NCBI GenBank assembly: GCA_030141605.1
Contig: JAQGDQ010000033.1
Location: forward strand, 799,214-863,213
DNA length: 64,000 bases
Reading direction: 5' to 3'
DNA from: Tubiluchus corallicola
Lineage: Eukaryota; Priapulida; Priapulimorpha; Priapulimorphida; Tubiluchidae
The position numbers and the translations under genes are program-made. Under the pieces are notes generated by a model. It was not told where the DNA came from and ran no database searches. It saw only the letters and a program-made list of their open reading frames with translations. Shown here one piece after another: positions 1 through 64,000 of the stretch (its first letter is position 1; each line of letters begins with the position of its first letter).

Positions 1-662
1 TCATCCAAACACACAGGCATGCACACATATGCAGGATCTTGATAGACTGTTAAGTTCTGTCTATAATACTCTAGAGAAACAAGCCACTATTGCTAAAAGG
101 CAAATATGAACTCTTAGACATATATGCTGCTAATAATGCACTGTGTATGATATCAGTAATAATCACAGTTTATCGTTGTCCTATAAATTGAGTGGACAGT
201 ACTGTGAGCGACACTGTGATACTGCATGATACGGTAACTATTACATGTGATTGTGGTTGCAGCCTTGAGTAAAAAGGCAAATTTGTGCCATCAAAAGTTG
301 CAAAAAGTTCAGCCAAATGGAAAAGGAGTTCGATCTACCAGGTGTTCACTTAATTCTTTGGCAACTTAATATGTACTGTACAAAATGCAACAATTTCCAC
401 AAATAACCCATCACCCATCACAACAGCAAACAGCTATTGGTGATACAGAACAGTTTTCTAATGAAAGAATGGTGCACAGCTATTGAAATTTAGTTAGCGA
501 AAACATTTTACACTAAGCTGCCAGAAATAAAAAACAGAACAAACGTTCAAAAATCCAAGTTTTTTCTTAAATATTTTACATTGTAATTTGGCTGCTTCTT
601 TTGCACGTAAATTGAGCTAAACATATTTCAAATTAAACAAATCTGGTAATTACTGGACATAC

Positions 663-3600
663 CTAGAATCATGAGCGGTTTTCCTGAAAGATTGCATGCC
701 TCCATATGTAAAATTTGGAGTCCATTATTTATCCGTAAAGTTCGACCTAACATTGGTAGACTCTGTTCATTTAGCGAACAGCATCGTGTGTCCAAATACT
801 CTACACATGGTGTCTGAAACAGCAGCAAATCGCTGAAAAGCAGTGTGTTACATTGTTTTCATGCCTAACATTCTACTAAAGAATTATCTGACTAAAAAGT
901 ATCAGGACAACACCAAAATTAATTAGAAAAACCTGGTGCAGAATATCAATTCTATACACGTTTTAGTGCAGCAGAATAATCTGATGACAGCCTTCTATTT
1001 TACATTAGCATCATAATTTTATAAAATGCTGACAAAATCTACTGCTACACCAATGAAAACATTATAGTCATACAAAATTTTCATTTCATTTTTTAAGTGA
1101 TTTGCTAATTTGTTCACAACAACTTAATATCATTCATATTAGATAAATTCAAATATGCGCAAAAGTTAAACATAGAAAAAATCTCAATTGTCGTGAAGGC
1201 TAATCTTCTGCCAGAGCACAGCCTAATCAAGTTCTAAAGCAATTTTCAAAGGCAATGTCGAGGCTGCCAAAGTTCACAAATCATAGCTAATTATTGTTTG
1301 TCAGGAACGCAAGCACTTTGCTGCTCAGATCTAATGACTTAGAGTAGAGTCTATTATTGATTGCTTGGCTTGCTCTGAAATTTCTGCAGTTTCTTTCACC
1401 CATTCACAATCCAATTTCAACATCAACATTATAGCTTAAGAGAAGAAAAGAGTTGCAAAATGACGAGATTTAGGAAAAATAAGAACACTATGCATCACAG
1501 TAAAAACTACATTTTAGTACTGCAAACATTGCCATCTAAAAAAGTATTCAGCAACCTAGCATATTTATTAGCAAATGCTTACAAATAGCTAGGTAAGAAC
1601 AATAACTATCTCCACATCTTCTCTCATGAGCAGGCCATATGACCAAGTAAATGACAGGGCAGCTCTAAAACTATTTGATGAACTATTGCAAAAAATTTGA
1701 CTGCAAATTTTCCAAGGTCTAACCTAATTCTAATGATTTAGTTGAGTATTATGCAGCTTTTTCTATTTACATTGATGTCCTCATCTTCTGATGGATATTT
1801 TTTAGGAACCAACATCAACAATTTGCTTGTTGTACACAGAATTCGTTTCTCCATTTCTGAAGGAAGATCATTTACTTTTATGATCCTCACTGATGAAACA
1901 ATTTAGTAATTCATATTAGGCATATCTCTAATGATTTCTGTGGCAACTCACTTAAATTTTCATTTAGCTTTCACAGTCCAAATATTTTTTGTAGCAGAGC
2001 TATTGAAATTTATAAGATTTCGGTAATTTTTGTAAAGTGCATTAGTGAAATGAAGTAGTTTATAATTAATGCATTATACAAAAATGCATTATTATGTGTA
2101 TGTAAAACCAATACCTTGTCTTAGAACCACAAAAATATTACATTTACAAATCATTTACAAATAAGCTAGTGCTGCATAGGCTTGATAAACTGCACTGGTA
2201 CACAATCTATTGCATCTATTAACTACAGTCAGTAAAGCAGAATAATCATTTTAGAAATTAATAATATACGGTAGTGTGCATGACAGGCTCAGCAGAAAAT
2301 TTTCACCACACATGAATACGAGCTAGAAAGTACAGGGTATGTCAAAAGTAATGATCCACTATCACAAACCTTTTATGACACAAACTTAAAAGGAATCCTT
2401 AATAGATAAAGCTCATAATATTTGCTATATTGTTAATATTTGTTATATTGTTGGTGGTGGTGGGAGTGGTAATTATTTTTACTATTACTATTAAAATTAT
2501 TACTATAATAAGTTTCATTCTGAACAAAAACAATTAAAAAACAAAACCAGATTTATTTTCTTGCTCTAATTTCATACGATATTAATTTAAACAAAGTCAA
2601 TAAACTTCATGCAGAAACTGTCTGGAATTTAAGGATAATTATCACAAAAATGTTACATTTCAATTCATTGCAAGCTGATTTATAGCATTCAGGGGCTAAG
2701 CCCACTTATGTTGACGGATGTGTTAGGATTGCAGCCTACCTCATTATAAAACGATAAGTTTTAAAGTGAGACTAAACCAGGAGCATTGTCTTTTTTTACG
2801 ACGTACTGGTGTACAGTGTACACATTATCTGAAAGCTAGTAATACAGATAAAACCGTGCAAAAGCAATTTTCTTAACAGTCACCCATACATGTACTAAAC
2901 AAGCCTAGAAAATTTTTTAATAATTTCAAACCATTGACCCCTATCGTCGACAAGGAAGGGCAGTATCCTGACCACTCAGTTACTGCTTACAGTCCATTGC
3001 TTTTGATGATGCCAACAAATGTCTTAATTCTTTGTCAAAGTCCGGCACCAAATTTTCATGATCAATATATTTTTTTAAAATTATTTCCATAATCTAAATT
3101 CTATTTTGCAAACCTAAAGATTTCCTGTATTAATTGCTATTATTAGCTTTATAAGAATGAAAATTTCACTGACACTGAAAATGGATATCCAAAATGTTAG
3201 ACAAACTAATGTGTGATTTAGTACTACTAATTCAGTAACCCTCTAAACCTTTGTCTGGAGCTAAAGAATTAATACAGTCTTCTTAAATACAAAGGCTATT
3301 CCTTTTTAGTATACATTTTGGTTGGAATACAAAGATAACATAACTACATATGTTTAACTACTTCCTCACTTACATACTAGTTACTATGTGACTTTTGCTT
3401 TGATAAATTATTATCAATAAATTTGTTATTAGTGGTGACAAAAAGCACAGAAACACTTTAGAAGAGGATTAGTTGATGCTTTTCTAGTGCCTTGAATTCC
3501 CGAAACCAAATAAACTGCTTAACACCACACTGACAGCAGAATTTCTTCGAGTCGGATTATGAAGGAAAAATTTGCTTATGACATCATAATTCCAAACTAA

Positions 3601-6600
3601 TTTGTCATTCCCAAGCTTTAGGCAGTCAAACATTTGATATAATAAACGTGTTGTAGTCTGTTTGCATTGATAGTATTACTGCAATAAAATAACTGGCATG
3701 TCACACAGAGAATATAAATTGCCTGGTGAACGCATTAACTATATAATACCTTTCGTGTCACATAGTGCATTTAGCAACTAACAAGACGAAAGATTTGCTG
3801 GGAGAAACACTAAAAAAGCATTGCGTAGCAGCATAACGTTTTGATCGTGTTAAAGTTTTCTAAATGAAGCCACTCCAATTAAGGCACAAAGCATAATGAG
3901 ATAGAAAGCTGCAAGTTTGCTTTTTCAAGAGGGACTGAAAAAGCATGAAGAAATGTATCAGAAAAATTAATTTGAAATGATATTAATAGAAATTTTGACA
4001 TAAAACCAATGAAGTCACATTACTACTGCTGCTGCTGCTGCTACTACTACTACAATTTCATAACAAAATTCCACTTAAGTAAATGCCATACTTTGCATAG
4101 GTAGTAACCATATGTGGCTTAACATAGTTATGAACTTACACGTTTTATCATGCGAGCACAGGCTTGCCACCCTCTGGGACCGATGTTCTTATTATAAGAG
4201 ATGTTCAATTTAGTTGCAGATTCATAATATTCGAGCATGTCACATAGTGCCGCGGTGCTCTGAAATAAGACACATAAAATATGGTTACAATTTATCTTGA
4301 CATTATAAGCATTACATAATGAAAATTTTGACAAGTAAAGGAACTGCAGATACCAAAATGCATGATAGAAAGGGATGAATGTAAGGTCCAGACATAAAAA
4401 TCAAGACGAACGATAAAAGATTACAAAAGTTCAAGTCTCAACAATGGCAATTTTGATTTGGTAAAATATACGATCAAAATGAATCGTTTACCTTGATGCT
4501 TTTATAAATGCATGACACGATCAGCCAATATAAAGTTGTAATTATGCACCCATATAAAAAAATTATTTACTGTAAGATGCAGTCATTCAAATGTAAAGGT
4601 TATTAATAAGATGTACAAAAATTTGACTTAGAAAACAACACTCATAACAAATGCAGCCCACTTATTTAATGGTGAATGGTGAAAAATTTAATGGTGAAAC
4701 AATATATTGAAACTAAAAACCATGACTTTTTATTGCAAACATAAATAATCTCAGCTTTTTCTTTTCTTTTCTATTAGAAAATTTATCTCACAGTAACAAT
4801 GTGAGAATTATTAATAATTGATTAAACTGCTACTAAGCGTGGATGAAATCTGGATAATGAATCAATTTGAATACTCTTTTTCAGAATTTCTAAAATGCTG
4901 TTTATATTGAGCTATAATCTCATGGTAAATGCATTTATTGCTGAATGTTGATGAGGCGTTTCTTATTTATGAGAAATAACCCAAAGGCTTCAACAGCAAG
5001 ATACAAGGCTTCAATATTTTACAGTAAGCAGTGACAATTCAGTTTTTGGTCTTAAAATTGAGTGAAAACATTATTTCATGGAATGTTGTGCACATAAGAA
5101 GCATGCAGATTTAAAAGTGATTGTCTTTTTATTCCCACTCAAAAAACACACAAATATTAAACAAATATAGATATAAAGTGTGGTCTGTTATTTTTGAAAG
5201 AACTAAAATACATATTTCACATTTTCTGTAAAAAAGCAAAATACATAAGTTCAACATAGTGTTTCGGAGACATAATATGAGTCAGACATTCTTAACGCAA
5301 GTAACATTCGAGCAGAACAATGGGTAAATGACAAAGATTCTATTTAATTTTTTTATTACTTGGAAATTTCTCCACAGACTTTTTAGTTTCGGAACTTCTC
5401 ACTGCAGAAAACTAGCTCTGTAAATCAGTATTAAGAAGGAAAGTCACACATGTTACTTTGGAGATCTTTATATAACCATATTTTTATTACTGTCAAAAGA
5501 CGAAAAACGTAAGAAACCTTTGGCCACAGTGGCCACTGATAAAGAGGCCTCAGGAAGAAGAAATGATATACAGGTGGTGAAACTATTACAAATGAGATAC
5601 AAAGAAATAGATTAATGTACAATGAATACATACATTAGTACAATGCTACAGTAAGCAAAAGGCATAAAATGTACCACACTAATAAGCGAATAGACGGGTA
5701 TTTTTATATATGTTTGAACATTATCAAATATAACTATATTTTGGAGATTGGTGACATGCAAACAACTGATCAGATTTCATTCCTGATACCAAAATTTCAG
5801 AATAGGAACCGAAACACCTGGCCTACAAATTAGCACTTACAATAATACAGAGCTGTTATAGGACCAATATCATCAGAAAGAGAAAGATATTTTAAAGTCA
5901 GTTCTATGATTAATGCTTACATCATCAGTGAGATTTGAGGCTTCTAGATCCAGCATCCGAAACTGTACTCGTTTAAATACTTCCTCCAGTGTCTCACAAT
6001 GCTTCACGTCTAACTTTTCACCTGTGGGAAAGAATGAGAAGTTGACTACATAACACTGCGATGTGTCAACATTCTCCTCTCTGATTAGTGAAAGTAATTC
6101 AACAAGGAGTCAATCACCTTGAAAACAAATTAAACGAAAATAAGTTTCCTATTAAAATCGACGTTGTCCTAATAACAGCAACATTTTAAACCTATAGTAT
6201 GCTGACAATACCCAGTGTGAAAGACTAGACAAGAAGCTCAGCAGCACTGCACAAGGTAAAATACCTTTACATATCTAACACTTTATAACCAGCTTCACCT
6301 AAGTTAATCAAACAGTTGCTATTATTATCCAAGAAAGTCTTTTTCAAAGAAAATGCTTTTTTAAGAATACTAAATACAAACTTTCAAACCTATTCTTAGC
6401 TTATTAAGAAAAATAATACATTGAACAGTTAACAAAATATTAATCCCTAACCACATCAGGCAACTAATCAATTAAGCTGTTAAATCCATGTGCCTTAATT
6501 ATATTTATCATGCAAGACACAAGGGAATAATGCAGGTATTACCAGGTAATGTATTTGTTGCTTATAATATAACACATGACATGAACCTAGTATTTTGGAC

Positions 6601-9600
6601 TACCAGGCATGTTGTTGAACATCATAACTTCGCAGACTACAAAGTTCTGATGAACTATACTCGTATATGGTATCATGTATATATTCAGTTGTAATTACTA
6701 CACTTGCCTTTTGCAATCAGGACCAGAATTACAATAGTTTCAATGGACCAATAAACATAAAATGAAACTGAAACATCGCTACCAGCATACTGTATTTACT
6801 GTATTTTCAATCAATTGTTAATTAGATTTTACAGTTTGACATCTCATCAGGGCAGGAAATAACTGGTGAAACCCACTGATTTGCTTGTGTCTTTAGACTT
6901 CTAACTGTTATTGAAATCCACTTCATGCCTCAACGGCTATTGATTTGTCCATCACATGCTTCAATGAAACCACAACTCTCCAGGCAAAACTTCATGCCTC
7001 TTAACAACTTCTCTGCGAACGACCACGCAATCACTCCTGCTATTCTAAGTTACCGCACAACAAAATACTTGGCAGTTAAATTAATAATAGGGGGCTTATT
7101 CCATTAATAACTGAAAACTTGAAAATTAAAATCATAAATGATTAATTAATTGTACAAGGCGATTCCAAATTTTAAATTTAATTCCAAAAGTTAAAATAAT
7201 TAGCTGTAATTATACAGCTTGAGTTTACAAAAAAATTTTAACACTTGATACTGTTGGTTTATTTTGGTTGCACAAAGGCTCATTTTGATCATAAGGGCCT
7301 GTGTTCTAAGACGATGGACTTGTATTGCAATGTACCTGGTTCAGTCCCGATTTTTTAAGATTTAGCTACAGCAGAATCTTCTTGATTTAGCTACATTTTT
7401 ATTATTTTTATTATTATTTTATTATTATTATTATTATTTATGCCTTTTTGTTTTGCTAATAACTTGCACAAGCACAGGGTTAGGGTCACTAAACTCACAG
7501 AACACACTTACCAGGTATGGGGATTTATGCATATGTGTAACCCGTCATCCCGGGTCAAAGGTCATGGAGTGGGCTGGCTTATTGTTTTTTCGCTAAGCTG
7601 GATCTCCTCCTACAGTTTTTGAGCTAGGGCCCCAAATTTTGGTATATTGCAAAGTGAGGTTGAGTTGTTGTGCAAGGCTGAATATGAACCATATGCATAT
7701 GGGGAAAATTTTTCGGTAGGTGGCAAAAACCAAAATCGAGAGGGTAGGGGACATCAGTGTTTCCAGTGTCAAGCAACAGTAACGTGTAATAATCAAATAA
7801 AAGGTGCGGATGAGGCGAATCAAATGATTTAAGTTTCGCTGATCTTGGTTGACCCCTGACCCCGCAAGGGGACAAAAACCAAAATCGCTTGTTGGGACGC
7901 CAATGCTTCCAGTGTCAAGTAACAGTAGCTTGTAGTACGTCAAATGAAAAGTCTTGATGAGCAGGATGGAATGCTATGAGTTACACACAGATTGGTTGAC
8001 CCTTGACCTGCTGGGAGTAAAAAAAATTGAGGGTCATGCAGACCAATGGTTTTCAGTGTCCAGCAACAACAGGTTTTAGTATATCAAATGAAAGGTACCA
8101 ATGAAACTAATTGAGTCATGACTAAATAAGTCATGTTTGCACTTATTGACCCTTGACCCTGAGGTCACAAGTAAGTAGAAGTTCCAGTAATAAAGTCTTA
8201 TAATACATCAAATGAAAGGTCTCAATGAGATGAACTGAATGGCATGACCTAACCCAGACTGGGATAGTAAAGGATAGTGAGTGAAATTGTCTGGCAGTAG
8301 TACAAATGCTTCCTATGTCGAGCAACAGTAAGTTGTAGCACATCAAATGAAAGGCCTTGATGAGAAACAAATTGAATTTTGTACCTTGACCCATATTTGG
8401 TTGAGCCTTGAGTCACTGGTTTTTACTGGTCAAAAAAGTGACAAGCTCTGATTTCATTGAAACTGTTAATCGAGTCAGACACAACCGCACAACATACAGT
8501 GTTGTTAATTATTTTGAAAGCAATTCTTATTTGTAAATACAAAAAAAAGTTAACAATTAAAACATCTCTTGTCATAGAAGCAGAATCTTACCACAGTTTT
8601 TGACACAGTCAAAAACGTCCACTAGCTCATGTTTCCTTTTTTCGGCTGAATTTATTTTCCAATGCTTAATAACTGTGATCTTTTTCCAAATTTGCTAAGG
8701 AATACTTTATATTAAAAATGCATGTCTGTTTATTTGGCCACAGTGAAGAATGCAGAACTATGCTGTAGTGAACTGAGAAAAGTATCCTGTCAATTTTTTC
8801 TGAGTATGGAGAAGTAAATTCGAAAAACCAAACTTGAGTTTAATACAAGAAAAGTAGCTAGAGAAACTGAATGAGAACTTTGCGATCTTGCCAACTAAAG
8901 AAATGTTAGTCATTCTAAGTTACTTTGCGAGTTTCCGAATGTATTATTGAATATAGAAAAACAACAAATGAAATTTTTGGGATTAACAGCAAAATTTCTT
9001 GTAAAGTTTACATGAACAGCATTTATGATTTATAAATGATGTGTTTCAAGGTAAATGATAGTTCATTTGTGAAGTTTTAGTGTCAGTCTGTGAATTCTGT
9101 TTTAGTTAGCAGTTTCATTTAGAACTGCCATGCCAAAATCAATGACAAGGATAAAGCCTTGGCTGCCAATAATGGATCTGCTCAAACCATCTCTCTGCAT
9201 GACAGCAATCAGGCACGTTTTCGCTGTATAACTTTGATGATGCTGCAGATATAAAGCTGTGGTATTGATTGATAGGGGATATGGGATTCAGCCGATTAAG
9301 TGAATTTGCTCTTTTTGCATGCACGATCACACAACGGCATGCCACCATGTTCAAAGATTCAATTTTTTATTTTGAGACTAATTTAAAAATAGAAATATAG
9401 AAGTAAACTAGCAAATAATAATACACTGACTTTAAAATCAGACTTTTTATGTAATTCAGTACTTGCATGTACCGTATTTTCCCGTGTATAAGAGACCCTT
9501 GTGTATAAGAGACCCCTTCAATTTTTAGGCAAAAATTCTGGAAAAAAGTTTTTTCAGACGGACATTTTTAGAGGGTAGAGTACAACTTTTTTCAACTCAG

Positions 9601-12600
9601 TGCGGTACTGAAAACAAAATAAAACCAGTTAATGTGTTGTAGAAAAAGAGTACTGGTATATATTAAAGTGCGTACCTGCAAACCTGTAACAGGAAAAGAG
9701 AAAACGAGGAGATAATGCCTGTGTCACGATGCTTGTATTGCTTACAACTGCTTCATAGTCGAACGCGACACGCAAAACAGTTGTAGAGCACTTATTTCTT
9801 TAAAATCATTAGTGTCACAATTTATGCATCTTATTGAAAAGACTTACTTCCATGTATAAGAGACCCCCTATTTTTAAAGTGAAAATTCTGAGCAAAAAAG
9901 GGTCTCTTATACACGGGAAAATACGGTAATTTGATTACTTCTCTGAAATTTACTAATTTCAAATTAATAATATCCTGTATTTTTTCAAAGTTTGTTTTTG
10001 AATGTGTGGCAAAATTTTGTATGGCAATACATAAAACACAATCAGTAACCGAAAAAACTGCCAATATCAAATTTACGAGTTATTAAGCTGCTAAAGTCAA
10101 TATAAAGTTCTTTATTCTAAGCATTATGTAAATATAATCTGAAGCCAGGTAAGGTAATAGACTCTCAACACACAATAAATTAATACATCAAGCACTAAGT
10201 TGCAACTACAAGCATAAAACTGCAGGCATTATGACTTTACTGAATAAAGTTCAAAGTCTGCACACTTTTGAAACAAATGCTTGCTTATTCATATTAAATT
10301 TTACTTATGCCAGGGTAGCTTAATAATTATCTGACATCCCAAGACTCACCTTTAAGGCATAGAGTTTCATGGCGAGTGCTGAAGTCTTCTAATGCCTAAA
10401 ACAAAGATAGATACAGTGTACTTTTTGATATTTAATAGTTACAACTTTCAAACTATATATAGTAGACCTACTTATTTAGAAAAAGTTTAACAATGCACAG
10501 ACTAGAACCCAAACCGTTCAACTCTAAAAAATCCTTAAATGTTTTTGGAGAGTCATGGTTATCAGAGTTCTTAACGTTCTTTTAAGAATTTTGGGTAAAT
10601 AATGAACTTACCCATCACACAGCTTTCAGGCCTAAGTTTTTGCCTCATCCAACAGCAATGCAAAGTGAAGAAATTTTACAAAGTGAAAGAATATTTGAGA
10701 ATCTTAACCACTAAAAAGGCAGTCTACTTTATTTTACGAGTTACTCCTAGAATCCTAGTAAATTTGAATTTTTTTAGTCTTATTCATGCACCGGATTTCT
10801 CGCTGGTTGGCAAAACAGTATTAAAATGCTTTCCCTGATTTTTTGTTAGAAGAAAGATGATCAATTTAATTAATTTAATAACTGTTCAAGCTATTAAGCA
10901 AAAAATTCTGCTAAAAGTTTTTTAACCACTTTTTTAAACAAAAATGTTCATATATGAATTATATAAGCTAAGAAAATCAGCAAAACAAAATAAAAAGCTC
11001 TTAGAAAAGTTTAACTGGACTGGTCCACTGGCACAGTTATTTTCAAAGAAGCCATGCAGCCTTTTCATTTACAATATAAAACTCGACAAAAATTCAGGTT
11101 TGAAAGAAGAGGAAAATACATTCAGCCCGCATTCCAGTTTTATAGAGAGACACCAGTTAATAAAATGAAACTCAATCATTTCCCGCTTCTTTTCCGGATT
11201 GCGTAATTTTCCCAAAATCGTGAAACACTTTAGTAGAAAGAGAAATTTCATTTACAGAAGTATTAGAAATTCATACAGGAGGAGGCAATAACAAAAGTTG
11301 TTTTTTATTCAGGTGTTTAACAAGTAAAGAGAGCACTTCTTTGTTTGAAAGAAAGCCATTATACTGTTAAGTAGTGTGTTCACTTTAGCTCTGCACCAAG
11401 TTGCACACCCGAGGTTGACTTCTGTAGGACTGAAAGATAATTAATGCAAAAACTGACACAGAGACAGAAGTCAGCACACTACTGCTCAGACAATTGCATA
11501 AAATGCAACCATGTTCTCTGTCAGGCTAAGATATCACTTCGAGCAGAATGTTTTATCTAGAGTTACAAAGCCCTGCCTGCACTTCGAACTGACTATATGA
11601 GACACCATGCTTCTCACGCAACAAAGAACACTATAATGACCCACTACTGATTTGCTTAACGGTAGACTGGTAAGTGCAGCAGAATAAGCTGCTGAACTAG
11701 CTTTGGTCACTCATCTTACTGGGAATATTTGCATACCTGAGTGCAGACAGATCTCACGATCACACAAGAGCAGAATGGAAGCCTGTGTGGGAACAAATCA
11801 CCCATTTTTTTATTGAATTCTCAATCACAAAATATTAAATCTTGCCTTATGTCATTTAGTGCATGTGCTAGAAATACAAAATTGTTACCTTTCAGACTTT
11901 CATCTCATTGATTTTGTAATTTTTAAAAACTCGTCTGACATGAATCTTTCACAATCACTGTGAATATCACATAGGCATAAACCAAACTTAAAAAGCATTT
12001 TGGCAGGCCCTGTTTGAAATAGATTCAAAATAAAGAAATTGCTTCAAGTTTATAGTGCATAGAAGAAAAAATGAGACTCGAACCATCTTCGACAATTTAT
12101 TCCCACACAGAACTGGCTTATCTAAAGTACCGTATTCCACTATTTATTTTATTTAAAAAATAAAATAAATACAAATCCCTCCATTTGTAGGGTAAGGGTG
12201 TACAATACAAATAAAAAATACACTACATACTACATATTGAAGGTCATTGCAGATACACGAACATACATATACATGTACATATATATAACACAGAATTAAT
12301 ATACAATGAATAGATTAATGAATATGCTATGAATTTTTAAGATTATTATCTGGCAATTTGAAATTATTGCAAAGGTAGCTACTATTTTTTACGTTACTAT
12401 TTTTTCAACTGAAATTTCGTGAACAATATCAATGAAGGCTGCACATACAGCTACATCGCGGAAAATATACAAGTGTTCTAAATTTAGTAAAGGTAAAACG
12501 TTTTGCATAGAAGATTTAGCGTTGTTAGAAATCAAAGGGCAGTCAAATACTAAGTGTTCAGGCGTTTGTATATCTGTAAGGCACTCACAGTAATCACTAT

Positions 12601-13913
12601 CGGCTAGACCAACTGTATATAAGAAGGAGTTACAACTTTTGCCAAGTAAAAGGTTGAGCGCAAGGGATTCTAAGCTTCTGCCATATCTACCAGTTGGCAG
12701 ACGCAGGGCTGTGAGAGAAGACATAGCATTTTCTGTAATCCTTCTTAAAAAAGCCTTGAACCGTATTCAGCGGTTCCAGACGGCCATTATAAATTTATCG
12801 AGATCTGCCCTGCATAGATTAGCACTTTCAGCATTACGTTCAACCACATAGTTTACGTTTTCATTTCTTGCTATGTCAATGTTTTTTATAGTTCTCAGAA
12901 AAGATTTAGAACCACTATAGTGCAAGGCTAAACTGAATTAATCAACCAATCTTAACAAGCAATCTCTAAAGCTGTTGAAAAGTCTACAATTTAAAGTTAG
13001 ACCACTTATTTTATAGCACAATCTGCACTGTGGCATTTAATACACATATTATTAGTGAGCATTGCACAACAGTCGCAAAGTAGTGCTGCAATACTGTACT
13101 ATCTTGAAATTCGATTTATGAACTTATACATAGTACATCACATACATTCTATGTCGATACATAACTGCCATTCACTAGTGCTCACCTGGGCCGAGATTCA
13201 TTAAAATGTTCGTAAGAGTTTTTGTACGCAAATATTTAAGAAGTTGAAAAAGAAAGAGAGGGAGAGAGAGAGAGAGATGCACACTTAAGGTCTGCTGTGT
13301 AGACTATAGTTCGAAAATCACATTCTTTTGAAAGGTCTAATTCTAATCTATTGCAAAAAATAATTTCTCTGTGCATTACATTTCTATTATTAGCCTTTTC
13401 CTCTTCCAAGAAAGCACCAACCATAGCTATTTAAACTGTGCACAACGTGTTAAATTACATTTACTCAAGCTCTGATCCTCGCGTGAAGTCACAAACAAAT
13501 TTAAGAAGATTTTTACGAAAACTGGCTTGGTGATCCTGCGCACAGGGCTAAAAACTTCGAAGGCACAAACTTACGAAGAAAATCGTTCAAAAGAACTTTC
13601 GTGAAACCGGCCCTAGGCTCAAAGATTAGTTGAATTTCAATAGGTGAGTACAATGTCTGTGCATTTTACATTATGGAATAAAATATAAGGTGTAATGCTG
13701 GTGCAATTCAGGTGCATGCACAGATGAATTTCAAAGCTTATAATAGTGTGGACACAAACATTTTTTGGCATTTAAAGGCTTTACTAATATTGCTGAAACA
13801 CAGATCAATTGACTGTTTTAACCAACAAACAAGTTTAATGTCTGCTGCTTGTGTTGCCATATATATATATATATATATATATATTGAAACAGTCAATTGA
13901 TCTGTGTTTCAGC

Positions 13914-13944
<31 letters not shown>

Positions 13945-16900
13945 TTTACTTCTGCTATATAGTGTCCTATTGTGTGCATAATTATACTTATTCAATAAGA
14001 AACTGATTTTTTCCTCTCAATAGAGCAATTGATCATCACCAAAAATGAAAATGCTTTTCTCAGACTCACTTCTCCATAAAATTTCTTGATAATTCTTCTA
14101 CAATTCTTTTTATTCACTTTGCAGACAAACAAATATAAGATTTATGTCATTATTACTTAAATTTTTCTTGCTATTTTCTATTTGATCATTAGGATAATCC
14201 TAATATAAACATCTTCTCTGTCGCACAGCCCACCCACAGTGAAATTCTACTGAAATTTATCCCAAACTTCTTGTAATACTGCAAGGTAAAACAAACTGAC
14301 AAATACATTAAGCTCTGCCAATTTTTAGTCAAGTAAAAACTGAGCACAAGTTGTTTAAAAATTTATACAAGTTCAGTCATTAGGGCTGGTGGAAATTGCT
14401 GGTAAAAATCACTTACTTGCAGTTGCTGGAATAAAGTTTGTATAGGTTTTACACCATGTTTCTCACAAGTTATTTTGTAGGATTGTATAAGCTGGTCAGT
14501 TGTGTATGATAAACCTGAAAAAAACATTTTTTAAAGTATTAACAAACAAATTTATGGCTAAATATGCAGTATAGTACATAATTACATACCTTAATGTGCA
14601 TTCACAAAATAAAGTAAGAACTGCAAAACTGAAATGGAGATTCAGTAAACTTGTTCTCCGAAATCTGCATGGATCATACATTTATACTCTAAAAACTCTT
14701 TCACAGATGTCTTATGGAAACACAAGGAAATTGTTTTGTAATGAAAAACTTAATAAGGCCATGAATATTATCTCCTTGGGAAGAAAGTACCATACCATGA
14801 AGATAAACAAAGCTGTTATGAATAAATGTGAAAATACACGTACACATCAATTTTATGCTTTTACCAAAACTGTGTTTTCAATGCTAGTACATATGTACAA
14901 TTCTAGCACGTTTAGATAGTGATGCACTAAAACCTATATAGCTGGCAAGATAACAAAGCGATAACACCGAGCATTACTTCAATTTGCATTTTGTATTCTT
15001 TTCCTGAAGACTACAACATACATGTACTGGAAGTGTAAACTCTGAACCCACTACATCAGTACTCATAACCACTAGCAACCTTGCCTTGTACCCTTAACTA
15101 CAGCATCTGCAACAAGGTGTGATGGTCTAGTATGGTAATGTAGGGAATTACTACCTAACAACCATGCACATTATGTGTTTACATTCATAAGCTAGGCTGA
15201 TGATGAAGAGATAAAATTTACTTTTCTTTTGCCTTTTCAATTTAATTTGATGTTCTACAAAATCACATTTTGATCTCATAAATTACTACCCATGTTAGCT
15301 AGGTCATTTGGGTGGGTACACGAGTATTGCATCGTAGAGCCAGATCTTCACGTGAGCAGTGCAGTGCACCTTGGATTTTTTACCTGCCAATTGTATGCCA
15401 CGTAGTACTAGAGAGTGATTTTTTCTGTGTTAAACGGAGATACGTCTACAGTTTAAGAATCTTGTGTTATGCATCCTATCTCAGTTTGATGTCAAGACAT
15501 GTGATGTGGTCCCCAGAGTTCTGGTTCAAATGTCACGGACATGAGGAGACGTTAGCAGATCACAGAAAGACGTAACAGTATACCACTACATACGTTATTA
15601 CTCTCGTAAATCACCAACTGCTAATTGCCATTTGTTGGGTTAACACCATAGGGATGGTAGACTGTAAAGTGGTCAGATTCACTTGAGAAGTGTGATGGCT
15701 ATCTCCATCGCCGTATGGAGATTCTGTTATGTTCATGTAGATATTACAATGTTTACCATGTTGGGAACGTCGTCTGTGCGACACTGTCATGCAAAAATCT
15801 GTTAGCAGTGACTGTCAGTGTGGACTGTTGTACCGCCAGTGAACACTCAGCAAAACCCGGGTAGATCCCCATATTCTGGGGAAGGGTTTTTTCTCTTTTT
15901 GTATATTGATGTTCATTGTCTTTTTTTCGAATATTTGGAATCTTATTACATTTGTTGTTACATGTCATTACTTGTTTATTGAGAGTCGGATGAAATATCG
16001 TTAACCAATGAAAAGAAAACAACGTATTACTTAGGAAAATTACGAACAAAATATTTATTCCCAGGAACATTTTATAAACATATCTTAAAATTAGCATAAT
16101 TAGCATACCTTTCAGCACACGCTACGTCAAAAGGTGGTTTTCGGGTGCCTGTGGCCCTCCTAACCCGAACCATCACACAAGGAATGTCACTGTCTCTGTG
16201 ATGTATATTCATAAGCCTGTGGTATGTATGTACATGATTTATATATACGTGTATGCATGAGTGTTGTATTATGTACTTGTATACACAAATAAGAGAGAAA
16301 TATTACAGTGTAACGACAAAGGCTCCTATAATCAGACTGACTATGGATATAACCATATACTAGTATTCTACAGATGATACAATTTCGACTTACGCCTGAA
16401 TTGATCTTTATTTGAAGCGACAAGTATACGTGTATGTCTTACTGAAGATTATCCTGACAAGCAACCCACTCATGACTGTATAAAACACAGATGCAGCCTT
16501 CTGGCTATATGAGATCAATTTATTCTGCACAGTAAATCTGATGTCTCTAACGATAACATTGCTAATTCTATTTAATGACCACTAACTCAGCATTACACTT
16601 AAATCTGTCAAAGGTATTGGCTAATGCAGTTAGTGCAAATACGTATGTGATGAAAACTTCACGTCCCAGAGCAAAATTCCGCAAAAGCTGCACAAAGTTA
16701 ATATAATGGATACATAGCTTAAAATAGGCATCATTCAATCTATTTTCAGAAGTGCACTAGTAGAGTGCACTATGTCATTTTAACAATATTTGATAGGCAT
16801 AAGCAAACAAATTGGGTTAGCAAGGTAAAACACTAAACAAATGTTAGTTTTCACTCAAATGAGAGCTTGGGGTTCTAGCTTTATAGCTACATACAGTTGG

Positions 16901-19713
16901 TCTATTTATGTATATATCTAAATTAATAGGACATAAAAACATCGTGTTTTTACCGCAGTACACGTGTGGTCGACAAGATATTACTAAGTTTTCCTCATAA
17001 TATTTGAGATTAGAGGTTAAATTTATCCAATGAAAATGCTTGACACACAAACCTAAAAAACTCTAGGCCTGGTTAAAACTTTCTGAAACCTTTAGCTTTT
17101 TCTCTTTATCAGTAATTAACAAAAATATCTTTCAAAATTCAATTGGCAAAACTACTCTCAGAAAGGCCTATTCAATTTCAATTTTGACAAATTTTAAAAC
17201 AATGAAATTTATCTGGGCCAAACACTTTTAATAGCGCTTAAGCAGCACTTAAGGACTAATTTGAAGCTAACACAAATCAATGTAGTAGCCAAGGCTGGAA
17301 AATCTTACCAAACTGGCGGACATAGCGGGACACTTCTTCTTGCAGAGGGGCACAATTTTTTTCAAAGTATTTTTTCTCAAAATTTTAATAGCAAAAGTTT
17401 CAATTTTTCCTCTGTTTATTAGTAAAAATGACAAAACTGTTCCACATTTTAATACTCATTAAAGTTACAACATAATTGTTACTTGAGGTAATATTTTTTG
17501 CGCACCTACACATTGCTGCAATTTGTCCCTACATATTGCGTCACACTCAAAAACTTGGCAGCGGCAGAACGTGCTGGTATAATATATGTGCACAATAATT
17601 ATGCAGTAACTATAAGTGAACTATTATAAGAGCCATCTCATTCTATAAATAGGTGGCTTGCTCCTATTAAGGTAAGATATACTGATGTTTGCAGTAGCCT
17701 AGTTAACCTTTCAGGCCTCACCAATGGTCACTATTAAATTCATTTCATAATAAGTACTGTCTTGCTTACTCATTGAGTTGTGGTTGGCTACAAATTAACC
17801 TTTTATAGATACCATAGCAAATGGCCTTGTCACCTAGTCGCCAACCAGTACAAGTCACGTGCTAACATCTTAAAAACTTCATTGCATAATTACTTTTTGC
17901 CTTATGGCACTCAAAAGAACTTCCTTCACTAGTTAACCAACATCAAACATAAGAAGTGCCTAGATGGGTGAGATATTTTGCAGTTGTTTGAAGTTGTGTC
18001 CTAGCAAAGCAATAGAACCAACCTGTGAGCCAAACAAAATAACGACTCCTTTCTTAGTACAATTCTAAAAATTTTGTGGAACAGTATTTAAGATAAAGGG
18101 CAAAATTATCTCGCTAAGCATCACAGTTTTAAATCACTTAACTCCACGTGTCCTTGGTGGGTATATAAGCTACTAAGTATTACCATGAGTACTATGAGTA
18201 CTATTAGCAATGGGAATACATGAAGTGGTGAAAATTCTAATAGAAGTCTAACTTTTTAAATCTTCACAGAGCACTTTGATGCAACCCCCCACCCCCATCT
18301 CAATACTAGATACTTCTACAAAAATCTCTGGGCTTGGTCCGTCATCGGGACGCCAACTTTTAGTTGCTGGGACTTTTGTAAGGTTTTCCATCTGTAGTAG
18401 TATGATTTCTTCACTTTGGTGGGTTGAATGTTGCATTCATGGTCTGCAATAATGTAGGAATTTCTTCAGGAATTCGCTTTTTCTTAGATTTTTCTGCCTT
18501 TTTGGCTGGGCCATTCATTGATTGCTTCCAGGCCACAAGTTATCCTGTAAATAGGCCTGAACTATAAAGATGAGAACCTGATAAATCACCCTTACAGCAA
18601 TGACTTCACATGGTTTTAAAGTGAGATGCTGTATATACAAGGTGCAAATTTAGCCATTTTTTCTGCTGGAAAAAAATAAGACAGGCAGCTAAAAAATCTG
18701 CCAGTCTACTCAAAGCTTTGGCTGTCCCAATTTCTTTTAAAGCATAGAAAATCCTATATAAAGTTTAATTTTGTACAGCAATTTGAAAACATTATACATA
18801 TTAAATTTTTCCTTATACATCTACTTACGTTTTTTTGCCTAATGTGCATTTAACAATAAATTCCTCATTCAAGTCACTTTCATAAAAACTCGCAAATGAC
18901 TCTGTTATTATTATTTTTTGGCTAATATGTTGTCAGTGCAGCATGTAGATCATGCTGCATGGCTGATAAGTAACTTTATGCAACTGTATCATAAAAAAGC
19001 ACATATAGATGTGATTTTCTTATATGTTAAGCGAGTGATCACTGCTTGACGGATTTTAGCAAATTTCAATGTGCATATTACTGGCACGGATGAAAACCCC
19101 TAATAGAATGCTTTTTAAGGTGCAATGTTCATAAAAATTCCAATCATCTTCTATCAATGCCACCTAGGCAAACTTTGCTGACAGCAAAATTTGAGCCAGC
19201 ACCCATACGAAAAACCATCAGCACTACCCTGAAAAGCAAATCAAGCTGAATACGAAACTCGTTCTAGTTCACATCTGCCAAAATAAACCTACCATTGCGC
19301 CACGGATCTGGTGCATCTACATAACCAGAGACAAGGTCGTGATCATCAGGGAAGTTAACGCGTTTCTGCTTTTCCTCATCAGTCTCACAATATTCACTTG
19401 TTGCTTCACATAATGAAAACATAACGTTTTCATTAGAAACGTTTTCTAAAGCAGGAATAGTTTTGCTTGAGTCACTGTCACCACAATTTTCGCTTGAAGT
19501 CGAACCATTGCTTAATGTACTACATACTGTAAGTGAATTGGAGCATAGTACAATACTCTTATCAGTAGCAAAACTACATGAAAGACCCGAACTATTAATT
19601 TTAACGTTCTCATCACTAACGCATGAATTTTCCATCACAGCTTTTTTCTCCCCTGACGGTGACACGATGACAATAGCAGCTGCATTGCCATTGGAATCTG
19701 AATCAAATGACAT
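663..19713 (-). CDS. PPP1R37: PPP1R37 orthologue (protein phosphatase 1 regulatory subunit 37, LRR protein), 5' six coding exons, partial
   Basis: Minus-strand exons: 19713-19293, 14514-14417, 10395-10350, 6021-5921, 4259-4140 and 813-663. All have AG acceptors and GT donors, and phases join to 312 codons plus one base. The gene then leaves the window. In vertebrates this family binds and inhibits protein phosphatase 1 through leucine-rich repeats and a short docking motif. Exon 1 encodes an acidic, Ser/Thr-rich, poorly conserved head (about 115 aa), then KRVNFPDD with the PP1 docking motif RVNF at residues 118-121, then a conserved VSGYV...DPWR block. Later exons give conserved pieces including LDVKHCETLEEVFKRVQF, MLEYYESATKLNISYNKNIG and LSGKPLMIL, the start of the LRR array. 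The start is the first in-frame Met after upstream stops. Introns are 1.7-4.8 kb. Identity is firm; the missing C-terminal half cannot be assessed. Confidence 0.93.
2925..2995 (-). repeat. tRNA-like SINE head, decayed
   Basis: Read on the minus strand, AGTGGTCAGGATACTGCC resembles the D-arm/A-box of a tRNA, followed about 25 bases later by GGGGTCAATGG, a weakened B-box. There is no intact acceptor stem, so it is not a functional tRNA. It is best read as a relic of a tRNA-derived SINE or tRNA pseudogene. Confidence 0.35.
4022..4052. repeat. CTG/CTA trinucleotide microsatellite
   Basis: Short run of CTG repeats passing into CTA repeats, inside PPP1R37 intron 5. Confidence 0.8.
7270..7440 (+). 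repeat. tRNA-derived SINE relic with ATT-rich tail
   Basis: A tRNA-like 3' half with the B-box-like GGTTCAGTCCC at about 7330-7341 is followed by a short body and then a run of TTTATTATT repeats at 7396-7440. A Pol III B-box plus a simple-repeat tail is the usual build of a tRNA-derived SINE. The A-box end is decayed. It lies in PPP1R37 intron 3. Confidence 0.4.
7620..8460. repeat. Degenerate minisatellite, five units of about 124-147 bp
   Basis: The core CAAATGAAAGG (variants allowed) recurs at about 7793, 7940, 8084, 8208 and 8343. Each copy is preceded by a CCAGTGTC-AGCAACAGTA-like block and followed by a GATGAG block and a TTGACCCTTGACC block. The units are clearly homologous but diverged. 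Several short frames in the region are by-products of the repeat. Confidence 0.75.
9472..9926. mobile_element. 455-bp MITE with TA target duplication, mariner-like termini
   Basis: The left end (CCGTATTTTCCCGTGTATAA, then GAGACCC) is matched by an inverted copy at the right end with nearly no mismatch over about 27 bp. Both ends are flanked by TA (9470-9471 and 9927-9928), as for Tc1/mariner-type insertion. Additional GTGTATAAGAGACCC copies lie just inside each end. No transposase frame is present, so it is non-autonomous. Confidence 0.8.
12130..12960 (-). mobile_element. 5'-truncated non-LTR retrotransposon (LINE) 3' fragment
   Basis: An open frame at 12724-12389 (minus) encodes the C-terminal tail typical of RNase-H-bearing non-LTR retrotransposons: LTALRLPTGRYGRS, then CNSFLYTVGL and DYCECLTDIQTPEHLVFDCP. 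This is the familiar block in which a CxC is followed by ETxEHxxFxCP. Downstream on the same strand an A/T-rich 3' UTR runs to about 12130. Reverse transcriptase and endonuclease parts are absent, so the copy is dead on arrival. The exact ends are uncertain. Confidence 0.65.
13185..13617. mobile_element. Candidate MITE with GGGCCG termini
   Basis: The left end CCTGGGCCGAGATTCATTAA and the inverse of the right end (CCTAGGGCCGGTTTCACGAA) are related over about 25-30 bp, with further TTCGTAAG matches inside. GGGCCGGTTTCACGAA ends are common in invertebrate MITEs. The interior holds a GA microsatellite at about 13251-13276 and no coding sequence. Target duplications were not resolved. Confidence 0.5.
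13785..13942. repeat. 34-bp perfect inverted repeat bracketing a TA microsatellite
   Basis: The arm at 13785-13818 is perfectly complementary to the arm at 13887-13920. The spacer contains a (TA)n run at 13859-13884, and a second (TA)n run at 13919-13942 follows the right arm. The structure can form a long hairpin or cruciform. Confidence 0.9.
14515..19292. other. PPP1R37 intron 1, 4.8 kb, no supported gene
   Basis: It contains several short open frames (14596-14919, 15312-15575, 15753-16118, 16187-16423, 18248-18436) without recognisable domains or conserved codon pattern. The 15300-16150 part is richer in G+C than its surroundings and may be an old insertion, but I could not assign a family. 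Around 18250-18540 (minus) two short frames, one Lys-rich, look like a broken coding relic of unknown origin. Confidence 0.5.
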
Positions 19714-20567
19714 TTCACCGCGGTTTATACATTAAGCAATTTGAAAGTTAGCACAGGGTTCAACTTATTCTTTTACCACATTCTGCAAACTGCAAAGCGT
19801 ATAATCCATTTGCACCCAATTATTTTAAATTAAACTTTATTAATATAACCACGAGTTTTGCTTTGCATCAGTTTTAGTTACATAAATAGTGCTGTCCTCT
19901 ATAGGAAGAAAACAAAGTTAATGTGGGTTGCCAAGTTAGTAAATTTATTACTAAATTTGGCGAATTTTAATAAATTCTAGCTTCTTTCATCGATTCAGTC
20001 CGAGTTTATTTCATAAATGCAAAATAATTACAAAATGTACATCACCCATGATTGTGCACGTACCTAAAATGTTCTGAAAATGCTCGAGACATAAAAATAC
20101 TACACTGATACATATCGAAGATCTTCGTCACACGTCTTAGATAACATTATTGTACTCATTAGATACGCATCTGACTTTCTGTGATTCTTTTTTTACTTGT
20201 GCTTTTGGCACAAGTGTGGTTTTTGCATACTGTTTCCTATGTGTAGATGTAAAATGTGTACTGTACTCTATAAAATCTGCCATGTAGTCTATAATCTTCC
20301 CGAAAGTGGTACTGAAAAGCCACTGGCATAGCAGTGTCTAATTTTTTGCTGTATTATTGCTATGTTTACTAGTCTTGAGGGCACATTTCTTTGATTTTAG
20401 AATGTTCCTGCCCATTGTCTACAGTGGACATAACGGGCTAATGATGATAATAGAAGTATACGTACAATAATCGTTAATTGAATTGAATTGGTGGATTTGG
20501 TTCATTTGAGGTTTTCAGGTTGATTACTAGGGTGACTGGAATATCATGACTTTGCAGATTTTTAAAC

Positions 20568-21250
20568 ACTTAGCAGCTACTGCTGAGTAAATATAATTCT
20601 ATTATGCCATTAATCTTTATAAAAATAAATTATAGTTATGTATAAATAAAATTATAGAGACAAACGCACATCCAATATAAGAGTCGTATGACAAATAAAA
20701 AGCAAAATTATAAGCAAACTATATGCTGCTGCCCTTGCATGATTTAAATAACAAAGTCAATGACACTGCACATAATTATGCACATAAACATGTGCACGAT
20801 CAATGCTCTACTTAATATGTACACTACTTATGGCAGGCTTGCACAATGACACGCATTTAAAAAGTAGTTTAAAATTTCTTGCATGCACAGAATAAATAAC
20901 AAGTCTTGAACAAAAACAGTCACTATCTCACCAAAGTCTAACAACGGCTACTTAGGCAAAATTTATGCATTTGTAAAGAAAAATTTCGCAAATTATAATT
21001 ATACATATTAAGTAAATCATGCACATTAATTGATCATGCATTTTTATATGCATAATTGTGATGTCATTGGCTTGTTATATAAGGCATGTAAAGACTGCAC
21101 ATGATATGCTTGTGATTTTGCTTACGATTTGTCATACGACTAATATTGAATGTACATTTGTCTACAGAATTTCATTTGTACATAACTATAAGCTATGATA
21201 CTGATTAATGAAATAACATAATTATAATGACTCAACAATAACTACTAAGT
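20568..21250. repeat. Long imperfect inverted repeat (about 250-bp arms) between PPP1R37 and SYMPK
   Basis: The left arm, about 20568-20821, aligns with the reverse complement of the right arm, about 21001-21250, along nearly the full length with scattered mismatches. Shared landmarks include GTCGTATGACAAAT, TTATAGTTATGTA and CTTAATATGTA. The loop is about 180 bp. It lies in the 1950-bp interval between the divergent start codons. It could be a foldback element or MITE. No coding frame is present. Confidence 0.8.
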
Positions 21251-21297
21251 AATATTTTACTGTATGTATGGCATAATTTTGTCATAGTGTTGATGCA

Positions 21298-21332
21298 TTT
21301 TAGTTAATTTGAATCTGTCAAATTAACTAAAA
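21298..21332. repeat. Perfect 15-bp stem, 5-nt loop hairpin
   Basis: TTTTAGTTAATTTGA at 21298-21312 is the exact inverse of 21318-21332. It lies just outside the right arm of the long inverted repeat, about 330 bp upstream of the symplekin start. Confidence 0.8.
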
Positions 21333-21650
21333 CAAGAAAATTGAATATAACAAGCAGAAATGCATCCAGCTTAAATAGTGAAGTTCTGAAAAAAGTAATA
21401 TAGAATTTGTTTTTTTAATTGACTTTGAATTTCCCACTCAGTCGTCATATTGTCCGTGCAATTAGTCACTTTTTGTGGCTAAAGAAGTGACAAAACAGCA
21501 AAACCACGCAACAGAACCAGGCAACCCTGTGCGCAGTTGTAAACAAGAGAACATCACAAAATACATGTTGCTTCCAAATTTGTAAAAAAATGTTCACCAA
21601 TTTTAACAAATTAATTTTATCCATTAAATAAATCCACCCTACAAAATTTG

Positions 21651-21674
21651 ATGAGAATAAAATATGGCAACTGA
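21651..21674 (+). promoter_or_regulatory. Short upstream ORF overlapping the symplekin start
   Basis: An ATG 13 bases before the symplekin start opens a 7-codon frame in another phase, and it ends inside the symplekin coding sequence. If transcription begins upstream of it, it could lower initiation. The transcription start is unknown. Confidence 0.35.
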
Positions 21675-24600
21675 AACTCGCCGAAATGCAGTAGACTTTT
21701 TTGATAACGAGGAAGAAAATATGGAAACAAATAATGAATCTGCGTCTGATAAGGTAAAAGTTTTATATGATACTAGCATCCTTCTTTGAGGTAATCCGTA
21801 TGTTAATGCTTGGCAGTTTGCATTTTAATTTTCCGATAATTTCCTCTTTTACGTTGCGGCTCCCCAAGCCCAGGTATAAATTTTTCTACATCCATTAGTA
21901 TACTAAAGTAATGTTAAAATATAGAAAAGAATTTCTTCAGTCCTAGGCTAGTAGAGTTAATATATTAATAACTTACAATTTCTAAACATCATTTTCTTTA
22001 CGTAAAATTGGCTATCAAAAATCTTTAAAGGTATTAAAGTTTTAAATTAGCTCTGTCCCTATAGTCTAGTTTAAGATTTTGGCTTTTCATTCTTCATTTT
22101 GATTCCTTTATTTAATGTCGTTAATCTACCCCCCCCCCACACACACACACACACAAAATTTGGCATGTAGGTATGTAGACATGTTTGCATTTTTGTTTTT
22201 ATGAATTAATGTAATTATGACTTTGATTAATTGCCACTAGCACAATGTTAATGTTACTGACATCTAATTAGAGGTGACTGACTGGGTGAATGCGTGGTCT
22301 TTCGTCACCTCTGCTCATATTTACCTGTATATAATATGCACTAACGTAACTACTGTATTAAGTTTATGAAGCTAAATAAATTTACTATTACTATTACTAT
22401 GCTGCGTTAAAAATTTTAACCTAGCAGTATTGAATTTGAGATGAACAAAAGATTCTAAGGCAGCCAGTAGTGCAACTTTGCAAGGTAAAGTAGATGCTGT
22501 GCTGACTGGCAGCTACCGAAGCGCTTTCGTCTCGTGGCAACAAGTGAATCTGCAGTTACAGCGACATACCATCCCCTTCTCAAGCGCATATTCTCTGTAA
22601 AAATTGAGTGATAGCAACCACAAAACCCATGATACAACTTGTTTTTCAGGAAAATGGGATGATTTTTCATATTTTACCTCATTTTGACATAAAATAAAAA
22701 GTTCACATTTTAACATCTATAATAAGTGTTTCTGATAATTAAATAATGGCCTAAAAACTTGACTAACAGTGGGCAAGCCCTGTTAGTGATAACATCACAC
22801 AATTTTCGACAACACAAACATTCCATAAGTGTATATTGCACAGGTTTGCGAAAGCAAGAATTGAAGTACAGTTGCTACTGTACAACATTCACTTTTGATA
22901 TACAAAAATTGGCATTTTTTAAGTTTAAAATTCTTATTTCAAATTTACCATTGTGCTCACGCATAAGCTCTCAGACGTGTCCACTACATCACATTTGTAA
23001 CTCCAAACTGAGATGTACAGCACCTGTATTTTTTGGACAACATATTTTTAAGATGCAGGTACTAGTGCCCACCTAACTAGTGAATAGCGAAATGCTTGTA
23101 ACAGTGCAGAACTAGCCACGCGAATGCGATAATGTAGTAATGATTCTTTCACATAAATCATTCTTGAAAAAATAGTATGTTCCCTTCAGTGTTTTGTAGG
23201 GTAGATTGCTTTGAGTTAGAAACCTATGTGTTAGAGGATGTGTTAGAAACCTATGTGTTAGAGCAACTTACTGTTGCAAACTACTTATGATGAAAAGTCC
23301 TTGCAATTCCTATGGCTGAGGGTTTTATGATTTTCACGATTTCAAGAAACACCTAATGGATGTATACGTTATTTTATGAATGCTGTTAATATTATAATGA
23401 GTCAGGCATTTTTATGAAAAATGCTATTCTTGAACTAGTATCTGAAATATCCTGAATAGGCTTTTTCTAGGCTTAAGCAGTTTTCAATTTAAGCTTATCA
23501 ACACATCGCAGCATTGGTGCTGTTAGGACATCATCTTTACTGATAGATTCTGCTGTTTATACTATGACCTTGCTCATAGATACGAATTTTACGTAGTATT
23601 TACGCTTAAGCGATTAATTTTGCAATTGTGATGTTTTAGAGTTTGAGAGTTTCCTGTTTGATAATAAAATGTCTGCAAGATTAATTCCATCTTAATAACT
23701 TTATTGTGCATATACAACACTTACATCATACATATTGCCCATTGCCAAGTTTCTGGTGTTGATAACAGTTTTGCGTGCTTTAGTCTTCCGACGCCTACAG
23801 CAAACTTTCATGTGAAAGCAATTGCAACTGTTGATGCAACAACATGTGCTGTGTAGTGTACGATGATTAACTAAAGTAAAATTTTTAAAACCGATAAGGC
23901 ATAAGCGATTGAACTGATTTTATCCAATGCACAATGATGTGCATTGATGTAAATGCTTTCTGGTCATCATCGGGGGTGTATTAGCCAATAGCTTTTGAAG
24001 CGTGCCAATTTCTTTGGCCCATACATTGTTACAATTTTTTGTTTTTATACGTCTCATTGGAAATGTGTATCCTTTAATATTTTCATATGAAGCGCGAATG
24101 CTGCATGATTAGTAGTTAGTAGCTTCAGTCAAACAACATTCATTAAGGTCATGGAAAGCACACTGCTTTAAAATACAGTTCTAAGTTAAAACAATTCAGC
24201 TAGATAGCACGTAGAAAGCTGGCACGCGTGAGTGTTATAACAAATGTACAGCAAGCAGGTTATGAAAATGACCTCCAGTATGTTTGCAAATCACCCTGTT
24301 GTGCGCAGCCATGTGATTATTACAGCATAAGTAAAATTAGTGAGTTGAAAAGAAAGGCAAGTGGCGCTCAGTTTAGACGCTTAATTAAAGGAAAGCGCGA
24401 ACAACAAAAAGCACTATTGAAAAACGTTGCCAAACTAGATTAATTTTTTGAACCATATGATAAAAAGCAAAAACTACAAAATGTGAATGAACATCCTACT
24501 AAAAGTCATGATGGGGACAATCACAGACCAAGTACTGATAGATTCACAGTCTAGCAAGACATCAAACCTTAACAGACAGCTTGACATCGCCAGTGTGCTA

Positions 24601-27600
24601 CGTATTTTTGTATGCACGACAGTTACCAATTGCAGCAGTGAATACTCAGTTTCTGCTTTAAGGAGAGTAAAAAATTACTTGGGATCAGCTTTAACAGCAG
24701 AAAAATTAAGCTCTCTTGCTTTGTTGAATATAGAGACAGACATTGTGCAAAATTTAGATTGCACAGATGTTATTGATAGATTTGCACAGGAAAAGGCCAG
24801 GAAAAAATTAGTTTAATTTACCTGTAATTCACATAAATGATATAATAAAACAAATTTTACACACACAACACAATTTTTGCAACCTGTAATACTGTATCTG
24901 CTAACATTTGTAGCAAAATTTGCTTCTTGCGGTGTAATCAGCTAATGAAGTTTTCTTGCGACTTTAGTGACTTTATAATACTGTAGCAATTTGATAAATT
25001 ACCTTGTAGACTGGAAAACAATTAACATTAGCAACGTAGCAAGTTCTGATAAATATCTGATTAAAAGCTTGTAAAAACTAGCAAATACCTCTTTTTTATT
25101 TTTTCTTGAAGTTTGTCAAAAACTTCGAACGCCTAATCGTAGATACATTTACTGAGTTTGTTTTATATAAGCGCTGTATATGACAAGCATAGTTTGCACT
25201 ATTATTAGTACACGAAAGATACCATGCCACAGGGATTTGCTTAGCCTGCATCAGTACAAGCCCAATACAAATGTATGTAATTAATAGTAACTTCATGGCT
25301 ACTAGGTGGTAGTATTTCCACTACACCACAAGCAATTTCGTGCACTCGAGTACCAGCCTAGGGTGCCAGAATGTCTTAATATGCCCTGGTCATCATTCAG
25401 TGAGCACATGCAGGTTCAGGCTGTCTGTGTGATGGAATTTAACCTACGTACACTATGATTTCTCATTTTTCAAAACGGTCAGAATATGATAAAAAAAATT
25501 TGTGCTAACAAGCTTAAAAGTTTTGTGCTGGATTTGTACGCAGCAGATCAGTAGAGCTGCAGCTGAGTCATATGTACCAAATTTTGAAAAAGTGGCACCA
25601 CAGGCTTTTTGACTAAGTTTTGCTGAAAGAAACCCAGCCAAACATTGATGTGACATGTGCAGTTGATGTAATCATAATTAATTAGTGTTTCATAACTTTG
25701 TGTTTTTCAGGTTGTGAGGCTTCTTAATGAGGCATCCTTGTTTCCCAAAGACACTCAGCGGGTTACAAATCTCAAACAGGTCAGTTAATGACTTTTAATG
25801 GCTTTAATCTACAGTGAGGTGATACACACTAATAATCTTATCTATTTCATTTAAAACTCTTCATGATGTTATACTTTAAAAAAAAACTTTTCGACTCAGT
25901 CTAACTACTTGTTGTTACATTTATTATCACAATACAGTTTGGAGTTGTCTATTGTCTAAACAGGTCTATTATCAATTAGCTGGAAGACGAATTTCTAAAA
26001 AATTTGTACAAGTTACTCCAAATATGTGTTTGCTTCTATATCATTGAACTGTTTATTAGTATTGTGTAAAATCACAAACTTATTATTAGTGGATCTTGAT
26101 TATATCCCTGTATGTTTTTCAGGTGCAAGAACTCATTATTAACAAAGAACCTGATCTTCTGGACAATTTCCTGGATGTATGTATTACTTTAATATATTAT
26201 ATGCATGTGTGTAATAGGCGTGCTAATTTGGACTAATTTATTAATTCGACCCTGGGATGTTTTCCTTCGACAATCATTATGGTAATGACACCTGGAAATA
26301 AATAAGGCATGGACGAAATATTTGTTTGTTTCTGGTTGCTGATCGACTGTGCCATTTTATGTGCGACTCAAATTATTTTTTCACGCTTATCAGAATAAAA
26401 TTTTTTATTTGCCTCCCAATCATATTCACGATTTATGCAGCCGCTTCTATAATATTTTACACCAGTGGCTGCAACCATCTTGAAATTGTAAACAAGATGT
26501 TGTCATGAAGACGATATTTTTTAGAATGAAATGTGGATTTTTGCCTATAGCCATTGTTAGTGTTTACTCATTTTAATTGAAAAGAAAAAGAAAATCAAGT
26601 ACACAGAAACATATTTATCTTTTATTAATTAGTTAAAAAATGCATTACTATATTTCTTTCATAAAAATGACATTTTTAAATCAATGCAAAATGTGAATAA
26701 CTCGTCAAAGTAAGACTTCATAATCGAGTCAAAAATCGGTAACTTGCATCAGTGTAATCATATGACAAAAAAGTAAAACATAGAATCCTTGTCTACTCAT
26801 AGTGTAATATGACAAAAATCAAAAAAATTTAGGCCTAAACAAATATATAGTTATATTGATATATAGTTATAATTCTTCCATGCAGCAGTTAAAGTATTAT
26901 TGTGCATGATGACAATTCACGCATTCTCACTCTCTTGTCTAGACTGAACTATGCTAGTTGTTGAACCGATAACTTGAACAATAAATTCAGGTGCACCCAT
27001 GTTCTTGTCTGGACTGAACTTAGTGTTAATTACAGTATTGTAAAGCATCATAAACTCGAAAAAGAGCTGTATTTAGTATGGAGCTTGTCGATTTTTGTTA
27101 ACTTAGTTTTGTTTTCGCATAATTAATTTTCTACAGTGTTCTTGGTAAAATTTTACATGATTAATAATAATTTATGTTTAAATTCTTGGTGATACAATTA
27201 ATCTCTTATTTTATTAAGATTAATATTAACTGAATCATTGCCAGTCACTACATCTAATTCATCTCTAGCTCAGTGTGCAAAAGACGTGTCACATATTGCT
27301 AATGATGATGATTGGTTCACTTTAGTTTCTCACTATATTGTTTTAATCTTTGCTAATGCACAAGTGCTAACTTTTTCTTATTTTGATTAGGTTGAATCAA
27401 CTTCATGGTGTTACCAATTTTACAAATTCAAAAGTTTGCAAAGTTAAAGAGTTGGAAGTTAATCATAGTGAGAGTTAATCAAGTTTATTGTTTAAGTTAA
27501 ATCTCAGTATTAAACCACAAAATTTCATTGTTTATTTTTCTTAAACAAGATGTTACACTTGCATACCATAATATATAGGTCATCATCATTCTTATGATTG

Positions 27601-30600
27601 ACAATAGGTATATTTAGGATTTTCAGTTTTCAGAGAAGAGGACTACTTGAAGTCAAACTTTATGCTTCTTTTCATATGGCTCTAGCGGGCAAATTTGTGA
27701 ATTGTGAATACAGGCATTGTGAATACAACTCTCATCACCAAAATTAGCTCTCACAGCATTGTTTTCTGAGAATACCTGTATAATGAAATAATGTTTTTCT
27801 TGTAGCTAAGGTTGAGTTATATTAAATTAAATTGACTTTTATATATTAAATACCACAATTATACAAACAAAATATTTAATATATTTAAATCATAATCTGA
27901 ATATCTAAACAAGGATATAAGTATGGGAGCTTGTCTTCTGGTTATTGACATAAATTGTTTTTTGCAGGAGGTGCTCTCCTTTCAACATGATAAGTCAGCA
28001 GATGTAAAGAAAGCATTACTGTCTTTTATTGAAGAGGCATGGTAAGATATTTTACAAATGTGCAGTCATTTGAAAGATTGACAACTCTATACAAATCCAT
28101 ATTGAAACAAATTGTGAAGAGAAGATGTATAAATGAAACCTAAACCTATGCCAATATTTCGACATCGTTAGCAGCACATTTCAAACATGTATCCAGTTTA
28201 ATTTTTAATGCTAGCCAAGAATCTTTTTTGTAAGTGCAAAAATACAAATGAATTTTGAAAAGATGGTCATTGCTATTAACCCTACATGCAAATGATAATA
28301 ATAGCAGTGTTTATCTTTATACGAAAAGTGTTGAACTGTCTACATGCAGTTGTTACCATCTAAAAACCTGCTAACAAACAGAAACAAGTGTTATTATAAA
28401 ATTACGTCTTAAGGAGCATAAAACAAATAGTATTTTTATGCTTTAAGGAATGTCAAGATATTATTGTTAAAAGTAATACTCCTTGAACAAAGTAATGTTA
28501 AGGGAAAATTTATTGTATTTCTCAATTTTTTACCTGAGGTACATGTTTTGGAGCTGTAGCTTTTTTAAAATTTTTACATTTTATTGGTGAACGAAGAGTG
28601 AACACATACTTAGGTGAAAAATGAACTGTCTTTTCAGATATACGTTTGTTGCAATATATGGGAAGGTTACCTGGTAAAAGGTATAACTGCAATGTTTTTT
28701 TGTTTTCTAGCAAACTGGACAAAGAGATGTTGCCAAAGGTCGTGACAAATTTGAATATCATGTTTACTGATGAAAATGTGTCAGTTCAAAAAAAAGTCAT
28801 ACAAGTGCACACACAATTATATAAGATTGCTCTAAGAGTGAGTTAATATCTTTTTTTTTGTTTCTGTTACTAGCCTTGCTGTTGGCCATTGATACTGAAA
28901 GAAAAGGGGTGATTTATTATTTAGCAGTAAATTATTTGACAGTATTTGATCTTGAAAAAATTTATGCTTTTTGACACATGTAGTATTGTAATTAACATGT
29001 GCCTGATTATGTTGAGGTTAAGATTTTCAGACATTTGATAATCAGTGTATAAACTAGTGAATTTTACACTCTAAATGAACATTATTTAACATATAAAGGC
29101 TAATTATTTCTTTCACTTGCATGTTTCTGGGGTGTGCTTGAATTAGTCAGTTAAAGATTCCTTACTGAAATGCTGACACCGTGTTTGTACCTACTTGAAA
29201 TTTATGTGCAAAATGTCTAAGAAAACTAGCACTCTCTGTAGTTTATACTTTACTTGTGTAACTGTTATATTCTTATATTTTTGGGAATTTGTATAGTGGA
29301 TTTCTGCGGCTCGAGAAAAAGATGATTTAATGGAGCAAACTTGGGATATGATGAATAAGTTAAAAGATGATATTCTGTTACACCTCGAATCTGAAAATGA
29401 TGGGTAAGTGGATACTAGGCAGCCATGTAATGTGCTGCAGCTTATTAGCACAATTTAGGCATCTTGCCTGTTTTGTGAATTAGGCCACTGAGTTTTTAAA
29501 GTTTTGGGCATGGGCGTCTGCTGGGGGTGGTAAAAAGGTCATTTGACCTCCCCTTTCTAACCTTGGGCATCTCGACGTAGAATCCTATAATTAATTCCCT
29601 CAGGAGTGTCTGGACTTGGAAATGTCTATTCTCTGCCTCACTCAGTAGTACGGTACATTACCCGATATAATCTCTGGCTTAAGAAGCTTAGCTCGGAATT
29701 AAGCGGTTACTATAAACAGTAACAGCTTAAGACATATCACAGCCGCCGATATGAATGGAATCGTTAATGTCTTCAAAAATGTTAAAACCTTGCAGTTTCA
29801 GGTCATATCGGTTTCTTTTTCTTTTATATCTCCTTATTTTTGTATCTTAATTTTTATGATTTTTGCTCACAAGAGCTTGTGTGAACTCCAGTCCTCTCCA
29901 GTCTTAACCGAGGAAAAACCTTGGAGCACTCTTCTGATGAATGTTACTTTTACCATTAAATATATGATAGAATTCTTTTCATTTAAACCCCAGCATCAGC
30001 TAGATATTGGCATGTCGCTCTATCTTTTTATGGATCATTCAGTACTCAAACAGTGTGTTATTTTTTATATATTTTAATTCAAGGTTTCCGCATTCCAACC
30101 CTTTCTTTATATATCAGTATATATATATATAATATTGTGATCAATAATTAGTATAATGTGTAGCTACAGTGCTCGAACCCATCCCCTAGCTGTAGGGTCT
30201 CCCTGCTCTTGCCTGACCCACCCCCACTACACCATGTGAGGGCCCAGAGATAATTTTAAGCAATAATTGTGATAGTAGAAGTATATCCCTTTGCCCCCCC
30301 CCCATTGGAAAAGTTGCAGCGGATGTTCTTGAGTATGGAGCTATAGAAAACAGGTCAATGGGTTGAAAAGTTCTTGACTTATATACTAATATTAGCTTAA
30401 CAGCTTACTTTAAAGTTTGCTAAGAAAAATCTGAATTTCAAGTACAATTTCGTGTATTTGTTTTGTAAGATGACAGGCTTGATATATGTATTTATATATG
30501 CGTATATGTATAGTTCAAATATTTAACATATGATGTTCAGATAGTTCATATAGTGTATATAATGTAAAATTTGTTACATTTTTAATTGTTTAATATAAGT

Positions 30601-33600
30601 CTGTGTTCCTTTCAAAATGAATATTTTATTTTTAGGTTGCGAACCTATGCTGTCAAATTCGTTGAAATGCTAGTCTTGGTTAACACAAGGGTTGCCCTGG
30701 TGAGCTCTCATTGTTTTATTAAATAATTTATATTGTAAACTGATCTGTCTAAACTCTTAACTGAAAGTATTCATTTTGTTCGTTGATTATAATAATGCAA
30801 AAATTGAGGTCAATTCTAAACATTTGTTACATGTAGTACATTTTTGGAACAGTTGAACACATGGCGTGATACTTTTCTGCAGGATTCTGAAATCCCAAAA
30901 ACATTACTTGGGGATATAAGCCTGGATCAGGTTATCAAGGATCACCCGATCTTGAAAATACGGAAGTTAGAAGAAGAAGGAAAGAACGCTTTCAACTTAC
31001 TCATAGGTTTCATGGCACATCCTGCAACGTCCAGGTAATCATTGTCAAGAAATTGTTATGTCTCAAGGTTTCAAAATTTCTATTGATATCATTTGGGCAA
31101 ATATTATGTATTATGGTTTGATGGTGACATTAGTTAAATCAATTTTAGTTGTATTGTATAGGATATGGTGCAGAATTAAACAGTAAATTATGAACAGGTT
31201 TTAAGTAGTTCTAAGCTTGTAATAATCATACTGTGTAATTACAGCACTTAAAAAATAATAGCAAATAGAAATATACTTACAGATAAAATAATGGTAATCA
31301 AGCCAAAGCATTGCACTTCTGTTTTAATGGGTGATTAGAATGATGCTTTTGCAATAAAGTTTCAATTTGAACAAGTGAATTTACAATTTTGACGTGAAAC
31401 AGGATATATAATTTCAAAGTGTAATAAACAAACAAACCATTTTTATAAAACTTACAACACTGAAAAAGAATCACTAAGGTTCTAGTAATGGAAAAATTTT
31501 GTTTGCAATTGTAAAGGACATGTATTTACACATCAGTGTAAAAAAGTCTTGATATATACTTTTATCACCTAACTGTCCTCTCAAATGTCTAAATTCAATG
31601 TTACAAATTCATACAACTCAGCCACTATGCTCGAAACCAGCATGTAAGCTGTGTAAGGAAAGCATGTAAATCAAAAATATTCTGCAATGTGAATGCAGAA
31701 TATTCTGCTTGTGTGTAACAATTTAATTACAGCTGATTTCGTGCTGAGTGTTTCATCACATTGACCTACACAAATATAAAGCATAACGTAATATTCATGC
31801 AAGAAGAAAAGGGGGGAAATATTAATTTAAATGGAGGATTTCGTGAAATCTGAATAGGGCTAATAATGGCATTCCAAATTTGAAACTTTTTTGATGAATA
31901 ATTCTAAGACAAAATCATGTAATAAAACACTATTTATTTATCAGCTATTTCTGTAGCATACATGCTTTCTGTAGTTATTTATTAAGCAATTGATTTTTTT
32001 TCAAAACTCTTATAATGGAGATATAAACACACTATCTAAATGAGTTTAGTTTGACTTGATAAACAACGCATTTACATTTGCAATACATTACATATATTTA
32101 TTAACTTCTTTTCGCTCGGTAATCTATTTACAAATCAGTTTGTCTTCTCAAAGCATCTGAGCGTTCTGAGCATCTTTGCAAATTAATCTCTCATCAGAGC
32201 TACTGTGCTTATTAATTTATTAAATAAAATTATTAACCAGGAAAGTGAAACTAAGAAAATTATAAGTTAGAATAAGATTGTTTATTTTTTAATGAAGTGA
32301 CAATTTTTTAATGCACTCTGCCTTTTAATAAACTCTGCCTAGATTCCGCCTGCATAATTTTGAGCTACAGTTTTAGCAATAATTCAAAAAAATTTTACTT
32401 TGCTGATGCTTGCATATAGATGTGTTAAAATGCATTAAAACTGCACTTTAGTTCCTGCAGTTCACTTTCATTCCATTTTTTACGTCATTGCTGATACTTG
32501 TTAGAGTTTTCAACATTTGTTAGCATCTGTTTTAGAAGTATAAGATGCACCTTGATAATAATTTGATCCTTTTTAATAAACCCTCCAGTTGGGTCTATAA
32601 GTAGTGCATGGTCAGCAATAGTGTCACACCACTGGTAAGAATCTGTTTCTCTTTTGCACTCTATTCTAATGTTGCCTTTCTCACATGCATTCATTACTTC
32701 GATCCAGCTTCCATTGCAAATAAGAGCATTGAGATTTCCAGAGTAAATACTGGCTAGAACGCAACAACCTGAATTCCATTTACCTTGAGAGCACTCGAAT
32801 TCTTCTTGACATCGCTTTAGTTTTAAGTTCCAGCCTTTTGTAGATTTGCTTGGCAAGAGGTCTCGGCTGTCATAAACATTTTTAAACTCGCCTCTTTCTT
32901 TATAAAGGATGGTATCTTCAAATTGGTTTTTTGCAGTTGTATCCTCTTTTAGGTCAACAGACACCTTGTACACTGCCACGCCTATTTCTTTCTGTGATAC
33001 CTTTCCTCCTTTCTTTGCCATATTTGTGTATTTTAATATTCTAAGCCAATAAAATGAGTTGGTTATAACACATGGATCTTTGTAGACAAAGTAATTGAGA
33101 ATTATTGCATAGCAAACTATTTAACTTTGGCAAGTGAATAGTGGGTTATGTTCAAAGGTCACACTTTTAATAGTAGCACTTGGCTGCGTAAATAATAATT
33201 TTATGTTTGTTTCATAACCACCTATGTAGGAAACTAAAATGGTGTATGGTTCACTCTTTATGTTTTTTCCATCAGTCAGTGCCTCTTAATTATTATGTGG
33301 CATAATTTTGCTTTAGTGCCAGATGAATTATTAGTTAATCACAAATTAGATGTGTAAATCAGCCAACCCACTTATTTTTTTAAGTGTTTTATGTCAGTAT
33401 AATTATTGCACTAAATAAATACATTAATATATGGGGACAAAAAGATCTATCTAGTTCTGAGACTAAACTGGGAATTTTTCATCTTCTCAAGTGTATGTGT
33501 TGTCATTTGTTTTGTTAAAAACAATTTCAAAGGAAGTTTTATACACATCAGCACACTGCTAGGCAGAATCTAGCTTTCAATGACATGGGCTGCTTGACGA

Positions 33601-36600
33601 AGCCTGGCTCATTATCAAGGATATAATGAAACTGCCCAAAGAGCATATGAAATCCAAGTGGTCAGGAAGCATGGGAGCTTGTTACCACTTGGTTATAAAT
33701 CACAACAAGAGACTTAATGCATTACATTATTATAGTTCACTAGGTTTTCTGTGCCACTAACAGAGTGAGCAAAAATGTGTTCATAGTGTAATCTCAAGTG
33801 GCCTGAAAATGAAGAAAAGCAGGTGTGTAGCAGGAGGGATCAAGGTTGCTCAGGTGGTGAATCCTTAGTGTGCTAGTTATGTTGTTATATGTCCAATTTG
33901 TTTGATTTACAGTGTAAATTTAATGGCATGTATGGGTACACTGACGAGTATTGCCAAACAACGACCAGATTTTATGAACGAGGTAGTCCAGTGTTTTGAG
34001 TCTTTACACAGTAAGTGTTGCATTACATTGTCTGAGCATAAAGTAATGTTACAGACTTGTAAATTTCAATTCTGCAGTCAGTCTATAAATAAGTGTTAAA
34101 ATCAAAGTAATTTCATCTATGTTATTTACTTTACTTTTTTAAATTTCTGTAATTCGTTGCAGAAACTTTTATTTGCGAATTGTTTATTTTATTTCTCTGC
34201 TACAACATTGAATGACTCCAAAACTCCACAACCTAGTGTCGCTAAACTTGCAAGGGGCATAGACGTAGTGACCTCGGACCAAAATGTCGAGGATAATTTT
34301 TTACGTGTATTTAGGTACAGTGGGTTAGATGTGAACCTGGTATTTTTAAAAGCCAGTAAGCTTGAGATAAAAACCAAAATGTGAAAATTAGGGTGAACGT
34401 CTTTGTCGCTCTACCACTTCTTACAGTATTGGACTAACAGTCTATGTTTTGCGTGTAAGGTTAAATGTACATAAGTATTTTTCAAAAAGTGGGCATGGCC
34501 AGGTCATTTGACATGAGCAAAATGTTTAAAACAAGGTTATGTGATTGAAAAGTAAACAAGTTGGAGGCACAAAACTTGCAGGATAGATACTTGAAACAAC
34601 AGCTCAGACAACAAAGTAATGACCTGTGACTTGGGTCAAGGAGTCAAGGACTGTAGACGTGTATCAGTTTTTTTGTTGAACTGTATATATTTACTATAGT
34701 TTTTGAGTTTGGGTCACAATTTTTGGTATGCGGCTAGAAAATATCGAGTTCTTGTACATGGCAAAAAGTTTCGCTAAAGCCAAAAACCGATAAAAAGGTG
34801 ATTGTGCACAGACATTTTCCACTGTTCAGCAACAATAGTCTTTGGTATCGTATATATTAATTTTGCTGGTATGGGCTTAATATATATATATATAAGATTC
34901 GAGGCTACAGCTTCGATGACGGCACCATTTGCAGCGATCTATATATAATCTCATCGGGGGGGGGGTATTTTTCAAATCAGACCCACCGGGACGAACAGGG
35001 GGCGAAAAACCTCAAAAAATGGCCATTTTTCAGCCGTTTTTTGCAAAACTTAATACCTTTTATTTCTGGAGAACGGAAATGGACTATGAATGGTGCTGGC
35101 TATGGATAAATAGCCCGTTCAGCGTTGGGTGTAGTAGGCATATTTAGATTTTGCAAGAGGGCCACGGTGTCCCGTTTTGCAGGACGCAGCTGCCGATTTT
35201 TTGGAAATTTTGACCAAACAGCATGCGGAAAAAACATTCTAGCGGAACCTGGTGGGACTCTCGAATGGAGATATATAACTCTTTAGAAAGAGGAGGAACA
35301 GGGCTACACGATAGTGTGGGCTGTATTTTAGGACGTCTCCACCCTGAGGAGCTGTGACGAGTTGACTGAAGGTTCTATTTCCAGTGTTTTTTGCTTGGAA
35401 GACTGCTAACGCAAAGTCATTGTTCAGACGTCATCCATTATACTCTGTTCATAACCTTATAACTTTAATTCAGTAAAAGCTGCTGCTCGTTTTGTGTTAT
35501 AAATGAGGACTATGTAGGATATACGCTAGTCTATATATTAATTTCGGTGGTATATATGGGTTTATATGCAACCTGTTATATTGCAGAACCTTAAGTTTAT
35601 GTCTTAGTCTTAACCAGCTGTCTAATTTATAATACACTCAAACATTTTTTCAATATTTTGTTTCTTTCAGCTAACTTACCCCCAACGTTAACAAAATCTC
35701 AAGTGAGCAGTGTTCGGAAAAAATTAAAGGCAAGTCTAATTTAGTATATATCGTTCTCATTTTGTGTTTTGATTTCAGTAAAGTAATTTTTTATTTGAGA
35801 GAATTTCATTACCTTCACCTATAATTACATTTTGCTTCTAGATGGAATTGCTTAATTTACTAAAGCATCCAGCGTCCACGTTGTACCACCCACAAATGAC
35901 GACATTACTGAGTGATTTGGGAGCAACCACTGCAGAGGTAACCTAATGACCTGACAGTTTTCTGTCTGTACATATGCTGCACTTTATAATGTACTTTACA
36001 TGCATGATTTGCTGTAGAACTAGTATGTCATAGTACTTTTTTGTCATTTGAGGTGCGGTTGATTACTTTGTGATTTTGTTTAACAGTGATACTAATGTGC
36101 CAATTTACTATACTCTATATTGTTGAAGGTTTCTAAGGTGATGCCAAAGGAACTGCCCGTTAAACGAAAAGGTCCCGAAGAAGATGACATCATTATGAAT
36201 ATTACAAATAAAAAGAAGCAAAAATTTGAGGTGAAATTTCAAGTATAAATGTATCTTGTTCATTTGTTCAGATAATTAAAACTGTAAACTGTGAGTTTGG
36301 CTGTTGTTCTTGTGCAATTGTTATATAAGTTTTCCACTTAAACAAAAAAGCATAAACGAGGACAACATAAGACGAACATGCACTATACTAAGAAAACTCA
36401 CTAAGGTTTGAAATATTTGATAAAGTAATATGTAAACTGCTCGTACTCATATTTTTTCATTTGTTTTTTAGCAAAAGATATTAGATGATTTGGGTGGTGA
36501 AACACCTATGCCAGCTCCATCACCTCCTAAGTCTGTCAAAGTAGAAAAAAGTGTAATAGATTTAACACAAGAAGATCTTGTTCCTAGACTTACTGTTGCC

Positions 36601-39600
36601 AATGTTTCTGATCTAGTTCTATTGAGCATGGTAAGTGAAATCATTGTCTTTTTGGGAAAATGCTCTGTTCGCAAACTTCTCGAGTGAAAAATTTATGCAA
36701 ATAGCGGAAAAGCAGAAAAAGAGCTTTTTGACAAAATTAAAATTTTAACTACGGGTTTACCTCTTATCAATATCCCAATCAGGTCTGAATACGTTTTGCT
36801 GGAAAACAACTGTGTTTATTACTTTTTATTAATTAGTTTGCTGATTAATTTCGCACATTAGAAAATTTATTAGATACAGCATCACACGAATAATGAAGTA
36901 GTACCCGTGTGAAGGAATTACTTGTGTTTCTGAATGTCTCTTGCTTGTTTATTTTCCTGTTATCACTTCCCTGCCTTTTTTGGATGCTACTTTGCCCACA
37001 TTTTTTTTGAGCAGTCTTTGAAAACTGTGAATTTAATTTTCACTTTGAATATGCCATGTGCAAGAATATGTTTTACTAAAACATGTACATGTATTAGTAA
37101 AACACCTAGGCATCCCATTGTAAAAATTTGGTAAAACAGGTACAAAGTTAAAAACACACATTCAAACGTTCATGACCACCTTATTGGTCGTGAGCATTAT
37201 CTGAATTGACCTTGGATCAGTTTCCTAGGTGGCAAAATGATAATCCATTATAGATATCTTGGACACATACCTTAGAACTTTCAGCAAGATAGACGATGTG
37301 TACAACAATTGTTGATTGTGTCCACAACAACGACAATGTGTAACAGGACTGACCACTTGTGCCCCATTCTTGTAATGGGTCCTTTGAAACTTAAATCAGC
37401 AATATGTGATATATAACATATTCATAATCCATTGCAATTTGATCAAAATTCGAATACTCAGTAACAAATGTACAAAATATTTTTTAGACAATGTTGCCTG
37501 ACACGATGCCTGCTCATTTTGGATCAACCTATACCCCCATAGCAGCTGCTGGCACAGAAGCACAAATTAAACACTTAGCTAGACTATTAGCTACACAGCT
37601 AGTCCATGCTGGTTATGGGTTAGGACAACCATCTGAGCCACAGGTATGTGTTGACACAGCCAAATAATTAAAATGGCACAGTCTGTTATTTGGTTAAAAT
37701 TCATTTCGTAGTTGTTATTTACCCAGATACTATTACTTGTCATAATTTTTTATTTTTTCAAATCCAAAGAATGATGGCATTTTGTGCTACATACATGCTT
37801 TGCATGTTTATTGTTGTGTTGTAACATTGCATTCTAGAAGCCACTAGCGAAGACAGAAGAAGATGACGATGGCGGCACATCTCCCAAACATCTTATACAA
37901 ACCGTTGTCGGTGGGTTGTTTTACTGGCATAATATGCTCTCACTGTTCATAAAGTGATATCGTCTTTTTTTCAGTATTGGCGTCAAAGTAGTGCTCTGTA
38001 TAGTGAAACAAGACGGTGTAGGAAGAGGCATTTTGCAGCATAATGTTAACAGAATGACTGAGCCCTTTAGAGAAATTTACTAAACTAGCAAGAGTAGCCC
38101 AGTTCTAATAGTGTTTCATGGCCTTTAACTTTCATTTGTTCTGTTTTCTGTTAAGTAGTCATACTGGCAAATCTGTTATAAGAAAAGCTTGTGTCAAATT
38201 CTTTTTTATCCCCATTGTCTCACCTTAATTGCATTCTTTCTAGGTGGTGCTATTGATAAACCAGAGGATAAGAAACCATTCCTCTTGCCCGTCGCACCAC
38301 CAAAGAAATCCAAAAAGATGATCACCCAATTCCGTTTACAAGATGTGACGACAGAACTAAGTGAGAAGCAACAGAAGCAGATGTCATTAGATGCCGTTAA
38401 AAGAATAATGTATGCAGAGAAGAATGCTGTCACCGGTGGCGCTGCCATTAGCCGAATAAAAGTGCTGACAAGTTTAGTAACACAACTTGGTGGTGATTAT
38501 AGGAAGGGTAGGTGTTATTAGGTCTTGTTCCTGATTTTTATTGATTTTTTTGTTTAATGTTGTAGTCATTGGTGACCTTGGTAATATTGTTCTGTGGCAG
38601 TAAATGTCATTACTAATCTTACAGATTAGATTAGATTATTTATTGAATCCAAAAATACAGTTGTACATTTACATGAATAAGATCATTGCAATTAAAGATA
38701 ATTGTCTAAAGCTTGAGGTAGGGAGAAAGCCATCAAACATGATTGTACTTACGGTAGCCCACATTAATCAGTCGGTTTTGTTAATATTCCACAAAGCATT
38801 AAAATCAAATTTGAGTAGTTTAAAAAAAGGAGCCTAAGTCGCTAACATTAACAATCTCTGGTGATAAACTATTCCACATGTCAGTTTGCAAAAGAGTATT
38901 AAAAATATCAATACGACAATAGTTTTACACAATTATAATTATGGCCCCATAAACCGAGACTAGGAACATAAGTCTCTGATTCCATATGGGAGTGCAATAT
39001 TCCAGCAAAGTTACGACTGACTTGTACAATGTTAAAAGAGCAATAATGTTTTTTTTACAACAAAACAATGAAGTATCGTATTTGCTACTTTAAAAGCTTT
39101 AGCAACCTGGTCAGAACAATATCTGTGCTTAATGTATTTTTAACAGCACCATTCTCGTTCATGCTAAAACTCACAGAAACATGTACTGTGTCCCTTTATT
39201 TCTTCGTTTAATTCACATTTTTTTCTCACTTTTGAATTAAATCAGGAACTTTTTAGGAAGGTCAAATCTAATTTTAAGTTTACTGTAAACTGCAGCAACA
39301 CCAGTCTATTTTTGTTTCTTCTCAAATGTTCTTTTAAAAGATCTTGCATCTAGGCTAGCTGCATATTTGTTAAAATTTGAGCGTAGTTCGTTAGCTGTTT
39401 TTCGAAGTTTGTAATTTTAGAATAAAACTCGTCTCATTTTTGCATTGTTGGTTGGTTGGTTGATTTTTATGCTGTTTCATGGCTTCAACACAAGCTTGGC
39501 AGAAAGAGTTTTATATCCATTAGTAGATTCACAAAGCTTTTCTTTGTTGACTTTTGACAGACCTTGGATATTTTTCGATGCACAATCAACACAGACTCAG

Positions 39601-42600
39601 TAGTATTCGCACTTTTCATAGCACAACCAAAGTCATTTGAACGAAGAGTCTTTTTGAGTGCATTCTTGACATTTATCTACTTTTGTTAAACATCTTAATG
39701 TAGATGCAGTAGAAGACTGATATCTTAGAGTTTGTCTGCTTTTGAAAGCGGGCTGTTGCTATTTGCCATAGTGTTGTTTAATGCTTCGCTGCACTCAGGA
39801 CGATTTACAAGCATGTTCGCTCAGCTTGACCACTACCCAGTGTTGAATTCTACGTGCTTTTTACAAGCTTCCATCCTAAATTAACTGGATAGCATGCAGG
39901 ACATTTTATATTTTATTTATTAGAAATAGGTAGTGCCATGTGAAAAAATACTGTGTACAGCAGTGTTATAATTAGAGCATCAGTAATTTGTAAATTTTTA
40001 TAATGAATTAGTATGTACTGATTAGAATTTATTTTACTTATGCAGGCTTGCTGGCTTTCATCTTTGATGACGTCCGTCAGAGGTCAGACCTGATGTTTGC
40101 ATGGCTTTACAAAGAATATGCAGACTATCAAGGCTTTACTTCACCTATAGAAGAGGACAAGGGAGATTTAGATAAATATAATTTCTGTTTGACCAGTATA
40201 CTTAGTGGACTCCTCAGCAAATTCGAGCACAAAGATAGGTATTTATTAGTAGTGTGTTATATATTTTACTTTTATATGTAACAAATTAATTTCTTATAAC
40301 TGTCGCTAATTTATAATAATGTTTATTTAAATTTTGATCGTTATTTTCCTTTCAGTTTATTCTGTAAAGTTTTGCTAGAAGCGCCACTTATAACGGAAGA
40401 GGCTATTGATATTCTCAGGGATTACTGTCAGAATGAAGTAAGTTGCAATATATTTTTCTAATTTGGAAAATCTGTAACAAAGGAGGACATCATTTCCAAG
40501 CATCTTTCAAGCGATGCAATAATAATTCAAATTTTTCGTATTTTGCTGAAAACAAATTCTATTGTGTATGTAATTATGTTGTGTATAAATAATAAAAGTG
40601 ACCTTGGAAGAGCACGACTCCTGTTTCTTGTGATCAAAGTACATTTGTTTTTTCTAGAATCATGCATTTAGCGGAATGTCTGTTCTCAAGGATCTGATAT
40701 TCATGCGCCCAGGAAAGCAAATTTACTATTTAAATGTGTTACTTGAGTTTACAATTTGTGATAAACCAGAGGTGAGTAACTGTTGTTGTTGTTGAAGTCA
40801 TTTAGTAATGTTATGTTAAACGTACATGAATGAAACCACAATTACATTTAATTCGTCTTTAAGACATTCTATTATCATAATTGCTATTAATAATCAGTTA
40901 CAATTTTGTTTGTATTACAAACTCTGCTTAATTCACTAGTTGAATAATGAACAAAAATTTGGTGTTCCAGTCTTTCAGAAACATAAAACGTTATTAAACT
41001 TCTCTGTTGTATATGCTACTGAAGAATGTTATTTGTAGTATCCTAGTTACAAAATATTATCTTTGTTGTAGGTTCGAAATCAAGCTATCATAGTGACAAA
41101 AAAACTGTACAGTCAAGACAAAACGATGGAAGAGAAAGTTGACACTTTTGCAAATCAGATACTTAAATATTTAGAGCATCCAGCGCCACCTTTGAGTCTA
41201 GTAAAAACAGGTATTGCATTTAAAAATTGCTCTGTCTTAACTGGAAATAAGTGTGTCATTCATTTTCTTCCATGATATAAATTGATTGTTAGTTACTGCA
41301 GTTTGAGTCTTTCTGGTATGTTACTTGAGTGTAAATTGAGTGTTAGTGTAAGCGATGCTAACACTGATTATTTTTACAGATGTAGATTCATGGTCTGAGG
41401 AAGACATTAAACGTTGTCTTCAGTTGTATCTTTCTCTGTTGCCGGAGAAGCACCAGTTAATACACGAGCTCTCAGTTGTTTATACGTCAGCCAGTGCAGA
41501 CATCAAACGAGTTATACTACGCACACTTGAAGCTCCTGTATGTAGTGCAAATTGTTATCATATAACAAAAAAGAACATGCATTTCTTTACTGTCTTTATT
41601 TTTATGTTTAAACTCTATTTTATTGTCACGAAATTGCTGATCGGTTTTTAGGTAAGAAAACTATGAGATATTTTAGGCATGAAAATTATGTGGTATTTTT
41701 ATTTTATGTACTATGTTGTAGCACATTAGTTGACTAGAAATAAGGGTCCAGAAACTTAGTCAACTGGTTCTTAGGTGCATTAGTGGTGGGCATAATCGAT
41801 TATAATCGTTTACTTGCTTGTAAGTCTCTAGTATCGATTACTTTGCTGAGTAATCGAATACTAAATGATTACTTTCGGGCCTATAACTTTATAATAAATT
41901 TTTGAAATACAAAAAATGAAAAATCTGTTTCAAATAATTTTTAACACGGAAAAAGCGCGAACCTAAACACTAAACGCTCTGAAACACAGAATTCGCATAC
42001 TTCCACCTTCAAACACTGACTAATTATCAGTGACTCTACTAGTTGCAGCTAAAATTGAGCTTGAGCTGCTGCTGTGCTGGGATAAAAGGCTGCATCCTCT
42101 TTTATGAGAACCAGTGTGTCACTGTCCGTGGGTGGCCTGGCCTCTAATAAACAAGCCATTATGATGTTGTGTGACCCAGCAGTTTTTAGTCAAATCACAT
42201 TTTTTATAGAGCATTTTTCTAAAAGTTCTCTTGCATAAAGCATTTTAATGTAGATCATTGTGGCAACTTAATTTCTGGAAACTTTGTAGAAATGTCTCAT
42301 TGCTATATTCTTCGATTATGAGGTAGTAGTCAATTGAAAAAGCATTTTTAATCTATAAATACACGTGCATTTTGCTCTAAAAGTTTTCTAATATAATTAA
42401 TAACACACGTTCGAATCATATGTAGTTTACACAGGACTTACTTTATTATCTAAATTTTTAATATTAGTTTCAGTGCAATATGCTGTACAACATGAAATAT
42501 AAATAATTATAAACACAAATGAGTTTGGAACTAGTTTAAAGATGCTATTTCTCATACTAAACAAAGGCCTATAATTAAAGCATCAGTTCCTGAAACATCT

Positions 42601-45600
42601 GCCTAAGGGCGACTGCAGTGTCGTTAGAGACTTACAGCCTTTATTTCGTTGCCTTTCTGGGTGCCGGGGAGTACAGATCTATATAGACACCCTCAGCAGG
42701 ATCACATGCCCATGCGCAAGCTTAGTAATCGATTACTGCCAAAAGTAATCAGTAATCATGACTAGTTGAAATTGGTATTGCCCACCACTAAGGTGCAGTC
42801 CGTTAAATATTTTTTACTGCAACATGCTCAGATTTTTTTTACTGATAACTAAAACTGTTGCTAGTCATAGTCTTGCAGTCGCTTTGATTTTTTTAATGAC
42901 ACTAATGTATTTTATCATATAGACATATTATATAGCAGCACATAGCATAACGGCTTGTTGTGTTTTGAAGCAATATTGGCACACTTGCTAACTTCTTGCA
43001 GTGTGTATTAAAGTGGGTGCAAAAATCTTCCTGATAGTATATTAGCATAAATTTGTTATACCAACAAAAAATTTACCTCTCACGTCACTTGTTCAAAAAA
43101 GTGAACTTTTTATTTGTTCAAGAAAAATACTCGGGGATGAAAAAAATGCTGGAGAACCACTTTTTTAGCTTATTACGTTAGGGTGTAACCTATTTTGTAA
43201 TACAGGTAAAAGGTATGGGAATGGACTCACCTGAACTACTACTGCTTGTGGAAAATTGTCCAAAGGGTGCCGAAACTTTAGTCACTCGAATAATACACAT
43301 TCTAACGGACAAAAGTAAGCTAAATTTTAACACCCATTTGCCCAAAAAACTTGACTTCCAGAGCAACATAATTTTGTAGTTATTTCGTTGCCAATTGTTC
43401 AGTTTGATTGTCCTTGTTAAAAAACTTTTGCATTCGAATCCAGAGTATGGTACTTCTTTAATATTTTATGCTAACCAACATGAGACGTTTCCTCTTTGTA
43501 GAGGTGGCTGTTTTATAGCTGCTTCAGTTACCAGTCTAATAACACAGATTATGTATGTGTTGGGTATTATTCAGCATAAACAAAATTTTATTGTGCATGT
43601 TAATGAACGTTTCCGGTATTTTTCGTTATTGTTCTATTGTGATAATCAGTTACTTGCTTATACATTAGCTGCTGCTCTTTTATTTACAAATTTTTATTGT
43701 ATCACTTTTAGCACCACCTTCTCGTGCTCTGGTTGAGCGAGTCAGAGACCTGTATCATAAGCGCGTATCTGACATACGATTTCTCATACCCGTTCTCATT
43801 GGTTTATCAAAGGTATGAACAGAATTTACACTTTTGAGGGTAATTGTGAAATTTCCTATTTTTATTTCTTGTGCATTTGTGGCATAGTGTAGCATTATCT
43901 CTATTTTTCTTTATCCCTTTGAGTTGCTCAGTTGATAGATTTATATGCATCATGTATTCACTAGTTCTAATAGCCTAAAGAAGGTATAAATCTGAGAGAA
44001 CTTAATTAGGGCGTTTTTAAAATAAACAATTTTGCACTTATTTCTACTATTGGTGATTTAACTTTTTTGATGGTTTGTATTTTGTTTAAATATTACTATA
44101 ATGTCGGTTGAGTTAATTTGGCCTAGTTTGTATTAAGCTTTGTAATCATCACTGCAAAACTGACTGTAGATACTAAGTAAGCCTGTATTCATATCCTGGA
44201 TTTTTATAAGTGAAGTAAAATTAGCGATTTTGAATATTTTGGGCTTCCATCTGGATTCTTGCCCAGTGTTTTTCTGTCTACAATTCTTATTTTGCAGAAA
44301 GAAGTTGTTTCTGCTTTGCCCAAATTGATACGTCTCAATCCAAATGTCGTTAAAGAAGTATTCAACCGGTTGCTTGGAGTAAATGGTAATATTTTTTCAT
44401 TTTTCCCAACTTTCATCAAGTTCATTTTAGTCACGGAAAGCATTTGTAATCTGACTGACTTAATTAATTATAATCCCAATTTAAGATTATTATTAGTTCC
44501 GGAGCAAAACCATGTCCGCAAGTAAGAGGTCCCTTGCATTTCCCTGTCTTTTAGTGGAGTTTCAAAATGTAATAATTATGGATTTATTCCATCATTGATG
44601 ACTTGGTTTTGTAATCGTGTTGTTCATAAGATCAGTATGCTCATTTATTCACTAAGTAGACATCATCAATATTGAGAGATATATTAAAGGTATTTGAAGG
44701 TCTAGAATACTAAAATCACCAATCTTATTTTGTAGTTGAAGGCAGGCAAGAGTACACTAGTCCCCTTACTCCGGCTGAGCTGTTGATCGCATTACACTTA
44801 ATTGATCCAGCAAAATGTGACATGAAATGCATAATTAAGGGTAATTATTTATTATTTAAATGCTCACTGTTGCATTTGCTATTTGATCAGTTCATGTATA
44901 TAGTTGGCCATTGTATTACTGCAGTTTTACGGGCATGACAAACCTAAAAGTTTTAAAAGAGTAAAAGCAACTTTGACATCACTTCGCTTGTGTGTATAAA
45001 AATATTAATACTGCAGCAGAAGTATGATGACAGTATAGTCGAACTATAGCAATGCAGTCAATATGAGGCTTCAATAAATCCAATGGAATTGAGTTTTTTG
45101 ATTGTTTATTTGTTATGCTAACAGATTTATTGTGTAAGTGGCAAAATTTTTTGCAGCTACTAAATGGATGACACTTTAATTGTTTCGCATCGTATGTAGT
45201 AGCTTGTCTATGTTTTGCGAGTTGTGAAAGTTAGCTGTTTACAGAGAAAAAGTGTTTAAAAATTCATTGAAATTTTCATGTAAATTGATTTGTAAATTTC
45301 TGTTGATGTCAGCAAGTTAAAATGTCCATCCTTGTGAATATTGTCACTATTAATCATTTTGCTTCTTGCACAGCAACAGGGATGTGTTTTGCGGAGAGCA
45401 GTGTCTATACACAAGAAGTTTTAGCACTAGTTTTACAGCAATTAATGGAACATAAGCCACTGCCAGTGTTATTTATGCGCACAGTGATTCAGTCACTTGC
45501 AATGTACCCACGACTGATTGGTTTCGTGATGAGTATTCTTGGGCAATTAATTAACATGGAGGTAATGGTATTTTTAACAAAACGCAGTCAGTTATGATAT

Positions 45601-48493
45601 TTTGGGTTTGATTTTGCATTGTATCAATACCTCTACAAGTTTTCATGTAAATTTATTTTATTTCAATTCCAGATCATTTTGGCTTATAGTATTTGCTTAT
45701 TTCCAATTTTAACCAAAACTTAATGCAATAATTTATTATGTTTGTATTTCTGTAACATGCCCTATAGAACGTAAAGCACTGTGTGAACGTTTTACATGTT
45801 CTTTTGTAAACATTTGCTTCTAGGTTTGGAGACTTAAGAAAGTGTGGGTTGGTTTTGTAAAATGTTGTGAGCAAACAATGCCGCAGTCATTTCAAGTTCT
45901 TATACGTTTGCCTCCTGAACAATTTTCAGATGTATTCAAAATTTGCCCTCAGCTAAGAGAGTCTCTACGCAGACATGTTAATGGTTTCACAGTGACTCAG
46001 GTGCGCAATGACTTTTTGTAGAATTTGTTTTGCTTTCCTCCTTGTTCTCTAAATCTACTTTTAAATGGCTGATAACAAAATCAATCTCACAAAATCTACG
46101 ATTTTTTAACTAACAATTGACCACTGAGCTAACTAAATAATAAAAAATTGTCCTTTTTCTACTTGAGGGGGAGCAGTGTTAGCTGTGCAGTTATTTGGTA
46201 TATGTCACCTAATTTTGTTAACATGCTGTTTTCTGCTAATCATAAAATTAAAGTTTAATCGTAATTTGTCAACATTTATGCAAACTTGAAATTCTACTTA
46301 ATAGTTAATCATAACTGCAGTGGACTTTTGTTACTGTTTAATTGTTAATGTTAAGCAAACTTGAAATTCTACTTAATAGTTAATTATAGCAGCAGTGAAC
46401 TTTCATTACTGTTTATTCGTTAATGCTGAGCCAAACTTGAAATTCTACTTAATAGTTAATCATAACTGCAGTGGACTTCCATTACTGTTTATTCGTTAAC
46501 ACTGAGTAAGCCTGAAATTCTACTTTTTGCAGAAGAAGCACATTCCAAAGTTCATGCTAGATGCTATACAAAATGAACCCGAGGTGGTAGTAGTTTCTGG
46601 TACAGAAGAGAATAAGCCACCAAACATGGAAAATAGGAAAATTATTGCAGAGGTGCCTATTTTACTTGCTGTTAGTTATTGTAGTTCCCTTTATTTATTC
46701 TGAAATCCAGTTTCTCGTGAATGTTAATAGAGATATTTTAACATATCAGGTATATTTAAAAAATATTTAAAAAAGATATTTAAAAAAAATATTAAGATGC
46801 AGTTACAAGAGGAGCCAAATGACAATTTCGTTGTTCAGCCTGTGATTGACGAGAATCTTAAGGGCATCCAGCTTGGCTTTATAAATCTGCTGCATTGATT
46901 TTACACCTAGATGCCACGCTCTTACATACAGCCATACATCTCTGCTATTGAAAAAAAACAGTGCAAATTTTCAGATGTAGAACCAAGAAAATTTTCAACT
47001 ACTGAGTAAGAATTTACCACCCTATATATTATTGGGTGATTAGCTGCAAAAAAGTTGAAACCCGCGTTAGTGAGGGACTTCTAAAACACCTTATATGTGA
47101 ATAACAGAATGAGTGTATCATATTTCAAGATACACAAGTATCAAGCCATATATTAGAAAAGTTTGATTATATTATTAAATTATATTAATGCAAATTTACG
47201 TACTAACATGCAAAAAATACAATTAATCTGCAATTAGATGAAGCCACAAATAGAAAATTTGCAAATATCAGTCGACTGCTGTCTTTTGAATGGTTCAATT
47301 TGTTTGAGGAGTCTCCTGATTTTAGTATTAATAATTTGCAAAGCTTTGAAGCAATGTCTGCAACATTTTGAACTTGCAGTAAAGACAAACATTTTTATTC
47401 TATTGCATATAATTAGCTGATAACTTTTCACCACCAATAGTTTGGTGTAGAGACCAGAAACACACTTATTTTGTTAATTTCTTAGAAATCAGGAAAACCT
47501 GACGTGACAGACAATGCAGAAGTTGATGTGGACAAGTCAGTTGATAATAATCAGGTAACCGGATTTTGTTCGATGCTGCAGTGAGTGTTCCCAAAACTCT
47601 TGAAACACATTTGGTACCAATTATCACTTTACAGTTGTTGAGTGTTAGATCTACACAGAATTCTACTATAAGAAACAGACCTTCATAACAAGAAACACAG
47701 CAGTTGTCCAGCAAGTAATAGATGCTGCTGTGTCAGTGGCTTGTCAGATTTATTTCCATTATTATTAATTCACTTATCTAGTATATACAGAAAAATTTTA
47801 TAACTGTGTTAGTTAGTGGGTAGATGGTAAATTCTGTTGTAGATACATTGTTACATAGTTATTAGACAATACATCCATATTAGACTACTAATGCTTTTAA
47901 TATGTTTGATAATTAGCTAGCATTGTTTACCAAAAAAAACCTCCAAAAGTTAAGTCCTTTCACTCCATCAAAAATTTGTTTCTATATGCTTTATTGAAAA
48001 AGTTTTTTTAAACTACTTGTATTGTCATTTTGAATGCAGAAATTTCACATCCGAGTACTAGAATTTGAAAGCATTAGGAATTTATTAAACCTATTTTCAC
48101 TATCTCATTGCAGTGACATACTGTATTTGATAAAATTTTGGCAATGGAAGTGAAATATTTTCTCTGTTTCTGCCTCATTTTTTGTTGTGCTTGCTGCCAG
48201 GCTACCTGACATGTATAGCATTCATAAATATGAAAATAACATCATGTTATATTGACAAAACTTGTGACTTCATTCCTAATAAAAAATTTTTTGTTTAGAA
48301 GGAACCAGAAACCCCTGTGAGGATTAGCATCAAAATTCCAAGTAGTATCCAGAAAGAGGAGCCACCCGCTCCTTCAACCGAGCCCACCTTAGAAGATGTG
48401 GTCGAAACAGAGCAAGAGGAAAAATCTTCGGATAAATTACTATCAAAAGTGTCTGGGAAAAATCCACCGAGAAGAAGTAATCGAGTAAAATGA
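21664..48493 (+). CDS. SYMPK: Symplekin, scaffold of the mRNA 3'-end cleavage/polyadenylation machinery, 30 exons, complete
   Basis: Exons: 21664-21753, 25711-25779, 26123-26176, 27968-28041, 28711-28837, 29297-29403, 30636-30699, 30853-31034, 33913-34010, 35671-35729, 35842-35937, 36129-36230, 36472-36630, 37488-37643, 37838-37910, 38244-38507, 40046-40238, 40356-40437, 40658-40771, 41072-41210, 41380-41537, 43206-43314, 43712-43812, 44298-44385, 44736-44840, 45374-45561, 45824-46000, 46533-46652, 47486-47554, 48299-48493. Phases join to 1203 aa, close to the human length (about 1270). Symplekin holds together CPSF and CstF and the histone pre-mRNA cleavage complex in the nucleus. Landmarks: N-terminal HEAT-like region ([37 protein letters not shown]), a Lys-rich nuclear-localisation-like stretch in exon 12, and the conserved C-terminal domain ([49 protein letters not shown]). 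The short basic tail differs from vertebrates. The intron after exon 10 has a GC donor. The start matches the family's TRR...FF...E opening. Confidence 0.96.
22131..22156. repeat. C-run followed by CA microsatellite
   Basis: A poly-C stretch passes into (CA)n, in symplekin intron 1. Confidence 0.8.
22260..22400 (+). repeat. Possible LINE-type 3' tail with TTACTA repeats
   Basis: AAATAAATTTACTATTACTA at about 22374-22399 looks like the simple-repeat 3' end of a non-LTR retrotransposon. It is preceded by a small inverted repeat of GAGGTGAC. No protein relic was found upstream, so the family is unknown. Confidence 0.25.
24228..24816 (+). mobile_element. hAT transposase relic (ZMYM1/TTF-type), internally deleted
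   Basis: The first frame (24228-24443) carries the N-terminal block [20 protein letters not shown] followed by LLKNVAKLD, as before the TTF zinc finger of hAT transposases. It ends at a stop. The second frame (24487-24816) encodes the C-terminal dimerisation region: [41 protein letters not shown] and the [14 protein letters not shown] tail. The zinc finger and DDE catalytic core that should lie between are missing, leaving only about 150 bp. The copy is non-functional. It sits in symplekin intron 1, sense orientation; its terminal repeats were not located. Confidence 0.8.
26177..27967. other. Symplekin intron 3, AT-rich, nothing recognised
   Basis: No reading frame or repeat with recognisable ancestry. 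The sequence is uniformly AT-rich with long T runs. Confidence 0.5.
29505..30330. mobile_element. Candidate decayed transposon block in symplekin intron 6
   Basis: The block begins with GGGCATGGGCGTCTGCTGGG and ends near a poly-C tract plus GCAGCGGATGTTC, giving weakly inverted ends of a kind often seen in hAT elements. Base composition is more GC-rich than the flanks. A short open frame at 29751-30077 has no recognisable domain. No target duplication was confirmed. Confidence 0.3.
30165..30245 (-). repeat. tRNA-like SINE head
   Basis: On the minus strand TGGTGTAGTGGG (A-box-like) is followed about 45 bases later by GGTTCGAGC (good B-box). The stems between are not tRNA-like, so this is a SINE head or tRNA relic, not a tRNA gene. 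It lies inside the candidate transposon block. Confidence 0.45.
32485..33021 (-). CDS. Intronless 178-aa protein, possible MATH/TRAF-like domain, nested antisense in symplekin intron 8
   Basis: A single uninterrupted frame of 178 codons on the minus strand, starting MAKKGGK, much longer than chance frames in this AT-rich DNA. No signal peptide or membrane segment; 9 cysteines. Residues 130-158, [20 protein letters not shown] followed by KDQIIIKV, resemble the end of a MATH domain, where a D-P-x-x-G-[FY]-[IL]-x-x-D segment leads into a hydrophobic strand. The earlier GWNLKLK (63-69) could be its first strand. This assignment is my inference from a short motif and may be wrong. A possible AATAAA (minus) lies at 32286-32281, about 200 bp after the stop. 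Lack of introns fits a retrocopy or a small lineage-specific gene. It could also be an untranscribed relic. Confidence 0.5.
   Translation of the reverse strand: MAKKGGKVSQKEIGVAVYKVSVDLKEDTTAKNQFEDTILYKERGEFKNVYDSRDLLPSKSTKGWNLKLKRCQEEFECSQGKWNSGCCVLASIYSGNLNALICNGSWIEVMNACEKGNIRIECKRETDSYQWCDTIADHALLIDPTGGFIKKDQIIIKVHLILLKQMLTNVENSNKYQQ
34690..34865. repeat. Dispersed diverged copy of the 7.6-8.4 kb minisatellite element
   Basis: It shares with the start of the 7620-8460 array the ordered blocks AGTTTTTGAG, CAATTTTTGGTAT, GGCAAAAA, CCAAAAACCGA and CAGCAACAAT. This indicates that the array derives from an element present elsewhere in the genome. It is in symplekin intron 9. Confidence 0.55.
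34930..35360. other. GC-richer block with poly-G run, symplekin intron 9
   Basis: This stretch stands out from the AT-rich intron: a run of about 10 G near 34957, CCACCGGGACG and CGGAACCTGGTGGGACTC. A 72-aa frame at 34929-35147 has no recognisable domain. It is probably an old insertion of unknown family. Confidence 0.35.
36472..36630 (+). other. Symplekin exon 13: SUMO consensus followed by SUMO-interacting motif
   Basis: This exon encodes symplekin residues 375-427. VKVE (396-399) fits the sumoylation consensus of hydrophobic-K-x-E. VIDLT (402-406) followed by QED is a textbook SUMO-interacting motif. Vertebrate symplekin is reported to be sumoylated in this general linker region; that the two motifs act together here is inference. 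Confidence 0.6.
38604..39250 (-). mobile_element. Decayed LINE (CR1/L2-like) 3' end in symplekin intron 16
   Basis: On the minus strand, [18 protein letters not shown] (about 38890-38837) matches the C-terminal WNxLPxxIVxxxSLxxFK tail common to many LINE reverse transcriptases. A 3' UTR follows, ending in AATAAATAATCTAATCTAAT at about 38655-38625, a simple repeat typical of LINE ends. Frames upstream are broken. The 5' extent is uncertain and may reach 39.9 kb. Confidence 0.5.
41781..42790. mobile_element. 1010-bp non-autonomous hAT element with target duplication
   Basis: The ends are TAGTGGTGGGCA and its exact inverse, TGCCCACCACTA, the classic hAT terminal form. Flanks are AGGTGCAT (41773-41780) and AGGTGCAG (42791-42798): an 8-bp duplication with one mismatch, as expected for hAT. 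Subterminal TAATCGATTA-type repeats occur at both ends. No transposase frame is present. It lies in symplekin intron 21. Confidence 0.88.
46280..46530. repeat. About 76-bp tandem repeat (3.3 copies) abutting a symplekin 3' splice site
   Basis: Units begin with CAAACTTGAAATTCTACTTA at about 46280, 46355 and 46431; a partial fourth starts at about 46508. The last, partial unit supplies the pyrimidine tract of the acceptor of exon 28 (exon starts 46533). Confidence 0.85.
46653..48298. other. Symplekin introns 28-29, AT-rich, no gene seen
   Basis: Apart from exon 29 (47486-47554) this stretch has only short frames on both strands and no recognisable element. Near 46750-46795 there is a small ATATTTAAAAAA repeat. 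Confidence 0.5.
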
Positions 48494-48883
48494 CAGCTTC
48501 AAGCATCATGACTAACAACTTGTAAATACAAAATTTTATTCATTCTGTTGTGTTTTTTTTACTTTCAGAGCTTGTAGTTATTTATGCAATGAATGCATGT
48601 TAGTAAATACTGTACATAAAACAAACATTTATTCTTGTAGTTTTGTGATTACAAAAGGCTGAATTGGTTAATGAAAGCTGACGCAACATATCATCATACA
48701 AAAGAAATAAACAAACTTGTGTGCTTTTGAATCAAATGTATTTCTCTTCATGTTCATATTGATTTATGTTCTGTGAATTTCTTTTAAAGAAATCATGTGG
48801 TTAAATTGACAAAATGGCACGGAAGGAAGGCAAGTTAAAACTCTGTCTCTGTAAATTAGTTTGTAAAGTTCGTTTGTTGAACC

Positions 48884-48889
48884 AATAAA
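48884..48889 (+). terminator. Likely symplekin polyadenylation signal
   Basis: AATAAA 391 bases after the stop codon. An earlier AATAAA at 48706-48711 is an alternative. The convergent gene's stop codon is at 49422. Confidence 0.5.
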
Positions 48890-49421
48890 GTAGTAACTTT
48901 TGAAGGAACAAGCATTTTGTTTAAACTACTAATACACTCGTTACTTGTGTTTAAACCCGAATTCTTACAGCTGTGTAATGCATGGATGGTATCTTGTAAG
49001 TGACACAGTTCAGAAACTTCTCACAGTAATTAAACACAATAGATCTTTTAAAATATAAGAAATATATTAATTCTCTAATATATGTAAATACAATACATCC
49101 TTTAAATATAAATCGTATATATTAATTCTCTAATAAACTTACACATATATATATATAATTTTGTTAACAATAATTTCAAAAAAAGTTTTTGCAGTGATCA
49201 TAAATTAGCAAGTGCACAAGTGATATAATAAAGGGATTCACAGATTGTTTGCCTGTTGCACTAAATGCACTTCTGCATATATGGTATCACCATTTTATCT
49301 TGAGATTCTTGGTTTTTACTTACCTATACAATTTTCTATGTTGAAGACGCTTGAATTTTTTGGCGATTTGTGAAAATACACTGAAACATTTATTCAATTC
49401 ATTCTTGTTAGAAAACTGGGT

Positions 49422-52400
49422 TTATATGTCACTATATTGACTATAAGTACCGAAACTTAAATCGTATCGGGTGGAGGCATTCCTTCGTTGCTGTCGGTTC
49501 TTATATCTTCTGTAGCAAACCAGGCTGATAATGACGATTGTACCTACAATGATGACTCCGACTGTGATGCCAATAAGTAATGCCACGCTAGAGTTCATAC
49601 CTACTGTAAAACAAATTACTCGTTTATTACGAAAAAGCCCTTAATGTGTGTTGTAAATAATCTTTTAAAAATAATTTTGATTATTTCAGAAATATTAATC
49701 GTGTTCTTGATTTTATGTCAAGGTTCATAAAGTGCTTAGTAGATGCGGTTGTAGGATCCTGTGTTAATTCAGCCTGCATGCTCATCGCACAAGACTTATT
49801 TATCTCCATAAAAAGCAGAAAAATGCATTTTTTCCATAAAATTTTGGCAATAGTTACACTTACTGGGTTTACCACAGGCGGTTCCTGATTTCGTAGTAGA
49901 GATGTTTTCATACGGTGTTTTGCAAGTGCAGTTGTAGGATCCTATGGTGTTTGTGCAGTCTGCATGCTCATCACACAGGTTAAGATTGCCGTGTAAACAT
50001 TCGTCCACATCTGGAAGTCATCAGTATCATGTAATTATAATATTAATTTAAATATTAAATTGTTTATATCTTCTGTATAAATATCTAAATGCAATACCAT
50101 CCATTAAAGAGAGATCAACAGTGTAACTGGTTTTCAGAAAAAAGTACTTCTGAGTGAACAGGATGAGTAAACGGTTGAGTATACCACTTTTTCAGTAGAA
50201 TAAGTCAGTGTGACACATTGTATGCTCTCGTGGTTCACTTTGACAGTTTCCCTGTCATATTGTCACATGACCATAATTTAAAGATTTCCTTTTAGCAAAT
50301 CTCCCTTAGGCATTTACATATTTTAAAAAAGATTTTTTCATTTTTCTAGAGTGTATTTTTGGTTCAGTAAACCCTCAAAAAATTTTAATATCTTAGACCT
50401 ATTGACCTAAATTCATTTGCATTCAAATAATGTATGTATGAAAAATTTTAATGCATTTTTAAAGTGACAACAGACCTGTTAGAGCTACCGTATTTAGATG
50501 CACAACAACTTTCTGATCAGCTGCAAATTCCCTTGACAGTGTTTCCAGTATGGTATCTATAACTGTCTGCAATATGCTTCTTGTGTCCCTGGAGAAATCT
50601 GTACTGACCTTCAATACTAGTTCTACGTGAATCTGCACCAAAACACTATTGGCTTCTCTTCTTTTTCTCCTCTTTGTTTTATTTTCACTAAATTAAAGAA
50701 ATTTATTGATGGTATCAAGCAGAATTAGCTGAACAACTGCTTTAATAAACTTTGGTCGAAATATAATGAATGTATCAATAGTCACAATTTTGACCTTAAA
50801 CTTACGCATCTAACATAGCAATATTAATATGAGTCAGTCAGTACAATAAAAATTATGCTTCTTAATAAAAATGTTTAACTCACTTGTGGGTTATGTGTAT
50901 TGTGATTGACATAACATCATTTATGACATTTGCAGTATAAAGACCATCTTTTATCTGAAACAAACAAGATTTTACCACAGACTGCTAAATGCCATATATG
51001 AATGAAAGGCTGGCATTAGTCAGTAAATTTACTATTCTACCGCTTGCTTACAAGTTTATGTGCTGGTTAACTGTTGCTTTTTTCGTGATAGCAAACCTGC
51101 AAACTTTAATGTTCTAAATTTCTAATGATTCTATTGGCTTTTTAATCAGCTGTCTTGCTCACGCTCTGTCCGTTTCTAACGTATCTGTCAATTTTCTACA
51201 AAATATTTATATTTACTTTTAGCAGAAGTAATGCCTCAATGTCGTCTTCTTCAAGTGTGTCCATCCCAATTAGTGTAGCATTGAATTCCAAGTGATACCA
51301 TTCTACATTACCTGTTAAAAAGTATCATTGAATTAAGTATGGTGCTGATTTTTGGTTTTTAGATTTTTTGATAGCTTATGTCACTTAATGTATAGTTGCA
51401 CTTAAAATACTTAAAACAGAATGTGTACCTGATTTTAAGATAGTGAGTATATCCATATGAGTGCCAGCTAAGTGGGATAAGATAGGCATTGCCAAATCTT
51501 CTAGGTTTATCGAAACCACGGTTGATGTCTCATTTGTTAGTTCCATTATGTTTTCAAACCATGTATGTGTGTCAATGTATTGGAATTGTTGAGTAATGTC
51601 AGTTGTTGCAGTTGTATCAACTAACATATCTGATGTGAAACTCCTGTTTTGCAAAGCTTGTGTGTTGTCAGCAGTAATATCATTTTCGAACTTCACTGTA
51701 CCATCAGTTGTGAATTCTCCAGTGGTGTAATGACTAGTTCGTGAAATATTAATACCAATTGTTTCTCTGAACATAGTTACTGCTGTTTGATTGGTAATTT
51801 CTACAAACAAGGTTGTTTTAGTGGCACCAACTGCCTCCCCAGATGTAATTTCATCAGTCATCTGTTCAGTGACAGTCGCTGGCACTGTATGTTTTGTAAC
51901 ACTGTCATCAGTATCATGTTTCATTGCTTGAATATTGCTATATTCTGTTGTCAAAGTGACATTTGCGTGCGCTTGGTTGTTCGACTGTTGGGACTTTATT
52001 TTGTCAATGGCTACCACATCCACATAAAACCCAGACATTTCCCCTAGCTCATTAGTGTTGAAAATTATTCGGATGTAATGTCCGTGGAACACGTCTGATG
52101 GCGGTTTCATATTGCCACAGTACATTTCTGTATGTAGTTCTATGTTCCTGTAATATCTGATGATTTTTACGTGATCATAAGCTTCATCGTTACAACTTGC
52201 AGGATTGGAATCCACTTCAAAGTGTTGAAATTCTAGATTCACTAGTTGGTCAGGCTCTGCTTTGATAATTATGTCACAGTAAGAGTAAGGATCATATACA
52301 TTAGGAAAGTTTGGACTGCTGATCGTACCATTGACATGCAAGCAAGAGCCAATGTTTTTGTCTTGAACATTGGTGTCCTCTATTGCTGCTCTAATCATTT

Positions 52401-53748
52401 CCAGAATTCTTTGCTGCCGGTCGCTTTTTTGGTTAATGTCAATAGTTTTAAGTAGCTGTAGACAGGATAAAATACTCCATGATTTTTTCGGTTGGTTTTC
52501 AACAGAACTAGCGACTGAGCAAACCTTACTGAGAAAGCCGAGTGCGAAGACGCTGGACGTCGGTACCTTTGCAATATCCTCATAACTGCTTGTAATGGCA
52601 TTAAATATTTCAATTAGTTCCCGTTCTTTATCTGATATCATAAAGTCACGCTTTAGTCTGACTTTTGATATGTCGCCTAGAAGAAACACAAGACGTTTGC
52701 TTTAATTTGAAATACACAGTTATAAAATATTTTGAGCAGCAACAGTTGTGTTCTTACTAACTGGGTAGTGATTTAGCTTACTTAGTCGACAAGTGCAAAA
52801 GTAATACGTGGGCCTAGCAGACTAAAGATTTCGTGCATCCCTGTAGACAGCAATAACAAAACTGGTACTGCACCTTCTGTTAGTTTAATATTAATTTTAG
52901 TAGATGATGCTACAGCCTAGTGACATTTGATAACAAAGAAGATGTAACTTTTAAGCTGGTACCCTTTAATTTAACACTAGTTGCTTTTGTAAAGGCTAGA
53001 GCACTAACTCATATGCCATTCGTAACTGCAATATGTAAACCGATGTTACAACAAAGGTAATGTTCAGTCATCCTCTCAGTCATTAAAAAGATCAGTTCAG
53101 TACACGATCTAACGGCGATTTATTCCCTATGATAAATTACTGCAATATTCAAGCAGCTATGATGGCTCTTAAACCCGCATCATTTATGCCCTCAAGCATA
53201 GCTACATCAAAATAAGGGTCTCTTATATTATAATAAAAACGTAACGTATTGCATTATGCGTAGCAGCAAAGATAATTAAAATAGACGAAACGAAAAGAGG
53301 TGAATTGTCATAATAGCCCCATATCTGCATTCCAGATGCCCCTGCATTCAACGTAGAGTTAGTGTCTCTTATTTAGAGCTTTATTATGAAGTGTTCTTGA
53401 AGTACACTTACCTACGTTTTTTCTGATGGTTTCGACAGCTGACGAGAAATAGGCACCAAACTCCTGTTAAATAAAAAGAATTGCGTGTATGATAGTGAAT
53501 ATGACTATTATTTATTGTCTCTTTAGAGTTTAGGCACATTAGGAATAAAACTTAGCTTTATTTGAATTAGCATTTTTAATTACAAAGCAAGAAAGCGCTT
53601 TAATTAGCATTAGTATTTACCCATTGCATACCTGTGACAGTTTCGGTTTCTTGATTGCTTGAAACTGTTGTAATATAGCGATTGATAAGCACAATAAAAT
53701 AAGACACGCAACACATTTTTTTGCTTTAGCAATTTTTTGGTTATACAT
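49422..53748 (-). CDS. CUB-SEA-EGF type I membrane protein, 8 exons, 704 aa
   Basis: Exons (minus): 53748-53632, 53463-53412, 52676-51429, 51311-51217, 50954-50884, 50687-50476, 50010-49873, 49603-49422; all phases agree. Order: hydrophobic N-terminal segment (CVACLILLCLSIAIL, residues 12-26; signal peptide or anchor), helical region (about 57-160), CUB domain 168-279 with Cys168/190/218/243 and an acidic calcium-site pattern, Ser/Thr-rich stalk 280-460, SEA domain about 475-598, calcium-binding EGF 599-644 (DVDEC start, six Cys), transmembrane helix 651-676, basic then Tyr-rich tail 677-704. The SEA strand pair that normally holds the G-SVVV self-cleavage site reads ANSVLVQ and is preceded by RRKRR (534-538), a furin-type site. 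Likely role: processed cell-surface adhesion or receptor protein. I do not recognise a named orthologue. A possible AATAAA (minus) is at 49394-49389, very close to the stop. Confidence 0.85.
49690..49795 (-). pseudogene. Decayed duplicate of the EGF exon (pseudo-exon) in the last intron of the SEA/EGF gene
   Basis: Read on the minus strand, the intron 49872-49604 holds a second copy of much of exon 7: GATGAGCATGCAG, then AACAC, then GGATCCTACAAC are identical in order and near-identical in spacing to the real exon at 50010-49873. Most EGF cysteine codons are lost, and I see no intact exon boundaries. It is a tandem exon duplication that has decayed. Confidence 0.8.
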
Positions 53749-55457
53749 AATGTATATTATATTATGACAACAAAAATAAACAGCTTGACATCAAAACAAA
53801 CTTAGAAGTGCAACAGCATAGTTATAACTGTGATAACTGTAGAATATAGCAAGTATATACAACCTACGTGGCTTCAATTTCGTTTTTCCAACCTTACCAA
53901 AGGCTGAACTATATTTGTGGGCTATACCCGTACATTACATACGTAGGAGTTTTTATGAATTAGCAAGGACAAGCAAAACCTTTGAGAAATGTATGAGATA
54001 GTCCATTTTAAACAAATACTGTACTGCATTAGTAGGCATACCCGTTGTCATTATTAACGCATTAGCGTGTTGGCATTATCATCGTCACCATTATCGCCTT
54101 TGCCGTAGTTATCATCATCGTTATTGTCATCAGTCATCGTCGTCAGCAATAAATACAACGACAGCAAAAGGAACACCAGCGATAGTAGCAACAAAGACAA
54201 TAGTAACAGTAATGACACATGGAAGTTATTGACCGCTATAATATCAAATCTTATCAAATTAAATTAATTTATTTGACTCCAGCAATAGTTATATACCAAC
54301 ATACAAAATAAATAGATTAAATAGCATAAGAGAAAAATTAATTAATGAAACCATAACTATTCATAACCAAACAGAGTAATTGCTGCGTGACACACTGAAA
54401 GCCTGCTTGGAAAAGCGCCATGAATGAGGAACAAAATAATGGTTAAGGCTAGTGGACACGATAGAAAGGAAAGATAGTAAGATTAGGGACAAAAGGAAAA
54501 AAAGGAAGAAAGGAAACAACTCTTATGACGGCAAAACCCGCATAAGAGCACTTCGTGCATCAATAAGATTAAATTGAAGTCATTAGAACTATTAATGCAC
54601 GAGCGTTCCACGTAGTGTAAAAAAGGCCAAGAAATAGTGTTTACATAAGATTTAGTACAAGACAGCCTAGTTTATGCGTCAGAGATGATATCGCATAACG
54701 GCTTGATGGCTAAGAGTTTTATAGTACTTCAATCGAATGGAAAGAAATCGACTTTTTCTTTGCCCCGTTACTTCTCTCAAAAATGATATCGTATATCCTC
54801 ACAAAGAGCCAAGTAAACGTTTTTTACACAGTGTGCGTGAAACATAAAAAAATCAATTTATCGATAGATGAATGGCCTGCGGGAAGCCATTTGCTCTGCC
54901 CGAGTTGAGAAACGCCTATAAGTTGACTTTCCATAATATTATCCACGAAATGGAATAGTGGGAAAGGGATGGCGAAGATCTATTAGCTGATTTATAAATG
55001 AAAAACATTTATTTATTTTTTGCTGAATGACAGTTACGTTTTTTTAAGTGAATGAAAACGTTGTTTGTTTTGTGTGTGTGTGTGTGTGTGTGTTTTGCGA
55101 CTGTTATTTTTGTGCTAGTAGAAATCAGCCTGTCCCATAGACCGTAGACGTAATACAATAAAAGAAGTTTATTCCATACAGTTCATAAAATAAACTGTGG
55201 TCAAAACGAGCAAAACGTTTAACAAATATTTATCGAAAGTAAATATTAAACACCATCAACTAACATTTAGTACGTCAACTTAATACAACTTTTTTTGTTA
55301 TCCTGCGGCATTACATAATATGAAAATTCCGAATATCATTTCTTAGGCTGCACATTCAGAATTGCAGTACATCTGCCACTTTCTCAAATCCTTTTTGCCA
55401 AGCATATATAGTATTGATTAATTTTGCAAACGAACTACCAGGGAGTAGGTCTTCGAG
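53749..55457. other. Intergenic spacer between the SEA/EGF gene and the 255-aa gene
   Basis: AT-rich. It holds an orphan AGGGTCTCTTATA match (about 53215-53227, just inside the SEA gene's intron 1) to the 9.5-kb MITE terminus, an ATC/GTC-rich low-complexity patch at 54090-54140, and a (GT)n run at 55073-55093. A minus-strand AATAAA at 55173-55168 may be the polyadenylation signal of the 255-aa gene. No other gene is seen. Confidence 0.5.
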
Positions 55458-56225
55458 TTATTTCTTCTTTCTGCTCGTTTTTCCTGATATCATGTCCATA
55501 ATCGTGTTGATAAGTATGACGCGCTTAATGGTCTCTCGCTCTTCTGCTTCCATTTTCTTAATCAGTTCTTCGTGCGCCTTTATTGCAGCTGCGTCGGGCG
55601 TTACTTCTACACTTACTGTAGTTCCATATTCAGTAACAACTACTTCCACCGCTTCTGTTATTATTTTTATTGTAGGCTCAGTAGTTGTAGTCGTAGTCGA
55701 TTCAACTTCTTGCTCTGACGAGGCATTGGTTGACTTCAGTTCTGCCGAAGAGGCAGTCATTTCTCTAATTATTGGTGTGATCGCAGTACTAGTTTGAAGC
55801 AACTTTAATAACTCTTCTGTTTCGTTGACGTTAGTAACACTTACAGTTTCATTCGCTTCAGCCATAGCTTCGTCATAGCCCTGTTCAGCAGGCCATGGTT
55901 CTTCAGTTCCAGTTTCATTACTTTCAGCTTGCCTAGTCTCATTGACAACATAGTTGCCACCAGTCCCTTTGACAGCACCAGTAATATTCTTCTGCACCTC
56001 CTGCTGTTCCTGTTTCTCACCAGCCAAAGCAGCCCCTGCAGTTTTGTTGCCCACTAAACTACTCGCTTGGCCATGTTCTTCACCTTCCTGTTCACCTTGT
56101 AACTCACTCGCCGATGGTTTCTTCGACATCACGATAAAGGTGACAGCTAGTACGACCACAATTAAGATTACCAGGACGGCAAATCCAACAGCCAGTCGTT
56201 TGTAATTCTTAAATTCCATTCTCAC
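55458..56225 (-). CDS. Intronless 255-aa type II membrane protein, cysteine-free, glycosylation-rich
   Basis: One uninterrupted frame. A basic N-terminus (KNYKR) precedes a strong hydrophobic helix at residues 11-33, then SKK. The remainder is a low-complexity Ala/Glu/Thr/Val ectodomain, predicting a type II single-pass protein. Seven N-glycosylation sequons (N60, N80, N95, N103, N125, N134, N167), a run of seven threonines near 177-182 broken only by Glu/Ser neighbours, no cysteine, and a Lys/Glu-rich helix ending in RKKK. Two start codons are possible, Met1 or Met3. I recognise no family. Composition fits a mucin-like or stalk-type surface protein. It is divergent to the 336-aa gene, with 1458 bp between start codons. 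The antisense frame at 55414-55797 is its shadow. Confidence 0.75.
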   Translation of the reverse strand: MRMEFKNYKRLAVGFAVLVILIVVVLAVTFIVMSKKPSASELQGEQEGEEHGQASSLVGNKTAGAALAGEKQEQQEVQKNITGAVKGTGGNYVVNETRQAESNETGTEEPWPAEQGYDEAMAEANETVSVTNVNETEELLKLLQTSTAITPIIREMTASSAELKSTNASSEQEVESTTTTTTEPTIKIITEAVEVVVTEYGTTVSVEVTPDAAAIKAHEELIKKMEAEERETIKRVILINTIMDMISGKTSRKKK

Positions 56226-57076
56226 GCTAAAATTTCTCTTGACTGTTACAACTGATACGCTACACGTACTTCAGTGTGTATAAATCAAGTAACTGTACAT
56301 AAAAATTGTCACAGATAGGTACACCCAGATATTACATGCCTCGAAGTGGCTTCTTTTCCTACAAATGCTAAAAGTACTTTGCGTGTACTAATCTATTCTA
56401 ATTGCACGTATCACCTTATTGACGATGATGATTAATCTCATTTTAAATACTTTATCTGCATAAATGGGCTTTTAGTTACGGGATTATAATTTAACTTAAT
56501 TATAAACACACATACGCATGCACGTCCGCACGCACACGCGCAATTAAATGTATGCAATTGTGTATAGTTACTACGACTGTTAAAAATTATAACCAAAAAA
56601 CTACATTTGCCGCTATTAAAATTATTACGCAATATGCCAAATCGCTGACTAAGATCATTAGGTAGAATATTTGAATTTATCTGAGCACATTTAGGTCTGG
56701 TGTGTACACCAGTTAAGTCACTAAATTTTCAGTATTTAAATAATCACCTTTTTAAAGGAAATCGATTTCGGCCTCTAATAATTAAGATTTATCTTGTGCC
56801 GTACCGGTACGTACTTTTTATTAATTTACAGTTTCATATGGACTGGATCGACCTGCAAAATCCTTGCAGACGAAGTAGAAGGAGATACTAAGCGCTTATT
56901 ACACATAACTTTATTGGTATACACCAGGTAGACTTTTTAAAATGTACCTTCACTTCAGTAATTTTTTTCCCGAATGCGCATTTTCTTTGAGAGACCCTTA
57001 ATACACTCTGAATGACAAGTACTTGCTGAAAACAAAGTCCAAATACCTAGGATAGGGTTAAGTCCAGGATACAGAA
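56226..57076. other. Divergent intergenic region, left part
   Basis: AT-rich with a small CA/CG-rich purine-pyrimidine alternation at about 56507-56541. Short frames only. The start codons of the two intronless membrane-protein genes lie on either side of this region and the next element. Confidence 0.5.
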
Positions 57077-57475
57077 GCCAGGGTTTCACGGGGTTCGCGA
57101 CTTCGGGGACTACTCATAAGTCCAACAGTCGTTAATTAGGCTAAAAATGTCCCCAAAATGATCGCAAAATGCCGTTGCCATTATCGCCAAACGGTCACTG
57201 GCTTCCCTGGGAAATTTTAAAACTTTTAAAGTTTGCCGCCGGAATCGCCAAAACTTCTCCAAACTGGCGTAAAGTTGTCTGAACATGTGCGAACCAAGCG
57301 CAAATATGTTTCGTGACTTTCGCTAACAATTTCAAAATGCGTCAATGTGTTGCAACATCGCTTTGTGGTATAAAAGTCGCAGAAAAGTGGCGAAAATCGC
57401 GCCAGATTGTTTAGAAATTAGCGTGACAGATTTACTACACAGACAACAAAAATTCGCGACCCCGTCGCACCTGGC
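57077..57475. mobile_element. Candidate 399-bp MITE with GCCAGG termini upstream of the 336-aa gene
   Basis: The left end GCCAGGGTTTCACGGGGTTC (then GCGA) matches the inverse of the right end, GCCAGGTGCGACGGGGTCGC (then GA), with mismatches over about 25 bp. The block is distinctly richer in G+C and in CG dinucleotides than its flanks. It contains a perfect TATAAAAG at 57369-57376, 308 bp before the next start codon. Target duplications were not identified. Confidence 0.55.
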
Positions 57476-57683
57476 TTTACGAATATCGACGATTGTTACT
57501 GTAGCAGACCTACCTCATTTCTTCCAGGCTGTAAAAGAAGCGTAGTCTACCTGCTGTACAAACAACTACCAATAGGCCGCCATAACCATCTACAGCCTAA
57601 TAACGCAGTGTAAACTGATGAATAGGTGCATTACTTTCTTGCCTGTTGTTTGTGTTTAGCGACTAACTGTCTCAGTAATCGTA

Positions 57684-58694
57684 ATGCCTGAATGGTGGGA
57701 CAGACTGAAGTCAATGAAGAAGAAAAATGCCGCGGTTGACATGAGCAGTTTCAAGATGCAAGTTATAGCCGTTTATGCGATGGTTGTCATTGTGGTACTG
57801 TGCTTTACTGTACCGTTCCTAGTGCACAGTCACCAGATCAAGAACCATAATAATGCAATTGCAGCACAACTTGAACTTAAAAATCAAAGTCGAGAAAACG
57901 ACACGTCATATCAAACTCTTTCACAAGAAGATGAATACAACACAGTTCTGGAAAAACTGTTAGACAAGTATGCTCAGTTTAAAGAAAAAATTGAAAATAT
58001 GAGCACACAGTATAACGCATTCGAAACAGAATTTAACAGTACGAAGGAAAATTATCGCACTTTTCTTGCAGCACTGGAGTTGGTTCAGGAGCATTACAAC
58101 ACTTTAGCTAAAGAACATCAAGAAGTAATGTCAACCTACAATGAATCTGATATTGAACATGTAATTGATGAGGTGATAGTGCAGGCAGGGACTGATGCAA
58201 AAGCACTGCTGAGAGAAACAATGGAACATTTTAAAGAAATTGGAAAGTTCTTGGAAGAAACTAAAGACGAGTATGAGGGTCTGAGTGCTGAACTGCGGGA
58301 CACTGGTGTAGAGTATATTGAGCTTCGCAGAGAACCACATGATAATCTAATACACGAGATTCTGGAGTTGGATAAGTTACAAACTGAACTAGAAAATGAA
58401 CTACATGAAGCGGACTTAAAGTACAGTGCACTAGATGATTTTAACCTGACGTCGTTAGATGAAGCTTTTAAACAGTCTAGTGACACGTACAGTGAGATAA
58501 AAGGAAAGGTACACGAAACACATCAACAACAATATAGTTTGGAATTAGAAATCCTTGAAACAGGAAGCCTGTACGCTAACCTGGTAAAAAATCTGAACGC
58601 AATCGAAGAACAACGCAAACAGTTGTCTGAAACATTTAGAAGAATAGAAGAGTATGCGGCTTTGTGGGAAGTTGTAATCGGAAATCACACATAG
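57684..58694 (+). CDS. Intronless 336-aa type II membrane protein with coiled-coil ectodomain
   Basis: One uninterrupted frame beginning MPEWWDRLKSMKKK. The cytosolic basic head is followed by a transmembrane helix at residues 25-47 and an extracellular or lumenal region of about 290 aa that is Glu/Lys/Leu-rich with heptad-like spacing throughout, predicting a long coiled coil. There are seven N-glycosylation sequons (NQS, NDT, NMS, NST, NES, NLT and NHT at the C-terminus). The only cysteine is inside the membrane helix. The design recalls coiled-coil stalk proteins such as scavenger-receptor or Golgi type II proteins, but no family is recognised. It faces away from the 255-aa gene, which has the same topology. 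Confidence 0.8.
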   Translation: MPEWWDRLKSMKKKNAAVDMSSFKMQVIAVYAMVVIVVLCFTVPFLVHSHQIKNHNNAIAAQLELKNQSRENDTSYQTLSQEDEYNTVLEKLLDKYAQFKEKIENMSTQYNAFETEFNSTKENYRTFLAALELVQEHYNTLAKEHQEVMSTYNESDIEHVIDEVIVQAGTDAKALLRETMEHFKEIGKFLEETKDEYEGLSAELRDTGVEYIELRREPHDNLIHEILELDKLQTELENELHEADLKYSALDDFNLTSLDEAFKQSSDTYSEIKGKVHETHQQQYSLELEILETGSLYANLVKNLNAIEEQRKQLSETFRRIEEYAALWEVVIGNHT

Positions 58695-61132
58695 CACAAC
58701 TTGCAAGCTCTCTTATGAGTTTCTATTATTCAAAAAAAACTTTTACTACTGGACATGTTCATCTTCAACCTCAAGCTGTCATGTTGTAATACGGGACAAG
58801 TGCAAAATATTCAAAAAACCTACAACTACTCTGGTTACTACTTCAGATGAACAGTTCCTCATTTCTGTTAAATTACGTGTAACAATTTATCATTTATTGT
58901 GTGTTCTCATTCATATGAATTATACTTATAAATGGAAATTACAGTATTCGTAAACCACTACAACTAGCAATTGTAAACATTTAATTCGTTACATTATTTA
59001 TGGAAACTGTGTCAAATGTAATCAATACTGACTCTACTCCTGTAAAACAAACAAGTAAAAGAAAGCAAAAACAAGCAAATATAAAACACATGCAAAATAT
59101 TCCATTATTATTATTACATCATATTATTAAACTATAAGGAAACAAGTACAGGGAGCTTGTTCAAAATATCTGTAAATTATACAGGTTGGTTATGAAATGC
59201 TACAAGTTGGCTAAGAAAAAGAGACTACTCAACAAGATGAATAACTTGAACTAATACTTTATGCATGATGGTATGTGCATGTGAAATAGTGATCCTTTTT
59301 AACACACAACTTCAAAAATTACTATTATAGCACAAGTTGCTATATAGCGTTTTGCCAGATATCTTGTAAGCTGTAAGACAAGTTGCAAGTTGTATCTTGT
59401 AAGACAGCTTTACATCAGTCACAACTTGTCGTATGTACCATCAGGTTCATAATTAGAGAAAAGACGTGTCAGAGCAAATATTAATTCTTTAATTATTGAC
59501 CATTTAGTGTTTGTGTAGCAAAATGTATTCGTGGAATTTCTGCCTATTTTCTGCATTAAAATTAAGAGATAATTTTAAAATGGTGAACAAACATGGACCT
59601 GTTAAACAGATACATACATTATTTATAGCTGAACAAACCAGAAAAGTGAGCCAATTAGCTATAAAACAGAAGTAATTTCTATTTTTACTCATTTATGTGT
59701 TGCAAATACCATACTTATATACCGCGTCTAGTTGACAAAACAAACTATTTACAGCACACCACCTACATAGAGCTTCATAACAAGTTTACACAGTAGACAC
59801 ACCTGCCAACTAAAATTAATAGCAAATGGGGAGCCCACTAGAAAATATTTGTGTGTAACAATATGACAGCCTTACAGTCAGTACATACACAAAGTGCACA
59901 TGTACATGTATCATGTATTTTGATATCTTGGCACCAAATACATGACAGCCTTAATCAAAGTAACCAAATGCAGTAATTTAACTATTATTTTTCTTACTAT
60001 AACATCTGAGCTATGTAAGAACTTGTAGATATTGCTACTCACTAATCTAAGTAAATCCAGCCGACATATAAAATGTTAGAATAAACTTGATTTAAAGAAA
60101 AACAGCTTAGTGTCTTTATAAATGTGCTCTTTTATCTCTGTCATAGGTGGAATTAGTATCCATAAATATAGGCCCCTGTGTTTTCACAGCAGTTACTATA
60201 ATACTGCATGCCAAATTTAACACTGCATACAGATTCTCTTAGCAACAAATACGTACAAGCAAATTTCCTATAACAAGTCAGTAGACTCCCAAATATCCAT
60301 TTTACACAAATAAATATCCATCTTAATAATTTGTTATAATTATAAATTGCTACAAATAACAGTTTCACTAAACAGAAATCAATTTCGTGTATACTCCTAG
60401 AGTAGTACACATCGCATACTGTACAAATCCATAGACTTCCATTATAAAAGCGGTACAGCACTTAATATACAGTATTAATGTCAATTACAATCACATAACT
60501 GTTGTAACACATCATGAAACTCTCAAGTTCCCCATTCAGCCACATGTGGCGTCATGAGCTGCGCTCCTGTAGTAAATGTGATAAAAAGTTTCGAAAAGCA
60601 AATTTCAGAAAACTGTAAGCAACCAACATACCGGGATATTAATGGAATGACTAGTCAGAGAAACTTCAATAGGAAATGAAAACTAATTGAACAACAAGAG
60701 CAACAAGCCACAGCACTTGCAGTGACTGCAAGGGTAACTATAGAGGTGCACCAATCCTTCTAACATATGCATGAGAAAAACCAGATCACTAGGAGACGGA
60801 ATGAAATAATATACACATGCCTATTGTTTAATATTTACTGTTTGTGACAGAGGTTGTTCTTATGCATATGTTGTGTCTGGCATGTTTTGTACAGCTTTCA
60901 TACATCACATAACATCAAACAGAGAAGTTTACAAATTATTCTGCATGGACTGTGTGCGACACAAGACGACAACACACAACGTGCCCATGTCACACTAAAT
61001 AATGCAGTCATCTTCTATACAGAAAAAAATCGATGAGCAAAAATTAACGAATAACTGAAAGGAAAGTTGCTACAGCATGTTTGTGTGACATGAGAATGAG
61101 GCGTGTTGTTTCGCTCCATTGCCTAACGACCT
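58695..61132. other. Intergenic spacer and Rab1 3' UTR region
   Basis: No coding evidence. Around 59335-59440 CAAGTTG and TTGTAAG motifs recur in both orientations. The part nearest 61132 should hold the Rab1 3' UTR; no convincing minus-strand AATAAA was seen nearby. Confidence 0.5.
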
Positions 61133-63686
<2,554 letters not shown>

Positions 63687-64000
63687 CTAAAATTGCAAAC
63701 GATAAACGTTTTATTAACAACAGTAAATCAACATTGCACATTAGAATGTGAGATTTTGTTTTTAAAGTTAATCAAATGCCACTGGGTCACCCAGTGAAAT
63801 TACCCAATGCAAAACACCCTTATGTCACAGATTTTAATGCAATTTAGTGTGTTGGTCTGGCTTATGAAGAAATGCAAAAATCCAAATTTTTAGCAAAATT
63901 GGGCCAACGGTTCAAAAGTTATGGCCCTTTGAAAATGGCTGAAAAGGCTAAGAATCGCCAAAATCGGCGTGACATGCAGTTTTTAAGCGATCATAACTCA
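63687..64000. other. Rab1 intron, right edge of window
   Basis: No exon found. From about 63830 the sequence has a different texture (AAATTGGGCCAACGG, then GTTATGGCCC and CGCCAAAATCGGCG) suggesting an interspersed repeat running off the edge; family unknown. Confidence 0.4.

Follow-up and report, generated by a model that had tools for sequence, protein, structure and literature searches.

A candidate convertase-cut SEA-like domain in a single-pass membrane protein of Tubiluchus corallicola

Canonical SEA domains break themselves at a Gly-Ser bond in the loop that joins strand 2 to strand 3. A gene of the priapulid Tubiluchus corallicola raises the question of whether this self-cleavage can be given up in favour of a cut made by an enzyme. 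The gene lies in a stretch of 64,000 nucleotides of contig JAQGDQ010000033.1, hereafter called the window, where it occupies positions 49422-53748 of the minus strand. It encodes a protein in which a run of basic residues stands at the place where a SEA domain would be expected to cut itself. The analysis presented here suggests as the likeliest reading that autoproteolysis has been exchanged for convertase cleavage in this protein; the basic site itself is real, and it is coherent and probably functional.

Reconstruction of the gene from its splice sites revealed eight exons with AG/GT at all inner borders, whose joined frame is open and encodes a type I membrane protein of 707 residues. Its parts follow each other in the order signal peptide, helical region, CUB domain, Thr-rich stalk, SEA-like domain, calcium-binding EGF domain, membrane helix and short tail (Table 1). 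The CUB domain (E-value of 1.4e-16) and the EGF_CA domain (aa 599-644) are the only Pfam matches above the cut-off, and in the stalk (aa 276-473, about 198 residues) Thr accounts for 19% of the residues, Ser for 7% and Pro for 1%. The splice-site gene model and Pfam together recovered what the original prediction, made from the DNA letters, had named: the gene with its basic site and membrane helix, and the two domains, CUB and EGF. Neither the SEA part nor the N-terminal portion of the protein, used as a query against the same genome, revealed a paralogue; only the gene itself and weak CUB matches elsewhere were returned. The segment between the signal peptide and the CUB domain (aa 40-165, in exon 3) looks helical and has no Pfam match; shortly past the signal peptide it contains a furin consensus, RLKR, followed by DF (window 52648-52659, minus strand), at which an N-terminal propeptide is possibly removed. 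At the other end of the protein, the terminal S-D-I fits the class I PDZ-ligand pattern.

Table 1. Exons of the gene and features of the presumed cleavage loop, in window coordinates.
Feature	Position	Strand	Basis
Exon 1: start codon ATG and signal peptide (MYNQKIAKAKKCVACLILLCLSIAILQQFQA...)	53632..53748	-	Open frame, canonical donor; hydrophobic core read directly
Exon 2	53412..53463	-	AG/GT borders, in frame
Exon 3: N-terminal helical region with RLKR (aa 63-66), CUB (aa 171-275), Thr-rich stalk	51429..52676	-	Splice sites, Pfam, composition
Exon 4 (95 nt, phase 1 to 0): SEA-like domain, part 1 (presumed strand 1, beginning of helix 1)	51217..51311	-	
Exon 5 (71 nt, phase 0 to 2): last part of helix 1, presumed strand 2	50884..50954	-	
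Exon 6 (212 nt, phase 2 to 1): basic loop, then presumed strand 3, helix 2 and strand 4	50476..50687	-	
Exon 7: calcium-binding EGF	49864..50010	-	Pfam EGF_CA, E-value 1.6e-9
Exon 8: membrane helix, short tail ending YSQYSDI	49422..49603	-	Hydrophobic stretch read directly
Insert ENKTKRRKRREA (aa 529-540), with N-K-T glycosylation sequon	50651..50686	-	Follows the phase-2 exon junction directly; presumed site of the SEA cleavage loop
RRKRR (aa 534-538), matching the furin-type consensus R-X-[KR]-R; cut predicted after aa 538	50657..50671	-	
NSVLVQ (aa 541-546), counterpart of GSVVVQ: Gly to Asn, Ser kept	50633..50650	-	Sequence read directly

Exons 4 to 6, joined in frame through canonical AG/GT borders, read GNVEWYHLEFNATLIGMDTLEEDDIEALLLLK/IKDGLYTANVINDVMSITIHITHN/ENKTKRRKRREANSVLVQIHVELVLKVSTDFSRDTRSILQTVIDTILETLSREFAADQKVVVHLNTVALT, where slashes mark exon junctions, and contain the segment KTKRRKRREANSVLVQ exactly as it had first been quoted. 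The insert immediately precedes NSVLVQ, and the GSVVVQ of MUC1 with which the latter is compared was confirmed against PDB chains. The claim that the cleavage Gly has become Asn was borne out; Ser and V-x-V-Q are retained and Gly alone is changed; the Gly-Ser that characterises the strand 2-3 loop of self-cleaving SEA domains is thus Asn-Ser in the window. RRKRR, which had been placed directly before this Asn, is indeed present, although two residues, Glu-Ala, separate it from Asn-Ser. The R-X-[KR]-R consensus is present in the window domain, its position in the strand 2-3 loop being deduced from the exon junction and NSVLVQ and not from a structure.

Five consecutive basic residues were found anywhere in the ectodomain in 0.24% of ectodomain shuffles, and inside the 12-residue loop in 0.015% of SEA-region shuffles (P about 2e-4), so that such a run is unlikely to have arisen in the loop by chance. 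The R-X-[KR]-R consensus fell inside the loop in 0.28% of SEA-region shuffles. Its mere occurrence somewhere in the protein is unremarkable, because RLKR provides a second instance near the N-terminus and 5% of the shuffles of the window protein contain one. In-frame loss of the basic stretch through other acceptors (AG at the AGG and AGA codons) is conceivable on paper, but these acceptors lie downstream of the first AG and have no pyrimidine tract, and their use was judged unlikely.

By sequence alone the window domain cannot be said to be a SEA domain. With or without the insert, it gave no match to Pfam SEA (PF01390) at E-values up to 10, in a search that matched MUC1 (6e-14) and a canonical SEA domain of the same genome (4e-11, gene L015 described below). 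Custom SEA profiles built from MUC1, TMPRSS11, MUC16 and in-genome SEA domains gave 1.5-2.6 bits, which 5-10% of shuffles equalled and which are not significant, and exon-by-exon pairwise scores were not significant either. The best Pfam match of the domain, below the threshold, was to an unrelated spore germination domain. An AlphaFold model of exon 6 alone has two helices and no strands (mean pLDDT of 69) and is uninformative because half of the sheet is missing from the input; that of the contiguous L034 exon (pLDDT of 43) is also uninformative. The SEA fold is an alpha/beta sandwich of the order beta-alpha-beta-beta-alpha-beta, and the strand-helix order given in the original prediction found no confirmation in these models. 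The SEA assignment of the original prediction therefore found no significant sequence support in Pfam or the profiles, and what speaks for it are exon phases and sizes that match those of canonical SEA genes in the same genome.

Gene structure is a better test of SEA identity than sequence in this case. A loose PF01390 search of the genome yielded four other SEA-like genes (L015, L035, L016 and L034), which were rebuilt exon by exon. Two of them have a canonical Gly-Ser: L015 (Pfam SEA, 4.4e-11) reads EDVLVGEMTIENLNYQPEYKNPESKQYKQLEAKVKTG/IKEALSYDPHLNIIDDIHILEFR/PGSVKTRF..., with ...LEFR/PGSVKTRF at the junction, and L035 (Pfam SEA, 1.2e-11) reads ...LEEQVQSA/MSKILSAMREYYAALQVLEFR/NGSISVTYVLIF..., with ...LEFR/NGSISVTY at the junction. 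The exon phases (1)-0-2-(1) are common to the window domain, L015 and L035, and in all three the second SEA intron coincides with the end of strand 2 and shortly precedes the cleavage motif. The phases of the first SEA exon are shared with L034 as well, which retains the phase-0 intron, while L016, the third SEA-like gene with Gly-Ser (FR/PNNVGGSYITV; weak Pfam SEA match of its first part, 5.6e-4), retains the phase-2 intron and has lost the phase-0 one. The SEA exons measure 95/71/212 nt in the window versus 110/68/170 nt in L015 and 119/62/170 nt in L035; exon 6 thus exceeds the canonical 170-nt exons by 42 nt, roughly what the insert, starting at the junction, would account for. The two inner phases alone would match by chance in one case in nine, and the joint match of size and phase has a probability of about 5e-4 in a rough simulation with the insert removed, a removal that was chosen after seeing the data. 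This match supports SEA identity as supporting, not defining, evidence. The canonical SEA domain of L015 sits in the L021 gene region (G000 contig C2185), where an EGF domain, a long exon of EPTPEPTTST mucin-type repeats, LDL-receptor type A-like modules and an SRCR-like exon were read by eye.

A second SEA-like domain of this genome, encoded on the minus strand at positions 1862-2203 of L034 (G000 contig C1488), also has a basic site: its presumed strand 2-3 loop (NTRHIRKRRQTSSDSFWSYVYFKFEQ) contains RKRR. The long second exon of this gene, reading ...DVVYISSDVSYFTNVQPDMNMKAIDGNTRHIRKRRQTSSDSFWSYVYFKFEQ..., puts RKRR immediately ahead of presumed strand 3, and farther downstream the gene passes into a run of N. 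L034 is considered a candidate SEA domain, since its Pfam match is sub-threshold (4.3e-4) and covers the first half only. At a separate locus (L026), the Notch of this genome has a heterodimerisation domain reading LTRSKRETGFIIG, with an RSKR site, and the convertase P domain was matched at at least five loci. The RKRR of L034 and the RSKR of Notch indicate that convertase sites occur in this kind of domain in this animal. One genome thus seems to carry Gly-Ser and basic versions of SEA side by side.

Since Ser, the nucleophile, is kept in the window domain, along with the V-x-V-Q strand and with Gly alone changed, the domain could still cut itself at Asn-Ser (aa 541-542), in which case the basic stretch would be an additional loop or a minor cleavage site beside the main one. 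A self-cut would fall three residues downstream of the convertase site, and the fragments would therefore look alike on a gel. We nevertheless regard continued self-cleavage as unlikely: Gly is retained in all three in-genome SEA genes without a basic insert (PGSV in L015, NGSI in L035 and GGSY in L016), and an insertion of 12-14 residues beside the scissile bond should relax the strain which, as in MUC1, drives SEA self-cleavage. To a similar degree it is improbable that the domain is SEA-like with a basic stretch that stays uncut in the animal, whether as a neutral purine-tract insertion or as a charged patch that binds glycosaminoglycans. The basic codons, AAG AGG AGA AAA AGA AGA, form a pure purine run at the start of the exon, which makes expansion of a neutral tract a fair competing reading, and the insert may be recent and neutral; an N-glycosylation sequon lies four residues upstream of the basic stretch. 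On the other hand, RRKRR meets the furin consensus twice, is followed by Glu-Ala and sits in the presumed counterpart of the loop used by Notch and GPR126, and RKRR of the L034 domain is encoded by codons (CGT AAA CGA CGG) that are not a purine tract.

Rather more improbable is the reading that the segment is not SEA at all but a small alpha/beta domain of another kind, or else a linker that folds poorly, and that its introns match by chance. The near-background SEA profile scores and the spore germination domain as the best, sub-threshold Pfam match would agree with it, but it would leave to coincidence the agreement in phases and exon sizes with two canonical SEA genes (about 5e-4 in the rough simulation, with the insert set aside post hoc), and the location of the segment between the stalk and the EGF-membrane segment is typical of SEA.

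Cleavage by a convertase into two associated halves is probable, because the basic residues appear to occupy the place of the usual self-cut, as they do in Notch and GPR126. The protein would be a single-pass surface receptor or a membrane-mucin-like protein, with a divergent SEA domain between the Thr-rich stalk and the EGF-membrane segment, into whose strand 2-3 loop about 12-14 residues carrying RRKRR would have been inserted. On its way through the Golgi, the protein would be cut after RRKRR (aa 538) by a furin-group proprotein convertase. The predicted outer fragment, of ~507 residues and 57 kDa plus glycans, would comprise the helical region, the CUB domain, the stalk and half of the SEA domain, and the anchored fragment, of ~169 residues and 19 kDa, the other half, the EGF domain, the membrane helix and the tail. 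The halves would be joined non-covalently through the SEA sheet as a heterodimer, and may part under pull or on unfolding of the domain; being separable in this way, they would allow the outer part to be shed. We hold it reasonably probable that a convertase cuts after aa 538 in the secretory pathway and that the SEA sheet holds the halves, leaving the outer part separable from the anchored part.

Comparable cuts are known. In Notch-2 and human GPR126, furin cuts the SEA domain between strands 2 and 3, in the loop where MUC1 cuts itself; cleaved GPR126 holds together in gel filtration, and zebrafish GPR126 is without the furin site (PMC6954182). Mutation of the furin site of GPR126 left activation through an N-terminal antibody unaffected (PMC9259995), a warning that such cuts may be dispensable. 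GPR126, absent from the original prediction, is a closer published precedent than Notch. Like the window protein, GPR126/ADGRG6 of human and mouse has a CUB domain on the outer fragment, and its SEA domain is cut by furin in the strand 2-3 loop into fragments that remain associated (PMC6954182), the cut in the window protein being a predicted one. The two differ in that GPR126 is a receptor of the seven-helix type and has pentraxin, HormR and GAIN domains, whereas the window protein has an EGF domain, a Thr-rich stalk and one membrane helix; its gene model and Pfam matches include neither a GAIN domain nor seven membrane helices.

The parallel to Notch that had been drawn at the outset holds in that both proteins have a SEA-like juxtamembrane domain with a furin-type site in the same presumed loop. 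Furin cuts the heterodimerisation domain of Notch there (S1 site) to give a heterodimer, and the Notch of this genome has LTRSKRE. Unlike Notch, the window protein has no LNR cap, its EGF domain stands after the SEA-like domain and not before it, and its tail is short and without ankyrin repeats; Pfam found no LNR repeats, NOD/NODP or ankyrin repeats in it.

The succession of stalk, SEA, EGF, membrane helix and short tail is shared with the SEA-type membrane mucins (MUC3/12/13/17 and MUC1), which are said to have arisen in vertebrates (PMC9578598). The tails of the MUC3 cluster end in a class I PDZ motif (PMC9578598), and the S-D-I end of the window protein could be a motif of the same kind. 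Membrane mucins cut themselves at Gly-Ser, whereas the window protein has Asn-Ser and RRKRR; it also differs from them in its N-terminal CUB domain and in a short Thr-rich stalk that is nearly free of Pro and does not form the long Pro-Thr-Ser domain characteristic of this group. In fibrocystin, a proprotein convertase cut produces a heterodimer at the cell surface, in which a SEA domain precedes the membrane (PMC13424714), but the convertase site is not said to lie in the SEA domain and the halves are described as disulphide-linked.

The window protein probably joins the known group of convertase-cut SEA proteins represented by Notch and GPR126. It is conceivable, though doubtful, that in this lineage, outside Notch and GPR126, SEA self-cleavage gave way to convertase cleavage on more than one occasion, bringing the time and place of the cut under enzymatic control. 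The routes would tentatively be an insertion at the phase-2 exon junction in the window gene and a long loop with RKRR in L034. If true, the convertase-cut SEA domain would be a repeatable route for SEA proteins and no peculiarity of Notch and GPR126, an insertion of ~14 codons at an exon junction would illustrate in a simple way how a domain can pass from cutting itself to being cut by an enzyme, and the result would be a natural experiment on the need of SEA domains for a cut. Added interest comes from the apparent presence of Gly-Ser and basic SEA domains in one genome and from the location of the basic insert at an exon junction.

Two more long open frames without a clear Pfam family adjoin the SEA gene, at window positions 55458-56270 (minus strand) and 57660-58694 (plus strand), and have an N-terminal membrane helix together with glycosylation sequons or a coiled coil.
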